Positions 1-64,000 of a stretch of 64,000 nt of DNA are shown here, one piece after another. Made by a program: the position numbers and the translations under genes. The stretch is from Planctomycetota bacterium (lineage in GTDB: Bacteria > Planctomycetota > Phycisphaerae > Sedimentisphaerales > Anaerohalosphaeraceae). Location: positions 372,001 to 436,000 of the forward strand of contig JAKPDO010000019.1 of NCBI GenBank assembly GCA_029552545.1, read 5' to 3'. Within the stretch, counting starts at the first letter, position 1; each line of letters begins with the position of its first letter. The notes below the pieces were generated by a model. The model did not search any database, was not told the DNA's origin, and worked only from the letters and a program-made list of their open reading frames with translations.

Positions 1-392
1 AAGGAAAAAACGGTTCTTTCGGTCTTATCCTCAACGGAACGGCCGACGATGGAAAATCCCGGATATTTCATCCCGTTAATGTCTCCTTCTTCGCTCATCA
101 ATGCGGCATTAGAAAGACCGATCTGCTTATGATTATAGTCGGAAGAAAATAAACGTCCCTGGCACATAAAGAATGGGGCATAGCCTCTGTGAGAATGTCT
201 TTCTGTCCAGTCAAACCCAACAACAACAGGGATTTCTGTTTTCGGAGCCGATGTCGGAGCGGACAGAAACATTTGAAGATGAATCAGAAAGGCCCCTAAA
301 GAGAATAGAATTAGAACCGCTGCAAGAACAAGAAGTACTGTATGAAATTTCTTCATGGTTTTCTTGCCTTTCCGTAAGGTGTGTGTCTTCAT
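1..392 (-). CDS. Membrane-anchored hypothetical protein, 3' end cut by the window edge
   Basis: From base 392 down to base 1 the minus strand stays open for about 130 codons, so this gene is partial and its C-terminus lies outside the window. The N-terminus is basic and is followed by one hydrophobic stretch (LLVLAAVLILFSLGAFLI) that looks like a signal anchor or signal peptide. The rest is hydrophilic. Two in-frame ATGs exist. The one at 356 (MKKFHTV) has AAGGC about 8 nt upstream and directly precedes the hydrophobic segment, so it is the more likely start. The one at 392 has AGGA almost touching it. No family was recognised. It is the last member of the row of small exported or anchored proteins downstream of the RHS remnants. 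Confidence 0.5.
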   Translation of the reverse strand, partial: MKTHTLRKGKKTMKKFHTVLLVLAAVLILFSLGAFLIHLQMFLSAPTSAPKTEIPVVVGFDWTERHSHRGYAPFFMCQGRLFSSDYNHKQIGLSNAALMSEEGDINGMKYPGFSIVGRSVEDKTERTVFS

Positions 393-480
393 TCCTTTTT
401 CTGCTGTGCCTATAGGTCCAATGCCTATACCGGCACTAAAGGTGAATTTCCATGTTATTGTAATTATTGCCTGGAGAACA

Positions 481-606
481 TCACCGCATAGCCCTCTTGG
501 GCAAAAGGCGTAATAATTGCCCAAAATCTTCCGGGCCGGCTGTGCCCGTACCCTTTGGAACGACAAAGAATCGGTTGGCGTACATATAGAGTGCTTTCGT
601 CGGCAT
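481..606 (-). pseudogene. RHS-derived fragment with a 41-codon open frame
   Basis: Bases 504-540 match bases 5904-5940 of the RHS core at 34 of 37 positions, so this stretch contains RHS-derived DNA. Here it is read in a different frame: an ATG at 606 opens a 41-codon frame ending in TGA at 481, with residues such as YMYANRFFVVPKG before the matching part. There is no good ribosome binding site and no protein family match. The simplest reading is a relic of an RHS core cassette; a real micro-protein cannot be excluded. Confidence 0.35.
504..540. repeat. 37-bp copy of an RHS core segment (partner 5904-5940)
   Basis: The two copies differ at only three positions and share the first 20 bases exactly. 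In the intact RHS frame this DNA encodes the stretch around QILGNYYAF. Confidence 0.7.
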
Positions 607-608
607 TC

Positions 609-1073
609 TTATTTCTTTTCTAAGTAACTTAGAATTCGTTCGACCGGAAGGGGGGAAAAGGTTCTCTCCTCGATCTTTGTGGAAAGAAGAAGCTTCCCTA
701 AATGATTTGGGTCAGCACTCTCGGATTTTAGAGGCAGCCAGTTATTAGGACGATTTAAACCGTGGGTATGAAATTCTACAATTTTGTTTTCTTCCGTTTT
801 GTAACAGAGATCAAGACTCCAAATGCCGCCGGTCCATTCCGTGGTGTTGAGAAGAAAACAGATTTGCTGATTGTCCGGATCTCTTGCCGTATAAAGACGG
901 TCCTTTCTGGGATAAGGATGACCGAATTCGTAAAAACTTGTGTCCTCGCAGAGTCTGTGATAAGTTGAAAAAACCGCTCCCGAAAGAACAAGGCAGGCCA
1001 GACACAAAAGGGTGATGAGACTGTTCTTAATCACATCGGACTCCTTGGATTTTTCGTTAGACATCTGCATCAT
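609..1073 (-). CDS. Small membrane-anchored protein, intact paralogue of the broken gene at 1138-1581
   Basis: The protein has up to 154 residues with one N-terminal transmembrane segment (about residues 16-37) and a soluble domain outside it. The soluble domain carries RDPDN, then W-x-GG-x-WSL, an YK-x3-N-x-IV-x-F segment, and PNNWLPLK followed by GKLLL. These motifs recur in the same order in the neighbouring disrupted gene, so the two are duplicates. The start is uncertain: a GTG at 1034 has AAGGAG six bases upstream and may be the real start, while the ATG at 1073 overlaps a TGA in another frame. The family is unknown. Position after RHS-type fragments and membrane anchoring would fit an immunity protein, but that is inference. 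Confidence 0.55.
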   Translation of the reverse strand: MMQMSNEKSKESDVIKNSLITLLCLACLVLSGAVFSTYHRLCEDTSFYEFGHPYPRKDRLYTARDPDNQQICFLLNTTEWTGGIWSLDLCYKTEENKIVEFHTHGLNRPNNWLPLKSESADPNHLGKLLLSTKIEERTFSPLPVERILSYLEKK

Positions 1074-1137
1074 GTTAAGACCTGCTCTGTTTTTATGAGT
1101 CGCGGGCGGTTTTTTGAATACTTCTCCGAAGGCTGTC

Positions 1138-1581
1138 CTATTGTGCCTGCAGGTAACTCCATATGGACTCCCTGGGGTTTTCGCGGAAACCTCTGTGCTC
1201 CACTTCCTCGATAAGCAGGAGTTTTCCCGGCGGGGCGTGGTCCGGCCCTTCCAGTTTCAGCGGCAGCTACTGTTTCGGATTGTTCGGACATGCTGTCGAA
1301 AAACAAACGATGCTGTTGTCGTCCTGTTTGTAAAAGATGCGTAAACTCCACGCTCCGTGATTCCATTCGTCCGCATCCACCAGGAACCGGACCTTGTGAT
1401 TGTCCGGATCTCGAAAGATGTATGTATGCCCTGCAACTGGAAGCCGATATCGCGCCTCCATTTCCTTTTTCAGCAAGTGTCTGGAATAAAGGAGCACGGC
1501 AAGAACCAGCAAAAGAATATTGCATAAGAGACACAGAAAGAGGATAAGAAGATTTTTCCCCATATTATCGATACCTCCCAT
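1138..1581 (-). pseudogene. Paralogue of the 609-1073 gene, interrupted by an amber codon at 1267-1269
   Basis: The frame begins at ATG 1581 with a transmembrane anchor (LFLCLLCNILLLVLAVLL). It then follows the 609-1073 protein: FRDPDN, EW-x2-G-x-WSL, YK-x2-DNSIV-x-F and PNN. At the position of the paralogue's Trp in PNNW it has TAG. Reading through that stop, the same frame continues with LPLKLEGPD, GKLLLIEEVE and SIWSYLQAQ and ends at TAG 1138-1140. Similarity on both sides of the stop shows a TGG-to-TAG nonsense change rather than a gene end. The ATG overlaps the TAA of the preceding open frame (TAATG). Confidence 0.7.
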
Positions 1582-1715
1582 TATTGTTCTCTTGGCGGAT
1601 TGGATACCGCCGGCGGAAAAGGAAGATGTCTGTAATCATCAGACGACTTATCTCTGCATGCAGGCAGAGCTTTACAAGACGACCATGCTCTCTCAGCACG
1701 CTCTTTATCTGTACC
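1581..1715 (-). pseudogene. 44-codon open frame after a stop, probable tail of a displaced RHS tip
   Basis: Immediately after the TAA that ends the 1716-2123 gene, the same frame stays open for 44 codons and then ends in a TAA that overlaps the ATG of the next gene as TAATG. The predicted residues (GTDKERAERAWSSCKALPAC, later PFPPAVSNPPREQ) have paired cysteines and a proline-rich end resembling the tip of the RHS gene at 5355. There is no start codon with a binding site. It is either the C-terminal end of a displaced RHS tip or a readthrough extension of the upstream gene. Confidence 0.35.
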
Positions 1716-2123
1716 TTATTGTCTTTTCTTCATTTCTTCCTGGTCAATATATCCCAATAACTCCCCAATTCCATAAGGATGTTCGGTTATGCTGTTGAAA
1801 AAATCGTATCTATAGGTGGCCGCTCCATCTAAATGGGTAATTGCACGGGACTTCAGCCCTTTTTGTTTAATTTTGTCGAATATAGATTCGGGTATCCGGC
1901 CGCTGGACTCATGCCCTGTGTGAAGAAAACGATTATAATAACGTCCATCGCTGTAAACGGTCGTATATTGAATGGGTTCTTGGCCATAGACGCCGATTAT
2001 GTTCAGCAGCACGGTTTCTCCTGCAGTCTGATTCACGGTTTCAATTTTCTGCAGGCTGCTGTGCCGGCATCCCCAAAAAACAATCAGGGGTACCAAAATG
2101 GGTTTTAGATATTTGGAAACCAT
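1716..2123 (-). CDS. Small exported protein, possibly a lipoprotein
   Basis: The product has 135 residues and starts at an ATG with AGGAG about eight bases upstream. The N-terminus (MVSKYLKPILVPLIVFWGC) is a short signal-like sequence ending in a cysteine that could be lipidated, although the lipobox is not canonical. The rest is soluble, with no recognised domain. It sits between two start-less RHS-like frames, in the same place in the repeated layout as the other small anchored proteins of this island. An immunity role is only an inference from position. Confidence 0.5.
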   Translation of the reverse strand: MVSKYLKPILVPLIVFWGCRHSSLQKIETVNQTAGETVLLNIIGVYGQEPIQYTTVYSDGRYYNRFLHTGHESSGRIPESIFDKIKQKGLKSRAITHLDGAATYRYDFFNSITEHPYGIGELLGYIDQEEMKKRQ

Positions 2124-2158
2124 TGTTTCTCCTGTTTAATCGCTTTTTGCATTTGGGT

Positions 2159-2381
2159 TTATCGTCTTTTTCCTTTTTTAAGACAACATCCGTGAATGGT
2201 TTTTTGAACATATCGACGACAATTGTTTATGATGGGGCAAGAATGCCAGCCTGAATTTGGGGATGCCATTACACACGATAGAATTTCACCGCAACTTGCT
2301 CGGCAACATTTCTTTCCGGCCCCTGAACCCCATTTGGGAGTTCTTTCACAGGCCCCGTGAAGCGGCTCAATCTGAGGATAT
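2159..2381 (-). pseudogene. Start-less Cys-rich frame, probable displaced RHS tip
   Basis: The minus strand is open from about 2419 to a TAA at 2159-2161 with no ATG, GTG or TTG at the front. The residues include ACERTPKWGSGAGKKCCRAS, then GEILSC, WHSCPIINNC and HGCC. This Cys-rich composition resembles the tip of the orphan RHS cassette at 2944-3640. The frame fills the otherwise empty 258 bp between two genes. It is probably the remains of a toxin-tip-like cassette, lacking both a core and a start. Confidence 0.35.
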
Positions 2382-2957
2382 CTACTTTTTTTCTTCGCCG
2401 ATACCTTTTCCCTCGTTTTTCATTAATTCTTTATAGAGAGCCGTCGACAATTTCCGATACGTTCCGGATAAAATAAAAGACTTCGGTCCTGTAAATAATA
2501 GAACTTTTTCTCCTGTGATTTTATCACACACAATATCATCTCTAATAAAAAGATCATCCTTTTGAATTCCATATCTTATAAAGAATTCCATATATGGAAC
2601 GATGAGCCAGCACTCAGGAATCTTCTCGTTTTCCGCAGCAGGCACCCTTGTGAAAACCTCTGTATGGTCACAGCGTATCGAATAAAAATGTTTGTCATCT
2701 TCCCCTTCAACCCGCAAATAGCCCTTTTCCATAAGTTCTTTTTGACTCGTGGGCATTCTTTTGTTTTCTTGAATAAACAATTTAAGGCAAGAATAAACTT
2801 GATAGATCGGGATTTCGCACTGATATTTGATTACGGCCGACACATACCCCGCCGCAAGAATCAAAATAACTGCCAATAATAGTCTTCTGATATGTTTTAA
2901 TCCGCTCAATTTCATACTCTCTTCCTTCGAGTACGCTCGAAGATTATGGGCATTCAT
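2382..2957 (-). CDS. Membrane-anchored hypothetical protein
   Basis: Up to 191 residues. A transmembrane segment (LLLAVILILAAGYVSAVI) follows a short basic N-terminus, and the rest is a soluble domain with a YQVYSCLKLFIQ helix and a KRMPTSQKELMEKGYLR stretch. That last segment is reminiscent of pseudopilin-like and other Planctomycete exported proteins, but no family is assigned. The start may be the ATG at 2915 (MKLSGLK), which has GGAAGAGAG just upstream. The ATG at 2957 would overlap the end of the RHS orphan by 14 bases. It directly follows that orphan tip, the usual place for an immunity gene. Confidence 0.5.
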   Translation of the reverse strand: MNAHNLRAYSKEESMKLSGLKHIRRLLLAVILILAAGYVSAVIKYQCEIPIYQVYSCLKLFIQENKRMPTSQKELMEKGYLRVEGEDDKHFYSIRCDHTEVFTRVPAAENEKIPECWLIVPYMEFFIRYGIQKDDLFIRDDIVCDKITGEKVLLFTGPKSFILSGTYRKLSTALYKELMKNEGKGIGEEKK

Positions 2958-3640
2958 TTTTTAATAGGGAATAAGCTGAACAACTGTTGCCCAAGCAAAA
3001 TAAGCCGGTCCAGAATCTCGTGGTTGCTTCCCTATTCCCAAATGCATGCCGGTATGTGTCTGCTGTTCTGCAACTGATTCTTGCACTTGCAAGTGTTATG
3101 CCTGTTCCTTCTCTCTCGTCAGTAATACCTGGCGTTACTATAAATTTTCCCCCGCTGCCTGCAAAAATCGTTATGATATATGCAGGACCTCCTTTATCAC
3201 ATTTAACAACCACCCAAAAATGTGAAGGGGTGCCGGATAAATCACTTTTTACGCCTTCCAATGTAACTTCACACCAGCAGCATTCTTCGGTGTGCCAGTC
3301 GTAAAGGGAGACGTTTTTCTGGTTTCGATAATGACAGCGGCAAACCCGGCCGGCAGAAATCCCCTGCGGATTGGGAATTGTCTCTTGCGTGCAGGTGCTT
3401 TGAGACGCCGAAATGACAAGGCCGTCGGGAAGAACAACGGGATAATATTCGACTGTTTTTATCTTGCAGCAGACCTGCTGATTGTTTTTCGCTGTTAAAC
3501 CCATAGGGTCCTTTTGATGAATGGGATTCGAATCCACATACTCATATCTGTTCATTCCGTCGGTGTATTGTATTGTCGGACCAAAGGGGTTAACGCTTCC
3601 GCCGGCCGGGGCATCATAGCGTGCCTGATAACGTGAGGAC
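2944..3640 (-). pseudogene. Orphan RHS C-terminal cassette (tip without core)
   Basis: The frame carries the end of an RHS core (PAGGSVNPFGPTIQYTDGMN, then DPMGL) followed by about 180 residues of a Cys-rich tip (QQVCCKIKTVEYYP, CHYRNQKNV, ECCWCEVTLEG, ending SCSAYSLLKNECP). Bases 3551-3610 match the intact core at 5719-5778 at 53 of 60 positions, and the similarity stops abruptly at 3610. No start with a binding site lies in frame ahead of the core segment. This is the structure of a silent RHS tip that could be swapped onto the main gene by recombination. Confidence 0.6.
3551..3610. repeat. 60-bp RHS core homology block (partner 5719-5778)
   Basis: The block is identical to 5719-5778 at 53 of 60 positions and ends sharply at the outer edge. 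It encodes the conserved VNPF...QYTDGMN segment just before the variable tip. Confidence 0.75.
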
Positions 3641-3763
3641 TTATCTGACGCCTGGAAGAACAGCCAGCCACAGAAGCAGCCGCAAAAGCAGCACAAACAG
3701 CAGAACCCCTCCGCCGCACAGCAAAAAAAGAAAGATTGGTTCCAGCTCAAAATACTTTTTCAT
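3641..3763 (-). CDS. 40-residue membrane peptide
   Basis: An ATG at 3763 opens a 40-codon frame, MKKYFELEPIFLFLLCGGGV followed by LLFVLLLRLLLWLAVLPGVR, with one long hydrophobic helix. It ends at TAA 3641, just before the orphan RHS frame. The binding site is weak (CAGG about ten bases upstream). A small membrane protein in a toxin-tip region is plausible, but composition alone is weak support. Confidence 0.3.
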   Translation of the reverse strand: MKKYFELEPIFLFLLCGGGVLLFVLLLRLLLWLAVLPGVR

Positions 3764-3840
3764 GGGGAAACCTGCGTAGATAACTGACCTTTCATTTCTT
3801 GCAACTGGACAAATAGGGCAGATAACGTTTAAAAAGGGCA

Positions 3841-4113
3841 TTATCCGTTTTTTACAAACAGCTTGTGTGTAAGGTATGCGGTAACGATGCCTATATAAGG
3901 AAGCCCCAGACACCCTATGCAAGCCCCCGGACCTCCGCCTGCAATAAGAATCTGGGCAATAATATTTACCAGAAACATCAGGATTCCTCCAAAACAAAGG
4001 GATAGCGTTCGTCTCCGTACGATTATTGTAAATAGGATAATCAGAAGAATGCAGACGCCCTGAATGAGCAATGACCAATGTTCTCTTTTCATAGCTGCGA
4101 ACCCGAGTGTCAT
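3841..4113 (-). CDS. Small multi-span membrane protein
   Basis: 90 residues with two or three hydrophobic segments (ILLIILFTIIV, LCFGGILMFLVNIIAQILI, a Gly/Cys-rich turn, then LPYIGIVTAYL). The ATG at 4113 overlaps the TGA of the preceding 50-codon frame as ATGA, which suggests coupled translation. A second Met at 4092 (MKREHW) is an alternative start. No family recognised. It is the third gene of a coupled chain that starts at 5284. Confidence 0.45.
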   Translation of the reverse strand: MTLGFAAMKREHWSLLIQGVCILLIILFTIIVRRRTLSLCFGGILMFLVNIIAQILIAGGGPGACIGCLGLPYIGIVTAYLTHKLFVKNG

Positions 4114-4262
4114 TTCACAAATTCTTCGTGGACAAAAAACGGAGAGGAGCCGACGGCGTCAAATGGGGTTCCCACCGATATAACGAAGGATAGAGGAGGA
4201 GCAAACCACATCGCCGCATCATTTCCTCCTTCAAAGTTGTAGTTGTCTTTGAGAATGTTCAC
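4110..4262 (-). CDS. 50-residue frame linking two genes by overlapping stop/start codons
   Basis: A GTG at 4262 overlaps the TGA of the upstream gene (GTGA), and the frame ends in a TGA that overlaps the ATG of the next gene (ATGA). It encodes 50 residues beginning VNILKDNYNFEGGNDAAMWF and ending FVHEEFVK, without a membrane helix. Both junctions are four-base overlaps typical of translational coupling, which is the main argument that it is translated. No family match; it could also be a leftover C-terminal fragment. Confidence 0.35.
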   Translation of the reverse strand: MNILKDNYNFEGGNDAAMWFAPPLSFVISVGTPFDAVGSSPFFVHEEFVK

Positions 4263-5284
4263 GGACAGGACATCCCTATTTTTTTGAGGTCAAAGATGCA
4301 ATCGACGGAATCCTTCTGAAAATTCCAGCAATAAACCTTCTCTTTGTCCCGAAGCCAATATACGGTTTTCTTCTCCGGTATTAAATCAAGGATGGAGACC
4401 TTGTCTGTCTCCAAAGTGTGTCTGAGGACGCTGTTCTCTTCCGGATTTATGACAACCAAATCCGTCTTCTCGATGAAGGCCAGGTAAGGGTAGGAACTCC
4501 GCAGCCATCTTATATTTGAATTGGAATGGTAAATTATCTTTTCGCCGACATAAACGTCGCCGCCGCTCATAAGAACAGCCGTATCCTTATAAATGCCTGA
4601 CAAGAATCTCTCCTGCTCGTACGGAATGCTCTGAGAGATGGAAATCTTCTTTTGATCTATAGTAACCTCCAGTAAGGTTTTTTTATCCAACGGGTGAATA
4701 TAAAAGGAATGGTTGTTCTTCCAATAAAGAACGGAGGCAAAAACAGGCGGTTCTGTGAGGGGAACGGCACTTTTGCCGCCATCGAAAGACACAGCCACCG
4801 ATCCAAAGTAATTCTTCTTGTTCCGTCGAAAAACAGAATAATCCTGCCCGGGCCTTCCAGCCAGTATCCTGCCGTCGGGACTCCAGCACAGTCCGTCCAC
4901 AAGAGCCGGCCAAGAAAGGGGCTTTATCGTGAACTTGCCGGGAGGATTGTCCCGGATGCAGAGCAGCTTATAGGACGGCCGGAATCCGAGACGCGTCTGC
5001 ATGACGCTGACCCATAATTCGTTCTCTGCCCGCCAGTCCAGCGACAGGATGTATTCGGCCTCTAAAACCTTCTTTGCGATGTTATCTGATAAATCTGCGA
5101 TGTACAGGAACGACCGGCGTCTGGTTGGAAGATTGTTTTGATCCAGCTCTAAGATGCAGACAGCCATTTTATCTCCTGAGGGGTCTGCTTTTGTTGAATA
5201 AGGCCATATCGCATAAGAGGCGGCTTTGCCTTCGCTGCTTCCGAAAAACAGGCACGCCAGAAAGAAACTCGCAATCTTACTCAT
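4259..5284 (-). CDS. Exported beta-propeller-like protein
   Basis: 341 residues. The N-terminus (MSKIASFFLACLFFGSSEG) is a signal peptide. The remainder shows repeated strand-turn patterns with WSPDG, SFDGG and similar propeller-like motifs at roughly 45-residue spacing, as in WD40/TolB-like repeats, so an exported beta-propeller is likely. The ATG at 5284 has GAGG seven bases upstream. It follows the RHS tip by 70 bp and leads the coupled chain down to 3841. Function unknown; it could be a partner of the RHS tip. Confidence 0.5.
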   Translation of the reverse strand: MSKIASFFLACLFFGSSEGKAASYAIWPYSTKADPSGDKMAVCILELDQNNLPTRRRSFLYIADLSDNIAKKVLEAEYILSLDWRAENELWVSVMQTRLGFRPSYKLLCIRDNPPGKFTIKPLSWPALVDGLCWSPDGRILAGRPGQDYSVFRRNKKNYFGSVAVSFDGGKSAVPLTEPPVFASVLYWKNNHSFYIHPLDKKTLLEVTIDQKKISISQSIPYEQERFLSGIYKDTAVLMSGGDVYVGEKIIYHSNSNIRWLRSSYPYLAFIEKTDLVVINPEENSVLRHTLETDKVSILDLIPEKKTVYWLRDKEKVYCWNFQKDSVDCIFDLKKIGMSCP

Positions 5285-5718
5285 AAAATGCCCTCACATA
5301 ATTGTAGAAAATCTGTTTCCTGTCATGTCCGGAAAGGGTAAAAATCACTGTTGCTTATTTTGATGGCCATGGATCTTCTGGCGGAAGATCAATCCCCCCT
5401 TCTCCATTATTCTTCATCCGTTGTGTTTCATGTATATTACAGTTGTTTAAACAGAGGTGAAAATCTTTTAATTTTCTAACATTACAAATGGTCTTAAATA
5501 GTTTCTTCCAAAAACTCTCTAAAATTTCTTCCACGACATCTTCCCAACCCGGTATGGGATTGAACTTGTCAATAAAAAACCGAGCATTGCAGTATAGAAC
5601 ACATGTCTCATGATCAAACTTATCGCCCCACGGCCAATCCCAATCTTTCGGATTGTCTGATTTTAAACCCCAAGGGTCACCCCAGCGGCATGAATTACAT
5701 CTTGCGTACAGGTAAACA

Positions 5719-5778
5719 TTCATTCCGTCGGTGTACTGGCTTGTCGGGGCGAAGGGGTTAACGCCTCCGCCGGCCGGG
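5719..5778. repeat. 60-bp RHS core homology block (partner 3551-3610)
   Basis: Second copy of the block described at 3551-3610, here inside the longer RHS core. Confidence 0.75.
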
Positions 5779-5903
5779 TCGAGGCCCAGCGGGTCGGGCT
5801 GGAGGAATCGGCCGGTGTCCGGGTCATAATACCGGGCGCGATAGTACATAATTTCCAAAATGCCCGTTTGGGAAGTTCCCACCCGGTCCAATTCCCGCCC
5901 CGT

Positions 5904-5940
5904 AAAGGCGTAATAATTGCCCAGAATCTGCCAGGCCGGC
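5904..5940. repeat. 37-bp RHS core segment (partner 504-540)
   Basis: Second copy of the segment described at 504-540, here in the intact RHS reading frame. Confidence 0.7.
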
Positions 5941-6287
5941 CACGGCACCGAACCCCACGTTGCCGAATAGGGCCGCATTCGACCGTAAACATCGTATTCA
6001 TAGCGTCTTACGACCGTTCCGGCCGCATCGAACAGCACGGCCGGACTGTACAGATGGTCATGGCCGTAGAGATACTCCGTCCCCGTCGGCTGCCGCATCA
6101 TCAAAACCTCATCGATGTAGTTGCCGAATACAAACGTCCGCGAATCGCTTTCTATTCCGCTGCTGTTGACCGAGGTCCGCAGCAGCACCCGCTGGTCATC
6201 GTAATAATACCGCTCGGCCGTGTTGTTCGGATTGAGCTTCTCAACCCGTCGCCCAAGTGCATCATTTCTCCAACCAGCAAAGTATCA

Positions 6288-6710
6288 GACAAATAGTGTC
6301 TTTTATTGCCTCGCTTTTTTAGCCGTCGCATCCGGCCCGTTCTTCCAGCCGGAAAGCCGCTTCATCCTTTCCGCATCCCGCAGGACACACAACCGGCGCG
6401 TCGGAAGAGCCGCCCAACCATCGAAGACAGCACGATACCCTCCTTTCCTTGTGGATGGGGGAGAAACGCGGAAGCTGCAAAGGAAGGAAAGAAAAACTCC
6501 GCTGCCCGACAGCAGAAACCACCTGCAACGGTTTTGTCCGCGAGTTGTGTTTGGTTCATTACTTGCCCTTATTTCTGCGAATTCCTATTTTACTATAACC
6601 AAAACCGCGACAAAATCAAGAAAATTACGGCTCATCCTTGTAGAATGAGTGCGGATGGGGTATGCTTGTTTACTGAAGGAATTGAGGAAGTTATCAGCAG
6701 GGATGGAAAG
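6288..6710. other. Gene-free junction between the RHS island and the radical-SAM gene
   Basis: No convincing gene is seen. The plus-strand frame of the radical-SAM gene is open back to 6306, but the residues there are low-complexity and unlike the family. A possible promoter lies at 6563-6591 (TTGCCC, 17 bp, TATTTT). The left edge coincides with the end of RHS similarity. Confidence 0.4.
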
Positions 6711-7850
6711 ATGCCGGCGGTTATTACCAAGCCCGATACGGTTGAAAAACTGCGGATCCTGTCCAGCGATGCCCAATATGACCTGGCCTGTGCCTGCGGG
6801 ACGACTCGTCCCGAAGAGCACCGCAAACGAGGCCTTGACGGACGCTGGATTTACCCGGTAACCCTGCCCAACGGCGGCACCAGCGTTTTGTTCAAGACCC
6901 TCTTGTCCAATGTTTGTTCAAACGACTGCAAATATTGCCCGCTTCGAAATGATCAGGACCTCCGCCGCTGCACGTTGACGGTCGAAGAAACCTGTCGGGT
7001 GTTCCTGGAATATTATCACCAAAAGAAGGTCTTCGGTCTCTTTTTAAGCAGCGGGGTCATCGGCACACCGGACCGGACGATGGACCTTTTGAACGGGATT
7101 GCCGAGACGCTGCGAAAGAAATATCAATTCCGGGGCTATATTCACCTGAAAATCCTGCCGGGGGCCAGTCCTGCGGCTATCGAAAAGGCACTTTCTTTGG
7201 CGACGGCTGTCTCGTTAAACATCGAAACCCCCGGCGCGGAGTATCTTTCCAAACTCTCTTCCCGCAAAGACTTTGTAAAGGATATTGTTGAACCGCTTAA
7301 GCTCATCAGCCGACTGACGGCCAAGGGGGCCCGGTATGCGGGGGTCAAGCAGACGACCCAATTTATTGTCGGGGCTGCCGATGAGCCGGATGAAAAGATT
7401 GTCCGGTATATGTTCGGCCTGTATAAACGGCTCCGGCTTCAGCGGGTTTATTTCAGTGCCTATCAGCAGGGGCTGGGGGCACCGGACCTGCCTGCAGAGC
7501 GAACGCTGACGAATCCGGCGGACGTCTTAACACGGGAACATCGGCTTTATCAGGTTGATTTCCTGATTCGAAAATACGGATTTGAGGAGTCGGATTTCCA
7601 CTTTGGGCCGGACGGCCGGCTGCCGCTCGATAAAGACCCGAAGGAATTGTGGGCCCTGCGGCATCCGGAATTTTTCCCGGTCAATATCAATCGGGCAAGC
7701 CGTGAAGAGCTGATTCGGGTGCCTGGTTTGGGGCCTGTAACCGTAAACCGGATAATAGAGCTCCGGAAATCAGCCAGGATTCAGCGAATTGAAGACATCG
7801 GAAAGCCGACAAAGCTTCTCCGAAAAGCATCGTCTTTTGTTTGTTTCTAA
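6711..7850 (+). CDS. Putative DNA modification/repair radical SAM protein with C-terminal helix-hairpin-helix
   Basis: About 379 residues. The radical-SAM cluster motif C-x3-C-x2-C is at residues 69-76 (CSNDCKYC). It is preceded by FKTLLSNV and followed by LSSGV and glycine-rich SAM-binding segments. The C-terminus (NINRASREELIRVPGLGPVT) is a helix-hairpin-helix DNA-binding motif. This order matches the family of radical SAM proteins found beside a uracil-DNA-glycosylase-like partner (rSAM_link_UDG). The ATG at 6711 was chosen because the upstream residues do not resemble the family; an ATG at 6644 is an alternative. No glycosylase-like partner is visible in the window. Confidence 0.8.
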   Translation: MPAVITKPDTVEKLRILSSDAQYDLACACGTTRPEEHRKRGLDGRWIYPVTLPNGGTSVLFKTLLSNVCSNDCKYCPLRNDQDLRRCTLTVEETCRVFLEYYHQKKVFGLFLSSGVIGTPDRTMDLLNGIAETLRKKYQFRGYIHLKILPGASPAAIEKALSLATAVSLNIETPGAEYLSKLSSRKDFVKDIVEPLKLISRLTAKGARYAGVKQTTQFIVGAADEPDEKIVRYMFGLYKRLRLQRVYFSAYQQGLGAPDLPAERTLTNPADVLTREHRLYQVDFLIRKYGFEESDFHFGPDGRLPLDKDPKELWALRHPEFFPVNINRASREELIRVPGLGPVTVNRIIELRKSARIQRIEDIGKPTKLLRKASSFVCF

Positions 7851-7948
7851 ATCCTTATCTGTTAATGATTTGTAAATCAATCTGCGCTGTATATCGTTTG
7901 TTTTTGTGTTTGCCGGAGAAAAGATTTTCTAAAAATGAACAAAATCCC

Positions 7949-7976
7949 TTGCAAAAACAAAGGATAAAAATAGAAT
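7949..7976 (+). promoter_or_regulatory. Promoter candidate for rpsU
   Basis: TTGCAA, 16 bp spacer, TAGAAT. It would give a leader of about 57 bases before the rpsU start. Confidence 0.5.
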
Positions 7977-8039
7977 GTCGTTTTTATGAATTTGGGCTGA
8001 AGTGAGAACATTTGTTTTGAAAGGAAGGTTCGACTTTCT

Positions 8040-8234
8040 ATGATTAAAGTGAAGGCCAGAGCAGGCGAGAGCGTTCAACAGATGGTTAAGCGGTTTAAGA
8101 AGATGTGCGAGAAAGAGGGCCTGATTCGCGACATCAAGCGAAACAGTTATTATGAAAAGCCCTCGGAACGCAACCGCCGCAAACGCCGCAAATCACAGCG
8201 GATGGCTCGTCTGTTCAGCTCGATGAATCTTTAA
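8040..8234 (+). CDS. rpsU: 30S ribosomal protein bS21
   Basis: 64 residues, the usual length for bS21. The N-terminus MIKVKARAGESVQQMVKRFK and the very basic stretch KPSERNRRKRRKSQRM are typical. AAAGGAAGG lies about 11 bases before the ATG. bS21 helps the 30S subunit bind mRNA during initiation. The gene stands alone with its own promoter candidate and a strong terminator 27 bp downstream. Confidence 0.95.
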   Translation: MIKVKARAGESVQQMVKRFKKMCEKEGLIRDIKRNSYYEKPSERNRRKRRKSQRMARLFSSMNL

Positions 8235-8261
8235 TCGTATTGACATAATCCGAATTTGCCG

Positions 8262-8300
8262 GCCGGACAAGCGTTCTTAGGACTCTTGTCCGGCTTTTTT
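8262..8300 (+). terminator. Intrinsic terminator after rpsU
   Basis: A perfect 10-bp stem (GCCGGACAAG with CTTGTCCGGC), 13-base loop and six T residues. It ends 40 bp before the uvrB start. Confidence 0.85.
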
Positions 8301-8340
8301 GCGCCGTGAAAAAACCATAAAAACGATATGTTTTGCTGAA

Positions 8341-10377
8341 ATGTCTGTTTTTACGCTGAAGAGTTCGTTTGAGCCGCGCGGCGACCAGCCGCAGGCGATT
8401 GAGAAACTTACCGAAGGGATTCGGAGCGGACAGCGCTATCAGACGCTTTTGGGGGTTACCGGCAGCGGCAAGACCTTCACGATGGCCAATGTGATTGAGC
8501 GGGTGGGACTGCCGACGCTGGTTATCTCTCACAACAAAACGCTGGCCGCTCAGCTGTATGAGGAGTTTCGCGAGCTGTTCCCGGAAAATGCGGTCGAATA
8601 CTTTGTCAGTTACTATGACTATTATCAGCCCGAGGCCTACATTCCCCAGCGCGATATTTACATTGAAAAAGACGCCTCACGCAATGATGAATTAGACCGG
8701 CTGCGGCTGTCGGCTACCACCAGTCTGATGAGCCGCCGGGATGTGATCATCGTGGCCAGCGTCTCCTGCATTTTCGGGTTGGGCAGTCCGGAGGATTATC
8801 AGGCGAGCGTCATCGGTGTGCGGGTGGGGGATACGCTGGACCGCAATGAACTGCTCGGCCGGCTGGCGGATTTGCAGTATAACCGCAATGACCTTGATTT
8901 TGCCCGCGGGACGTTTCGGGTGCGCGGCGATGTCGTCGAACTGTGGCCATCCTATGAATCGTACGGCGTCCGCTTTGAGTTTTTCGGAGACGAGGTGGAG
9001 GCCATTCGCTACATCCATCCGGTCAGTGCGCAGGTCTTGGCCGATGAACAGCAGGTCTTTATCTATCCGGCCAAGCATTATGTTCTGCCCGCCGAACGGA
9101 TTGAAGCGGCCTGCCGAAGCATCGAGGAGGAACTCCAGCAGCGGCTTCTTGAGCTTCGACACGAAGGCAAACTGCTCGAAGCCCAGCGGCTGGAGGCCCG
9201 AACCCGATATGATTTGGAGATGATTCGCGAGGTCGGCTACTGCAGCGGCATTGAGAACTACGCCCGGCATATGGCGGGTCTGAAACCCGGAGCCCGTCCT
9301 TATACGCTGCTGGATTATTTTCCAGAAGACTTCCTGCTGTTTATCGATGAGTCCCATGTAACCATTCCGCAGCTGCGGGCGATGTACCACGGCGACAGGC
9401 ACCGCAAAGAGGTGCTGGTGGAGCACGGCTTTCGTCTGCCCAGTGCCCTGGATAACCGGCCGCTGCGGTTTGAAGAGTTTCAGGAACGCTGGAAGTATGT
9501 GATTTTTGTCTCTGCTACACCGGCGCCGTATGAATTGCAGCTTTGCGGCGGTCGGGTTGTGGAACAGATTATTCGGCCGACGGGTTTGGTGGATCCGGAG
9601 ATTTTCGTTCATCCGGCCTCCGACCAGATTCCGCATTTAATCGGCGAAATTGAAAAACGCATCAAGGCGGGCCAGCGCGTACTTGTGACCACGCTCACCA
9701 AGCGGCTGGCCGAGGATTTGTCTGCGTTTCTGGCCTCCAAAGGGATTCGCTGCCGATATCTGCACAGTGAAATCCAGACCCTCGAGCGGGTGGAGATTCT
9801 GCGGGACCTGCGGACGGGGGAATTTGATGTCCTGGTCGGCATCAATCTTCTTCGGGAGGGATTGGATTTGCCGGAAGTGTCGATGGTGGCTATCCTGGAT
9901 GCCGATAAAGAAGGGTTCCTGCGGAGCGAAACTTCTCTGATTCAGACCATTGGGCGGACCGCCCGCAATGTGGATGCGACGGTGTGGCTGTATGCCGACA
10001 TGATTACCCCATCGATGCAGAAGGCGATTGACGAAACCCGCCGGCGGCGTACAATGCAGCTGGAATACAATGCCCGTCACGGCATTACGCCGCAAACCAT
10101 CCGCAAGGAAATTCAGCGGGGGCTGTCCGAGCAGCTGCGGGCGCGACAGGCGGCCCGTCAGGCCGTCGGGCTGGAGGACGCCGAATACGACCGGGTGGAA
10201 TTGATTGCACAGCTGGAAAAGGAAATGTTCGAGGCGGCCGAGCAGCTGGAGTTTGAACGAGCCGCCCGGTTGAGGGACCAGATACGACAATTAAAAGAAA
10301 TGCCTTTTTTGGAGGTGGAACAGCCCCGTGCAGGCGGACGTCGAGGCAGCCCCGCCGGACGGAGAAAACGAACCTAA
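8341..10377 (+). CDS. uvrB: Excinuclease ABC subunit B
   Basis: 678 residues, full length for UvrB. It starts [20 protein letters not shown]. Walker A (GVTGSGKT) is at residues 38-45. The conserved [19 protein letters not shown] beta-hairpin region and helicase motifs such as DESHVT and QTIGRTARN follow. The C-terminal UVR domain ([16 protein letters not shown]) for UvrA/UvrC contact is intact. UvrB verifies DNA damage in nucleotide excision repair together with UvrA and UvrC, neither of which is in the window. The ATG at 8341 was chosen from family alignment; no Shine-Dalgarno sequence is visible upstream. A terminator ends just before it, so it probably has its own promoter. Confidence 0.96.
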
Positions 10378-10409
10378 GAAACGCTGCCCCCAGAGAGGAC
10401 CTGAGACCT

Positions 10410-11312
10410 ATGCCCAGAAAAAAAGATGAACAGCCAGTCCGACGCATCCGAAAACCGGATATGAGAAATGTTCGGCCGCTGCTGGAACTGGCGGTCAAAG
10501 AGGATTACGGCAAGGGCGACCCCACCAGCATGCTCACCGTCAGCGAAAAAAAGAGAGGGCGGGAAAGTTTAATCACCCGGGAAGAGATCGTTGTATGCGG
10601 GATGGAGATTATTCAGGAAGTCCTCAAAATGTATGACCCCCGGCTGACTCTGAAGGTGCTGATTCCGGACGGCCATCGGGCCAACGTTGCCGACCGGCTG
10701 GGCATCATTGAAGGGCCTCTGCGGGCCATGCACAGCGCCGAGCGTGTTGTCCTGAATTTTCTCCAGCGACTCTGCGGCATCAGTACGATGACGTGGAAAT
10801 TTGTCTCTGCAATTCGAGGCACCCGAGCTAAGATTTACGACACCCGCAAGACAATCCCCGGCTGGCGGGAGCTGGAAAAATACGCCGTTCGGTGCGGCGG
10901 CGGATACAATCACCGGATGAATCTGGGCGAGATGGTGATGTTTAAGGACAACCATCTGGCCGACTTGGGGGAGCGGTTCGAAGTCAAACTTCGTGAACTG
11001 GTCCAAAAAGCCCGGCAGATTCCCACCGTCAAATCCGTTATTGTGGAAGTGGACCACGTCGATGACCAGCTGGACCGTGTGCTGCCGATTCCGGGGATTG
11101 ATATCATTCTGCTGGACAATATGGGGCAGTGGCAGCTCAAACACGCCGTGGAGATGCGCAATAAAATGTGCGGGCGAAAACCCCTGCTGGAGGCCAGCGG
11201 CGGCATCACGCTCAACAATGTGCTCAGCGTAGCCAGCTGCGGCGTCGACCGAATCGCCGTCGGAGCCATTACCCATTCTGCGGTGGCGGTGGATATCGGT
11301 CTGGACCGATGA
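10410..11312 (+). CDS. nadC: Nicotinate-nucleotide pyrophosphorylase (carboxylating)
   Basis: 300 residues. It makes nicotinate mononucleotide from quinolinate and PRPP in NAD synthesis. The signature blocks are present: SAERVVLNFLQRLCGIST, then YDTRKTIPGWRELEKYAV, RCGGGYNHRMNLGEMVM with KDNH, and EASGGI near the end. An N-terminal basic extension of about 18 residues is slightly longer than usual. The gene follows uvrB by 32 bp, and its stop overlaps the birA start as ATGA, so nadC and birA are probably cotranscribed and coupled. Confidence 0.95.
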   Translation: MPRKKDEQPVRRIRKPDMRNVRPLLELAVKEDYGKGDPTSMLTVSEKKRGRESLITREEIVVCGMEIIQEVLKMYDPRLTLKVLIPDGHRANVADRLGIIEGPLRAMHSAERVVLNFLQRLCGISTMTWKFVSAIRGTRAKIYDTRKTIPGWRELEKYAVRCGGGYNHRMNLGEMVMFKDNHLADLGERFEVKLRELVQKARQIPTVKSVIVEVDHVDDQLDRVLPIPGIDIILLDNMGQWQLKHAVEMRNKMCGRKPLLEASGGITLNNVLSVASCGVDRIAVGAITHSAVAVDIGLDR

Positions 11313-12121
11313 GCATGAACCGCTCTGAACCGCTGAATCCGGAGCGAATCCGACAAGGGCTTCAAACCGCTCACATCGGGCGGTGTCTGCTTGTCTTCGA
11401 AGAGGTCTCCAGCACCAATGATATTATCTGGGATTCCGTCGGCAGCCCTGATGCGGATGGATTATGCGTTTTTGCGGAGAAACAGACGGCAGGGCGCGGC
11501 CGGCGGGGACGCATCTGGCACGGCACGGCAGGGCAATCCCTCCTGTTTTCCATTTTGCTTAAAGGGGAGCACTTAAGTGCAGATTTGCTGGTTTTGGCGT
11601 CAGCAGTCGCTGTTGCTCAGACTTTGTCGGCTTTGTCGGTTTCCTCCGTTCAGATTAAATGGCCGAATGATATTTTGGTTGCCGGCAAAAAAGTCTGCGG
11701 GATTTTGTGCGAATCAAAAACCATTCACTCTCAGGGGTGGTTTGTGGTCGGCATCGGCATCAATGTCTGTCAGGAACGTCCGTTTTTTGAGCAGTACAAT
11801 CTGGCGGATTCCGCCACCAGTTTGGCCCTCGAAGCAGATGAGCCGATTGACCGGAGCTGCTTGGCGGCCTCGCTTCTGAATGCCCTGGACCATTGGTTCA
11901 GCATCAGCCGCTATGCTCCGCAGCAGGTTATCGAGGTCTGGAAACGCTACAACCGGCAGATCGGCAGTCAGATTCGAATCCTCGAAAATCAGCGGGAGTT
12001 TTGCGGAACCTGCCTCGACATTGACCCGGCTAAGGGGCTGCTTGTTCAGTTGCATCACGGCCCTGTCCGTTTCTTCCACGCCGCCAACTGTACGGTCATT
12101 CCTTTCGAAACGGCTTTGTAA
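11309..12121 (+). CDS. birA: Biotin--[acetyl-CoA-carboxylase] ligase without DNA-binding domain
   Basis: 270 residues. It joins biotin to the carrier lysine of biotin enzymes via biotinyl-AMP. The ligase signature GRGRRGRIW, the KWPNDI motif and the GIGINV segment are all visible. There is no N-terminal winged helix, so this is a monofunctional (group I type) ligase rather than a BirA repressor. The ATG at 11309 overlaps the nadC stop (ATGA). The 3' end overlaps the convergent DUF697 gene by 26 bases. Confidence 0.92.
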   Translation: MSMNRSEPLNPERIRQGLQTAHIGRCLLVFEEVSSTNDIIWDSVGSPDADGLCVFAEKQTAGRGRRGRIWHGTAGQSLLFSILLKGEHLSADLLVLASAVAVAQTLSALSVSSVQIKWPNDILVAGKKVCGILCESKTIHSQGWFVVGIGINVCQERPFFEQYNLADSATSLALEADEPIDRSCLAASLLNALDHWFSISRYAPQQVIEVWKRYNRQIGSQIRILENQREFCGTCLDIDPAKGLLVQLHHGPVRFFHAANCTVIPFETAL

Positions 12122-13196
12122 TCCAGTCCCCCAGGGATTTGCCCGCCCCGACGGCCAAGTCCACCGGTGTCCGAATCCACTCGGCAATCTGCCGGCCGGT
12201 TTCCTCCAGAGCCCCTGCGACCGTTTCTTTTGCAGCCGCAAACGCCTGATCCGATTTGTGGACAAGCAGCCCCCAGACATCCTTGAAAAATACATCGCGG
12301 ACATCTGCATAAAAATCTCCCAGATGCGACAACATTGACTCCCGGGCTTTTTGCGGATTCCAGCCCGTAAATGCGCGGCACCGCTGCATCGCCGCATGGC
12401 CGGTTACTGTCGTCAGAAAGCCCGCGCCGATGCCTTCGGCAATCTCATCCAGAAATCGCCCGACGCCCGGGATTTTGCTGCCGAGGGATTCAATCAGATT
12501 GCGTCCCAGATGAATATAATTGACCGTTGCTACAATGGTGAAGATGTCATAAAAAACGACCGCCTGCTCCCGCAGGGCCGGCCGGCTGTTGTACATCTTC
12601 ACCACATCCAGCACCATCCGAATGTTGCGATAAATCACCACCGCCAAATCAATCGACTTGTACGGGCTCAGCGTCACAAACACCATCACATCCCGCATGC
12701 TGTCTCGTACGTGTTTGTTGGCTTTCTCATCAATTTCTCTGAGCAGGGGACAAATTGCAGATTCTTCGGTTTGTCGAATGATGTTCAGCAGTTCGCTTTG
12801 TGTACGGCCTGCGGACAAGAATTCCCGCAGTGAATCGGAGGCGCTCTTGGCCTGTCGGCGCTGGTTTTCGGACAAGTTGGGATTGCAGCTTAGCCGTTCC
12901 AGATAGCGACTCAGGTACCGAATATATTTTCGAAGGCAGCGAATGTCCGCCGACAGAAAATCCTCAATTTTCGGCGGTGTAAGCACCCGCGGGCGACTTC
13001 CAACTGTTTTCCAGTAATACATCCCCAGCCATATCAGACCGACCGCGACGGCCAAAAGGAACAAATATCCTGCAATCGGATGCATTGTTCGAAGGGCCTG
13101 ATAGGCCTGCAGAAATTCCATAAACGCAATAAACGACAGCAGCACTCCGAATAGAATGATGAACAGCCGAATCAGCTTCCAGGCGGTTTTGAACAT
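12096..13196 (-). CDS. DUF697-type membrane protein
   Basis: 366 residues. Two transmembrane segments lie at the N-terminus (about residues 8-27 and 41-60). A long helical region follows, and then a hydrophobic DUF697-like region around VVIYRNIRMVLDVVKMYNSR and VATVNYIHLG. A Gly/Ala-rich stretch follows (RFLDEIAEGIGAGFLTTVTG). DUF697 proteins (YcjF-like) are membrane-associated and of unclear function, sometimes paired with small GTPases; none is adjacent here. The 3' end overlaps birA on the opposite strand. Family assignment is from pattern recognition only. Confidence 0.65.
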   Translation of the reverse strand: MFKTAWKLIRLFIILFGVLLSFIAFMEFLQAYQALRTMHPIAGYLFLLAVAVGLIWLGMYYWKTVGSRPRVLTPPKIEDFLSADIRCLRKYIRYLSRYLERLSCNPNLSENQRRQAKSASDSLREFLSAGRTQSELLNIIRQTEESAICPLLREIDEKANKHVRDSMRDVMVFVTLSPYKSIDLAVVIYRNIRMVLDVVKMYNSRPALREQAVVFYDIFTIVATVNYIHLGRNLIESLGSKIPGVGRFLDEIAEGIGAGFLTTVTGHAAMQRCRAFTGWNPQKARESMLSHLGDFYADVRDVFFKDVWGLLVHKSDQAFAAAKETVAGALEETGRQIAEWIRTPVDLAVGAGKSLGDWITKPFRKE

Positions 13197-13283
13197 TTTT
13201 GGGCCCTTTCTGCCGAACAGAATTGTTTTCTAAGGAAATTATACAGGAAAAAGACCTACAATGTCAAAAGAAAGCGGTTTCGA

Positions 13284-13310
13284 TTGCCCATTTTCCTCTT
13301 TTTTGATAAT
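13284..13310 (+). promoter_or_regulatory. Promoter candidate for lipB, leaderless configuration
   Basis: GATAAT at 13305-13310 lies only ten bases before the GTG start at 13321, with TTGCCC at 13284-13289 as a weak -35 (15-bp spacer). Transcription would start about four bases before the coding sequence. Confidence 0.35.
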
Positions 13311-13320
13311 ATAAAAACCT

Positions 13321-13980
13321 GTGCAAGATGGACTGATTATCCAGGATTTGGGCCTTACGCGGTATGCGGACTGTCTGGCGTACCAGGAGGAACTCTGCGC
13401 TCAGCGGCAGGCGGATGTGATTGCAGATACTGTATTGCTGACCGAGCATGAACCTGTGATTACCTTAGGTGTGCGAATGGCGGATAATAAGATTCTGGCG
13501 ATGCCGGAAGACCTGCATCGGCAGGGAATAGAAGTCTGCCGCGTCGGAAGGGGCGGAGCCGCAACCGCTCACAATCCCGGACAGATTGTGATGTATCCGA
13601 TTCTGAAGCTCAGCCGTTTGAAAATGGGATTAAGCGACTATGTGCATACACTCGGACAAATCGGCATCGAAGTGCTCCGGCATTTCGATATCGGGGCGGA
13701 CTGGCGAAAACAGACACCCGGACTTTGGGTAAACGGGCGAAAAATCGGTTCTGTTGGTGTTCAGGTGCGCAAGGGGGTTACCCTCCACGGAATCGCCGTC
13801 AATATTTGCAATGATTTATCCATTTTTGATGCGATTGTTCCCTGCGGTTTGGAAGGGGTGCAGATAACGTCCGTCTTGAAGGAACTCGGAAGGGCCCCTT
13901 CGATGCAGGACATCAAGAGTTGTTTGACAGAGCTTTGTATGCATTATTTGACACGTTCGGAGGGGCTGTCCGATGAGTGA
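13321..13980 (+). CDS. lipB: Lipoyl(octanoyl) transferase
   Basis: 219 residues. It moves octanoate from acyl carrier protein to lipoyl domains. Hallmarks are LTEHEPVITLG, RVGRGGAATAHNPGQIVMYP, the lysine-bearing GSVGVQVRKGVTLHGIAVN and the active-site cysteine in VPCGL. The start is GTG 13321 with no Shine-Dalgarno sequence and a -10-like box just upstream, so the mRNA may be leaderless. It overlaps lipA by eight bases. Confidence 0.94.
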   Translation: MQDGLIIQDLGLTRYADCLAYQEELCAQRQADVIADTVLLTEHEPVITLGVRMADNKILAMPEDLHRQGIEVCRVGRGGAATAHNPGQIVMYPILKLSRLKMGLSDYVHTLGQIGIEVLRHFDIGADWRKQTPGLWVNGRKIGSVGVQVRKGVTLHGIAVNICNDLSIFDAIVPCGLEGVQITSVLKELGRAPSMQDIKSCLTELCMHYLTRSEGLSDE

Positions 13981-14830
13981 ATCCAAGGGGCGTTTTCCGG
14001 CCTGGCTGAAACGACGTGTCGGCGGGGGAGGTGTGTTCACCCATACACAAAAGACCCTCGAGCGGCTGGGACTGGAAACCATCTGTACAAATGCCAATTG
14101 TCCCAATCGGGGCGACTGCTGGAGCCGCGGCACAGCAACTGTTTTAATTTTGGGGAATATTTGTACTCGAAATTGCGGTTTTTGTTCCGTTGGACACGGA
14201 AAGCCCTTGCCGCCGGACCCGACTGAACCCGCAAGGGTCTCGGCTTTGGCACGCCAGCTTCAATTAAAATATTTGGTTATCACAAGCGTTGATCGAGATG
14301 ACCTGCCGGATGGTGGGGCGGCCCACTTTCGCGATGTCATTCTGTTCTGCCGACAAGAGAATCCGGAGATGCAATTTGAACTGCTTGTGCCGGACTTTCG
14401 GGGTTGTCAGAATGAGGCACTGGAAATATTATCGGACGCAAGACCCTTCGTTTTCGGGCACAATCTGGAGACTGTACCTCGGCTTTATCCGGCTGCTCGC
14501 CCCGGCGGAGATTACCTGCGTTCGCTGACGCTTTTGCAAAAGGCCAAAGACTGCTGGCCGGATACCCCCACAAAATCTTCTATCATGCTTGGACTGGGAG
14601 AAACCGAAGAGGAGGTTCTTCAGGTCTTGCAGGATTTGCGTTCCGTCGGCTGCAATCGACTGGCGTTGGGACAGTATCTGAAGCCCGATAAAAACTGCCT
14701 GGATGTGGTCGAATTTATTCCTCCGGAGAAATTTGACTGGTGGGCTGACCAGGCCCGCCGACTGGGGTTTGACTGGGTTCAGTCCTCCCCATTTACCCGC
14801 AGTTCTTACCATGCAGAACGCTCGTTCTGA
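13973..14830 (+). CDS. lipA: Lipoyl synthase (radical SAM)
   Basis: 285 residues. It inserts sulfur at C6 and C8 of protein-bound octanoate. Both iron-sulfur motifs are intact: the auxiliary cluster C-x4-C-x5-C (CTNANCPNRGDC) and the radical-SAM C-x3-C-x2-C (CTRNCGFC). The C-terminal RSSYHAE supplies the conserved RSSY serine ligand. The start lies inside the lipB 3' end, so LipB and LipA, which act in sequence, are made from one mRNA. Confidence 0.96.
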   Translation: MSESKGRFPAWLKRRVGGGGVFTHTQKTLERLGLETICTNANCPNRGDCWSRGTATVLILGNICTRNCGFCSVGHGKPLPPDPTEPARVSALARQLQLKYLVITSVDRDDLPDGGAAHFRDVILFCRQENPEMQFELLVPDFRGCQNEALEILSDARPFVFGHNLETVPRLYPAARPGGDYLRSLTLLQKAKDCWPDTPTKSSIMLGLGETEEEVLQVLQDLRSVGCNRLALGQYLKPDKNCLDVVEFIPPEKFDWWADQARRLGFDWVQSSPFTRSSYHAERSF

Positions 14831-15010
14831 CTTTTTATATTAATTCAGAAGATTTTATCGGAACACTCGGCGGAATTTTTCTTTTTTCCCTCCTCATAAG
14901 CGGCGGATAAGGTATATTTTTTAATGTGGGGGTGAAAAGATTCCTTCTTTGTTATTGAGATCTGCCAAGCGAGGGTTAAACGGAACCTTCTTTTGTCTGG
15001 GAGATCGGCC

Positions 15011-16417
15011 GTGAACGCCAAATCAAGTCAAAGAAATCTTGGCCGCCGGGGGATTGCTCTTCTGGCTGCGCTGATTTTTATTGTTCTATTCTCTGCTTTT
15101 TCCATTGGGGTCTTGTCGCTTTCGACGGCCAATGTTCAGACAGCTTCCAATCACCATACGTCCAATCTGGCCCGTTCGTCTGCAGAATCCGGACTGGAAT
15201 ATGTTCGGTATTGGTTCAGTGGGGTGAGTCTGCCCGGGACCATCGCTGCGGAACAGCGGTTTGTTTTTTTTGCTGATGAACTCGAATCTATTCTGCAGGA
15301 TTACGACATTCCCTACGAAAATCTGGTAGAAGACCAGTTGTTTCGGATTGGTACGGCGGAAAGCCCCATCCTCCTTCAAGCCGGCCCTGAGCGTTCTTTT
15401 TATGCAGAGATAAGACCCTTGGGAACAGAACGAATTCGAGTTTGGATATGCGGGCGGGCGGGAGAGTTCGAGCGAACCATTCGGGCTGACTTTGCGTACG
15501 GCACCCGACGTCATTCTGTTTTTGATTTTGGTGTGGCTACAAAAGGACCTCTCGGCCTTTGGGGCAATATTCAGATTGAAGGGGTGAATATCTCCGTCGA
15601 ATCGGACGTATATATCGAAAGCGAAAATCAGAATAATGCCTTGACCATCGTCGGCAATTCCCAGATTGCCGGGGATGTCAAAATCGTAAACTCCAATGCA
15701 GTTGTAACGCTTCAGGGAGGCAAAGCCGGCATTGGCGGTGAAACAGGCCAGGCCGCGATTGATCATCATGTGCAGACCGGGGTGCCTGCAACGGAGTTTC
15801 CTTATCCCAATACCGATTATTTTGAACAGTATGTGGACGGAATTACGATTACCAGTGCCAACAAGAGCAGCTACAGCAGCAATACGACGCTCGAAAACGT
15901 CCGAATTGCTGCTAATACCAATCCTGCCTTTTCAGGAAATGTGACATTAAAAGGGGTGGTTTTTATTGAGTATCCCAATCAGGTAGTTTTCACGGGTAAT
16001 ACAGATGTTATTGGGATTATCATCGGCGACGGCGACCTGAACGATCACTCCGGCACCAGTAAAATTGAGTTTCGAGGCAATGTCAGCAGCCGTTCCGTTT
16101 CAGAGCTTCCTGAGGAACAATTTGGGGATTTGACCCGGGAAACCGGGACTTTCCTGATGGCCCCCGGCTTTGCGGTTTCGTTTGGCGGTTCATTTGATAC
16201 GCTTAACGGCTGTATTGCCGCCAACGGCGTCACGTTCTATGGCAATGCCGGAGGAGTAATCGGCGGTTCTGTTATCAACTATTCTCCCACTCTGATGACC
16301 CTGACGGGGAACGCAGACCTCTATTTTAACCGGACGGGAATTACATCTCTGCCTGCCGGTTTCTTTCCTGAGATTGTTATTCATTACGATTCTTCTTCTT
16401 ATTTGGAAATCCCCTGA
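15011..16417 (+). CDS. PilX-like exported protein with a beta-repeat body
   Basis: 468 residues from GTG 15011, which has GGGAG seven bases upstream. The N-terminus has a short basic leader and the hydrophobic helix GIALLAALIFIVLFSAF, followed by a polar helix with ARSSAESGLEY. This is the pattern of PilX/GspK-type minor pilin-like proteins. The rest is rich in Gly, Asn, Thr and Val with recurring G-N-x-x-I/V motifs (VGNSQIAGDV, FSGNVTLKGV, FRGNVSSRS), suggesting a beta-helix. It resembles the next gene in the N-terminal 60 residues and in overall design. The role is unknown, perhaps surface or adhesive. Confidence 0.6.
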   Translation: MNAKSSQRNLGRRGIALLAALIFIVLFSAFSIGVLSLSTANVQTASNHHTSNLARSSAESGLEYVRYWFSGVSLPGTIAAEQRFVFFADELESILQDYDIPYENLVEDQLFRIGTAESPILLQAGPERSFYAEIRPLGTERIRVWICGRAGEFERTIRADFAYGTRRHSVFDFGVATKGPLGLWGNIQIEGVNISVESDVYIESENQNNALTIVGNSQIAGDVKIVNSNAVVTLQGGKAGIGGETGQAAIDHHVQTGVPATEFPYPNTDYFEQYVDGITITSANKSSYSSNTTLENVRIAANTNPAFSGNVTLKGVVFIEYPNQVVFTGNTDVIGIIIGDGDLNDHSGTSKIEFRGNVSSRSVSELPEEQFGDLTRETGTFLMAPGFAVSFGGSFDTLNGCIAANGVTFYGNAGGVIGGSVINYSPTLMTLTGNADLYFNRTGITSLPAGFFPEIVIHYDSSSYLEIP

Positions 16418-16591
16418 ACCAGTCGGGATTCCTTTACAGCAAACTGAATTATCGGTCCTTTCCTGCCTCTGAGTAAAAAACAGCCGCCCCGGCATCCTCT
16501 CCGTCCGGATATTTATTATTTATATTTTATAAGGGTTAGAAGAGAAAAACTCTCAAAGAACAATTCCCCCGTTCTATGAAGAGGTGCTTTT

Positions 16592-18520
16592 ATGTACCAA
16601 AACAGAAAAATCCGAGCATCGAAGCATCGCGGGGTTGCCATTCTGGCGGCGATGATATTTATTGTAATTTTTACGGCTTTCTCCGTCGGGATTCTGTCGA
16701 TGGCCTCGGCCAATCTGCAGGTATCCGGCAATCATCAGAAGGCCAATATGGCTCTCAATGCAGCCCTGTCCGGATTGGAATATGCCAAATGGATTGCCGC
16801 TAAGACGCCCACCGGCAGTCCTACGCATATCAATACTGTGACCGATGAACAAGCCGATACCGTCTGGACCAATCTTTGTGCGCAGGTCGGAGGTTCCGTC
16901 GATACACTCGAGGGAGGAGGCGGTCAGCAGGTTGCAACAGACTGGATTGAGTACCTGGACGGCTCTTCCTTCCGAATTCGTTTTGTGCGGTACAATGATG
17001 ACCCTGATACGGCGGATGTGCGGGAAAATCTGACGATTTATGTGGAATGCCAAGGTCAGCATAAAGGATTGAATCGTACAGTGGCTATGCAGATGCGCAT
17101 CACCAAGGACGCACAGGTGCTTAATTATGCCATAGCCGGACGCGGCCGAATGTGGCTGGCCGGAAATACCACCATCCATGGGGATATTTACAGCTCGTGG
17201 AATAAAGCCAATATCTCTCCTTTCAATATGACCGACGATTCCGTTGTGGAAGGGTCGCTCAATACGGTATTGCCTTGGCAGACCCTTCTCAACCAGAGCT
17301 ATCAAATGCAGACCTTTGCCTGCGATGAAAACGGCAATCTGCGTCTGTCGGATGGAAAAACCCTCAAAAAGAGCACCGGATATCTCTATGACGAGTCGGG
17401 ACGGGTGATTACCAACAGCAGCGGGACCCCTCTAAACATTTTGTCGCTGAAGTTTAAAATTGAGAACGGTCTCAATGTCGCCACGGACACCAGCGGCAAT
17501 CCCATCATCGGCTATGTCAACGGCCAGTCCGTCGGCCCTGTCGTGTACGGCAATCCTGTCGAAGCGTTTGACGCCGACGGCAATCGAATCTACGGCAGCA
17601 GCGATGAACTGAAGGGAACGTATGAGACCGTCAATTACAGCCAGCCCGATCAGACCAATATGCCCGGCCTGAGCATCAATGACTATTATGATGCTTCGGG
17701 CAATAGTCTGACGGCACTGCACTATAAAAGTCAGATTCCCACATCGAATGCCGTTGTCAGCGGCAGCCGAATCGAAAACGGCAAATTATCTACCAGCAGC
17801 GTTCCTACGGTTACGGAGTATTTTCCCCATGCCCCTCTGGCCAGCGGCGGATATTCCGTGGCGGCCTCCAGCAGCAGTCTGAAACTGACACGCTATAAAT
17901 ATGAGAATAAGACTCTTCGCAATGTTGTCATCAGCGGCGGAACAAATGCCTTGTTCAAGAACTGCACCTTCGAGGGCATCCTCTATGTGGACTGCAGCAC
18001 CAGCGGACCTACTTCGACCACATCCACTTACAACAATATTCGTTTTGAAAACTGCACGTTCAACGGTACCATTGTCACGAATGTCCCCAAGAATCTGAAC
18101 AGCGGCTGGTGGCAGAGAAACTGCCTGTATTTCACCGGCGAGGCGACCTTTAACAATACGTCCGGCTATCAGGAGGCCACCATTCTGGCGCCTCACTTTA
18201 ATGTCAACCTCGGAAATACCAACCCTACCCAGAGTGAAAATAATGTTCTGACCGGTGCCATTGTGGGCGGCATTGTGGATGTCCGCGGCAATGCCCAGAT
18301 TTACGGCACGATTATTTCAATGGCGGATACCACCGCCTATACTTCCGGATATGTTACCAACATCGGAGCGACGGAGAGCGACGGCGGTTCGGAAACTACG
18401 GAAGCCGGCGACATCGGCGTTATCGAAATTACCCCCAATGAAGAACAAATGCTTCCCAGCGGAATTACGACACCTATTGTGTTAAAGCCCTTGAAAAATA
18501 CCTATGAAGAAAAAATTTAA
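16592..18520 (+). CDS. Larger PilX-like exported protein, paralogue of the preceding gene
   Basis: 642 residues. The N-terminus (HRGVAILAAMIFIVIFTAF, then NAALSGLEYAKW) matches the previous gene's pilin-like helix closely. A long Ser/Thr/Asn/Gly-rich body follows, with beta-helix-like repeats such as RNVVISGGTNALFKNCTFEG and RFENCTFNGTIVT. Regularly spaced NCTF motifs support a right-handed beta-helix. GAGG precedes the ATG by about seven bases. It lies 174 bp after its paralogue. No other pilus genes are present, so the pair may work with a secretion or pilus system encoded elsewhere. Confidence 0.6.
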   Translation: MYQNRKIRASKHRGVAILAAMIFIVIFTAFSVGILSMASANLQVSGNHQKANMALNAALSGLEYAKWIAAKTPTGSPTHINTVTDEQADTVWTNLCAQVGGSVDTLEGGGGQQVATDWIEYLDGSSFRIRFVRYNDDPDTADVRENLTIYVECQGQHKGLNRTVAMQMRITKDAQVLNYAIAGRGRMWLAGNTTIHGDIYSSWNKANISPFNMTDDSVVEGSLNTVLPWQTLLNQSYQMQTFACDENGNLRLSDGKTLKKSTGYLYDESGRVITNSSGTPLNILSLKFKIENGLNVATDTSGNPIIGYVNGQSVGPVVYGNPVEAFDADGNRIYGSSDELKGTYETVNYSQPDQTNMPGLSINDYYDASGNSLTALHYKSQIPTSNAVVSGSRIENGKLSTSSVPTVTEYFPHAPLASGGYSVAASSSSLKLTRYKYENKTLRNVVISGGTNALFKNCTFEGILYVDCSTSGPTSTTSTYNNIRFENCTFNGTIVTNVPKNLNSGWWQRNCLYFTGEATFNNTSGYQEATILAPHFNVNLGNTNPTQSENNVLTGAIVGGIVDVRGNAQIYGTIISMADTTAYTSGYVTNIGATESDGGSETTEAGDIGVIEITPNEEQMLPSGITTPIVLKPLKNTYEEKI

Positions 18521-18554
18521 CCGGAACTGAAAACCTTTTCGAAAGGGGATTCCA

Positions 18555-18746
18555 ATGAAAACGCTTGCTTATTTGATGCTGATTCTGATAGCCCTGACGT
18601 TCTTTCTGACGCTGGGCAATACAGCGGTTGCCGATGACGGCGACGGAGATACTGTCGGCGGATGTGAGGTCTTCCGTTCTCTGACGGCCGGACTCTGTCT
18701 GGCGGAAGAGGATGACGGCGGGACTGTCACCGACAGCTGCGAGTAA
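18555..18746 (+). CDS. Small acidic secreted peptide
   Basis: 63 residues. A hydrophobic signal sequence (LAYLMLILIALTFFLTLG) ends near NTAVA. The mature part is about 38 residues, strongly acidic (DDGDGDTV, EEDDGGTV) and has three cysteines, the last as SCE at the end. AAAGGGG lies just upstream of the ATG. It follows the two PilX-like genes by 34 bp and is closed by a strong terminator, so it probably belongs to their transcript. No family recognised. Confidence 0.5.
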   Translation: MKTLAYLMLILIALTFFLTLGNTAVADDGDGDTVGGCEVFRSLTAGLCLAEEDDGGTVTDSCE

Positions 18747-18780
18747 GAAAATCACTGAGACGTATCTTTTCCGAGAAGAG

Positions 18781-18810
18781 GGCCGTTGGAGATGCTCCAA
18801 CGGCCTTTTT
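18781..18810 (+). terminator. Intrinsic terminator after the PilX-like cluster
   Basis: An 11-bp perfect stem (GGCCGTTGGAG with CTCCAACGGCC), a three-base loop and a T run. It lies at the convergent junction with the 18809-19693 gene. Confidence 0.85.
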
Positions 18811-19693
18811 ATTTTCCCATCTGTTCAATCACTTCAAAAAGTGCCTGCGTACCGTCCTGTCCCCGTCCGCGGGCCGACAGGATGCTCAGCAGTTCCCGGG
18901 CCAGAGCCGTTGCCGGCAAAGGTTGGCCGATGCGCTGTGCATAATCTAAGATGAGATTTAAATCCTTGATTTGCAAATCGACCTTAAAGGCAGGTTTCCA
19001 ATCGCCCGCCAGTATCTTCGGCCCCAGATGTTTCAGGGAATGACTGTAGGCCGCCCCGGCCAGGACCGCTGACAGAGTTGTTTCCAGATTCAGCCCTGCC
19101 TTTTTGGCGAATGCCAGACCTTCCGAAATGCTTACAATCGTATGAATAATCATTACCTGGTTAACCAGTTTGGTCATCTGGCCGAAGCCGACCGGGCCGC
19201 AGTGGGTAAGAGTGCGTCCAACGACCTCCAGAATGGGCCGGATTGTTTCCAGATGTTCGCGGGGGCCTCCGATCATAATCGACAGTTTGCCTTCGATGGC
19301 GCCGATTTGTCCGCCGCTGACAGGAGCATCAAAGAAAATGACCCCCTTTTGCCCCAGTTGAGCGGCGATTTTCCGAGTGGCATCCGGACAAATTGTGGAA
19401 GTGTCGATGCAGATAAGCCCTTGCCGGGCGGTTTCATACACCCCTGACGGTCCCAGCAAAACCTGCTGGACGTCCGGCGTATTCGGCAGACAGGTCATAA
19501 CCGCATCGGCACCGGCTGCCGCCTGGGCAGGGGTTTCCGCCCAAACAGCCCCCTGGTCTAAAAGCGGCTGAGCCCGTGATTTCGTACGGTTGTGAACAAT
19601 AACGTGATAGCCGGCCTTCAGCAGATTTGCTGCCATCGGTGCGCCCATAATTCCCGTACCGATGAAGCCGATTGTTTTCCGAGATTCAGCCAA
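18809..19693 (-). CDS. 3-hydroxyisobutyrate dehydrogenase / tartronate semialdehyde reductase family
   Basis: 294 residues, the typical size of this NAD(P)-dependent beta-hydroxyacid dehydrogenase family. It has the Rossmann start IGFIGTGIMGAPMAANLL, the substrate-binding FFDAPVSGGQIGA and the catalytic lysine in GQMTKLVNQ. The start is a TTG at 19693, supported by GGGAGG six bases upstream. The substrate (3-hydroxyisobutyrate, 2-hydroxy-3-oxopropionate or another) cannot be told from sequence alone. No glycerate or valine pathway genes are nearby. Confidence 0.82.
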   Translation of the reverse strand: MAESRKTIGFIGTGIMGAPMAANLLKAGYHVIVHNRTKSRAQPLLDQGAVWAETPAQAAAGADAVMTCLPNTPDVQQVLLGPSGVYETARQGLICIDTSTICPDATRKIAAQLGQKGVIFFDAPVSGGQIGAIEGKLSIMIGGPREHLETIRPILEVVGRTLTHCGPVGFGQMTKLVNQVMIIHTIVSISEGLAFAKKAGLNLETTLSAVLAGAAYSHSLKHLGPKILAGDWKPAFKVDLQIKDLNLILDYAQRIGQPLPATALARELLSILSARGRGQDGTQALFEVIEQMGK

Positions 19694-19706
19694 GACAGCC
19701 CTCCCG

Positions 19707-20540
19707 TCAGGCTACAATCCCCAGCCGCCGCTGTGTGGTACGATACCATTTGCCGGAACGAATTGCCGACCAGAGAAGCAGCCAAACCGCCGGAATCCAA
19801 AGTCCGACAAAGCGGATATACGTTAAGACCTGCCAGAGTTTTGTTCCGTCAGACCGCGCGGGGAAAAATTGCAGCAGTTCCGACGGCAGATAAATTGTTC
19901 CCAGCAAGACCCCGGGCACGAGACACTGCCAGGGAAACAGAAGCACCAGAAGGAAAAGGGAGATAAAAAAGGCCCGGCTGATGTGGCTGATGCCCCCCAA
20001 ACGGCTGACCAGAGACACTTTCAGGATAAACACCAGGACAAGACAGTAGAGCACAGCCGCAAACAAAAGGACAGCATTCAGCCCGCTGACCAGCACCCAG
20101 GCCTGACGGGTGGACAGATGAAAAGGCGGCCAATGAAGGGGCGGAAATTTTGTTTTTTCCGCATCGGGCTTTTGAGGGGTTTGGACCTCCTGGGTCACTT
20201 CCCTGGCGGCCTGAACAATCGGTTCCGCCGGATTTTCACGGCTGACAATTACCGACTCGACTGCCGGTGCAGCCGCAGGAGATGATTCCGATGCGGCCGA
20301 TTGCGAAACGGTTTCAGCAGCCGCTTTCTCCGAACCGGCCGTCTCGGTTGTCATACTCGGATTGCATGTTTTTTCATCCGCAATACCGCCGCTCTGCTGA
20401 AACCAGAACAGTCCCTGCAAAAGCAGCAGACAAATCAGCATCAGCCAGAAACAAAAGTTCTTCATTCCCCGAAAGGCGTCCCTCGCCTCCAGGCAGTCCG
20501 TCACATCAATCATATCATGAGCCGTCTGATGGTCTTCCAT
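19707..20540 (-). CDS. Multi-span membrane protein with Ala/Glu-rich linker
   Basis: 277 residues from ATG 20540, which has AGGAG seven bases upstream; a farther ATG at 20555 lacks one. A transmembrane segment lies near residues 20-40. Then comes a low-complexity exported linker rich in Ala, Ser, Glu and Pro, and three or four further hydrophobic segments to the end. No family recognised. It begins just after the hemL stop, so it is probably cotranscribed with hemL. Confidence 0.55.
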   Translation of the reverse strand: MEDHQTAHDMIDVTDCLEARDAFRGMKNFCFWLMLICLLLLQGLFWFQQSGGIADEKTCNPSMTTETAGSEKAAAETVSQSAASESSPAAAPAVESVIVSRENPAEPIVQAAREVTQEVQTPQKPDAEKTKFPPLHWPPFHLSTRQAWVLVSGLNAVLLFAAVLYCLVLVFILKVSLVSRLGGISHISRAFFISLFLLVLLFPWQCLVPGVLLGTIYLPSELLQFFPARSDGTKLWQVLTYIRFVGLWIPAVWLLLWSAIRSGKWYRTTQRRLGIVA

Positions 20541-20557
20541 GTCCTGACTCCTCATTT

Positions 20558-21856
20558 TCAGGTTTCGTTTGTGTTCAGGTCTGTGAAAGCATTATAGGCC
20601 GCCTGAATCGTTCTATCAATATCCCTTTCCGTATGGGCCAGGGAGACAAACCATGCCTCATAAGCACTGGGGGCCAAATAGATTCCCTGTTGGAGCATCG
20701 AAGCAAAAAAGCGTTTAAACAAACGGCTGCTGCATCTTTGAACATCTTCAAAATTATTCACCGGTTTGTCTGTAAAAAAGACGCTCAGGATGGACCCGGC
20801 CCGATTGATTTGAATCGCCGTGCGGCTTTTCCGAGCGGCTTCATAAAGTCCTTTTTCCAGTCGGGCGGAAAGCAATTCCAATTGCTCGTAGACCCCGGGT
20901 TTTTGCAGAATCTCCAGTACGGCCAGAGACGCCGCTGTTGCCAGAGGGTTCCCGCTGAGCGTTCCGGCCTGATAGACCGGTCCCAACGGAGCCAGAAGGT
21001 CCATAATTTCTTTTCGGCCTCCGACCGCCGCACAGGGCAAGCCGCCGCCGACAATCTTGCCTAAACACGTCAGGTCCGCTGAGATGTGAAAAAGCGACTG
21101 GGCTCCGCCGTACGCCGCCCGAAAACCCGTAATGACCTCATCAAAAATCAGAACGCTCTTGTGTTCCGTGCACATTTGTCGAATGGCTTGCAGATAGCCG
21201 TCTTTCGGCGGTACGACCCCCATATTGGCCGCAATCGGCTCAACAATGACCCCGGCAATCTGGTGCGGGTATTTTTCGAACACGGTTTGGAGGGCCTGTA
21301 CGTCATTATAAGGAACCGTGATGGTTTTTTTTGCCAGGTCTGCCGGAACCCCGGCACTGGCCGGTAGCCCCAATTCCGCAACCCCTGAACCGGCCTGAAC
21401 CAGCATCGAATCGCTGTGCCCGTGATAGCAGCCGTCCATCTTGACCAGAAGGTCTCTGCCGGTAAAGGCCCGGGCCAGCCGAATAGCCGTCATGACCGCT
21501 TCAGTCCCGCTGCTGACCAGACGCACCTTCTCTATGCTTTCAAAAGCAGAAACAACGGCCTCTGCCAGTTTGACCTCGTTTTCGGTAGCCGCCCCGAAGG
21601 AGGTGCCTTTGGTTGCGGCTTGTCTGACGGCCTCTACCACAGCCGGATGGGCGTGTCCAAGAATCATCGGCCCCCAGGAACCAACATAATCTATATATTC
21701 ATTGCCGTCAATATCCCAAATGTGGGCTCCGGCGGCTCGGTCAATAAAAACCGGTGTAAGCCCAACGCCGCGGAAAGCCCGGACCGGGGAGTTGACCCCT
21801 CCCGGGATAACCCGACAAGCCCGTTCAAACAATTTGTCAGATAAGTTTTTTCTCAT
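20558..21856 (-). CDS. hemL: Glutamate-1-semialdehyde 2,1-aminomutase
   Basis: 432 residues. It converts glutamate-1-semialdehyde to 5-aminolevulinate in C5-pathway haem synthesis. The opening RACRVIPGGVNSPVRAF, the GSWGPMILGHAHP block, the SSGTEAVMTAIRLAR block and the PLP lysine in CLGKIVGGGLP are typical. GTLSGNPLA is also present. No Shine-Dalgarno sequence is visible. A promoter candidate ends 12 bases upstream, so the leader would be about five bases. Confidence 0.95.
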   Translation of the reverse strand: MRKNLSDKLFERACRVIPGGVNSPVRAFRGVGLTPVFIDRAAGAHIWDIDGNEYIDYVGSWGPMILGHAHPAVVEAVRQAATKGTSFGAATENEVKLAEAVVSAFESIEKVRLVSSGTEAVMTAIRLARAFTGRDLLVKMDGCYHGHSDSMLVQAGSGVAELGLPASAGVPADLAKKTITVPYNDVQALQTVFEKYPHQIAGVIVEPIAANMGVVPPKDGYLQAIRQMCTEHKSVLIFDEVITGFRAAYGGAQSLFHISADLTCLGKIVGGGLPCAAVGGRKEIMDLLAPLGPVYQAGTLSGNPLATAASLAVLEILQKPGVYEQLELLSARLEKGLYEAARKSRTAIQINRAGSILSVFFTDKPVNNFEDVQRCSSRLFKRFFASMLQQGIYLAPSAYEAWFVSLAHTERDIDRTIQAAYNAFTDLNTNET

Positions 21857-21868
21857 TGTTTTGAATGG

Positions 21869-21897
21869 ATTGTACTCTTTGAATCAAGAAAGTCCAA
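21869..21897 (-). promoter_or_regulatory. Promoter candidate for hemL
   Basis: TTGGAC, 17 bp, TACAAT on the minus strand. The -10 box lies only 12 bases before the hemL ATG, implying a nearly leaderless mRNA. Confidence 0.45.
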
Positions 21898-21956
21898 AAT
21901 AAAGATGCGAGTTTGCAACTCAAGCGAAACCCGGTTGATTCTAACCTTGTTTTTTC

Positions 21957-21984
21957 TTGCAATCAGAAGGGATTTGACTATACT
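21957..21984 (+). promoter_or_regulatory. Promoter candidate for the SurA/PpiD-like gene
   Basis: TTGCAA, 16 bp, TATACT, the same -35 and spacing as the rpsU candidate. Confidence 0.5.
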
Positions 21985-22037
21985 TGCTCATTTCGTAAAT
22001 AACGGAGTTTGAATTACCTGAATTGACTGAGGAACCC

Positions 22038-24260
22038 ATGCATATCATTAAATGGATTCGCAAGAACGAACGAAAACTGATGGCCTGGCTGGTGATTTTG
22101 ATTATGATTTCTTTTGTCGGCGGCTACGGTCTCCAGCAGTTTTTGATGTACATTGGTCAGGGGGGAGCCAAACATGTCGTAGCTGTATACGGCGACGGTC
22201 AAAAAATCCGGTCTATTGATGTTTATCATGCCCAGCAGGAACTGGAAATCCTTAAGATGCTGATGGTGGACCGGATGCTGCTTGCATTTTCTCAGATGTA
22301 CAGTGATTTAACACCTCAGCTGCTCGAATTGATTCTTTTCCCGGATGCCCGCGCCTCCGGTGAGCTGCGTCTGCAGCTGCTTCAGCTGGCTGAACGGGGG
22401 CAAATCGATTTGAAAACGGAGGAGATTGACAGCTTCTTTGCCTCAGAAAGGCATCGCCCGGAGATTTTGTGGCTGCTCCTCAAAAAGGAGGTTGAAAAAG
22501 TCGGTTTTGTCCTCTCTGATGCGGATGCAGAGGGCTTTCTGCGGCAGATTATTGCAGGTCTCACACAAAACCAGCTGGATCCGACTGTTCTTATCAACCG
22601 GATTATGGAACAGACCAAAAAATCCAAACAGGAAATTGTGCAGGCCTTCGGTTCGCTGGTGAGTGTGATGAATTATGCAGATTTGGTGCTGGGAAATTAT
22701 CTGGTTACAACAGACGAAATCCGCAGCCATATTGCCCGCACAATGGAAAAATTGTCTGCTCAGGTTCTCCTGCTGGATGCAGACCTTTGGGTGGATGAGC
22801 AGTCCGAACCAACAGAAGAAGAAATCCAAAAGCAGTTTCAGACCTATCGGACGGTGTATCCGATGGCCTTTTCTCCCGAAAATCCCTATGGGTTCGGCTA
22901 TGCCGTCGGCAGGCGTGTTCAGCTCGAATACCTGCTGATTCGGCTGGATGAGATTCAGAAGAAAATTGAAAAACCCTCTTTTGAAGAACTTGAAGCATAT
23001 TATACAGCCAATCTGAGCAAGTATCAGACAACCGAACCTCTCGACCCCAACAAGCCGGATGCGGGGACGCGAACGATTACGCGGCCTTTTGCGCAGGTAG
23101 TCCAGCAGATTCGTCAGGAAATGGAGCGTCAGCGGGCCGAGGATTTGGCCAACAGTATTCTCAATGAAGCCCGCCAGATGACCGATGTCGGCTGGGATGC
23201 ACTCGACTTTGAGAAGGCAACGGTCGCTCAGCTCCAGCAGGCCGCCGGAGACTACACCGCGGCCGCTCGCCAGCTGGCGCAAAAATTTCAGATTACGGTC
23301 AGAACCGGCAAGACCGGGTGGCTCCGTCCGGAAGACCTGGCCTCGGATTCGTTTCTCCGCCGGGTTGCTCTTCCGACTTCTTCGGAAACCTCCGTGCGTT
23401 TATTGGATGTCCTGATGGCGGTTCCGGAGGATGGAAAGCCCTCATCTGTGCCCGGGCTGCCGTCTGTGAGGATTTGGGAAACCATCGGCCCCCTCAGCGG
23501 AGGCATCCTTGCCGAAGGGCAGTATGTATCCTTGCGGGGGATGCTTCGGGTTATCGGCATTCAGCCGCCGGTGCTGCCGGAAGATTTGAATTTTTCCTTT
23601 GAGAACCGCGGTGTTCTCCTCTCTGATGCTTCAGAGCCGTCGGTCTTTTCGGTCCGTCAGCAGGTTTCCAAGGACCTCAAGACCCTTCGGGCAATGGAAA
23701 AGGCCCGCTCCCAGGCGGCGGATTTAATTCGCTTTGTGGAGACGGAAGGATGGGAAAAAGGTCTCCAGCGGTTTTACGAAGTTCACTATCCCCAGACGGA
23801 CCCCAATAATCCGGTTTCGACACGGCCTCAGGTCCGTACGATTACCAACCAGATGATTCCTCCGCAAAGTCAGGTGGAGACCCTTCGCCAGCGTCTGTCG
23901 GTGCCTTCGGCTTCGCGGGATTTGCTTGTCGGGCGGTATCAGAATACAGTTTTTGTCAGAAAAATGGCGGAAATGCTCGAGCCCTCTCAGCAGACAACAG
24001 GTCCGATTGCACGTCTTGTGGTTGTTGAATCGGCCCGAAATGTCGGTGTAGTCAAGGAACTTACACGGCAGCCGGCAACCGAAAAGGATTATGCGGACAA
24101 CAAAAGCAAAATGGCTGTGCAGCGGGCTTTGCTGGCCAAAATGGGGCTTGGACTGACGCATTTCAATCCGGAAAACATTGTCAGCAGAATGGGGCTGGTT
24201 TATAAAGACACCCGAGAACGTCCTGAACCGATTGAGATTGAACTGCCGGTGGACTATTAA
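22038..24260 (+). CDS. Membrane-anchored SurA/PpiD-like periplasmic protein
   Basis: 740 residues from ATG 22038, which has GAGG a few bases upstream. One N-terminal transmembrane helix (MAWLVILIMISFVGGYGL) is followed by a long helical domain resembling the SurA/PpiD chaperone N-domain (short helices with QAFGSLVSVMNYADLVL and TTDEIRSHI). Coiled Glu/Lys-rich stretches and Tyr/Arg-rich segments follow. A clear PpiC parvulin signature was not seen, so peptidyl-prolyl isomerase activity is doubtful. It leads a tight three-gene unit: the next ATG overlaps its stop. Confidence 0.6.
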   Translation: MHIIKWIRKNERKLMAWLVILIMISFVGGYGLQQFLMYIGQGGAKHVVAVYGDGQKIRSIDVYHAQQELEILKMLMVDRMLLAFSQMYSDLTPQLLELILFPDARASGELRLQLLQLAERGQIDLKTEEIDSFFASERHRPEILWLLLKKEVEKVGFVLSDADAEGFLRQIIAGLTQNQLDPTVLINRIMEQTKKSKQEIVQAFGSLVSVMNYADLVLGNYLVTTDEIRSHIARTMEKLSAQVLLLDADLWVDEQSEPTEEEIQKQFQTYRTVYPMAFSPENPYGFGYAVGRRVQLEYLLIRLDEIQKKIEKPSFEELEAYYTANLSKYQTTEPLDPNKPDAGTRTITRPFAQVVQQIRQEMERQRAEDLANSILNEARQMTDVGWDALDFEKATVAQLQQAAGDYTAAARQLAQKFQITVRTGKTGWLRPEDLASDSFLRRVALPTSSETSVRLLDVLMAVPEDGKPSSVPGLPSVRIWETIGPLSGGILAEGQYVSLRGMLRVIGIQPPVLPEDLNFSFENRGVLLSDASEPSVFSVRQQVSKDLKTLRAMEKARSQAADLIRFVETEGWEKGLQRFYEVHYPQTDPNNPVSTRPQVRTITNQMIPPQSQVETLRQRLSVPSASRDLLVGRYQNTVFVRKMAEMLEPSQQTTGPIARLVVVESARNVGVVKELTRQPATEKDYADNKSKMAVQRALLAKMGLGLTHFNPENIVSRMGLVYKDTRERPEPIEIELPVDY

Positions 24261-24682
24261 TGCCGACAAAATCGAATAGGCCGTTTGATCATACTTTCTG
24301 GCTGTTTCTCGTGGCCGTGACGGCCTGGGCAGTCCCCGGCGGCGGCCATTTTCTGATTGGCCAGCGCCGTCATGCTTACGTCTTTTTTGCGGCGATTGTG
24401 TTTACCTTTCTCATAGGTCTCTATATCGGGTCCATAGGAATTGTCGATCCGGTAGGGGCCAAACCATGGTATTTGGCACAGATTTTGACCAGTCCTGTAG
24501 TCGGATGGATTGGCCAGATTGCCCAGAAGGGAGATTATCCTGTCTACGGACGTCCGCAGGATTACGGTCAAATCTATACAGCGCTGGCGGGTCTGCTGAA
24601 TCTGCTGTGTATTCTGAATGCCGTCTATCGGGCCTATTCCGGCATCGGGGAGACCATTGGACGGGAGGAGGAACATGGCTGA
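24260..24682 (+). CDS. Small membrane protein (DUF6677-like)
   Basis: 140 residues with about four hydrophobic segments. It opens TFWLFLVAVTAWAVPGGGHF, where the PGGGHFLIGQRRHA block recalls short Planctomycete membrane proteins with a PG-x-GHF start. Its ATG overlaps the stop of the preceding gene by one base, and its own stop lies inside the next gene. The family name is tentative and the function unknown. Confidence 0.55.
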   Translation: MPTKSNRPFDHTFWLFLVAVTAWAVPGGGHFLIGQRRHAYVFFAAIVFTFLIGLYIGSIGIVDPVGAKPWYLAQILTSPVVGWIGQIAQKGDYPVYGRPQDYGQIYTALAGLLNLLCILNAVYRAYSGIGETIGREEEHG

Positions 24683-24926
24683 AGGTTTTCCGATGCTTCT
24701 GGCAGGATTTTTTGCTCCGGTGGAAATCGGCACCACACCGCTTTCTCTTCTGTGGATGTTTCCGCTGCTTTTGTCGATTGCTGTTGTCTATAAAGCTACA
24801 CGTCTTCGGGTGCTTTTCTGGAAGCAATTTGTCTTGGAAGTGCTGGTGTTGTTTCTGACCCTGAGCGGATTTATGATTTTGGCGGGGGTGGTTTTAAATC
24901 TGCTGGTGTGGCTGATTACCAGTTAG
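24675..24926 (+). CDS. Small two-helix membrane protein
   Basis: 83 residues from ATG 24675, preceded by GGGAGGAGG about four bases upstream. Two or three hydrophobic segments are visible (LWMFPLLLSIAVVYKA, then LEVLVLFLTLSGFMILAGVV). The gene overlaps the previous one by eight bases and the convergent rnc by four. No family recognised; it is the third member of the unit started by the SurA/PpiD-like gene. Confidence 0.5.
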   Translation: MAEGFPMLLAGFFAPVEIGTTPLSLLWMFPLLLSIAVVYKATRLRVLFWKQFVLEVLVLFLTLSGFMILAGVVLNLLVWLITS

Positions 24927-25645
24927 TTGTCCGGCAGTTCTGTCGGCCAGTCTCCGCTTTCATTGAGGACACCCAGTTCAATCAGGGCCTTCAGGGCGGC
25001 TCTTTGTTCGGCCTCTTTTTTGGTTGCACCCCAGGCGCTGCTGAACAATCGCTGACCGATTGCCGCGCACACTTCAAAACACTTGTTGTGGTCGGGTCCT
25101 TTTTCATCCAGCAGGCGGTATGTCGGGGTGGCATTCAGATGACGCTGACTGTATTGCTGGAGGATGGATTTAAAGTTGTCCAAATGTCCCTGGGCATCGG
25201 CGCTTTCGAGGTAAGGACCGAATTGCCTTTGAACAAACTCCTGTGCGGCTGCAAAACCGCCGTCCAGGTAAATGGCTGCCAGAATCGCCTCCAAGGTGCC
25301 TGCCGCTATGGACCCGTTCATCGCTCGTGACCCGTTTGTGCCTTTGCCGACCTGAATAAAGTCGAGAAGCCCCAGGGAGCGGGCAATCTGAGCGCAGATT
25401 TTCCGGGACACCAGTACGCTCTTGATTTTGGTTAAATCCCCTTCCAGATAATCAGGAAAGCGTTCATACAACGCATGGCAAATCAGAAGTCCGAGCACCG
25501 CATCTCCCAAAAATTCCAGCCGTTCATTGCTGGCCAATCGCGAGTTGGCCCAGGAGGAATGAATCAGTGCCTCTTCCAGAAGTGCCGGGTTGCTGAAATG
25601 ATACCCCAAACGCTCCTCTGCCTGCCGGAGAAGTTCTTTTTCCAT
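24923..25645 (-). CDS. rnc: Ribonuclease III
   Basis: 240 residues from ATG 25645. It cleaves double-stranded RNA in rRNA maturation and mRNA decay. The catalytic signature NERLEFLGDAVLGL and the second acidic cluster around GTLEAILAAIYLDGG are intact. A C-terminal dsRNA-binding domain follows (KGPDHNKCFEVCAAI, then KKEAEQRAALKAL). A TTG at 25714 would add 23 residues and absorb the upstream hairpin into the coding region, but the family normally starts near MEKELL, so 25645 was preferred. Confidence 0.94.
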   Translation of the reverse strand: MEKELLRQAEERLGYHFSNPALLEEALIHSSWANSRLASNERLEFLGDAVLGLLICHALYERFPDYLEGDLTKIKSVLVSRKICAQIARSLGLLDFIQVGKGTNGSRAMNGSIAAGTLEAILAAIYLDGGFAAAQEFVQRQFGPYLESADAQGHLDNFKSILQQYSQRHLNATPTYRLLDEKGPDHNKCFEVCAAIGQRLFSSAWGATKKEAEQRAALKALIELGVLNESGDWPTELPDN

Positions 25646-25679
25646 TTTTCTTCGTCTCTTTTCTTCCGCAAGCAGATTA

Positions 25680-25711
25680 CGAAAACCGCTTGCTCTTTGC
25701 AGCGGTTTTCG
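25680..25711 (-). promoter_or_regulatory. Perfect hairpin in the rnc leader
   Basis: An 11-bp inverted repeat (CGAAAACCGCT with AGCGGTTTTCG) with a ten-base loop lies 35 bp before the rnc start. No T run follows on the minus strand, so it is not an intrinsic terminator there. In several bacteria RNase III controls its own mRNA by cutting a leader hairpin. Confidence 0.5.
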
Positions 25712-25794
25712 CAATGTGCTTGGCGTAAAAAGTGTTTCCGGAAAAAGTCTTTACAAATTCCTGACCGAGTTGTCAATCCCAAAATTTTCCTTTT

Positions 25795-26139
25795 TTACGA
25801 TTCAGCTTGGGCCATTTGCAGCCCCGCCAGCGCTACAAATTGGTCTTCCACAAAAGTAAAAACTGTATCCAGACCGGTGACCAAAAAGATGTTTTTTGTC
25901 TGCGGCTGGACACAGCAAAAGACCAGTTTTCGCTGGTTATCGTGGAGAATCTTGCGAAGTTTGAGCAGTTTGGCGATGCTCGAAGACGTCACAATCTCCA
26001 CGTCCGAAAAATCAATCACAACATCTTGTTCCTTTTCCCGAGAGACCGTCTGGCAGACAGAAATAATCTCTTCTCCGAGATCCGGTTCGGGTGCTAAATT
26101 TACCAGAATGACGTTTTCAGACCATCGTTGGATTCCCAT
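25795..26139 (-). CDS. STAS-domain protein (anti-sigma-factor antagonist family)
   Basis: 114 residues, one STAS domain. It shows the strand-helix pattern with VVIDFSDVEIVTSSSIAKLL, where the serine in TSSS is the position phosphorylated in SpoIIAA-like antagonists. No partner anti-sigma kinase is nearby. Such proteins in Planctomycetes often stand alone and may feed a general stress or partner-switching pathway. It is followed on the minus strand by the rnc leader. Confidence 0.8.
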   Translation of the reverse strand: MGIQRWSENVILVNLAPEPDLGEEIISVCQTVSREKEQDVVIDFSDVEIVTSSSIAKLLKLRKILHDNQRKLVFCCVQPQTKNIFLVTGLDTVFTFVEDQFVALAGLQMAQAES

Positions 26140-26297
26140 ATTGAACTCCTCAAATATGGTTTCAGATTACTTTGTTCTATCGTCCGGTTATCTCGGTCAA
26201 TTCACAAAAAGGGCCCTATTTTCTCAAAATTGTTCATTTACAACGAGTTATCGGACGCTGCTCTTGTTGAAAATGCGAAAAAATATCAGCTGAAAAA

Positions 26298-26326
26298 TTG
26301 ACATAGTTCTCTTTTTTTGTTCTATT
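26298..26326 (+). promoter_or_regulatory. Promoter candidate for the cold-shock gene
   Basis: A perfect TTGACA with 17 bp to TCTATT. The expected leader is about 100 bases, long enough for the thermosensitive leader seen in other csp genes. Confidence 0.55.
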
Positions 26327-26433
26327 TTTTAGAAAAAGTTGATGGGATTCAGGTTTTTCCCTCCGACTGAATCCTTTTCGGGTTGCAGGAGGGTTAATGG
26401 TTTATGGGGATATTTTACCCCAGGGAGATTGTC

Positions 26434-26637
26434 GTGAGCAGCGGGACAGTGAAGTGGTTCAATGAGAAGAAGGGGTTTGGGTTTATTACACCGGATGAAG
26501 GCGGCGATGATTTGTTTGTTCATCATTCCAAGATCGATATGCAGGGCTTTCGAACACTCAAAGAGGGCCAGCGTGTCGAATTTGATGTAACCGCCGGGGA
26601 AAAAGGCAAGGTAGCCATTAACGTCAAACCTGTTTGA
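26434..26637 (+). CDS. Cold-shock-type RNA/DNA-binding protein
   Basis: 67 residues from GTG 26434, with GGGAG eight bases upstream. It is a single CSD fold with RNP1 KGFGFI and RNP2-like DLFVHHS; the second position of the usual VH[FY]S motif is His, as in the other csp of this window. Such proteins melt RNA structure or act as transcription antiterminators. An upstream in-frame ATG at 26404 would add ten residues but has no binding site. Confidence 0.93.
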
Positions 26638-26678
26638 CAGTTCTTTAGGCATAGCGGGAGAAAAATAGGTAAACACGA

Positions 26679-27524
26679 GTGGATAAGTCCTCCGTAAAGG
26701 CCTCGGCCGGGAAACGCCGGATTATCGATATTCATACCCATGCGTTTCCGGATTCACTTGCCGATAGAGCCATGGCGCAGCTTCATTCCGAATGTGATGT
26801 GAAGTCGTATTTGGACGGCCGAGTGGGCTCTTTGCTTCGCTCGATGGACGAAGCAGGCATTGAAATAGCTGTATTGTGCAGTATTGCCACGCGCCCCACA
26901 CAGTTTAAACCGATACTCGAATGGAGTTCTCAAATTCGTTCCAAACGAATCATTCCCTTTCCTTCTGTGCATCCAGACGATTCTGCATTGCCTGACAAAA
27001 TAAAAGAAATTGCTGACAGGGGATTTATTGGAGTAAAAATACATCCTTATTATCAAAATATGGTTATTGATGATTCTCGGAATGATTTGTTGTACAAGTC
27101 TATTATTGAAAATGACTTAATTCTTGTTTTACATACGGGGTATGATATCGCTTTCCCGAGGGAAGAAAAGGCAAGCCCCCGGCAAGTCCTGAATGTTCTC
27201 GAGCGATTCAGCGAGTTGAAACTGGTTACCACCCATATGGGCGGCTGGTTCCAATGGGACGAGGTGAACCACTACCTGCTCGGAAAACCCATCTATATCG
27301 AAACCTCTGTGTCATTTGACTACTTAGGGCCGCAAAGGATGGCTCAAATGCTGGAAAAACACGACCCTGATTATCTTCTTTTCGGAACAGACAGCCCATG
27401 GGATGATCAAAAAAAGGCGATTTTTAATATTGAAAATCTGATTTCTAACGAATCCATTAAACACAAATTATTTTATGAAAATGCTGCTAAATTGTTAAAA
27501 CTCGGACGATTTAGATGTTGTTAG
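26679..27524 (+). CDS. Amidohydrolase family metal-dependent hydrolase
   Basis: 281 residues from GTG 26679. It has the TIM-barrel metal ligands of the amidohydrolase_2 family: HxH in DIHTHAF, His in KIHPYYQ, His in LHTGYD, His in THMGGW and Asp in FGTDSPW. The substrate is unknown. It precedes the symporter module by 136 bp and is followed by its own terminator, so it may or may not belong to that module. Confidence 0.8.
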   Translation: MDKSSVKASAGKRRIIDIHTHAFPDSLADRAMAQLHSECDVKSYLDGRVGSLLRSMDEAGIEIAVLCSIATRPTQFKPILEWSSQIRSKRIIPFPSVHPDDSALPDKIKEIADRGFIGVKIHPYYQNMVIDDSRNDLLYKSIIENDLILVLHTGYDIAFPREEKASPRQVLNVLERFSELKLVTTHMGGWFQWDEVNHYLLGKPIYIETSVSFDYLGPQRMAQMLEKHDPDYLLFGTDSPWDDQKKAIFNIENLISNESIKHKLFYENAAKLLKLGRFRCC

Positions 27525-27529
27525 AGTAC

Positions 27530-27567
27530 AAAAAAGTGTGAAAAATTCACAAAAAGCACACTTTTTT
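27530..27567 (+). terminator. Intrinsic terminator after the amidohydrolase
   Basis: An 11-bp A/T-rich stem (AAAAAAGTGTG with CACACTTTTTT) around a 16-base loop. Confidence 0.7.
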
Positions 27568-27660
27568 GCCGAAAAGGGATTGATTTTAGTCTTATCTACA
27601 CTAAGATTATCAGAACATTTAAAAAAGGAGATGAGGAGTCGGGAAACAGGAGATGGGAAT

Positions 27661-27831
27661 ATGTTAGGCATCGAAGATAAAGGAGTTCTTCTGGCTTATT
27701 TGTTATGTATCGGTTCTTCCATTTTGTGTGTATTGTACGGTCTTTTTGCGCGAAACAAGGGGGATGAGCCGGTCAAGCCCGAAGATTTAAAATGGGTCTC
27801 TGAAGAAAAAAAGGTGGAGGAAAATCTGTAA
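27661..27831 (+). CDS. Symporter small accessory protein
   Basis: 56 residues from ATG 27661, preceded by GGAGATGGGAAT. It has one transmembrane helix (VLLAYLLCIGSSILCVLYGL) and a charged C-terminus with PVKPEDLKW. A short protein of this shape directly before an SSS symporter is the known 'symporter small accessory protein'. It probably stabilises or regulates the transporter encoded 69 bp downstream. Confidence 0.75.
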   Translation: MLGIEDKGVLLAYLLCIGSSILCVLYGLFARNKGDEPVKPEDLKWVSEEKKVEENL

Positions 27832-27900
27832 ACTGCTTTAAGACTCTCTCAATTTGGAGGGTTAATCCTGCTCCCCGTTGAGATTGACAGGAGGTTTTGT

Positions 27901-29709
27901 ATGCTGGCGGACATCTCTCTTGAACAAATCATTGTCGTATTGGCCTATCTGCTGCTCGTTGTGTATCTGGGGTTGTTAGGATATTGGCGCACCAAGAATG
28001 CGACCGATTACCTGATAGCCGGTCGGCAAATTCACCCGTTTGTGATGGCCATGAGTTATGGAGCGACTTTTATCTCCACCAGTGCCATAGTCGGATTCGG
28101 CGGGGTGGCGGGACTTTTCGGAATGTCTGTACTGTGGCTGACCTTTTTGAACATTTTTGTCGGGATTTTCATTGCATTTGTGGTGTTTGCTCCCCGCGCA
28201 AGACGAATGGGCCATATCCTCGATGCACATACCTTCCCCGAATTGCTGGGGCGCCGCTACGAAAGCCGTTTTATCCAGGTTGCCTCCGGCCTTATTATTT
28301 TTCTTTTCATTCCTCTGTATGCGGCGGCGGTTCTGATCGGCGGAAGTGTTTTTGTAGCCAGTCAGTTTGATATTTCGTACACAACTGCATTGCTGGTTTT
28401 TAGTGTCATTGTGGCGGCTTACGTGGTTGTCGGCGGCCTGAAAGGGGTGATGTACACAGACGCCCTTCAGGGCACGATTATGTTTGTGGGTATGTTCCTG
28501 CTGCTGATTTTCACGTATGTGAAAGTAGGGGGACTGACCACCGGCCATCAAAAATTGACGGCCTTGGCTCCTTTGGTGCCGCCCAACCTTCAGGCCATCG
28601 GACATCGCGGCTGGACGGCTATGCCTTTGTTCGGATGGGGCGATACGAAATACAACCTGTGGTGGACGGTCATTGGAACGATTACGTTGGGTGTTGGTAT
28701 CGGGGTTCTCGCTCAACCCCAGCTGGTGGTCCGTTTTATGACTGTTAAGAGCCGGCGCGAATTGAATCGCGCGGTCGTGGTCGGCGGTATTTTTATCCTG
28801 ATTATGACCGGCGTGGCGTTTACGGTCGGAGCTCTGTCAAATGCTTATTTTGCAGAGCAGGGCCCGCTGATGACCGGACGAATTGTTAAAGTTCTCGATG
28901 CGGAGAAAAATCTGGCGGTTTTGCAGCTTGTGAAACAAAACAATGCAGGGGGCTGGGAGGATGTGGCGGGCAAGACGGCTCCGGTTAAACTTTATGGAGA
29001 AAGCATCGGGCAGATGGAGGCGGACGGCAAGCCGACGGAAATCCGTCAGGGACGAAGCATTGCTATTGTTTATGCGAAAGGTACGGCGGATGAAATCATT
29101 CCAACTTTTATTAAAAGTGCTATGCCTTCCTGGTTCGGGCTGCTGTTTCTGCTGACACTTTTGTCGGCGGCGATGAGCACTCTGTCCAGCCAGTTCCATA
29201 CCGTCGGGACCAGCATCGGACGGGATGTTTATGAGCAGATTACCGGTCAGCACGGCAAGAGTACCAATATCAACCGAATCGGAATTATCCTCGGAATCAT
29301 TTATGCCGTTGTCATCAGTTATTATGCCCGCGAGAGTACGTTCATTGCCCGAGCGACATCGATTTTCTTCGGCCTGTGTGCGTCGGCTTTTCTGCCGATG
29401 TTTATCGGGGCATTGTATTTTCCGCGGATGACGCGGACGGCGGCGATTGCCTCCATGATAGTCGGCTTTGTCATCACAGCATTCTGGCTGGTGTTTATCA
29501 AGGCCCAGGAAGCCCAGACTATCGGCCTGGTGCAAAAGGTCACCGGCGGGAAAACCTCTCTGCTGGCGGATGTGCCCAACTGGCCTGTTGTCGACCCGAT
29601 TCTGGTGGCTTTGCCGATCTCTATCCTGACGGCGATTGTTATCAGTTTCTTTACTCAACCTCCTTCCAAAGAACATCTGGACCGATGTTTTCGGGGAGTT
29701 TCTTCATAA
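27901..29709 (+). CDS. Sodium:solute symporter (SSS) family protein with an inserted soluble domain
   Basis: 602 residues with about 13 transmembrane segments of the SSS fold. It shows the conserved GGLKGVMYTDALQG signature near residue 178 and the RRELNRAVVVGG region. Between helices, around residues 322-397, there is an insertion of about 75 residues (GRIVKVLDAEKNLAVLQLVK, GGWEDVAGKTAPVK, EIRQGRSIAIVYAKG) that is soluble and beta-rich. The substrate cannot be told; carboxylates or sugars are common. The accessory peptide, symporter and porin are probably one transport operon. Confidence 0.82.
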   Translation: MLADISLEQIIVVLAYLLLVVYLGLLGYWRTKNATDYLIAGRQIHPFVMAMSYGATFISTSAIVGFGGVAGLFGMSVLWLTFLNIFVGIFIAFVVFAPRARRMGHILDAHTFPELLGRRYESRFIQVASGLIIFLFIPLYAAAVLIGGSVFVASQFDISYTTALLVFSVIVAAYVVVGGLKGVMYTDALQGTIMFVGMFLLLIFTYVKVGGLTTGHQKLTALAPLVPPNLQAIGHRGWTAMPLFGWGDTKYNLWWTVIGTITLGVGIGVLAQPQLVVRFMTVKSRRELNRAVVVGGIFILIMTGVAFTVGALSNAYFAEQGPLMTGRIVKVLDAEKNLAVLQLVKQNNAGGWEDVAGKTAPVKLYGESIGQMEADGKPTEIRQGRSIAIVYAKGTADEIIPTFIKSAMPSWFGLLFLLTLLSAAMSTLSSQFHTVGTSIGRDVYEQITGQHGKSTNINRIGIILGIIYAVVISYYARESTFIARATSIFFGLCASAFLPMFIGALYFPRMTRTAAIASMIVGFVITAFWLVFIKAQEAQTIGLVQKVTGGKTSLLADVPNWPVVDPILVALPISILTAIVISFFTQPPSKEHLDRCFRGVSS

Positions 29710-29777
29710 AAAAAGCGGAGAGGGATTTGTTCTCTCTAACAGGGATTGTCAAGGAAATGGAACGTAAGGAGAATGGA

Positions 29778-31220
29778 ATGAAAGCGATGAAAGGACTGGG
29801 AGCCGTACTTGCTGCGGCACTGCTGAACGGCATTGTCTCGTTTGCTTTAGCCGAAGAGGCCGCCAAGCACTGGCACGAAGTGGACAGCGATTTGTTAAAG
29901 GCCTTCAAAAACCCAATGGAAGATGTCACGATGGGGCTGGATTTGCGGCTGCGTGAAGTGTACGGCAGAAACCTTCTGTCCATGAACGAAGACTGGGGCG
30001 GCAGCGACAATTACAATGACCATCATTGGCAGCGCATTCGTACACGATGGTCTTTGAAATGGGCGATGGCGGAGGATATGGATTTAAACACCCGGCTCAC
30101 CTGGGAGTTCTGGAATCACTGCAAGCCGGAGAATCACCCGATCCCATTCTTTGAAAATCAGAATGTCGATTTTGACGAAGCCATTTTTGACATTTTCAAT
30201 ATTCAGTGGCGCAATGCCTTCGATATGCCGCTGACCCTGACCGTCGGCCGTCAGGAAATCATCCTCGGCACCGGCTGGCTGGTGCTGGACGGCACACCCG
30301 CCGACGGCTCGCGAACCATCTTCTTTGATGCGATTCGTGCTCAATACGGCCTCACGGATACCTTAAAAGCCGATGTGATTTACATCCAGCAGTATGACGA
30401 TGAAGAGGAATACATCAAACCCTTTAATCATCATGCGGTTCAGGACCGCCGGCATCTGACGCAGAAGACGGATGAACGCGGCTTTATTTTCTACCTGACC
30501 AATAAGGCCGACGGCGGCCAGCAGCAGGAGTTGTACTACATTTACAAGAATGAGGAGAACTCCGACTGGGCACAGAGCTACAGCAGCACTCCGGGGCAGG
30601 ATGCCGATATTCACACCATCGGCGGACGTCTTTCGGGGCCGCTGGATGACCACTGGTCTTACAGTGCCGAACTTGCTAAACAGTGGGGTGATCGGAACGG
30701 CAATACCCTGCAGGGGTTGGGTGCCAACACGAAGCTGATGTATGCTTTCAATGACGAAAAGAAAAATGAAGTGCACGTCGGCTATGAGTACCTGTCCGGC
30801 GATGACCCGGATTCGAGTGCGGATGAGAAATTTGATTCGCTCTGGGGGGACTGGCCGCAGTATCAGCGGGGCGGCGACCTCCAGTCCTATATCTGGACCT
30901 ATGAAGGAGCGCTGGGCGAGGTGAACAACCTGCATCGGCTCGGCTTTGGACATAGTTTCAAGCCCAACAAGGTCTGGACGATCAATACTGACTATAACCT
31001 CTTGTGGGCCGATCAGACCAATCCGAGGGTGATTGGCGGCGGTGCCAATACGCTGACGGACAGCAACTTCCGAGGACATCTGCTCAGCGGTCTGGCCACC
31101 TATTCCTGCTGCAAAAACTTCAAGACTCACTTTATGCTGGATTACCTGATTCCGGGCGATTATTACCAAATCAGCGATGATGCCTATTTTGCCCGTGTTC
31201 ATCTCGAATGGACGTTCTGA
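29778..31220 (+). CDS. Outer-membrane beta-barrel porin, alginate-export family
   Basis: 480 residues from ATG 29778, with AAGGAG seven bases upstream. A signal peptide (AAALLNGIVSFALAEE) precedes an anionic beta-barrel. Amphipathic strands alternate with long acidic loops, and TVGRQEIILGTGWLVLDGT is typical of AlgE-like alginate-export proteins. It ends in an aromatic residue (HLEWTF), as outer-membrane barrels usually do. It follows the symporter by 68 bp and probably admits the same substrate through the outer membrane. Confidence 0.75.
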   Translation: MKAMKGLGAVLAAALLNGIVSFALAEEAAKHWHEVDSDLLKAFKNPMEDVTMGLDLRLREVYGRNLLSMNEDWGGSDNYNDHHWQRIRTRWSLKWAMAEDMDLNTRLTWEFWNHCKPENHPIPFFENQNVDFDEAIFDIFNIQWRNAFDMPLTLTVGRQEIILGTGWLVLDGTPADGSRTIFFDAIRAQYGLTDTLKADVIYIQQYDDEEEYIKPFNHHAVQDRRHLTQKTDERGFIFYLTNKADGGQQQELYYIYKNEENSDWAQSYSSTPGQDADIHTIGGRLSGPLDDHWSYSAELAKQWGDRNGNTLQGLGANTKLMYAFNDEKKNEVHVGYEYLSGDDPDSSADEKFDSLWGDWPQYQRGGDLQSYIWTYEGALGEVNNLHRLGFGHSFKPNKVWTINTDYNLLWADQTNPRVIGGGANTLTDSNFRGHLLSGLATYSCCKNFKTHFMLDYLIPGDYYQISDDAYFARVHLEWTF

Positions 31221-31263
31221 GACAATTGCTCCCTTATAAAGCACCTTGGACAATTCAGCATGC

Positions 31264-31291
31264 GGCCCGGTTTTCAGACCGGGCCTTTTTT
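31264..31291 (+). terminator. Intrinsic terminator after the porin
   Basis: A 7-bp GC stem (GGCCCGG with CCGGGCC), eight-base loop and six T residues. Confidence 0.8.
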
Positions 31292-31417
31292 ATTGGGAAG
31301 GGTAAAAACGGCTTTTTGGAGCGGTTTTTCTTGACCTTACGGGGGCAATCCGTTATTCTGGAGCGTCCTGTTTCAGTCATAGAGAATTGATATATCCTGC
31401 ACAAAGGAATGTTGTGT

Positions 31418-32968
31418 ATGGCCCGAAAACCCTCTTTGGAAAAGGCCTTTCTGTCGGGCAATGAGGCGCTGGCCCGCGGGGCCTGGCAGGCAGGTCTAAA
31501 AGTTGCCTGTGCCTATCCGGGGACCCCTTCCACCGAAATTCTCGAGAGCTTGGCGGCTTTTCCGGAGGTGGATGTTCAGTGGTCTGTCAATGAGAAGACG
31601 GCGTATGAGGTGGCGTATGCCGCCGCCGTCGGTGGAGTGCGGGCGCTGTTTGCCTGCAAGCACGTCGGACTCAATGTGGCGATGGACCCGCTGATGACCT
31701 CGGCTTATACCGGTGTCAACGCCGGCTTTGTGGCGGTTGTCTGCGACGACCCCCAGATGCACTCTTCCCAGAACGAGCAGGATACACGGTGGGCGGGCGT
31801 TTATGCCAAACTGCCTATCCTTGAGCCCTCCAGCCCCTCTGAAGCTATCGATTTTATTCAGCAGGCCTTTGACATCAGCGAGCAGTACGATACACCGGTT
31901 ATTATTCGAATGACCACTCGCATTTCCCACAGCAAAGAGGATGTGGCAATCGGACCCCGAAAAGAAGTTCCGATTCGCTCTCTGCAGCGAGATATGCGCA
32001 AGTACGTGATGGTGCCCGCCAATGCCCGTATCCGCCACGAAATCCTCGAAAAGCGTCTCGTGAAGCTTAAGGCCCTCTCGGAACGCTCTCGGCTTAACCG
32101 GATTGAGATGAACAGTACGTCGCTGGGTTTTATCACGGACAGTGTTGCATATCTGTATCTGAAAGAAGTTTATCCGGATGCTTCCTATCTGAAGCTCGGC
32201 TTTCTCTATCCGTTCTGTGATGAAAAAATCAAAAAGTTTGCCCGAAGCGTTAAGCGGCTGATGGTGGTTGAGGAACTGGACCCGTTTATTGAAGAACATG
32301 TCAAATCCCTGGGCATCAGTAAGGTGCAGGGCAAGCACCCGTCTTATCGGCTGGGGGAGCTGGACCAGGACCTTGTCCGCTCTCTCGTCGCCGGCAAGCC
32401 CAAAAAAGTCAAGCCGCGTCCCGGCCGGGCGCCTCGTCTGTGTGCGGGCTGTCCCCATTGGGCTGTTTTCTCCGTACTCAAAAAATTAGATGTTTTCGTG
32501 GCCGGAGACATCGGCTGTTATACCCTCGGGGCTCTGCCTCCGACGTCCGCTCTGCATACCTGCCTGTGTATGGGAGCTGGTGTGACGTTTAACGAAGGCC
32601 TTCGACGGGCTCATCCTGAGCAGAAGATTGTCGGCCTTGTGGGGGATTCCACCTTCGTCCATGCGGGCATTCCCGGTCTGATTAATGCCGCCTATAACAA
32701 GTCCAAAGGGGTCATTTTTATCCTCGACAACTCCACGACGGCGATGACCGGCGGTCAACCGCATCCGGCTACCGGGAAAACCATCCGAAGGGAGCCGACC
32801 AAACGGCTGGATTTGAAGGCCGTCTGCCAGGCCTGCGGAGCGGATTTTGTCGATGTGATCGACCCGCAGGGCAGGGTGAAGGAACTTGAAGAACTGGTTC
32901 AGCAGCGTCTGGCGGCTGACGCTCTCAGTGTGATTATCGTCCAGCATCCTTGTGTCTTGTTGAAGTGA
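31418..32968 (+). CDS. iorA: Indolepyruvate ferredoxin oxidoreductase, alpha subunit, without the C-terminal ferredoxin domain
   Basis: 516 residues from ATG 31418 (AAGGA at the right distance; the ATG at 31409 is too close). With IorB it oxidatively decarboxylates aryl-pyruvates to aryl-CoA using TPP. It has the N-terminal GNEALARGAWQAG and YPGTPSTEI pyrimidine-type domain, the TPP segment CAGCPHW and the GDIGCYTLG motif. Typical IorA continues about 80-100 residues past the PC-x-LL motif with two [4Fe-4S] clusters; here the gene ends at HPCVLLK. Electron exit must use another route, or a separate ferredoxin. Confidence 0.88.
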   Translation: MARKPSLEKAFLSGNEALARGAWQAGLKVACAYPGTPSTEILESLAAFPEVDVQWSVNEKTAYEVAYAAAVGGVRALFACKHVGLNVAMDPLMTSAYTGVNAGFVAVVCDDPQMHSSQNEQDTRWAGVYAKLPILEPSSPSEAIDFIQQAFDISEQYDTPVIIRMTTRISHSKEDVAIGPRKEVPIRSLQRDMRKYVMVPANARIRHEILEKRLVKLKALSERSRLNRIEMNSTSLGFITDSVAYLYLKEVYPDASYLKLGFLYPFCDEKIKKFARSVKRLMVVEELDPFIEEHVKSLGISKVQGKHPSYRLGELDQDLVRSLVAGKPKKVKPRPGRAPRLCAGCPHWAVFSVLKKLDVFVAGDIGCYTLGALPPTSALHTCLCMGAGVTFNEGLRRAHPEQKIVGLVGDSTFVHAGIPGLINAAYNKSKGVIFILDNSTTAMTGGQPHPATGKTIRREPTKRLDLKAVCQACGADFVDVIDPQGRVKELEELVQQRLAADALSVIIVQHPCVLLK

Positions 32969-32978
32969 GATAGGAACA

Positions 32979-33467
32979 ATGATGAAAAAACAGGAGGTCT
33001 ATAATATCACGTTCGGCGGGGTCGGCGGGCAGGGCATCATTACCGCCTCGGAACTGCTCGGCTGGGCAGCCCTCTATGACGGCTGCAGCGTCAAAAAGTC
33101 TGAAGTCCACGGGATGAGCCAGCGGGGCGGCTCTGTTGAGTCTCATGTCCGTTTCGGCCGCAAAGTGTATTCTCCCCTGATAGGACTGGGACAAGCCGAC
33201 TTTCTGCTGTGTTTTCACCCCGATGAGCATCCGCGGCTTAAACCCTTTCTTCGAAAAGGCGGCACTGACCTGATGCCTTACCTCGAAAAAGTCCAGCAGA
33301 TTGCCGACAATCCGCGGGCGGTGAATACCGGACTGATGGGGGTTTTAGCGGCCTTTCTGCCGATTCGGCCGGACAGTTGGGAGTGGGCGATGCAGAAAGT
33401 TTTCAAGCCGTCGATTCTTGAGGTGAATCGGCAGATGTTCAGCAAGGCGATGGCTCTGGTCAAATAA
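32979..33467 (+). CDS. iorB: Indolepyruvate ferredoxin oxidoreductase, beta subunit
   Basis: 162 residues, slightly shorter than usual. It has the gamma-domain fold of 2-oxoacid:ferredoxin oxidoreductases, with TFGGVGGQGIITASELLG and the EVHGMSQRGGSVESHVR segment. It pairs with IorA immediately upstream (10-bp spacing). AGGA lies close before the ATG; a second ATG one codon later has better spacing. Confidence 0.9.
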   Translation: MMKKQEVYNITFGGVGGQGIITASELLGWAALYDGCSVKKSEVHGMSQRGGSVESHVRFGRKVYSPLIGLGQADFLLCFHPDEHPRLKPFLRKGGTDLMPYLEKVQQIADNPRAVNTGLMGVLAAFLPIRPDSWEWAMQKVFKPSILEVNRQMFSKAMALVK

Positions 33468-33533
33468 CGTTCTCCCCGGACGGTCCGACGGACGCCGGAG
33501 GAATCGAGGGATATGGAAAACGGGAGGTTGTTT

Positions 33534-34835
33534 ATGATCTGGAACGAAAAAATCGAGACGATGCCGCTGGAGGACCTGAAAAATCTCCAGTCCGAGCGGC
33601 TGGTCAAGCTTGTGCGGTACGTCTATGACCGCTGTCCGGTATATCGAAAGAAATTTGAGGAGGCCGGCGTAAGCCCTTCCGATATCCGCAGCATTGATGA
33701 TATTACCAAGCTGCCTTTTACCACCAAACTTGATATGCGGGACAATTATCCTTACGGGCTTTTCTCTACCCCCCGTGAAGAAGTGGTAGAAATTCATGTG
33801 TCCAGCGGCACGACCGGCAACCCGACGCTGGTTGGTTACACCCGTGAGGATATCAAACTCTGGTCGGAAGTCATGGCCCGCGCCTTGTGCTGTGCCGGGG
33901 CAAAACCGGATGACATCATCCAGATTGCTTACGGCTATGGTTTATTTACCGGCGGACTTGGCTTCCACTACGGCGCCCTTGAAATGGGGCTGACCATTAT
34001 TCCCACCTCGTCCGGCCAGACCAAGCGGCAGCTGAAGATTATGCAGGATTTCCAGCCCCGCATCCTGGCCTGCACGCCCAGTTATTGTCTTTATATGGCC
34101 GAAGAAGCTAAAGAAATGGGACTGGACCCGCGGAAGGGCAGCTGGCGCATCGGCATCTTCGGGGCCGAGCCCTGGAGCGAGGCCATGCGCAGAGAAATCG
34201 AAGAGACCTGGAATATGACCGCCACCGATATTTACGGCCTGTCGGAAATCATCGGTCCGGGTGTTTCGCAGGAGTGCACATACAAAGAGGGGCTGCATTT
34301 GTTCTCAGATGTGTTTTATCCGGAGATTATCGACCCCGAAACCGGAAAACCCGTCCCGGAAGGTCAGGACGGCGAGCTGGTCATCACCACCCTTACCAAA
34401 CAGGCCATTCCGCTGATTCGCTATCGAACCCGCGATATTGTGAGTATGACGACGGCACCGTGCCGCTGCGGACGGACCAGCCCCCGCACCAGCAAAATCA
34501 AAGGCCGGACGGACGATATGATTGTTGTGCGGGGCATTAACGTCTTTCCGTCTCAGATTGAGCATGTCCTGCTGGGGATTGAAGGCACCCACCCGCATTA
34601 TCAGCTGGTTATTGACCGCCAGGCCCACAAGCTCGACGAGGTGGAGATTATGGTGGAGGTGGATGAGAAGATTTTCAGCGATGAAATCAAGCAGATGCGG
34701 GCCCTCGAGCAGAAAATCAAAAAGGAGATTGAGGCGGTTTTGTCCATCGGCGTCAAGGTCAAACTGGTTGAACCCAAAACGATTCAGCGCAGTGAAGGCA
34801 AGGCCAAACGCGTGGTGGATAAACGAGTCCTTTAA
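33534..34835 (+). CDS. paaK: Phenylacetate--CoA ligase (first copy)
   Basis: 433 residues from ATG 33534, six bases after GGGAGG. It is an adenylate-forming ligase with the phosphate-binding loop [10 protein letters not shown], the A5-like [12 protein letters not shown] and the A8-like [15 protein letters not shown] hinge. It activates aryl acids such as phenylacetate to CoA thioesters. In iorAB operons it can run in reverse to salvage energy from aryl-CoA as ATP. It is followed directly by a tandem-ACT protein. Confidence 0.9.
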
Positions 34836-34871
34836 ACAAACCGCCGATGTTTGCAGGAAAGGAACCGGACT

Positions 34872-35303
34872 ATGAAAATCAGGCAAATCAGTGTGTTTCT
34901 GGAAAACCGAAAGGGACGGCTCTATGAGGTCTGTTCTCTGCTGGGACAGGCGGGGATTAATATTCGCGCGTTGACGATTGCGGAAACGGAGTCGTTCGGC
35001 GTGCTTCGGATGGTCGTCAACAAACCCGATGAGGCGATCAGTCTGTTTCGAAAACACAATATCACCGCCAATCTGACCGACGTCGTGGCGGTGGAGGTGC
35101 CGGACCGGCCCGGCGGATTGGCCGAAGTGCTGAAGGTTCTTTCTGACGGGAATGTCAATGTGGAGTATATGTACGCTTTTGTCGAAAAGTTTTCCGAAAA
35201 GGCGCTGCTTGTCTTCCGGTTTGATGACCCCGGCCGTGCCCATCAGGTTCTTTCGCGAGCCGGCATTACGGTTATTTCTGAAAAAGAGCTTCCGAATCTG
35301 TAA
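34872..35303 (+). CDS. Tandem ACT-domain protein (first copy)
   Basis: 143 residues from ATG 34872, with GGAACC about eight bases upstream. It has two ACT domains, the first starting ISVFLENRKGRLYEV and the second at AVEVPDRPGGLAEV. ACT domains bind amino acids. Small tandem-ACT proteins next to paaK and iorAB are a recurring arrangement, so it probably senses an aromatic amino acid. There is no catalytic domain. Confidence 0.85.
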   Translation: MKIRQISVFLENRKGRLYEVCSLLGQAGINIRALTIAETESFGVLRMVVNKPDEAISLFRKHNITANLTDVVAVEVPDRPGGLAEVLKVLSDGNVNVEYMYAFVEKFSEKALLVFRFDDPGRAHQVLSRAGITVISEKELPNL

Positions 35304-35336
35304 GAATTACTGCTGATTCAGAAAGGCACAGCGGGA

Positions 35337-36647
35337 ATGGAAATTCGATACTGGAATCAGCGGCTGGAGACCTTGCCCCGGCATGAATTGCGTCAGCTCC
35401 AGCTGGAACGTTTGAGGGAGGTTGTCGGGTATGCCCTTCAAACTCCGTTTTATCAGAAGCGTCTTCCCAAAGCAGGTATCTCCTCTCCGGAGGACATCCG
35501 CTCTCTGGATGACTTGAAAAAAATTCCCTTTACCGTCAAGGATGACCTCCGCCAAGCATTTCCAAAGGGACTTCTGGCCGTCGATATGGAAAAAGTGGTG
35601 CGGATTCATTCGTCCAGCGGCACGACGGGGATTCCGACGGTGATTTACTATACGGCGGACGATTTGGACCGCTGGACGGATTTGCTGGCCCGCAGCATTG
35701 TGGCCACCGGTGCCGGTCCCGCAGATGTCTTCCAGAATATGATGAGCTACGGTCTTTTTACCGGCGGGCTGGGGATGCATTACGGGGCCGAGCGGGTCGG
35801 GATGGCGGTAATTCCGGTCGGCGGCGGCAACACCCAGCGGCAGCTTCAGATTATGCGGGATTTCCGTACAACGGTTCTGCATATTACGCCCAGTTATCTG
35901 CTGCATATTCACCAGCGGATGCCGGAGTTCGGTCTGACACCGGCGGATTTAAATCTCAAAAAGGCCTGGATGGGGGCCGAACCGCATTCCGAAAATACAC
36001 GGCTCAAACTTCAGGAGTTATTCGGAATTGATATATACAATTCCTATGGTCTCAGCGAGATGAACGGCCCGGGCGTGGCCTTTGAATGCGTCTATAAAAA
36101 CGACCTGCACGTCTGGGAGGATGGGTACATTATCGAAATCATTGACCCGCGCACAGGCGAGCCGGTGGAGGACGGTCAGGAGGGCGAAGTTGTTTTCACG
36201 AATCTGATTCGCCATGCCCTGCCCCTTTTGCGGTATCGAACCCGGGATTTGGCTTTTCTGCATCCGGAACCCTGTCCGTGCGGCCGAACCGCCCGGCGGA
36301 TGTCGCGCATTACCGGACGCACGGATGATATGCTCATTATCAACGGTGTGAACGTCTTCCCCTCTCAGATTGAAGAAGTGCTGATGAGCATCCCGGAGGT
36401 CGGAACGAATTATCAGATTCATCTGAGCCGTCACGAAGGACTTGACCGCCTGACCGTCAAGGTGGAAATTTACTCCAAACTGTTTACCGGTGATTTAGCC
36501 GCCCTCGAGGCCCTCAAAAATAAAATCAACGAAAAACTGCGTGCTTCGATTACCATCAATTCCCGGATTGAACTGCACGAGCCCGGTTCTCTGCCTGCTT
36601 TTGAGGGCAAGGCCAAACGTGTTGTGGATGAACGTGAAAAGCTATAG
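35337..36647 (+). CDS. paaK: Phenylacetate--CoA ligase (second copy)
   Basis: 436 residues, clearly homologous to the first copy throughout, with SSSGTTGIPT, NSYGLSEMNGPGVAFEC and [20 protein letters not shown]. The two differ enough to suggest different aryl-acid preferences. It begins 33 bp after the first ACT gene and is followed by a second ACT protein, so the ligase-ACT pair is duplicated as a unit. Confidence 0.9.
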   Translation: MEIRYWNQRLETLPRHELRQLQLERLREVVGYALQTPFYQKRLPKAGISSPEDIRSLDDLKKIPFTVKDDLRQAFPKGLLAVDMEKVVRIHSSSGTTGIPTVIYYTADDLDRWTDLLARSIVATGAGPADVFQNMMSYGLFTGGLGMHYGAERVGMAVIPVGGGNTQRQLQIMRDFRTTVLHITPSYLLHIHQRMPEFGLTPADLNLKKAWMGAEPHSENTRLKLQELFGIDIYNSYGLSEMNGPGVAFECVYKNDLHVWEDGYIIEIIDPRTGEPVEDGQEGEVVFTNLIRHALPLLRYRTRDLAFLHPEPCPCGRTARRMSRITGRTDDMLIINGVNVFPSQIEEVLMSIPEVGTNYQIHLSRHEGLDRLTVKVEIYSKLFTGDLAALEALKNKINEKLRASITINSRIELHEPGSLPAFEGKAKRVVDEREKL

Positions 36648-36690
36648 CAGCCCATTCTGACGGCGAAGGATTCGAGTAAGGAGCAGCAGT

Positions 36691-37125
36691 ATGGCCAAGC
36701 AGATTACGGTTTTTTTGGAAAATAGACCCGGTCGAATTCAGTCCATTTCCCGTATCCTTAAAGAAAAAGGATTGAACATTCTGGCCTTTTCCATCCAGGA
36801 CCGGGGGGAATTTGGGCTGATGAAGATGATTGTGGACAAACCAGCCGAGGCCCAACTGGCCCTGGCTGATCGGGGAATGGCCTGTGCCCTTAAGGAAGTT
36901 TTTGCCGTTACGGCGGCTGACCAGCCCGGCAACCTCGAAAAACTTACCACGGCTTTGGCGGAAAAGAGCATCAATATCAAGGATGCTTACGGGTTTGTCT
37001 CCACGTCCGACAAACGGGGAATCTGTTATCTGGAGGTGGAAAATCCCCAGAATGTGGATATCGGCCGACTGATTGCCGAACATGGTTTTACACTGATTGC
37101 TGACAAGGACCTTTACGATTTATAG
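36691..37125 (+). CDS. Tandem ACT-domain protein (second copy)
   Basis: 144 residues with two ACT domains: the first begins ITVFLENRPGRIQSISRIL, the second FAVTAADQPGNLEKL. The opening matches the first ACT protein. It sits between the second ligase and hisA with short spacers, so it is part of the same transcript. Confidence 0.85.
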   Translation: MAKQITVFLENRPGRIQSISRILKEKGLNILAFSIQDRGEFGLMKMIVDKPAEAQLALADRGMACALKEVFAVTAADQPGNLEKLTTALAEKSINIKDAYGFVSTSDKRGICYLEVENPQNVDIGRLIAEHGFTLIADKDLYDL

Positions 37126-37134
37126 CAGGAAAGT

Positions 37135-37851
37135 ATGGACATTTTGCCCGCAATTGATCTTCGCGGCGGTAAATGTGTTCGCCTGATTCAGGGCCGATAC
37201 GATAACCAGATTACCTATCGAGAAAATCCGCTTGAGCAGGCCGAAGAGTTTTTCGCCCAAGGAGCTCAGTGGCTGCATATTGTTGACCTGGACGGAGCGA
37301 AAGAAGGCAGGCCGGTTCATACCGATGTGGTTCGCCGGATTCTCAGCCGTTTGCCGATGAAAGTCGAATTGGGCGGAGGGCTTCGGGATGAAGAAGCCAT
37401 CCGGCAGATGCTCGATTTGGGACTGGAACGGGTGATTATCGGTACCAGTGCCGTCAGCAATTTTGAATGGTTTTCCACAATGGCTTACAAGTTTCCCAAC
37501 CGTTTGGCGCTCGGGCTGGATGCACGCGGCTTTCGTCTGGCGGCTGAGGGTTGGCTCAAAGAAGCAGGGGGAGACTTGCTTGAATTTGCCCGCCGGGCTT
37601 CTCAGCTTCCGATTGCCGCTATCATTTATACGGATATAGAAAAAGACGGAATGCTGTCCGGCCCTAATTTGACCCGGACGGAGGAATTGGTCAAAGCCGT
37701 TGGTGTGCCTATTGTAGCGGCCGGAGGTGTTACGACTATTCAGGATATAAAAAACCTAAAAAAAACAGGTGTTTCCGGCGTCATTATCGGACGTGCTCTT
37801 TATGAAGGTACCTTAACGATAGAGAAAGCCATAAAAGAATCTAAACAATAA
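37135..37851 (+). CDS. hisA: Phosphoribosyl isomerase HisA
   Basis: 238 residues, a (beta-alpha)8 barrel. It opens MDILPAIDLRGGKCVRLIQG with the catalytic Asp in AIDLRGG, has HIVDLDGAKEG, and carries the second catalytic Asp in IIYTDIEKDGMLSGPN. It converts ProFAR to PRFAR in histidine synthesis. It starts nine bases after the second ACT gene and has a good AGGAAAG, so it is the last gene of the aryl-acid operon. No other histidine gene is nearby. Confidence 0.94.
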   Translation: MDILPAIDLRGGKCVRLIQGRYDNQITYRENPLEQAEEFFAQGAQWLHIVDLDGAKEGRPVHTDVVRRILSRLPMKVELGGGLRDEEAIRQMLDLGLERVIIGTSAVSNFEWFSTMAYKFPNRLALGLDARGFRLAAEGWLKEAGGDLLEFARRASQLPIAAIIYTDIEKDGMLSGPNLTRTEELVKAVGVPIVAAGGVTTIQDIKNLKKTGVSGVIIGRALYEGTLTIEKAIKESKQ

Positions 37852-37927
37852 AGATTCAATATATCTTTTATATTTAATCATAAGACGACGAATTTTTTCA
37901 GAATTTACCGGAAAATTCTGATAATTC

Positions 37928-37984
37928 TTGACATCCGAAGGGTCTTTCCCTTACCTTACAGTGCTTCTGGTCTCGTGGACCAGA
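37928..37984 (+). promoter_or_regulatory. rpsB promoter candidate and leader hairpin
   Basis: A perfect TTGACA at 37928-37933 has only a weak -10 (TACCTT at 37952-37957, 18 bp). A perfect 7-bp hairpin follows at 37966-37984 (TCTGGTC with GACCAGA, five-base loop). The hairpin lies about 60 bases before rpsB, where S2 autoregulatory leaders occur in other bacteria. Confidence 0.4.
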
Positions 37985-38043
37985 CAGAGAGAGTCTTTGT
38001 ATAATTTCAATCAACGTTTTTTAGAATCTGGAGGTTAGTTTCT

Positions 38044-38889
38044 GTGAATAAGGAACTGGCTCGCGAATTAATCAGCGCGGGCGTACATTTCGGACACGGG
38101 GTCAGCCGCTGGAATCCAAAGATGGAACCTTACATCTACGGAAAACGCGGGATGATCCACATTATCAATGTTAAGGAAACCTTAAAGGGGCTGCTGATTG
38201 CCAAAAAGCTCCTTGCTCAGCTGGTTTCCGAAGGGAAAGATGTGGTTTTTGTCGGCACCAAACGCCAAGCTCAGAAAGCCGTTCAGCAGGCAGCCGAACG
38301 GTGCGGAATGCATTATGTGACTGAACGGTGGCTGGGCGGAACGCTGACCAATTTCCGTACCATTCGTTCCCGGCTTCAGCGGTTGGAGGAACTGGAGGAG
38401 ATGGAGGCCTCCGGACGGCTGGAAGAAGAGAGCAAAAAGCAGGGTGCACGTCTGAAAAGAGAATTGCGGAAAATCCGAAGCAATTTGTCCGGTATTCGCA
38501 AGATGAATCGCCTTCCAGGTGCCGTCGTTGTGGTGGATGCCAGAAAGGAATATATTGCTTTGCGTGAAGCCCGCAAGTTGGGTATTGCGACAATCGGCAT
38601 TATTGATACGGATTCCGACCCGGATACCGTAGATGTAGTGATTCCGGCGAATGATGATTCGATAAAAGCGATCGAAATCATTCTGAACGAACTGGCGGAT
38701 GCCGTAGCGGAAGGTAAGACTATTGTTCGTCCGTCAGAGATGATGGATTCCGCACAGGCTGCCCGTCGCCGGTCTCGTCGGCGGGTGTTGGCCAGCGCTG
38801 CCGAGGCGGGCGAGGAGGAGCCGGAGACGGTTGCCTCCGACAACCCTTCGCCTCTTTCTGAATCAGCGGCTCCGGAAAATCCCGGATAA
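38044..38889 (+). CDS. rpsB: 30S ribosomal protein uS2
   Basis: 281 residues from GTG 38044, with GGAGG about ten bases upstream. It opens ELISAGVHFGHGVSRWNPKM and has YVTERWLGGTLTNFRTIRSR and the AIEIILNELADA end of the conserved fold. The last 45 residues or so are an added Arg-rich then acidic tail (RRRSRRRVLAS, then GEEEPETVAS), longer than in E. coli. It is followed by tsf, the usual gene order. Confidence 0.97.
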   Translation: MNKELARELISAGVHFGHGVSRWNPKMEPYIYGKRGMIHIINVKETLKGLLIAKKLLAQLVSEGKDVVFVGTKRQAQKAVQQAAERCGMHYVTERWLGGTLTNFRTIRSRLQRLEELEEMEASGRLEEESKKQGARLKRELRKIRSNLSGIRKMNRLPGAVVVVDARKEYIALREARKLGIATIGIIDTDSDPDTVDVVIPANDDSIKAIEIILNELADAVAEGKTIVRPSEMMDSAQAARRRSRRRVLASAAEAGEEEPETVASDNPSPLSESAAPENPG

Positions 38890-38958
38890 TCGGACGATTT
38901 TTGATTCGGTTCAAAAAGCGGTAAAAACAGACGATCACCAAACGGGAGTTTGACTCAA

Positions 38959-39819
38959 ATGGCGGAGATATCAGCAGCAGCAGTTATGAAACTTCGCAAG
39001 GCCAGCGGCCAGGGAATGATGGACTGCAAGAAGGCCCTCGAAGAAACCAATGGGGATTTTGAAGCGGCAATGGAGCTGCTTCGCAAGAAAGGGCTGGCTA
39101 CTCTGCAGAAGCGGGCCGGACGAGAAACCACGCAGGGTCGGCTGATTTGCCGAAAGAGCAGCGACGGACGTTCGATGGCGATGGTTACTCTTTGCTGCGA
39201 AACGGATTTTGTTGCGAAAAACGACGATTTTTTGGCCGCCTGCGAAAAACTCGGCGAGTGCGCCCTGAAGGCAGATGCTCAGGCAAACCCTCAGGACCTG
39301 ATGGACATCGAAGTGGCCGGCAGAAAGTTCTCCGATATTCTTACAGAAGCCGTCAGCAAAATCGGTGAAAAAATCGAAATCGGAGATTTTGCCCGTTATA
39401 CAATTGCCGGCAGCGGGCTGCTCGGTTCCTATGTTCATTTCAACGAGAAAACCGGTGCCATGGTAGAGATTGAAACCGATTCCGACCAGACCGCAGCGGC
39501 TCTCCGGCAGTTGGCGAATGAGATTGCCATGCATATTACGGCTATTAAGCCGATCGCTGTGGACAGGGACTCTGTATCCCCTTCGATTCTCGAACAGGAA
39601 CGGCGGATTGCAGCCGAACAGGTTAAAAACAAGCCCGCCAACATGGTTGAGAAAATTGTCGAAGGCAAAATCGCCAAGTTCCTTAAGGAAAACTGCCTGC
39701 TCGAACAGCCCTTTGTGAAGGATGACAGCAAAACCGTCAGCGAAGTACTCAATGAGGCGGCTCGTGCGGCGGGCGGGCGGGCAAAAATCAAACGGTTTGT
39801 CCGATTCGAAATCGGATAA
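38959..39819 (+). CDS. tsf: Translation elongation factor Ts
   Basis: 286 residues from ATG 38959. It is the nucleotide-exchange factor for EF-Tu. It shows the UBA-like N-terminus VMKLRKASGQGMMDCKKALE, the core motif CCETDFVAKNDDF and a C-terminal LLEQPFVKDDSKTV. GGGAG precedes the ATG by about twelve bases. A terminator follows directly, closing the rpsB-tsf unit. Confidence 0.96.
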   Translation: MAEISAAAVMKLRKASGQGMMDCKKALEETNGDFEAAMELLRKKGLATLQKRAGRETTQGRLICRKSSDGRSMAMVTLCCETDFVAKNDDFLAACEKLGECALKADAQANPQDLMDIEVAGRKFSDILTEAVSKIGEKIEIGDFARYTIAGSGLLGSYVHFNEKTGAMVEIETDSDQTAAALRQLANEIAMHITAIKPIAVDRDSVSPSILEQERRIAAEQVKNKPANMVEKIVEGKIAKFLKENCLLEQPFVKDDSKTVSEVLNEAARAAGGRAKIKRFVRFEIG

Positions 39820-39834
39820 GCAGCCGGTTCCAAC

Positions 39835-39870
39835 AGGCATCGTAAACGCAGGTTTCCGATGCCTTTTTTT
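39835..39870 (+). terminator. Intrinsic terminator between tsf and pyrH
   Basis: An 8-bp stem (AGGCATCG with CGATGCCT) with a 14-base loop and seven T residues; the pairing reaches into the T run. Confidence 0.7.
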
Positions 39871-39904
39871 CACCCCGCCGGGACAGGCGGGAACAAGGAT
39901 GGGT

Positions 39905-40624
39905 ATGAGCGATATACGGTACAAACGCATTCTGCTGAAATTGTCAGGGGAAAGCTTCTGCAAACCCGACGGTTTCGGAATTGACGGTGAGGCTCTCGAG
40001 GCCATTGCAGACCGAATCATACGCATCTGCAAACTCGGACCTCAGGTGGCCATTGTTGTGGGCGGAGGAAATTTCCTGCGGGGACCTTCGTTTTCGCGAA
40101 AAAGCCATATTCCCCGAACGACCGCCGATTATATGGGGATGCTGGCAACGGTGATTAATGCCTGTGCTCTTCAGGAAATTCTCGAGAAAGAAGGCCAGCC
40201 GACCCGGGTGCTCAGCGCCATCGAGGTATCGGCTATCTGTGAGCCGTTCATCCGACGTCGGGCGATTCGTCATCTCGAACGCGGTCGTGTGACGATTCTG
40301 GCCGGCGGAACCGGAAATCCCTTTTTCTCAACCGATACCTGCGCAGCCCTGCGGGCGGCTGAGTTGGGCGCTGAACTGATGATTAAGGCCACCAAGGTGG
40401 ACGGCGTTTATACCGACGACCCCAAGACCAATCCCAATGCTCAGCTTATTGAGCGGATGACCTATCATCAGGTTCTTCAGCAGAATCTGAAGGTGATGGA
40501 CCCGTCCGCCGTAAGTTTGTGCTGGGAAAATCATATTCCGATTGTTGTCCTGAATTTCTTCCGGGACGGCCATATCACAAAAGCCCTTCGGGGTGAACAG
40601 GTTGGAACCTTAATCAGTGATTGA
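39905..40624 (+). CDS. pyrH: Uridylate kinase
   Basis: About 239 residues. The start is ATG 39905 (AAGGA five bases upstream); the ATG two codons earlier at 39899 is also possible. It phosphorylates UMP to UDP. It has RILLKLSGESF, the glycine-rich VVGGGNFLRG, ADYMGMLATVINA and FFSTDTCAALRAAEL. It follows the tsf terminator by 35 bp and is followed by frr, the standard order. Confidence 0.95.
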   Translation: MSDIRYKRILLKLSGESFCKPDGFGIDGEALEAIADRIIRICKLGPQVAIVVGGGNFLRGPSFSRKSHIPRTTADYMGMLATVINACALQEILEKEGQPTRVLSAIEVSAICEPFIRRRAIRHLERGRVTILAGGTGNPFFSTDTCAALRAAELGAELMIKATKVDGVYTDDPKTNPNAQLIERMTYHQVLQQNLKVMDPSAVSLCWENHIPIVVLNFFRDGHITKALRGEQVGTLISD

Positions 40625-40682
40625 ACGTCTGAGGCCGACGGCTCAGACCGAGAATAGACAAGAAGGAAAGGGGAAAGCATCT

Positions 40683-41243
40683 ATGACGACAAAACAGATC
40701 GTTTCTGAACACGAAAAGAATATGCACAAATCCATCGATTTTCTGAAAAGTGAACTGCGTGCAGTGCGGACCGGACGAGCTTCGCCCGGTCTGGTGGAAC
40801 ACCTTACGGTGGAGTATTATGGAGCACCCACTCCGCTCAAACAGCTGGCGACGATTGCGGTGCCGGATGCTTCTTCGATTGTCATCAAACCGTTTGACCC
40901 TTCCTGTCTGAAGGAAATTGAGAAAGCCATCAGGGCCAGCGAACTGAGTCTGGCTCCCCAAGTGGACGGCAAAACCGTTCGTCTGAATCTGCCGCCTCTC
41001 AGTGAAGAGCGGCGCAAGCAGATTGTTCAGCAGGTCAAGCAGATGGGCGAAAAAGTCAAAGTCACCATTCGCAACATCCGACGCGATGCCATCAAAGCTC
41101 TCGAAGATGAAGAAAAGAAAAAAACCATCACGGAAGATGACCGTGACCGGGGCAAGAAGGAAATCGAGGACCTGACCAAGAAACACATTGAGCAGGTTGA
41201 TGAAATCATCGACGCCAAATCTCGCGAAATCTTATCCGAATAG
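40683..41243 (+). CDS. frr: Ribosome recycling factor
   Basis: 186 residues, the usual length. It helps EF-G split ribosomes after termination. It has the helix start MHKSIDFLKSELRAVRTGRA, the PLKQLATIAVPDASSIVIKP hinge and RLNLPPLSEERRKQIVQQVK. AAGGAAAGGGG precedes the start by about ten bases. It follows pyrH by 58 bp. Confidence 0.97.
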   Translation: MTTKQIVSEHEKNMHKSIDFLKSELRAVRTGRASPGLVEHLTVEYYGAPTPLKQLATIAVPDASSIVIKPFDPSCLKEIEKAIRASELSLAPQVDGKTVRLNLPPLSEERRKQIVQQVKQMGEKVKVTIRNIRRDAIKALEDEEKKKTITEDDRDRGKKEIEDLTKKHIEQVDEIIDAKSREILSE

Positions 41244-41308
41244 TTTTTAAAAGAACGTCGCCGTTTTTTGTTTTTTCCGGAACCGTTTCTTTTTTGGGGA
41301 GATATTTT

Positions 41309-43921
41309 ATGACTGACCCGAAGCAGCGGAAAAAGTCTGTCAGGCGACTCGGGCTTTGGACGGCGATAGGGTTGGGAATTGTTTTTGTATTGATTGCTTT
41401 CCTTCCGTCGCTTCTGTCCACCCGAGCCGGCACTTCTTTTCTTTTTAACCGATTGAACCGCTCTGTGGATGGAAAGCTGACGGCGGAGGATTTGTCGCTC
41501 GGCTGGTTCAGCGGCGTCCGGTTGCAAAATCTTGTCTGGCAGGATGCCTCCGGGGATACTCAGGTACGAATCGCTTCTCTGAAGGCCCGCCCCCGATGGC
41601 TGGCTCTGCTCGCCGGACGTATTGCTCTTACCGATGCGGTAGTGGAGGGTCCTTTTCTTCAAATGAAAAGACCGGTTGCCTTATCGACCGCTCCGCAGAA
41701 ATCAGAGCATCCGCAAAAGAGCTCGCCGTCTCCCGTCTATCGGATTGGCCCTGTTGAACTGGAGATCCGACAGGGTCAGGCCGTTCTCGAGCAGGCCCGT
41801 CCGGACGGTCTGCCGCCGATGCAGCTCCATGTTCGCAATCTGGCTTCCACGGTAGTTCTGAACAAGGCCGGCGCGGAGTCCGCCGTGTCCGTCTCCATGG
41901 ACATTGGAGATGGGAAGCAGCAGGGCACCCTCCAGGCCAAAGGCCGTGAGCTTGCCTTTTCCTCTGGGACGGGATTGGCCGGCCTGAGCGGTCAGTTTGA
42001 TGCGGAAATTCATTCTCTCTCCCTGGGCAGTCTGGCCCCTCTGCTGGCCCTGGCGGGCAAAGATGTCCAATTAACCGGAACCCTGAACGGAACGGCAAGT
42101 GCCAAAATCACCAATGGTCAGGTCCAAAACATTCAGCTTTCAGCCGACCTGAGCGGTTTCGAGCAGGTCTATGAAGGCCGTACCATTCGGCTCGAACAGC
42201 CGCTCAAGGCCCGCGCCCGTCTTTCCACGCAGGCATCGGATTGGCTGATTGAGCAGTTGGAAATTGAATCTTCCTTCTGCCGTTTGTCCGGAAAGGGGGG
42301 CCTGAATGCTCTCGAATATACCTTAACGGCCGATTTGGCCCAGGTGCAGACATTCACCGCTTCTTTGGCGGACTGGAAAGGGTATCGGGCGGCCGGATTT
42401 CTCTCGGCAAACGGCAAGCTTCTGCGGCAGCAAAATGCTCTTCAGGCCGCCGGACAGGTCAGCATCCGGGAGTTTTCCGTCCGACAGGCCGACAAGTCCA
42501 TCGCCTTTTCTGGGGTATCACAGGATTATGACCTAACGGTTCTTGTGGATTCCAAATCCGCCCACATCCGCCAGGCGGTTCTGTCCGCCCAGCCCCTCGG
42601 CACTCTCCGGATTGCGGAGACAAAGCTGGACTGGAGCAAGCCCGAAATCCAGGCGGAATCGGCTCTGACCGGAAGCTTGGACCTCAAGCATGCCGCTCCG
42701 GTTATTCAATTCTTCTATCCGCTGCCCGCAAATGTTTCGATGGCAGGGATTGTGCGGCCGGATGCCCGAATCGAAATGAAAGACGGGACCCTTCGAATTT
42801 TGACCGCTTCGACGGCGGCAGAGAATCTGACCGTCAGCAAACCCGGTTTAGAACCGTTCATCAGCCGACAGCTTACCCTGAAGGCCGATGTGCTCTGGGA
42901 TCTTAGAAAGAATGAACTTCGCCATCTGAAGGATTTTGAACTGAATAGCGATGCGATTCGGCTTCGCGGAAATCTTCAGCAGACGGGTGCTTCGGACAAG
43001 ACTCAAATTGTCGGAAAGGCTCAGGCCGAATATGATTTAAAGGAGGTGTCAGCGCTGCTTGGCCCTTTTCTCCCCGATGAATTGATGCTCGAGGGAAAAC
43101 GGAATGACCAATTCGATTTTACCGTTAGCAAAACCCCAAGGGGCTTCGACTGGCAGACCCTTGCGGCCAATGGCTCATTCGGCTTTCAAAAAGCTGCTTA
43201 TAAAGGACTGCAGATTGGAGCTGCGGAGCTGAAACTGAAGGCCGACAAAGGCATTGCGGCAATCGATTTGTCGGATACACCCGTCAACAATGGGATACTC
43301 CGGCTGGCGGGGGATATTGATTTCAGGAGTACACCGCCGGTTTTTCGCCTGCGCAGACCCATGACCATTCTTGAGAAAGTACAAATCAACGATGAACTGA
43401 CGCGAAATCTTCTTGAATACGTCAACCCGTTGTTTGCCGGAGCCAGCCGTGTTTCCGGCATTGCGGATTTTTCCTGTGAGGAACTGGTGCTGCCGCTCGG
43501 TGCTGCTCGAAAAGACCTGTTGAAAATGAAATCCGTTCTGGCCCTCAGCCAGATGACGATGCGATCGGATGGATTTCTCAAAGAGCTGCTCAATGTACTC
43601 GGCAGTGACCCATCGGTTGTTCTGACGCTTCATCCGACCGCACTGTCGCTGGAAAAAGAGGTGATTTCATATCGGAATATGCAGTTGGATGTCGGAAAAA
43701 ATCCGGTCGTCTTTTCAGGTCAAATCGGGCTTGACCGGCGGCTTCGGATGGAAATGAAAATGCCCTGGACACTCGGCGGACAGTCCATCCGTTCCGGCGA
43801 GGACCCTGCTGATCGAATCGTACTGTCCGTCGGCGGTACGATTGACAAGCCCCAGGTTGATTGGGGTAAAGTTCTCCAGCTGAATCTGGGCAGAATCTTA
43901 TTGAAGGAAGTTCTAAAATGA
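41309..43921 (+). CDS. AsmA-like outer-membrane-assembly family protein
   Basis: 870 residues from ATG 41309, with GGGGAG seven bases upstream. It has one N-terminal transmembrane helix (LGIVFVLIAFLPSLL) and a long beta-rich body. The body opens with NRSVDGKLTAEDLSLGWFSG, a segment typical of AsmA/TamB/DUF748-type proteins, which bridge inner and outer membranes and aid lipid or protein traffic. The stop overlaps the next ATG (ATGA), so it is coupled to the YihY-like gene. Confidence 0.65.
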   Translation: MTDPKQRKKSVRRLGLWTAIGLGIVFVLIAFLPSLLSTRAGTSFLFNRLNRSVDGKLTAEDLSLGWFSGVRLQNLVWQDASGDTQVRIASLKARPRWLALLAGRIALTDAVVEGPFLQMKRPVALSTAPQKSEHPQKSSPSPVYRIGPVELEIRQGQAVLEQARPDGLPPMQLHVRNLASTVVLNKAGAESAVSVSMDIGDGKQQGTLQAKGRELAFSSGTGLAGLSGQFDAEIHSLSLGSLAPLLALAGKDVQLTGTLNGTASAKITNGQVQNIQLSADLSGFEQVYEGRTIRLEQPLKARARLSTQASDWLIEQLEIESSFCRLSGKGGLNALEYTLTADLAQVQTFTASLADWKGYRAAGFLSANGKLLRQQNALQAAGQVSIREFSVRQADKSIAFSGVSQDYDLTVLVDSKSAHIRQAVLSAQPLGTLRIAETKLDWSKPEIQAESALTGSLDLKHAAPVIQFFYPLPANVSMAGIVRPDARIEMKDGTLRILTASTAAENLTVSKPGLEPFISRQLTLKADVLWDLRKNELRHLKDFELNSDAIRLRGNLQQTGASDKTQIVGKAQAEYDLKEVSALLGPFLPDELMLEGKRNDQFDFTVSKTPRGFDWQTLAANGSFGFQKAAYKGLQIGAAELKLKADKGIAAIDLSDTPVNNGILRLAGDIDFRSTPPVFRLRRPMTILEKVQINDELTRNLLEYVNPLFAGASRVSGIADFSCEELVLPLGAARKDLLKMKSVLALSQMTMRSDGFLKELLNVLGSDPSVVLTLHPTALSLEKEVISYRNMQLDVGKNPVVFSGQIGLDRRLRMEMKMPWTLGGQSIRSGEDPADRIVLSVGGTIDKPQVDWGKVLQLNLGRILLKEVLK

Positions 43922-45324
43922 AATCCGTCTTTCCGGGGTTCAGGCGGTGGTTTACATCGCCTGTGGAAGAGTTGGGCCGCTGGGCACGATTTCTTGTTTT
44001 CCAGGTTCGCATTTGGCGGCATTGCATCCGTCTGCTTCGCGTCAACCGATTCGGAACGCAGGCGGCGGCCCTGTCTTACTATACTATCTTCGGTTTGGTC
44101 CCCGCGGCCATTGTAATGCTGATGATTTTTCAGATGTTTCCGGCTTATCGCGATGTGAGCGCCAAGGTAAGGGCCTTTATCTACGAACAAATGAATTTGA
44201 CGCGTCTGGAGTATCCGACGGATAAAGTGACCGGGCCGCGTCCTAACGGGCAAGTTCCCCCCAAAATCAGTGTGGCCGAAAAACTGGATGAGTTGACGGA
44301 TCACTATCTTGGACGGCTGAACACCGGGGCTGTCGGAATTGTCAGCGGTTTGCTCGTGGTGTATGCCGCCATCGGTTTGCTGTCAACCGTCGAAAAGGCC
44401 TTTAATGTCATCTACCGAGTTCCGACAGGCCGCTCTTTCCTGAAAAGAATGGTCAATTACTGGTCGCTTCTCACCCTCGGTCCGCTTCTGCTGGGACTCG
44501 GAATCCATCTGAGTACTCAATTTATGCTGATGAAAGGAGTTCATCAGGGCTTCATCCGCTATGTTCAGCCCGTTTTGCCTTTTCTTATCAGTGTTCTGCT
44601 TTTTTTCTTTCTCTATTATATGCTCCCCAACACATCTGTTCGCCCTTCCGCGGCTCTGTGGGGAGCCGTTGTCGCAGCGGTCCTCTGGACGACAGCCAAG
44701 TTTCTGTTCGGCTTATACGTGACACGGTTTGTGCCTTTTAACGCCGTCTGGGGGATTTTGGGAATCATCCCACTGACGGTTTTTTGGATTTACTGGACAT
44801 GGATTTTTATCTTATTTGGTCTTCAGCTGACCTATGCCGTCCAGCACCTGCGTACTCTCGATGCGGCTGAATTGGCCCGGGCGCAGCGGACTTCTGATGT
44901 CTGTTTTTTGGCCAATGACCAGACTGTCACGAGAATAGTCGAATTTGTCCTGCGGGTTTTTGAGCAGAAGGAAGAACTGCCTGTCAGTGTCGAGCAGGTG
45001 GCCGCCAACCTGGAGATGCCGGTTGAGGTGGCGCGTCGGCTGCTGGACCATCTGGTCAAGGGCGGCCTTTTGTGCCATACCAATGAACCGGTTCAGGGAT
45101 ATGTGCCCTCCACCGACGGGGCTCATATCACGCTGGCCGATATCAGCCGGGTGGTCGATTCACTCAGTTATGGACAGGCCGACCCGATTCGCAACCCCAA
45201 GATTGTCGGCGTTTTTGAAAAAATTCGGCAGACTCTGGCACAGTACACCCTTAAGGATGTACTCGAACCGTTTCACAAGGAGGAACTCAAAACCCAGCCG
45301 CTTCAGGAGGAAAAGTCAGAGTAA
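43918..45324 (+). CDS. YihY/BrkB-family membrane protein with a winged-helix-like C-terminus
   Basis: 468 residues. Six transmembrane segments show the YihY pattern (FGTQAAALSYYTIFGLVPAA, MLPNTSVRPSAALWGAVVAA, WIYWTWIFILFGLQLTYAVQ). After about residue 330 comes a soluble domain with a helix-turn-helix-like stretch (VEQVAANLEMPVEVARRLLD). YihY was once called ribonuclease BN, but that is not its activity. The 3' end overlaps the convergent LysE gene by 22 bases. Confidence 0.8.
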   Translation: MKSVFPGFRRWFTSPVEELGRWARFLVFQVRIWRHCIRLLRVNRFGTQAAALSYYTIFGLVPAAIVMLMIFQMFPAYRDVSAKVRAFIYEQMNLTRLEYPTDKVTGPRPNGQVPPKISVAEKLDELTDHYLGRLNTGAVGIVSGLLVVYAAIGLLSTVEKAFNVIYRVPTGRSFLKRMVNYWSLLTLGPLLLGLGIHLSTQFMLMKGVHQGFIRYVQPVLPFLISVLLFFFLYYMLPNTSVRPSAALWGAVVAAVLWTTAKFLFGLYVTRFVPFNAVWGILGIIPLTVFWIYWTWIFILFGLQLTYAVQHLRTLDAAELARAQRTSDVCFLANDQTVTRIVEFVLRVFEQKEELPVSVEQVAANLEMPVEVARRLLDHLVKGGLLCHTNEPVQGYVPSTDGAHITLADISRVVDSLSYGQADPIRNPKIVGVFEKIRQTLAQYTLKDVLEPFHKEELKTQPLQEEKSE

Positions 45325-45944
45325 AAGGCATCAAGAAGAAACCGGATGCCGAATCCGGCCAGTGCCAGCGCACAAAACCCCAGAATCCATTTCTGATTTC
45401 GCCGGCTCAGCAGATTGGCTCCGTAAAAAGCACTGAATGCTAAAATCGTCAGCCAAACCAAATCACAAGCCCAGTGGACGACCGCAAAGAGTACAAGAGC
45501 AGACCATCCTATCGCCTGAGCTCTCCAGGCCAGGTTTAGCCCTACGCTGACCCACCAGAAGAGAAAATAGGGATTTGTCGCCGAGAGGAAAAATCCGGTC
45601 ATCAGCGGCCCGCGGCTGGAGACGGCCTGCGGATTGAAATCCGGTTTTCGGATTTCCCGAAGCATCCCGAAACTCATCCAAATCAGAAAAAGACCTCCGG
45701 TGATGCCGATTGCGGTTCGTGTCAAAGGATACTCAAAAACAGCGGCGAATCCGAGCATCAGCAGGAAAATCAGCGGAATCTCCAGGATTCCGTGTCCGAG
45801 TGCAATCAGCGTTCCCGCCCAACGGTTCCGGCTGCCCTGAGCCAGCGTGGCTGTGGTAACCGGCCCCGGTGCCATCACGCCTGACAGCGAAATTACAACA
45901 GTCTGAATGAGAAAAGAAAGGAGCACTCCAGTCGCCTCATTCAC
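45303..45944 (-). CDS. LysE-family amino-acid exporter
   Basis: 213 residues with six transmembrane helices. It opens with the LysE-like [20 protein letters not shown], where the conserved PGP is present, and has [17 protein letters not shown]. It probably exports an amino acid or related metabolite. The start is a GTG at 45944 inside the 3' end of yjbQ (eight-base overlap). Confidence 0.85.
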
Positions 45945-46353
45945 CGATGATTTTCACAAGAACACGTTTGCGGCGTTTTCCGTCAAATTCCCCGTAAAAA
46001 ATCTGCTCCCAGGGCCCGAAATCCAGTTTCCCTCCAGTAACGGCCACGACGACTTCCCGACCCATAATGGTGCGTTTCAGGTGGGCATCCGCGTTGTCTT
46101 CATAACCATTGTGCCGATACTGCTCATAGGGCTTTTCCGGAGCCAATTTTTCCAGCCAGACTTCAAAATCGTGATGCAGCCCGGGCTCATCATCATTAAT
46201 AAAAACGGACGAGGTAATATGCATCGCGTTCACCAGACATAACCCCTCGGAGATGCCGGACTCGGCCAGACACTGCTCCACTTGCGGTGTAATATTGACC
46301 AATTCTCTTCGCCGCGAAGTCTGAAACCAAAGTTCTTTCCGATACGATTTCAT
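45937..46353 (-). CDS. YjbQ / UPF0047 family protein
   Basis: 138 residues. It has the UPF0047 blocks: [17 protein letters not shown], then [16 protein letters not shown] and [13 protein letters not shown]. Members can show weak thiamine-phosphate-synthase activity and are called secondary thiamine-phosphate synthase, but the physiological role is unsettled. It precedes the LysE gene with an eight-base overlap. Confidence 0.92.
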
Positions 46354-46830
46354 CTGATTCTCCGTTAAATGCCGCTTTGTGAAATTACCTTATGTTTTTT
46401 CGAAAAAAAAGCAAATAGGAACAATGTTTTGACAGGAGGAAAAAACAATATTCAGACAATATAGACCTTAAAAGGCGATATATTGAAAGGATTTTTAAAA
46501 TTCTCTTGCTTTTTTTCCGATACTTAGAGATAATGAACTATCGAAATGACTGGACACGATCAGTCAGCGTGCCTCAATGAAAGAGAGTTTTCTCCCTTCC
46601 ATTGCTCGTCATTTCGCAGAACGTGCAATTTGAGTCAGGAAGGTTAGAATATTACAAGGCGGTTTTGGACATTAAGAACCCTTCAAAGAGGTCGGTTTTT
46701 AAGAATTTCTTGCCCCGCGAGTCTTTCCCGAGTCAGGATTCCTCCGAAGGCGGTTTTTTTATGCGGTCATCTCCTCTGCGCATCGGCGCCGGACGGAGCC
46801 AAACGAAATACTTTTCAATAAGGAAAAACC
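46354..46830. other. 477-bp region: promoter and long leader of the RRM gene
   Basis: No gene is supported here. A promoter candidate lies at 46506-46534 and would give a leader of about 290 bases. Just before 46760 there is a short imperfect CCTCC/GGCGG hairpin followed by seven T residues, possibly an attenuator. An 86-codon frame at 46602 overlaps the real start and was rejected. Confidence 0.4.
46506..46534 (+). promoter_or_regulatory. Promoter candidate for the RRM gene
   Basis: TTGCTT, 17 bp, GATAAT. The -10 box matches consensus at five of six positions. Confidence 0.5.
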
Positions 46831-47139
46831 ATGAACATTTATGTAGGAAATCTGTCGTTTGACGTTGTAGAAAGTGATTTGCTCCGTCTGTTTGAAACTT
46901 TCGGCCGTGTCACCTCCGCCAGCATCATTAAAGATAAGTTTAAAGGGCGCTCCCGCGGATTCGGATTTGTGGAGATGCCCGATGATGCCGAAGCCCAGGC
47001 CGCCATTGAGGCCCTCAACGGCAAAGAAATGATGAACCGGACCCTTACCGTGAATGAAGCTCGTCAGCGGCCTGAACGGGCTCCTCGAAGCGGAGGCGAC
47101 CGGCGGCCCAACCGCGGCGGCGGGCGCAGACGGTTTTAA
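46831..47139 (+). CDS. RRM-domain RNA-binding protein with a basic Gly/Arg tail
   Basis: 102 residues. One RRM with RNP2 (IYVGNL) and RNP1 (RGFGFVEM), then an Arg/Gly-rich tail ending RRPNRGGGRRRF. Bacterial proteins of this type are often cold-induced and bind RNA. AAGGA lies six bases before the ATG. Its long upstream leader suggests post-transcriptional control. It is followed by the second csp gene. Confidence 0.92.
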   Translation: MNIYVGNLSFDVVESDLLRLFETFGRVTSASIIKDKFKGRSRGFGFVEMPDDAEAQAAIEALNGKEMMNRTLTVNEARQRPERAPRSGGDRRPNRGGGRRRF

Positions 47140-47258
47140 CCGTTTTTTCTCAACAGGTACGGGCCGGTGTTCTTATTTGCTCTCCGGGATGCAGGCCCTT
47201 TTACAAAAAGCAGGAGGGCACGTAGAGTTAGGGACGTTAAGTCCCGGGAGTACAAGCA

Positions 47259-47462
47259 ATGGCAAAAGGTACAGTCAAGTGGTTCAATGACAGCAAGGGA
47301 TTCGGCTTTATTTGTCCCGAGGAAGGCGGCAGCGATTTGTTCGTCCATCACTCGGAAATCCAGGCCAGCGGATTTAAATCCCTCAAGGAAGGCCAAAAGG
47401 TCGAATACGAAGTCGGCCAGGGCAAAAAAGGCCCCTGCGCTACCAAGGTTAAACCCTGCTAA
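47259..47462 (+). CDS. Cold-shock-type protein (second copy)
   Basis: 67 residues, similar to the copy at 26434, with KGFGFI and DLFVHHS. It has a 119-bp upstream region with a small GGGAC/GTCCC hairpin next to GGGAG. A strong terminator follows. It is probably cotranscribed with the RRM gene or has its own leader. Confidence 0.94.
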
Positions 47463-47486
47463 CCAGGCAGGTGCATTGGAGCACTC

Positions 47487-47525
47487 AAAAGCCCCGTCGT
47501 CTGTTCGGCGGGGCTTTTCTTTTTT
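47487..47525 (+). terminator. Intrinsic terminator after the second csp gene
   Basis: A 13-bp stem with one G-T pair (AAAAGCCCCGTCG with CGGCGGGGCTTTT), followed by a T-rich run. The A-rich left arm can also serve the minus-strand cbiO end. Confidence 0.85.
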
Positions 47526-48291
47526 ATCCGGAGGATTCTTTCCGCCTGCATACAGGACAGCCCTGCAGACGAAGCGGCTTGGCCAGTCGGGCCTTCAAAA
47601 GCACCTCGTCATTATTTTGAAAGACCGCCTCCGTGGGGCCGTCCAGCAGCACTTTTCCTCCTTCCAGAACAATCGTCCGCTCACACAAATCCATTGCCAG
47701 GTCCAGGTCATGGGTGGCGATGATTTTCGTATGTTCAAACGACCGCAACAGGTCAATGAGCTCCCGTCTGGCCTGAGGGTCCAGATTGGCACTGGGTTCA
47801 TCCAGGACAAGGATATCCGGAGTCATCGCCAAAACAGAGGCGATCGCCGCCCGCCGTTTTTCTCCTGCCGACAGCCGGAACGGCGGGCGATTCTGCAGGT
47901 GCAGCACACCCGTACGGCGAAGGGCTTCCTCGACTACCGGACGGACCTGCTGGGCATCCAGCCCGAGGTTGTGCGGCCCAAAGGCAGCATCCTCATACAC
48001 CGTCGGCATAAACAGCTGGTCATCCGGGTCCTGAAACACCATTCCGACCGTTTTGCGGATGGCCGGCAGGGTTTGACGGCTGACCGGAAGATTGCCGATT
48101 CGCAATGTGCCTTTGGTCGGCAGCAGGCAGCCGCACAGGTGCAGCAGAAGGGTTGATTTGCCGGCTCCGTTGCCTCCCACGAGGGCTACGGACTGACCGT
48201 GCGTAATGCGGAACGAGATTCCCTGCAGGGCCGCCGTTCCATCCGGATAGGTATAAAAAAGATTGTCCGCCTCAACCAGATGATGACTCAT
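47524..48291 (-). CDS. cbiO: ECF/cobalt-type ABC transporter ATP-binding protein
   Basis: 255 residues. It has Walker A (GGNGAGKST), the Q-loop in VFQDPDDQLF, the signature RLSAGEKRRAAIA, Walker B (ILVLDEPSANLD) and the switch His in IIATHDLD. FQDPDDQLF is typical of CbiO/EcfA. Its ATG overlaps the cbiQ stop by four bases. The C-terminus has a CPVCRRK motif, unusual for the family. Confidence 0.88.
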   Translation of the reverse strand: MSHHLVEADNLFYTYPDGTAALQGISFRITHGQSVALVGGNGAGKSTLLLHLCGCLLPTKGTLRIGNLPVSRQTLPAIRKTVGMVFQDPDDQLFMPTVYEDAAFGPHNLGLDAQQVRPVVEEALRRTGVLHLQNRPPFRLSAGEKRRAAIASVLAMTPDILVLDEPSANLDPQARRELIDLLRSFEHTKIIATHDLDLAMDLCERTIVLEGGKVLLDGPTEAVFQNNDEVLLKARLAKPLRLQGCPVCRRKESSG

Positions 48292-49106
48292 TCTGTTATC
48301 CCTTCAAGGAACCGCCCCCATATTGCAGCCGGATTGACCCAACGGAAAATAATGAAAAAAACGGTCCAAAAAAAGAAAAACAAAACATCCTGCCGGCTTA
48401 TCTGGAAAACCTGCTTTGTGGGAATCCGGCCTTCAAACGCCCGGCAATACATCGCCTGGCTGATGCGCTCCGCCCGCTCAAATGTTCGGAGCAGCAAAGT
48501 GCCGGCCATTCCCCGAAAGGAAAGCAGACCGGTTCCCCGACCGTCGAAACTGCGCAGAGAACGAGCCCGAAGCATTCGAGCGGCTTCTTCCGTCAGCACA
48601 AACAAATATCGATACAGGAAAAGGATCTGCAGGACAAAAATCCGCGGTATCTTGATTTTTTCTAAAGCTGCGCAGATGCTTTCGAGACCGGTTGTTGCAA
48701 TCAAAACCAGCACACTCCCGACGGTCAGTCCAAACCGCAGCAAAATAGAACAGAATGAAAGCCAGCCGCCGCTGACGGAGAGAAATCCAACCGACAGTAC
48801 GGCCTGTCGGTCCAGCAGGGGATTCCATATTCCCAGCAGCACGGCTAAAGGGCTGACGGCTGCCAGCCGGCGAAGCAGAAGACCTGTCGGCACATGAGCC
48901 GCTGTCATCAAATAGAAGGGGTAGAGAAAGAACGGGATCAGTGCCGAAACGGTATATTTGGGAAAGGAAACCACACACACCAGAAAAACAACGGTTGTCA
49001 GAACTTTGACCCGGGAATCCAGCCGATGGATGGGGCTGTCCGATCTCGCCAGTTCATCCATTCGGCCTAAATTCAGCAAAATGTCCTGTCCGGCTGTTCC
49101 CATCAT
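48288..49106 (-). CDS. cbiQ: Cobalt/ECF transporter transmembrane protein CbiQ
   Basis: 272 residues with about five transmembrane segments. It has the CbiQ-type coupling motifs near the C-terminus: RARSLRSFDGRG and ERAERISQAMYCRAFEGR. AAGGA lies seven bases before the ATG at 49106. It partners CbiO immediately downstream. No CbiM, CbiN or other substrate-binding component is in the window. Confidence 0.85.
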   Translation of the reverse strand: MMGTAGQDILLNLGRMDELARSDSPIHRLDSRVKVLTTVVFLVCVVSFPKYTVSALIPFFLYPFYLMTAAHVPTGLLLRRLAAVSPLAVLLGIWNPLLDRQAVLSVGFLSVSGGWLSFCSILLRFGLTVGSVLVLIATTGLESICAALEKIKIPRIFVLQILFLYRYLFVLTEEAARMLRARSLRSFDGRGTGLLSFRGMAGTLLLRTFERAERISQAMYCRAFEGRIPTKQVFQISRQDVLFFFFWTVFFIIFRWVNPAAIWGRFLEGITE

Positions 49107-49210
49107 CCGCCGTTCCTTTTTTCAAGATTCTTTTGAAATTTAAACAGATTGTATCGAAGAGGCAGGGGTGGGTCAATTAGGCAGAGGAGGAATCAGGAAA
49201 TAGATGGGAA

Positions 49211-51220
49211 TCAATGCTTTGCCGCAGCGTTATTGGACAGGTATTTCTGAAGGATTTGCCGAAGGGCTTTTCGGTCAATCGGTTTGGTCAAATAATCGCT
49301 GCAGCCGGCTTTCAGACATTTTTCATCATCCCCTTTCATCGCCAGAGCTGTCAGAGCAATAATGGGTAAAGTCAGGCCTTTGGCTCGGATGGCCTGGGCG
49401 GCTTCCAGTCCGCTCATCACCGGCATCTGCATGTCCATCAGAACCAGGTCAAAGGGTTCACGCAGAACGGCCTGGAGGGCTTCCTGACCGTTCTCCACAA
49501 CCACCGCCTGCAGCCCCTCTTTTTCGAGGAGCAGTCGAATCAGCATCTGATTGGCCTTGGCATCCTCGGCCACCAGGATTCGTCCTGAAAGACGAATCTG
49601 CTCCGCCTCTTCCTCGGAGGGCTGGTGAATGGCCTTCTCTGCGGTTTCATAACGGTTATGGGATGTCTGTTTCGAAGGGTCGATGCCGGTCGGCAGCCGG
49701 ATTGAGAAAACCGACCCGCGTCCGACGGTACTGTGCACGGTGATTTTTCCGCCGAGCAGTTCCGTCAGCCGCTTCGTAATCGAAAGGCCCAGACCCGTTC
49801 CGCCGTACCGCCGGGTCATGCTGCTGTCGGCCTGTGTGAAGGCATCAAAAATTACGGCCAGTTTGTCTTCCGGGATCCCAATGCCTGTGTCTTCCACATC
49901 AAAACGGATGAAGTCGGCGTCGTCTTCCTGCTCTTTCATTACGTTGATAAACACATGACCTTTTTCCGTAAATTTGATGGCGTTGCCCGCCAGATTGATT
50001 AGACACTGGCGCAGGCGTACAGGATCTGAATTCAGCGTTCCCGGCAAGTCGCTGCATTGAAGAATTTCAAATTGAAGACCTTTGGCGGCTGCCAGCGGAT
50101 GCAGGGTCGAGAACAGGTCCTCCAAAAATTCCGACAAAGAAAAATCAATCATCTCCACTTTCAGTTTGCCGGCCTCAATCTTGGAGAAATCCAGGATGTC
50201 GTTAATCAGCTGCAGCAGCATCCGTCCGTTGTTCAGAATCATCTGAATGTATTCTTTTTGACGTCCGCTGAGCTGTTCTTCCTCCTTCAGCAGTTCACCA
50301 AATCCGAGAATCGCGCTCATCGGGGTGCGGATTTCATGACTCATATTTGCCAGAAATTCGCTTTTCATTACATCAGCTTTTCGCACCTCCTCCAGCAATT
50401 CAAGCAGGTGGTCATTGCTTTTGCGAAGCTCTTCCTCCGTCTGCTGAACTCGTTCGGCCATCTGATTGAGCCGCAGGGCGGCCTGACCGATCAGGTCGGA
50501 ATGGGGCTGTTCGATCCGATGGGATAAGTCTCCCTGACGAATGGCATCCGCGGCCTCTATCATCTGTTTCAAATAATACTTCAGCAGCAGATACAGGGTG
50601 CTCACCACCCCGATAATGGCGGCTTCCGCCGCCAGCAGGAACAAACTGATGAGAACCTGGGTGTGCTTCAAATCAGCCGTTAACCGCCCCAGGGTTCGCT
50701 GAATCTCTTCCTGGACAATCCGGCAGTAATAAATGGATTTTTCTTTGGAATCCTCCAGGATTGTGCTGATGGCCTCCAGGGATTCCCGAGCCAAATCTCG
50801 ACTCGGATCTTTAAAGTATGTGGACTGATAGGCGTACAGAAGTGTCTTGCATTTTTTTACATTGTCCTGGAGCTGCTGATGAAAGGGCGGCGGATTGTCT
50901 ATCTTGGTTTTGAGCTCCTCCAAAATCTTTTCAATGTGGTGAAGATGATTCATGGAGGGTTCGATGTTGCTGGATTGATTCAGCCAGCTGGTCCGAAAAG
51001 TGTACGCCGTTTTTGAAAACTCATAAATAATTTCCGAAAGCAGTCCCAATTCTTTGATTTCACACTGAACGTGGCACTCAATCTGCTCATAGGTCTGATG
51101 GTGAAAATAAATGGACACGAGGGCTATTATCAAAAGCGCAGCAAAGATAACCGCCGCCCCTGCCTGAGCGACCGTAGAAAACGAATAAGTTTTCGGAAGT
51201 TTTCGAAACAAATTGAGCAT
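49211..51220 (-). CDS. Hybrid sensor histidine kinase with C-terminal receiver domain
   Basis: 669 residues. A transmembrane helix lies at about 19-39, then a periplasmic sensor region of about 150 residues, a second helix near 188-215, and a HAMP linker. The HisKA box (ANMSHEIRTPMS, His295) follows, then an HATPase with DTGIGIPEDKLAVIFDAF and GGTGLGLSITKRL. The C-terminal REC domain has the phospho-acceptor Asp in LVLMDMQMP. No response regulator is adjacent. The lipoprotein gene six bases upstream suggests a sensor pair. Confidence 0.92.
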   Translation of the reverse strand: MLNLFRKLPKTYSFSTVAQAGAAVIFAALLIIALVSIYFHHQTYEQIECHVQCEIKELGLLSEIIYEFSKTAYTFRTSWLNQSSNIEPSMNHLHHIEKILEELKTKIDNPPPFHQQLQDNVKKCKTLLYAYQSTYFKDPSRDLARESLEAISTILEDSKEKSIYYCRIVQEEIQRTLGRLTADLKHTQVLISLFLLAAEAAIIGVVSTLYLLLKYYLKQMIEAADAIRQGDLSHRIEQPHSDLIGQAALRLNQMAERVQQTEEELRKSNDHLLELLEEVRKADVMKSEFLANMSHEIRTPMSAILGFGELLKEEEQLSGRQKEYIQMILNNGRMLLQLINDILDFSKIEAGKLKVEMIDFSLSEFLEDLFSTLHPLAAAKGLQFEILQCSDLPGTLNSDPVRLRQCLINLAGNAIKFTEKGHVFINVMKEQEDDADFIRFDVEDTGIGIPEDKLAVIFDAFTQADSSMTRRYGGTGLGLSITKRLTELLGGKITVHSTVGRGSVFSIRLPTGIDPSKQTSHNRYETAEKAIHQPSEEEAEQIRLSGRILVAEDAKANQMLIRLLLEKEGLQAVVVENGQEALQAVLREPFDLVLMDMQMPVMSGLEAAQAIRAKGLTLPIIALTALAMKGDDEKCLKAGCSDYLTKPIDRKALRQILQKYLSNNAAAKH

Positions 51221-51226
51221 TGTGTT

Positions 51227-52282
51227 TTAATTCTGCGGCGGTTCAATGGCCAGGTATAATCGGTCAAAAGCATTTCCGGTTCGGTACAGGGGCTGCTGCC
51301 ACTGCGGTTCGATGCCCGTGCCGGCCATTTCATAGACGGTAGCAGCAAATAAATAGGTTTGACCGACTTCAAACTGTACGTCATCCTCATGGCCGGTCTG
51401 AAGGACCCGCTGAATCTCAAGGGTCCACTGTCCCTCCGTCCATTGACCTTTGCCGCGTATGTCCGCTCGGCTGCCGGACGGCTCCTGCGGGTAATAGCGA
51501 AGGAGAACGTTTCCCTGATAATCGAAGAAGAATTTTTCCGTATAAGCGGCTTGTCCTTCATCCCCCGTTCGGCGCAGGTAAAGGGTGCCGTATTGCTTTG
51601 AAGGCAGAGCCAGCGATTCGGCCTGCGGCTCAAGGGTCACCTCCTGCTGCTTGTCATCCAGATATCCGAGCGGATTGGTTCGACAGGCCTTCCAGAACCA
51701 GATGTCGGCTTTGTGGGGCACCAGCTGTTCCGGCGATAAAGACAGATTCTCTCCGTTCAGCCGCCATTTGAGCACCAGCATATCTTCTTGGTCATTGCCC
51801 GGTTTGTAAATCTGCTCTGTAGGATCCCAGAACCAGCTTTTGTGAGATTCTGACGCGGCACTGTCCGGATAGACAACCAGAAGAAAGATGCTTTGTCCGT
51901 TATGAAAGGCCTTCAGTCGAATCGGTCTCTGAGAGGAGAAATCCAGGGTTGTAATCTCCGGCAAACCCGCCCAAACCGGTTCGTTGGCTGTCCCGTCTGT
52001 CTGAACAGTGGTTTGAACATATCGGCATTGCAGGGTCAAGTCCATCGGCTTACGTTTCGGCGGGACAAAATCAGTAAACTCATTTTTCTGTTGAATCGGC
52101 CGCGGAATACAAACCCCTTTTTCAGGTGATTCGGGTTTGACCAATGATTCCGGTGCCACTTGAGCGGTGGGGGGCTGGGGTTTTGCGTTCGCTGCCTGAG
52201 CTTGTTTTTTACGGCAGCTCAAGCCGCACAAAAGAACAATAGCCCCCGCCACACACAGAACAAACAGTGTCCGGCTTTTCAT
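51227..52282 (-). CDS. Exported lipoprotein-like protein with an ethylbenzene-dehydrogenase-type domain
   Basis: 351 residues from ATG 52282, with AAGGAAAAG just upstream; a TTG at 52309 is less likely. The signal ends in a cysteine (GLSC), suggesting a lipoprotein, though the lipobox is not canonical. A Pro/Ala-rich linker is followed by an EB_dh/DOMON-like haem-binding fold: GTANEPVWAGLPEIT, DMLVLKWRL, HKADIWFWKA and TLEIQRVLQTGHEDDVQF. It is encoded immediately before the histidine kinase and may be its input protein or a c-type respiratory component. Confidence 0.65.
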   Translation of the reverse strand: MKSRTLFVLCVAGAIVLLCGLSCRKKQAQAANAKPQPPTAQVAPESLVKPESPEKGVCIPRPIQQKNEFTDFVPPKRKPMDLTLQCRYVQTTVQTDGTANEPVWAGLPEITTLDFSSQRPIRLKAFHNGQSIFLLVVYPDSAASESHKSWFWDPTEQIYKPGNDQEDMLVLKWRLNGENLSLSPEQLVPHKADIWFWKACRTNPLGYLDDKQQEVTLEPQAESLALPSKQYGTLYLRRTGDEGQAAYTEKFFFDYQGNVLLRYYPQEPSGSRADIRGKGQWTEGQWTLEIQRVLQTGHEDDVQFEVGQTYLFAATVYEMAGTGIEPQWQQPLYRTGNAFDRLYLAIEPPQN

Positions 52283-52504
52283 AATCTTTTCCTTAAAAGA
52301 TTGTGCCAAACGGTAACCTGCCTGTTTTTTTCGTCGGCTTATTTGCCGGACTTAATAGAAAAACAGTTGCTTCGGAAACCGCCTTTTGTGGCTTGTTAAA
52401 GTCTTATTTAATAAAGAATTATGCATTCTGAACCTCCTTTCATCGAGAACGGATGACTTGGAAGGGAAGTTATCGGACTTCTTGTAGAAAAACAATTGTC
52501 AAAG

Positions 52505-52532
52505 TTGTCTGCAGCAGAAAGCTTGTTATAAT
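52505..52532 (+). promoter_or_regulatory. Promoter candidate for the GH5 gene
   Basis: TTGTCT, 16 bp, TATAAT (perfect -10). It would give a leader of about 25 bases. Confidence 0.6.
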
Positions 52533-52562
52533 GCCCCGAAAATACTTGCGGCTCGGCAAAAA

Positions 52563-53684
52563 ATGATTCGAAAAAAAGTCAACAGGATTACCAGACGAAA
52601 GTTCGTGAAAGGTGCCGTTGCTTCAGCCGTTGCTCTTTTTTCAAGAAAGGCCCTTGCTGTGGAAGAATTCTTTCAGGGAAAAGTATCGTTTCCCCTTTAT
52701 CGCGGGTTCAATCTGCTCGAAAAGTTCAGCGGGCAGGGACCCCGTCGGCCGTTTGTTGAAAAGGATTTCGAAATCATGGCTGACTGGGGATTTAATTTCG
52801 CCCGTCTTCCGATGTCCTACTGGCACTGGGCGGATAAGAAGAACTGGTTTGCGGTTCGCGAGGATGTTTTGGAGGATATTGACCAGGCCGTTGAATGGGG
52901 CCGACAATATGGGATTCACATCAATCTGAATCTGCATCGAATCCCCGGATACTGCATCAATAACCGCCGGGCCGAACCGGTGGACTTGTATGAGGATACG
53001 CCGGAAAACAGGCAGAAAGCCCTGGAGGGGGCTGTATTCCATTGGAAGATGTTTGCCCGCCGATACAAAGGAATCCCCAGCAGTCAGCTGAGTTTTGATT
53101 TGATTAACGAACCGCCGCATTTGCCGGATGAGACCCGCCATATAGAGGTTGTTCGTGCTCTGGTTGAGGCCATTCGTCAGGAAGACCCGGACCGGCTTAT
53201 CATGGCTGACGGAAAGGATGTCGGTCGTTCACCCATCTGGGGAATTGTCGATTTGGGGGTTGTCCAAAGCACACGCGGTTACGACCCTGTCAGCGTGAGC
53301 CATTACCGGGCCTCTTGGATGCCGCCAAATGCCTTTCAGACCCGGCAGGTTCCAACCTGGCCGCTCAAGGCCGATGACGGCACGATTTGGGACAAGGATT
53401 ATTTGAAGGAAAAACTAGTCAAACCTTGGAAAGAACTTGAAAATCAGGGGGTCCCTGTTCATGTCGGTGAGTGGGGGTGCTTTAACAAAACCCCTCACGA
53501 AACGGCGCTTCGGTGGATGGAAGACTGGCTGCAGTTATGGAAAGAAGCCGGCTGGGGGCATGCCTTGTGGAATCTGCGAGGCGATTTCGGCGTCCTCGAC
53601 AGTCGAAGACCTGATGTTCAATATGAAAAGTACAAGGGTCATCTATTGGACCGCAAAATGCTCGAACTCATTCGAAAATATTGA
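52563..53684 (+). CDS. Glycoside hydrolase family 5, Tat-exported
   Basis: 373 residues. The N-terminus ITRRKFVKGAVASAVALF carries a twin-arginine signal. The GH5 TIM barrel shows FNFARLPMSYWHW, the acid/base glutamate in DLINEPPH and the nucleophile glutamate in HVGEWGC. These are endo-beta-glycanase-type enzymes; the substrate (cellulose, mannan or other) is not clear. The ATG has no clear binding site. Confidence 0.87.
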   Translation: MIRKKVNRITRRKFVKGAVASAVALFSRKALAVEEFFQGKVSFPLYRGFNLLEKFSGQGPRRPFVEKDFEIMADWGFNFARLPMSYWHWADKKNWFAVREDVLEDIDQAVEWGRQYGIHINLNLHRIPGYCINNRRAEPVDLYEDTPENRQKALEGAVFHWKMFARRYKGIPSSQLSFDLINEPPHLPDETRHIEVVRALVEAIRQEDPDRLIMADGKDVGRSPIWGIVDLGVVQSTRGYDPVSVSHYRASWMPPNAFQTRQVPTWPLKADDGTIWDKDYLKEKLVKPWKELENQGVPVHVGEWGCFNKTPHETALRWMEDWLQLWKEAGWGHALWNLRGDFGVLDSRRPDVQYEKYKGHLLDRKMLELIRKY

Positions 53685-53699
53685 GTCCATTAGTTGTTT

Positions 53700-53969
53700 T
53701 TATTTGCTCCGCATCCATTCCTCCAGATTTTTCGCCAGCAGTTCTACGTCTTTCTTTTGCAGAATGTGCTGACGGATGAAATCGGGGATTTTCAGTTTGA
53801 GCAAGGCCTTCTCGACCCGCTTCCAAAGCGATTGACGCTGCCGTTCGGTTTGAGCCAAATAAATCTGACTGACCAGTTCCTGAACTCGCCCCAAAAGAAT
53901 GGTGTCCAAATGCTGATAATAGTTGGAGATAATGTTCTGCTGATGAGGGGTGTATTCTCTTTTTGCCAT
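53700..53969 (-). CDS. Small conserved-looking helical protein of unknown function
   Basis: 89 residues, rich in Gln and Lys with several amphipathic helices. It starts MAKREYTPHQQNIISNYYQH and has the segment RQSLWKRVEKALLKLKIP. It is soluble, without signal or known domain. AAAGGA precedes the ATG. It lies convergent with the GH5 gene, 15 bp apart. Confidence 0.6.
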   Translation of the reverse strand: MAKREYTPHQQNIISNYYQHLDTILLGRVQELVSQIYLAQTERQRQSLWKRVEKALLKLKIPDFIRQHILQKKDVELLAKNLEEWMRSK

Positions 53970-54210
53970 TGGAAGTCCTTTCTGTTCGAAGTTCCTATCC
54001 TAAAAAGCCCCCTCGAATTCAGCAAGAGTGTTTGTTTGCTGAAAATTCAAAACTTTGTATAATTTGGCGAAAAAATCATATAATTTTCTTTGCGTTCTTT
54101 CATTTTTTTGTTATATTCGCCAACAGTTGTGCGAGACAGCCATTTTATTGTTCTATTTGGTGCAATAAAAGGAATAAACAGAACATAAGTTTTGATTATA
54201 GTGATAGAAA

Positions 54211-55575
54211 ATGGATATAAAACCTTTTCGTGCTCTGCGTTTTAATCCCGAAGTCGTTGGGAACCCCGGTACCTGTATTGCTCCACCTTATGATGTGATT
54301 GATGAACAGGCCCAGCGGGATTTGTACCATGCCAATCCATATAACATTGTACGGGCCACAAAAGGTCTAAAATATCCGGAAGATGATGAACAGTCCAATG
54401 TCTATACCCGAGCTGCAGACTATCTCCGGGAGGCCATTCAGCAAAAAGCCCTTGTCTATGATGAACAAGAGGCGCTGTACGGATATGTTCAGGATTTTTC
54501 GATTGCGGGCAAACAGTATCAGCGCAGCGGGATTATCGCCCTGGGACGGCTGGAACCCTTCGGGAAGGGAATTCGCCCCCACGAAAAGACCCTCGATGGG
54601 CCCAAGGCGGATCGGCTGAATCTGATGCGGGCGACCGCCGCCCAGTTCGGCCAGATTTTTATGCTCTATGACGACCCGTCACGGGCAGCCGAACAGATGA
54701 TTCAGAGAGCGATGCAGGAATCGCCTGTGCTTGATTTCATGGATAAGGAAAATGTTCGTCATCGCCTGTATATTATTCGGCAGGAACAGGACGTTGTCCG
54801 GTTTGCTCAAATGATGAAGTCCAAATCCGGCATCATCGCCGACGGCCATCATCGCTACGAAACCGCCCTCAATTACTGGCTGGAGACCCAAAATCCAAAG
54901 GCCCAGTGGCAGATGATGACTTTTGTGAATACCTATAATGAAGGGCTTGTCATTCAGCCGACACATCGGCTCCTGTGGGGCCTGCCCGATTTTTCCGCAT
55001 CGGCTCTGCTTGATGGCCTCAAGACCGATTTTCAAATCGACCGATTTGAATGGACTGATATACACCGGAAAAAGCAGGCCTGCGCCAAGATGTTCGAACA
55101 AATGAAGACGCTTCAGGCGCAGGAAAAGACCGCCTTCGGATTTTATGCCGGCTCGAATGCTTTTTATGTCCTCACGTTCACAAATCCCCCGGCTATGATA
55201 CGCATTGCACCTCAGATGAGCGAGGCCTCTCGGCGGCTGGATGTGAATATCCTCCATCGGCTTATTCTGGAACAGCATCTTCACATCAACGATGAAAAAC
55301 TGGCCCGCCAAGCCCATATTGATTACATCAAAGATTTAGGCGATGCCATCGAACGTTCGATTGAACGCATTGACAGCGGACAGGCCCAGGCCGTTTTCTT
55401 CCTGAATCCAACCCCGATGAGCCATGTCCGGGCTGTGGCGGAAGCCGGCGAAAAAATGCCCCAAAAATCCACCTTTTTCTATCCCAAAGTGTTCAGCGGC
55501 CTGACGATTTATATGGTCGGTGCCGTTCCGCAAAAAACGGTTCAACGGTCTTTAAAACAGGAGTGTTCACGATGA
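54211..55575 (+). CDS. DUF1015 family protein
   Basis: 454 residues. It has the DUF1015 opening IKPFRALRFNPE, the PPYDVI motif, HEKTLDGPKADRL and the IADGHHRYETAL segment. Members usually neighbour serine-pathway genes and are predicted to be cytoplasmic; a kinase-like role has been proposed. The stop overlaps the next gene's ATG (ATGA), so it is coupled to the aminotransferase. Confidence 0.88.
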   Translation: MDIKPFRALRFNPEVVGNPGTCIAPPYDVIDEQAQRDLYHANPYNIVRATKGLKYPEDDEQSNVYTRAADYLREAIQQKALVYDEQEALYGYVQDFSIAGKQYQRSGIIALGRLEPFGKGIRPHEKTLDGPKADRLNLMRATAAQFGQIFMLYDDPSRAAEQMIQRAMQESPVLDFMDKENVRHRLYIIRQEQDVVRFAQMMKSKSGIIADGHHRYETALNYWLETQNPKAQWQMMTFVNTYNEGLVIQPTHRLLWGLPDFSASALLDGLKTDFQIDRFEWTDIHRKKQACAKMFEQMKTLQAQEKTAFGFYAGSNAFYVLTFTNPPAMIRIAPQMSEASRRLDVNILHRLILEQHLHINDEKLARQAHIDYIKDLGDAIERSIERIDSGQAQAVFFLNPTPMSHVRAVAEAGEKMPQKSTFFYPKVFSGLTIYMVGAVPQKTVQRSLKQECSR

Positions 55576-56660
55576 CAGACTGGAAAAATCCCCCCAAACT
55601 CTTTATTCCGGGCCCGGTTCATGTTCTGCCGGAAGTCCTCCAGCAGCTGGCCCGTCCGACGCTGGGACACCGCAACAAGGAATACTCCCAGCTCCACAAA
55701 GAAACCGTGGACATGCTCAAGAAAATCCTCTTCACCGAGCAGCATGTCTTTTTGTGCACCTCCTCGGCGTCGGGCATCTGGGAGGCCAGCATCCGCAACT
55801 GTGTCAAGAAGGACGAACCCGTTCTGTGCACCATGTGCGGGGCGTTCAGTGATAAATGGGCCGATGTTGCTCGTTCCTGCGGGCGAATGGTGGATGAGCT
55901 GAAGGTTGAGTGGGGACAGGCCACAACGCCGGAACTGATTGACAAGGCCCTCTCAGCCAAGAAATACGCCGCCATTACCCTGGTCTATAATGAAACCAGC
56001 ACCGGCCTGACCAATCCGGTTTATGAAATCAGCGAGATGATGAAAAAGAAATATCCGGATGTGCTGGTTTTTGTGGATGCTGTCAGCGCGATGGTCGGCC
56101 TACCTATCCATTTTGATCAGCTCGGCTGGGATGTGGTTTTCGCCTCCGTCCAGAAGGCCTTTGCGATTCCGCCGGGATTTACCGTAGCAGCGGTCAGCAA
56201 ACGGGCCCTTGAAAAGAGCAAATCCGTCCCCGAGCGGGGGTATTACTTCGATTTCCAGGCCTTTGCCAAGTCTGCGGAAAAAGACCAGACGCCGACAACT
56301 CCGTCGATTCCGCATATTATGGCTCTGCATTATCAGTGTACACGTCTGCTGGCTGAAGGTATGGAGAATGTCTGGAAACGCCACAAGAAAATGGGTGAAT
56401 ACGCCCGAGCATGGGCCAAGGAGCACTTTGCGCTCTTCTGTGAGGAAAAATACGCCTCTAATACCCTTACCACGGTCAAAAATACACGCGGCATTGACAT
56501 TTCGACTGTGATTAAGAACGTTCAGGCCAAGCACAATGTCCTTTTCGGCAACGGCTACGGCAAGCTCAAGAATGAGACCTTCCGGGTGGCCCATATGGGC
56601 GACATCACCCTCGAGGACCTCAAGCAGGTGCTGGCCTGGATTGAGGACGAAATCAAATAA
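55572..56660 (+). CDS. Class-V aminotransferase (alanine-glyoxylate / serine-pyruvate type)
   Basis: 362 residues from ATG 55572, with AGGAG eight bases upstream. It is a PLP enzyme with PGPVHVLPEV at the start, TSSASGIWEA, VDAVSAMVG and the PLP lysine in SVQKAFAIPPG. It could act on serine, alanine or phosphoserine. With DUF1015 upstream, a serine-synthesis role is likely. No serA-type gene is adjacent. Confidence 0.82.
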   Translation: MTDWKNPPKLFIPGPVHVLPEVLQQLARPTLGHRNKEYSQLHKETVDMLKKILFTEQHVFLCTSSASGIWEASIRNCVKKDEPVLCTMCGAFSDKWADVARSCGRMVDELKVEWGQATTPELIDKALSAKKYAAITLVYNETSTGLTNPVYEISEMMKKKYPDVLVFVDAVSAMVGLPIHFDQLGWDVVFASVQKAFAIPPGFTVAAVSKRALEKSKSVPERGYYFDFQAFAKSAEKDQTPTTPSIPHIMALHYQCTRLLAEGMENVWKRHKKMGEYARAWAKEHFALFCEEKYASNTLTTVKNTRGIDISTVIKNVQAKHNVLFGNGYGKLKNETFRVAHMGDITLEDLKQVLAWIEDEIK

Positions 56661-56681
56661 CCGGATTTCGCCGCAATTTTC

Positions 56682-56716
56682 AAGGCCTGTCGAACCCTTC
56701 GGCAGGCCTTTTTTTT
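56682..56716 (+). terminator. Intrinsic terminator after the aminotransferase
   Basis: A 13-bp stem with one G-T pair (AAGGCCTGTCGAA with TTCGGCAGGCCTT), a three-base loop and a T run. Confidence 0.85.
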
Positions 56717-56793
56717 GCAATCTGTTGCTTTTTGGAGACGTAAAAGATATATTAGTCTGCTCAAACAACCAGAAAGAATCAGGAGTAAACACA

Positions 56794-57795
56794 ATGGCAA
56801 AAAACATTGCAATTGCCGGGGTAACCGGTGCGGTCGGGCAGGAGTTCCTGAGAATCCTCGAGGAACGCAATTTCCCCTTTAACCAGTGCAAAATGCTCGC
56901 TTCCAGCCGCTCTGTCGGCAAAAAAGTCACCCTCAAGGGCAAAGAATATGCCGTAGAGGAACTCAAACACGACAGTTTCAAGGGGGTGGATATTGCCCTG
57001 TTTTCCGCCGGCGGGGCACGCAGCAAGGAATTTGCTCCTTCCGCCGTCAAGGCCGGTGCCGTCGTGGTGGACAACTCCTCGGCCTTCCGGATGGACCCCG
57101 ATGTGCCGCTGGTGGTGCCGGAAATCAATCCGCAGGATATTTACAAGCACAAAGGGATTATCGCCAACCCGAACTGCACAACCATTATTGCGATTGTCGT
57201 CGTCTGGCCGCTGCACAAGGCCAACCCGGTCAAGCGCATGGTTGTCAGCAGCTATCAGGCCGCCAGCGGGGCGGGCCAGTCCGCCATGCTCGAACTGCTC
57301 CAGCAGGCCCGCGAAGTCCTCGACGGCAAGCCCGTTACCGTCAAGAATCTCAAGTACCAGCTGGCCTTCAATGTGTATTGCCACGATTCGAAAATCGGTC
57401 CCAACGGCTACAACGAGGAAGAAATGAAACTGGTCAACGAGACCCGCAAAATCTTCCATTGTCCGGATATTGCCATCACGGGCACCTGTGTGCGTGTTCC
57501 GGTCCTGCGGGCCCACAGCGAGAGCATCAATCTTGAGTTTACCCATCCGATTACACCGGATGAAGTCCGCCAGCTCTTGAGCACGGCCCCGGGTGTAAAA
57601 ATCATCGATGACCGGGCCAACAATCGTTTCCCGATGCCGCTGGATGCCACGGGCAAGGACGATGTGTTCGTCGGACGCATTCGCCAGGATGAATCCATTC
57701 CGGACAATCGCGGCATTAATCTGTGGGTTTCCGGTGACCAAATCCGCAAGGGTGCGGCCCTCAATGCCGTCCAAATCGCTGAGAAACTGCTTTAA
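56794..57795 (+). CDS. asd: Aspartate-semialdehyde dehydrogenase
   Basis: 333 residues from ATG 56794, with AGGAG about eight bases upstream. It reduces aspartyl phosphate to the semialdehyde, feeding lysine, threonine and methionine. It has AGVTGAVGQEFLRIL, the cysteine of IANPNCTT, SSYQAASGAGQSAMLEL and GTCVRVPVLRAHSES. A terminator on each side marks it as an independent unit. Confidence 0.96.
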   Translation: MAKNIAIAGVTGAVGQEFLRILEERNFPFNQCKMLASSRSVGKKVTLKGKEYAVEELKHDSFKGVDIALFSAGGARSKEFAPSAVKAGAVVVDNSSAFRMDPDVPLVVPEINPQDIYKHKGIIANPNCTTIIAIVVVWPLHKANPVKRMVVSSYQAASGAGQSAMLELLQQAREVLDGKPVTVKNLKYQLAFNVYCHDSKIGPNGYNEEEMKLVNETRKIFHCPDIAITGTCVRVPVLRAHSESINLEFTHPITPDEVRQLLSTAPGVKIIDDRANNRFPMPLDATGKDDVFVGRIRQDESIPDNRGINLWVSGDQIRKGAALNAVQIAEKLL

Positions 57796-57822
57796 CAGCA
57801 GGGGCTTTTCAGGTACTCTATA

Positions 57823-57848
57823 GGCCGGGTATTTATCCGGCCTTTTTT
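57823..57848 (+). terminator. Intrinsic terminator between asd and truA
   Basis: A 6-bp stem (GGCCGG with CCGGCC), eight-base loop and six T residues, ending three bases before the truA ATG. Confidence 0.75.
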
Positions 57849-57851
57849 ATT

Positions 57852-58595
57852 ATGCAGGCAAGAAAGATTAAGTTGACCCTTCAGTACAATGGAAGCCGCT
57901 TTCACGGCTGGGCGGCCCAGCCGGGGCTGCCTACCATTCAGGGCACTATCGAGGAGGCCTTCGAAAAACTGTGCGGTCAAAAGGTTGAGGTTGTCGGCTC
58001 CTCGCGTACGGATGCCGGTGTCCACGCGCTCGGTCAGGTTGCTCATGCGGTTCTGGCGGACTGTCCTATCCCGACCGCCAATCTTCAAAAGGCCCTGAAT
58101 CGGCTTCTGCCCGAAGATATCGCCGTGGCGGCTGTGGAAGAAGTGTCCGATTCTTTTGATGCTGTCTCCGATACGCGAAGCAAACGATACCGATATACCA
58201 TCCACAATGGCTCCATTCGTCCGGTGCTCGAGATTCACCGCTGCTGGCATTATCCCTATCCGCTGGATATCGAGGCCATGCAGCATGCCGCCGAACGGCT
58301 TTTGGGCACCCGCGATTTTAAATCATTTGCCTCGGCAGGCGATCAGCGGCTGTCCTCTGTCCGAACCGTAACGCTTTGCCGGGTTCAGAGCGACCCGCCC
58401 TGGATTACGCTGGATATCGCCGCCGACGGCTTTCTGTATAATATGGTTCGCAACATTGTCGGCACCCTCGTAGAAATCGGGCGAGGACGCTGGCGGCCGG
58501 AGGAGATAGACTGGATTCTGGAGGCCAAAGACCGTGCGGCTGCCGGTCCCATCGCTCCGCCCGGCGGGCTTTGTCTGATGGAGATTTTTTATTGA
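57852..58595 (+). CDS. truA: tRNA pseudouridine(38-40) synthase
   Basis: 247 residues. It has the catalytic Asp in GSSRTDAGVHALGQ, the opening KLTLQYNGSRFHGW and the GFLYNMVRNIVGTL motif. It converts U38-40 of tRNAs to pseudouridine. The ATG lies three bases after the T run of a terminator and has no Shine-Dalgarno sequence, so it probably depends on readthrough or a leaderless start. The glycosyltransferase begins one base after its stop. Confidence 0.95.
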   Translation: MQARKIKLTLQYNGSRFHGWAAQPGLPTIQGTIEEAFEKLCGQKVEVVGSSRTDAGVHALGQVAHAVLADCPIPTANLQKALNRLLPEDIAVAAVEEVSDSFDAVSDTRSKRYRYTIHNGSIRPVLEIHRCWHYPYPLDIEAMQHAAERLLGTRDFKSFASAGDQRLSSVRTVTLCRVQSDPPWITLDIAADGFLYNMVRNIVGTLVEIGRGRWRPEEIDWILEAKDRAAAGPIAPPGGLCLMEIFY

Positions 58596-58596
58596 G

Positions 58597-59799
58597 ATGA
58601 AGATTGTCCACGTTATCACACGTCTGATTGTCGGCGGGGCGCAGGAGAACACCCTGATTACCTGCCGTCTTCTGGCTCGTCGCGGTCACGAGGTCGTGCT
58701 GATTACAGGCCCGGCCGTCGGTCCGGAAGGGGCTCTCTTTGAAGAGGTCCGCAAAGACGGATACGAAATCATCCTCCTGGATGAACTTTGTCGGGAAATC
58801 TCTCCGATGAACGATGTGTCCGCCTATTGGAAGCTCAAGCGGCTTCTGCGCCGTCTGAATCCGGATATTGTCCATACCCACTCGGCCAAGGCGGGCATTC
58901 TGGGCCGCTGGGCCGGCTGGGCCTTAAAGGGCAGACTTGCCGGTGCAAATCCCGTTCGGCCCTTCGTGGTTCATACCGTTCACGGGCTTGCGTTTCATCC
59001 ATATCAAAGCCGTCTCCTGAATCGTTTTTATATTGCCGTTGAGAAAGCCGCCGCCCGCCGAACCGATGCCTTTCTGACCGTGGCGGATGCGATGACGGTT
59101 CAGGCCAAAGCCGCCGGCATCGGTCGGGACAAACCCTGGACGACCGCCTATTCGGCCATTGAAGAGGAGCAGTTTGTTCATCCGCCTTCTGCAGAGGCCA
59201 TTGCGGCCTTTCGCCGGGAGTACAACCTGCCCGCCGAAGCGATTGTTATTGTCAAAATCGCCCGGCTCTTCCACCTCAAGGGGCACGAGTATGTCATTCG
59301 TTCCGCCCAGACCCTCGCTCGGGCTTGTCCGAATGTCTATTGGCTTTTCGTCGGCGACGGCATCCTGACTGAACAGCGGAAAGAGGAAATCCGACGTGCC
59401 GGTCTGGAAGGACGGTTTCGCTTTACCGGTCTTCTGCCTCCTTCCCGGATTCCGCTGGCCATCCATGCCTCCGATTTCCTTGTGCACTGCTCGCTGCGGG
59501 AAGGGCTGGCCCGTGTCCTGCCCCAGGCGATGCTCTGCGGCAAACCCGTCGTCAGTTTCGACATTGACGGGGCCCGCGAGGTGGTCAATCCCTCCACCGG
59601 ATTTCTCATTGAACCCGAAAATGTCCAGCAGCTCATATATGCCTGCCGGCAGCTGATTGACAATCCCGCCCTGCGGATGCAGCTGGGACAAAATGCCCGC
59701 CGTTCCGTTCTGGGCAAATTCGCCCCCGAAACGATGGTCAATACCATCGAGTCCGTCTATCAGAAACTGTTCAGCGAACGATCGCAGAAACGCCGATAA
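58597..59799 (+). CDS. GT4-family glycosyltransferase
   Basis: 400 residues. It has a GT-B fold with an N-terminal VITRLIVGGAQENTL and a C-terminal FVGDGILTE and ARLFHLKGHEY. The E-x7-E motif reads EGLARVLPQ, with Gln in place of the second Glu, a change that occurs in some GT4 subfamilies. It probably transfers a sugar to a lipid or surface polymer. It starts one base after the truA stop. Confidence 0.83.
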   Translation: MKIVHVITRLIVGGAQENTLITCRLLARRGHEVVLITGPAVGPEGALFEEVRKDGYEIILLDELCREISPMNDVSAYWKLKRLLRRLNPDIVHTHSAKAGILGRWAGWALKGRLAGANPVRPFVVHTVHGLAFHPYQSRLLNRFYIAVEKAAARRTDAFLTVADAMTVQAKAAGIGRDKPWTTAYSAIEEEQFVHPPSAEAIAAFRREYNLPAEAIVIVKIARLFHLKGHEYVIRSAQTLARACPNVYWLFVGDGILTEQRKEEIRRAGLEGRFRFTGLLPPSRIPLAIHASDFLVHCSLREGLARVLPQAMLCGKPVVSFDIDGAREVVNPSTGFLIEPENVQQLIYACRQLIDNPALRMQLGQNARRSVLGKFAPETMVNTIESVYQKLFSERSQKRR

Positions 59800-59814
59800 G
59801 TCAGACGGGTGTCT

Positions 59815-61221
59815 TTATTCTCTGAACCGTGCCTTCTCGAGCTGGTGCAGTTTTTTCCACACACCCGTTCGGAAAAAGAAGAAGAGGGCAGCCGCCCGGA
59901 CGGCCCAGTCGGCGGCTGTTGCCGTCCAGACACCCGCCAGTCCCCAGCCGAGGTAAAAGGCCAGCAGCCAGGTTCCGCCCAGCCGGAAAATCACGGTGCT
60001 GACCAACCCGACATACAGGGCCGACTTGGTATCCCCGGCCCCGCGCAGGGCTCCGATAAAAATGAAGGTAAACGCCATAAACGGAAGCTCCAGCCCGGCT
60101 ATCCGCAGCGCTGTCCCCGCACCGTCCAGGACCTGCGGTGTTGCCCCAAATATTCGAACCAGCTGCGGTCCCCACAGGGCAAAGACGATGCTTAATATCC
60201 CCATAAAGACCGCCGAGACCGCCAGCATCCGCCGGACGGCGAATTCCGCAATATGCTCCAGCTGCGCCCCGACCGCCTGTCCGACCAAAGTTGTCGCCGC
60301 CACAGCCAGCCCCCAAACCGGCATATAGGCAAAGGATTCCATCTGGACGGCCAGCTGATGCGAAGCCAAAGCGGTTGTTCCCAGCATCGCCACCAGCCGC
60401 ATAAACAGCACATAGATAAAGGTATTGGACAGACGTTCCGCCAGGGCCGGAGCCGCCAGATACCACAGCCGATGCAGCATAACCTGAGTCGGTTTGAGGA
60501 AATGGTGCCAGCCCAGACCGATGCTGCGGCGGGAAAACAGGGCTCCTACAGATACCGCCGCCTCGGTCGTTCGTGCCAGCACCGTTCCCCAGGCCACTCC
60601 GTAAAAGCCCATTTTCGGCACTCCCACGCCGAACGCCAAAACCACACTGGCGATCAGATTCACGACATTCATCAGGACTGAAATCCACATAGCCCGCATC
60701 ACATCCCCCTTGCTGCGGTGGATGCTGTTGCTTGTGAACAGCGGCAGCCCGAACACACAGGAGAGCATCAGAATCTTCAGATAGCGGCTTCCGGCGGGCA
60801 GGACCGCCTCCGAGGCCCCCAGCAGGCGAATGATTGGTTCTGAAAGCCAATAGCCGACGGCGGCAATCCCCGCCGCCGTGGCAAACGAAATGGTCAGGGA
60901 CAGGGCGGCATAGCGGCAGGCCGTCTGCCGATCGCCTTCGCCCCACGAACGCGAGACAATCGATGCTGTTGAAATTGCCAGAGCGATATACGGGGCGTTG
61001 ATGAAGAACATAGCCAGCCCCGCCAGGGCGGATGCCGCCAGGAAGTTTTCGTTCCGGAGCCAGCCGACAATCAAGGTATCTACAAAAAACACCAGCGAGA
61101 ACAGCAGGTTCTCAAAGACAGCCGGGGCTGCCAGCGCTGCCAGCGTCCGGTTCAAATCCCGCAGACGCAGGTTCAGCCGTTCAACGGGCTGTTCGATGGA
61201 GTAGGATTCACTGTCCGCCAT
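59815..61221 (-). CDS. MATE-family multidrug/sodium exporter
   Basis: 468 residues from ATG 61221 (a TTG at 61290 would add 23). Twelve transmembrane segments with the MATE pattern: LAALAAPAVFENLLFSLVFF, SKGDVMRAMWISVLMNVVN and FIGALRGAGDTKSALYVGL. It exports cationic compounds or metabolites using an ion gradient. It is convergent with the glycosyltransferase, 15 bp apart. Confidence 0.86.
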   Translation of the reverse strand: MADSESYSIEQPVERLNLRLRDLNRTLAALAAPAVFENLLFSLVFFVDTLIVGWLRNENFLAASALAGLAMFFINAPYIALAISTASIVSRSWGEGDRQTACRYAALSLTISFATAAGIAAVGYWLSEPIIRLLGASEAVLPAGSRYLKILMLSCVFGLPLFTSNSIHRSKGDVMRAMWISVLMNVVNLIASVVLAFGVGVPKMGFYGVAWGTVLARTTEAAVSVGALFSRRSIGLGWHHFLKPTQVMLHRLWYLAAPALAERLSNTFIYVLFMRLVAMLGTTALASHQLAVQMESFAYMPVWGLAVAATTLVGQAVGAQLEHIAEFAVRRMLAVSAVFMGILSIVFALWGPQLVRIFGATPQVLDGAGTALRIAGLELPFMAFTFIFIGALRGAGDTKSALYVGLVSTVIFRLGGTWLLAFYLGWGLAGVWTATAADWAVRAAALFFFFRTGVWKKLHQLEKARFRE

Positions 61222-61406
61222 TTGTTGATACCATTCGTTTTTGACGATTCCAAAACAGAACAGAATAAACAGGCCCGGGCCGAATCGCAATCAAAAACAG
61301 CGGGCCCCCGACATCCCGTTGGGATGCTGAATTTGTCCTTGCCCTCTGCTGTCCGGCCTTTTACACTGATGCTTTTGGAAAACGACGGTTCAGCAGAGCG
61401 ACAGAA

Positions 61407-62387
61407 ATGGAACCCAAAGACCCCATTTATCATTCTGTGATGACGATTGCCGGGCGGGACATTACCGAACTGCACGAGGAATGGACGGTCCGGCAGGCGC
61501 TGGAGGATATTCGAAGCCGTCAGCTGGGCGACCGAATTATGTATTTTTATGTGGTGGATGCAGACCGGCGTCTTGTTGGTGTGATTCCGACCCGGCGGCT
61601 CCTGACGGCGCCTCTGGAGAAACCACTGTCTGAGATTATGATTCGCGATGTTATTACGATTCCGCATACGGCGACGGTCTTTGATGCCTGTGAGCTCTTT
61701 GCGATTCATCGGTTTCTGGCCCTGCCGGTAGTCAACGACAAACAGCAGATTGTCGGGGTAGTGGATGTGGGGATGTTTACGGATGAAATATTGAGCGTGA
61801 TAGAGCGCGAGCGGATTGCCGAAGTCTTCGAAATTATCGGCTTTCGGGTCTCGCAGCTGCGAAACGCCTCGCCGCTTCGGGCCTTTCGGGTTCGCCTTCC
61901 CTGGCTGACGGCCACCATCGCCAGCGGTACGATTTGTGCGCTGCTGGTCGGTGTGTATGAGCTGACGTTGGCCAAGACTCTTGTGCTGGCCTTCTTTTTG
62001 ACCCTTGTGCTGGGACTGGGCGAGAGTGTGAGCATGCAGTCGATGACGGTCACCATCCAGGCCCTGCGTTCGATGCGTCCGACCCTTCGCTGGTATCTGT
62101 CTTCTCTGGTTCGTGAGGCGGGCACATCCCTCCTGCTCGGGGCGGCCTGCGGGCTGGCCGTGGGAATGATTGTCTGGCTTTGGCGCGGCGCCGGACTGCC
62201 GGCCTTGGTTATCGGCGGCAGCATCCTTCTGTCGCTTTCGACGGCTTGTTTTCTCGGCTTGAGCATTCCGGCCCTCCTGCACGCCCTGAAACTGGACCCC
62301 AAAGTTGCCGCCGGGCCGATTACGCTGGCCCTGGCGGATATCTTTACTGTTCTGATTTATTTTACGTTGGCGTCTATTCTTTTGTGA
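61407..62387 (+). CDS. Short MgtE-like magnesium transporter without the N domain
   Basis: 326 residues, against about 450 for full MgtE. A CBS pair occupies about residues 12-145 (YFYVVDADRRLVGVIPTRRL, LPVVNDKQQIVGVVDV). Then come about five transmembrane segments with the MgtE core (SVSMQSMTVTIQAL, KVAAGPITLALADIFT). The Asp of the last motif, which binds Mg in the pore of known MgtE, is present. The superhelical N domain that normally gates the channel is missing. It is followed by pdxB after seven bases. Confidence 0.78.
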   Translation: MEPKDPIYHSVMTIAGRDITELHEEWTVRQALEDIRSRQLGDRIMYFYVVDADRRLVGVIPTRRLLTAPLEKPLSEIMIRDVITIPHTATVFDACELFAIHRFLALPVVNDKQQIVGVVDVGMFTDEILSVIERERIAEVFEIIGFRVSQLRNASPLRAFRVRLPWLTATIASGTICALLVGVYELTLAKTLVLAFFLTLVLGLGESVSMQSMTVTIQALRSMRPTLRWYLSSLVREAGTSLLLGAACGLAVGMIVWLWRGAGLPALVIGGSILLSLSTACFLGLSIPALLHALKLDPKVAAGPITLALADIFTVLIYFTLASILL

Positions 62388-62394
62388 GGTTCTT

Positions 62395-63582
62395 GTGAAG
62401 ATTGTTGCAGACCAAAATATTCCGTTTGTTAAGGAATGTTTCTCGTCGCTTGGTGAAGTTTATGTCTGCTCCGGCAGGCAGATTACGCCGGAGGTTGTTC
62501 GAGATGCCGACCTGCTGCTGGTGCGGAGCATTACGCCTGTCAACGAGGCCCTTCTGGCCGGCAGCCGCGTGCGGTTTGTCGCCACGGCTACCATCGGCAC
62601 CGACCATGTGGATACCGACTACCTTCAGCGGGCCCAAATCGCTTTTGCCTCCGCCCCCGGGTCCAACGCTAACAGTGTTGCCGAGTACGTTGCTGCCGCA
62701 CTGCTTCTGATTGCCAAACGCCGTCGGTTTACCCTCGAGGGCAAACGCATCGGCATTATCGGGGTTGGCAATGTCGGTTCTCGGGTGGATGTCAAATGCC
62801 GGGCCCTCGGGATGGAGACCGTTCTGAACGACCCGCCGCTGGCCCGGATTACCGGCGACAGGAAATACCGGCCTCTGGAAGAAGCCCTTGCCTGCGATAT
62901 TATCACGCTGCATACTCCTCTGACGGAAGACGGGCCCGACGCCACGTACCATCTGGCTGACGAAATCTTCTTTTCCGCCCTCAGGAAAGGCGCTGTCTTT
63001 CTCAATACCGCCCGGGGAGGTGTGATGGAAACCGCCGCCCTGAAAAAGGCGATGGAAACCGGCAAAACCTCGGCGGTTATTCTCGATGTCTGGGAGAACG
63101 AGCCCACGCCTGACCCCTGGCTGGTTCGTCATGTGGACATCTCTACTCCTCATATCGCGGGCTACTCCTTTGACGGCAAGGTGAACGGTCTTTTGATGAT
63201 TTACCGGGCCGCCTGCAAGTTCCTGAATGTGGAACCGCAGCATACGGAAAAGGATTTTCTGCCGCCGCCGGCTGTGCCGCAAATCGAAATCACCCCGGAG
63301 CAGATTCAGTCGGCAGCTGAAGAGGTCCTCCTGCACGAAATCGTCCAGCAGGTCTATCCCATCGGGCGTGATGATTTCAATATGCGGGAAATCCTGCAGG
63401 TGCCCGCCGAGCAGCAGGGGGCCTTTTTTGACCGCCTCCGCAGGGACTATCCTGTCCGCAGGGAGTTTCAAAATACTCTGGTTAAGCTGCCCAAAGGGGC
63501 TGATACGCTGGCCGCCAAACTGGCCGGCATCGGGTTTCAGGTGGAGATGGAAAAATCACGATGGAACCTCTTTCGCAGGTAG
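62395..63582 (+). CDS. pdxB: Erythronate-4-phosphate dehydrogenase
   Basis: 395 residues from GTG 62395. It is a D-2-hydroxyacid dehydrogenase for pyridoxal-phosphate synthesis. It opens KIVADQNIPFVKECFSSLGE and has FVATATIGTDHVD, the NAD-binding IGIIGVGNVGSRV and HIAGYSFDGK. The C-terminal PdxB-specific domain (EIVQQVYPIGRDDFNMREIL) separates it from SerA. The 3' end overlaps folP by 22 bases. Confidence 0.92.
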   Translation: MKIVADQNIPFVKECFSSLGEVYVCSGRQITPEVVRDADLLLVRSITPVNEALLAGSRVRFVATATIGTDHVDTDYLQRAQIAFASAPGSNANSVAEYVAAALLLIAKRRRFTLEGKRIGIIGVGNVGSRVDVKCRALGMETVLNDPPLARITGDRKYRPLEEALACDIITLHTPLTEDGPDATYHLADEIFFSALRKGAVFLNTARGGVMETAALKKAMETGKTSAVILDVWENEPTPDPWLVRHVDISTPHIAGYSFDGKVNGLLMIYRAACKFLNVEPQHTEKDFLPPPAVPQIEITPEQIQSAAEEVLLHEIVQQVYPIGRDDFNMREILQVPAEQQGAFFDRLRRDYPVRREFQNTLVKLPKGADTLAAKLAGIGFQVEMEKSRWNLFRR

Positions 63583-64000
63583 TCGTCTGGCCCTCCGGTC
63601 GGCTGGATTTCTCCGCCGGCCCGCTGGTGATGGGTATTCTGAACGTTACGCCGGACTCTTTCAGCGACGGCGGGGATTTCTTTGAAACGGACAAGGCCGT
63701 CGCCGCCGGAGTTCAAATGGCGCAGCAGGGGGCGGCTATCCTGGATGTCGGGGCGGAATCCACACGGCCGGGCTCGCGGTCTGTTCCTGCCGACGAGCAG
63801 ATTCGCCGGGCTGTCCCCGTCATTGAGGCACTGGCTCGCCGGGTGAGCATTCCCATCAGCATTGACACCAGAGACCCTGACGTTGCCCAGGCGGCTGTCC
63901 GGGCGGGGGCCTCTATCCTCAACGACATCACCGCTCTGGCGGACGAGCGAATGGCCCGCCTGGCTGCCGACAGACAGCTGCCGGTTGTCCTGATGCATAT
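63561..64000 (+). CDS. folP: Dihydropteroate synthase, 3' end cut by the window edge
   Basis: The ATG at 63561 opens a frame that runs off the window after about 146 codons. The conserved start LVMGILNVTPDSFSDGG, the phosphate-binding ILDVGAESTRPGS and ISIDTRDPDVAQAA identify DHPS, which joins p-aminobenzoate to the pterin in folate synthesis. It overlaps the pdxB 3' end by 22 bases in another frame. Only the first half or so of the gene is visible. Confidence 0.93.
   Translation, partial: MEPLSQVVVWPSGRLDFSAGPLVMGILNVTPDSFSDGGDFFETDKAVAAGVQMAQQGAAILDVGAESTRPGSRSVPADEQIRRAVPVIEALARRVSIPISIDTRDPDVAQAAVRAGASILNDITALADERMARLAADRQLPVVLMH

Follow-up and report, generated by a model that had tools for sequence, protein, structure and literature searches.

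The window (the whole stretch of DNA analysed here, 64,000 nucleotides, C7:372001-436000) belongs to an assembly of 3.09 Mb in 58 contigs, and the named relatives of the lineage are metagenome genomes of Sedimentisphaerales and Phycisphaerales. At its start lies a minus-strand array of RHS core pieces, variable C-terminal tips and small anchored or exported genes, whose left end is at about window position -2374 (C7:369626), ca. 2.4 kb past the window edge. In the order in which the array is read, its features are:

5664..6284, minus strand: RHS core (TIGR03696), 5'-truncated, ca. the last 207 residues, without ATG start; same core start in G003:C15 and G004:C24
5355..5663, minus strand: tip 1, ca. 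103 aa with 5 Cys, directly after the core end
4259..5284, minus strand: 341-aa exported protein, putative immunity to tip 1; a homologue adjoins an RHS tip in G014
3841..4113, minus strand: 90-aa membrane protein, which stays beside the 341-aa gene in G003
2944..3640, minus strand: end of an RHS core (3609-3496) joined to tip 2 (183 aa, 13 Cys), with core and tip homology
2382..2957, minus strand: TM191, 191-aa membrane-anchored protein, putative immunity to tip 2, which it overlaps by 14 nt
2162..2344 (fragment 2159-2381), minus strand: C-terminal stub of a Cys-rich NC...CCLK tip, matched by phmmer to relatives' tips
1716..2123, minus strand: LP135, 135-aa probable lipoprotein, with a homologue in G036:C64
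1584..1715 (fragment 1581-1715), minus strand: C-terminal stub of a probable Peptidase_M76-type tip, matched by phmmer to RHS tips
1267..1581, minus strand: 104-aa membrane-anchored protein with an in-frame stop, of the family of genes that follow M76 tips
609..1073, minus strand: 154-aa membrane-anchored paralogue of the 104-aa gene, matched by phmmer to an M76-tip partner
489..540, minus strand: core remnant with the motif ILGNYYAF, similar to the window's own core and that of a sister species
1..356, crossing the window edge to ca. -198, minus strand: 185-aa exported protein, with a homologue in the RHS array of G003:C46
-232 to -639, minus strand, outside the window: core end (-262..-372) plus tip 3
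After tip 3, minus strand, outside the window: 236-aa anchored protein, with a homologue after an RHS tip of G073
-1456, minus strand, outside the window: core remnant
-1498 to -2307, minus strand, outside the window: ankyrin-repeat lipoprotein
-2327 to -2374, minus strand, outside the window: terminal core remnant

The core matches the NCBIfam family Rhs_assc_core with an E-value of 2.6e-16, and forms with tip 1 a single frame, open from 6284 to 5355, in which neither ATG nor another start codon precedes a GTG at 6188. Its end is repeated at 3609-3496 and -262..-372, in each case directly ahead of a variable tip. The fragment at 2944-3640, for which a TTG at 3750 is a possible start, matches both the Rhs_assc_core family (E 4e-4) and the core (E 7e-11), and the 37-bp remnant at 504-540 shares 92% identity with the truncated core at the start of the array (E 3e-7) and 95% with the core of a sister species (E 1.7e-10). 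An anchored or exported ORF lies immediately downstream of each fragment, and tips 1-3 and most of the small genes are still open reading frames. The core end of tip 2 is preceded by a strongly hydrophobic ORF of 40 residues (MKKYFELEPIFLFLL..., 3641-3760, minus strand), which is kept in G003:C34.

Fragments 2159-2381 and 1581-1715 show no core similarity, and were nevertheless counted in the preliminary description among three start-less RHS-like fragments which, with a core remnant, follow a truncated core and each precede a small exported or anchored protein. That layout is borne out, because both match the C-termini of core-fused tips in relatives, of which they retain the last 60 and 44 residues, respectively. 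In phmmer searches, with E-values computed in a set of ca. 120 tips, the first stub matches the tip of a complete 1138-aa RHS protein in G036 (6.6e-13) and two tips in G003 (1.1e-8 and 3e-7), and the second matches the RHS tips in G003:C40 and G001:C49 (3.4e-10); the corresponding tblastn E-values are 1.4e-8 and 1.6e-7. Chance similarity is ruled out as the origin of the stubs by these values and by their position directly before a member of the matching partner family. The tips in G003:C40 and G001:C49 exceed the Pfam cut-off for Peptidase_M76 (37.7 and 30.2 bits, cut-off 25.2), and the relatives' homologous tips combine this profile with the HExxH zinc motif; the window stub (1712-1584), reduced to the last 44 residues, lacks the motif.

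Tip 2 is found on longer RHS frames, with 410 open residues in G001:C23 and 648 in G051:C60, and a contig scan with this tip retrieved no relatives beyond these two genomes. Tip 1 weakly resembles (shuffle P ca. 0.01) the tip of an RHS protein of 1725 aa in G014:C177, which has the same partner family, and tip 3 shows suggestive homology (shuffle P ca. 0.01) to a tip of G073; homology of tip 3 to a G067 tip was unsupported. Tip fragments thus recur in relatives on longer or complete cores beside the same small-gene families, the outcome that the preliminary description had named as support for its model.

Sequence searches of Pfam, NCBIfam and the PDB with the tips and small proteins encoded in the window matched nothing besides the core. 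The AlphaFold models of tip 2 (pLDDT 56) and TM191 (pLDDT 72, with a long N-terminal helix), each built from a three-sequence alignment, gave no significant PDB fold match, and we dropped the NlpC/P60-like reading of tip 2, suggested by a conserved His followed by a Cys, and the pilin-like reading of TM191. Tips near this lineage are rich in cysteine (ca. 6.4%), and the M76 tips of the relatives are the only ones that belong to a recognisable enzyme family. Since many tips have no known toxin domain and their partners are exported, the tips might be the ends of surface adhesins or structural proteins, polymorphic for another reason such as escape from phages or predators, and the small proteins might be surface factors. 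We consider this very unlikely in view of the M76 peptidase tips, the one-to-one coupling of tips and partners (see below) and a layout that matches that of orphan toxin/immunity modules (PMC3150448).

The small genes lead to the same relatives. A homologue of the 341-aa protein, which is beta-propeller-like according to weak PDB profile matches to propeller proteins, lies directly after the tip of the 1725-aa RHS protein in G014:C177 (E 1.2e-12). Likewise, a TM191 homologue directly follows the tip 2 homologue in both G001:C23 and G051:C60, the LP135 homologue in G036:C64 (E 9e-11) is the second gene after an RHS gene bearing a related tip, and the homologue of the 236-aa protein follows an RHS tip in G073 (E 5e-11). 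Paralogy links the 104-aa and 154-aa genes, whose family is found directly after M76 tips in relatives (phmmer 6.6e-18 for the 154-aa protein against an M76-tip partner); homology of the 104-aa gene runs past its in-frame stop to position 1123. The 90-aa protein is 93% identical in G003:C34 and has homologues in G051:C74 and in G049:C16, a contig with an RHS array, and the 185-aa exported protein has a ca. 86% identical homologue in the RHS array of G003:C46. As a separate observation, RHS partners in L120 (G001:C63), L165, L170, L182 and L045 (4956-5480) carry a membrane helix followed by a motif, either 'NGRYP'-type or H-X9-DG-like, that is reminiscent of pseudopilins; pilin-like proteins may thus have been a source of immunity proteins.

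Comparison with sister species indicates how the array changes. In G003 and G004 the same truncated core, with its truncation point in common, adjoins the same flanking gene as in the window, which from its sequence alone we take to be radical-SAM-like; in G001, G002 and G005 this flanking gene is present without the core. The G003:C15 contig is 90% identical to the window at the DNA level from the flank through the core, up to position 5719, just before the core/tip boundary, beyond which it has a different tip, of the NC...CCLK type, and a different partner of 316 aa. This orthologous core with another tip and partner supports the tip replacement that had been proposed for the locus. A second contig, G003:C34, is colinear with window positions 5377-3634 (90% identity) and then continues with a short core remnant, the sequence corresponding to -2326 to -2388, and the flank beyond -2615 (84%); it therefore lacks a 6-kb block that in the window runs from tip 2 through the ankyrin gene and has core sequence at both ends. 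Another tip and a 163-aa protein lie upstream of the 341-aa gene in G003, and only ca. 22 bp of tip 1 are left, although the 341-aa and 90-aa genes are retained, the pattern expected if a tip is displaced and its protector kept. A reservation is that most relatives are known from fragmented metagenome assemblies, in which contigs end at the cores. In G004:C24 (L142, 15547-15942), CRISPR-like direct repeats lie near the decayed core at the orthologous RHS locus.

The core (dN/dS 0.16, dS 0.20 between G000 and G003) and the 341-aa protein (dN/dS 0.36, dS 0.28) are under purifying selection. Their dS values are lower than those of the flanking genes on the respective sides (0.45-0.54 for the core, 0.64-0.71 for the 341-aa gene), and we deduce that exchange of the cassettes is more recent than the divergence of the flanks. 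The locus had been described as a graveyard, a term that is only partly apt, since selection maintains the core and the 341-aa protein. In its extreme form, the array would be a pure pseudogene graveyard, consisting of RHS leftovers and small, unrelated ORFs that currently have no role, as the 5'-truncated core, the stubs, the in-frame stop of the 104-aa gene and the lack of a full-length RHS gene in the assembly would lead one to expect; such purifying selection, together with the open frames of tips 1-3 and an exchange that is recent relative to the flanks, makes this unlikely.

Profile searches of the genome, in which repeats can drop out of assemblies of this kind, found no full-length RHS carrier and no RHS_repeat matches elsewhere in the assembly; the core-end matches are five, all of them short frames or tails. 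Two further short RHS tails of this genome, in C16:1-300 and C56:102945-103895, both have ahead of them a similar stretch that is not RHS (translated ...RIRSP...DGDGVYP). For want of a full-length carrier, the cassettes are probably silent here.

Of the 161 genomes of the order, 115 have RHS core ends, and several of these stand in long tandem runs. The complete genome G042, for instance, has ten core ends in ca. 18 kb, with core stretches of 300-660 bp repeated at 90-98% identity and followed by different tips. We examined co-inheritance in a set of 108 tip-partner pairs from the order: where tips are homologous (less than 90% identical), the partners are also homologous in 21 of 29 comparisons, or ca. 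13 of 21 once nine that derive from one near-identical array are merged, versus 54 of 5740 (0.9%) comparisons without tip homology. Related tips thus had unrelated partners in 8 of the 29. Separately, the RHS arrays of G003:C40 (L046), G001:C49 (L049) and G152:C628 (L096) are 97.8-99.98% identical over 5-8 kb, in species that differ by ca. 20% elsewhere and one of which belongs to another family, reflecting either recent transfer or misbinned contigs.

Close partners, defined as distinct ORFs at most 60 bp from the tip stop, have an N-terminal hydrophobic segment or a lipobox in 57 of 68 cases (84%), compared with 23 of 67 (34%) background next-genes elsewhere (Fisher 4e-9), as predicted with the same simple hydropathy rule for both sets. 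Most of them, the 57 anchored by this rule, thus do not have the usual cytoplasmic globular form of immunity proteins. An immunity-like role, previously deduced from position only, gains from the co-inheritance of tips and partners, but the association is not strict: TM191-family genes are RHS-linked in ca. 6 of 14 independent loci, far above the level expected by chance from RHS density, and stand alone in the rest, with members lacking an RHS neighbour in G009, G018, G027 and G029. Such solitary genes touch on the objection, raised beforehand, that the small genes might occur away from RHS elsewhere, although they also fit orphan immunity.

Anchoring and co-inheritance would equally be expected of dedicated tip partners, such as membrane anchors, chaperones or receptors that aid the display or loading of tips. 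We regard this as quite unlikely for the small anchored proteins, because G003 keeps the 341-aa and 90-aa genes without tip 1 and with a different tip/partner pair upstream, and because TM191 and TM154-type genes outlast the loss of their tips; retention without a tip fits immunity, not a loading partner. Moreover, the partners are mutually unrelated though the carrier core is the same.

Together, our results indicate that the region is very probably an array of orphan cassettes, each made of a tip and an immunity gene, as known from Rhs polymorphic toxins, in an assembly that has no full-length carrier; its tips would have been displaced by recombination at the conserved core end and its protectors kept. 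From sequence comparisons, we infer that the tips are toxins and their anchored partners immunity proteins. A tip and its downstream protector gene would be inserted or displaced through recombination at the conserved RHS core end, after which displaced tips would decay into stubs and protector genes would tend to persist. The tips would be delivered as toxins to neighbouring cells, and the anchored proteins would neutralise them outside the cytoplasm, so that the toxins would presumably take effect in the envelope or be halted at the membrane.

Storage arrays of this type are known. In CDI and Rhs loci, orphan tips lack starts, and orphan immunity genes are expressed and protective (Poole et al. 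2011, PMC3150448); evolved Salmonella reportedly began to express an orphan Rhs toxin (Koskiniemi et al. 2014, PMC3967940). The enterobacterial orphan rhs-CT/rhsI and cdiA-CT/cdiI modules described in these two sources resemble our array in the row of tip fragments, each with a small gene and, probably here too, mostly without starts, and also in the exchange at conserved pre-tip sequence and in immunity genes that outlive their tips. They differ in that here there is no full-length carrier in the assembly, the putative immunity proteins are anchored or exported and the tips are Cys-rich. The polymorphic toxin systems in the survey of Zhang et al. 2012 (PMC3482391) share the RHS carrier, metallopeptidase tips, standalone cassettes, planctomycete members and ankyrin-type immunity, but all except a few of their immunity proteins are cytoplasmic, and the survey lists a single lipoprotein family of immunity proteins and no beta-propeller. 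In our lineage, by contrast, anchored partners predominate, lipoproteins are found among them and one partner is weakly propeller-like. In Vibrio, sequential displacement of type VI secretion effectors reportedly leaves arrays of orphan immunity genes as well, with a different carrier (PMC5361080). The outward-facing putative immunity is thus the unusual departure of a known kind of array.

We tentatively propose, as a generalization with somewhat less than an even chance of being right, that the RHS toxins of this order as a rule act in the target envelope, with anchored, outward-facing cognate immunity almost throughout (a membrane helix, a lipoprotein or possibly a propeller-like protein), disulfide-rich tips, and cassettes stored and exchanged in arrays, possibly without a carrier. 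At this one locus, comparison of sister species displays the steps of C-terminal displacement: the same core, a swapped tip, a kept protector and a block cut at core repeats. The finding points to lineage-wide antagonism systems with protectors outside the cytoplasm, for which the site of toxin action is directly testable, and to the lineage as a source of many uncharacterised families of Cys-rich tips.
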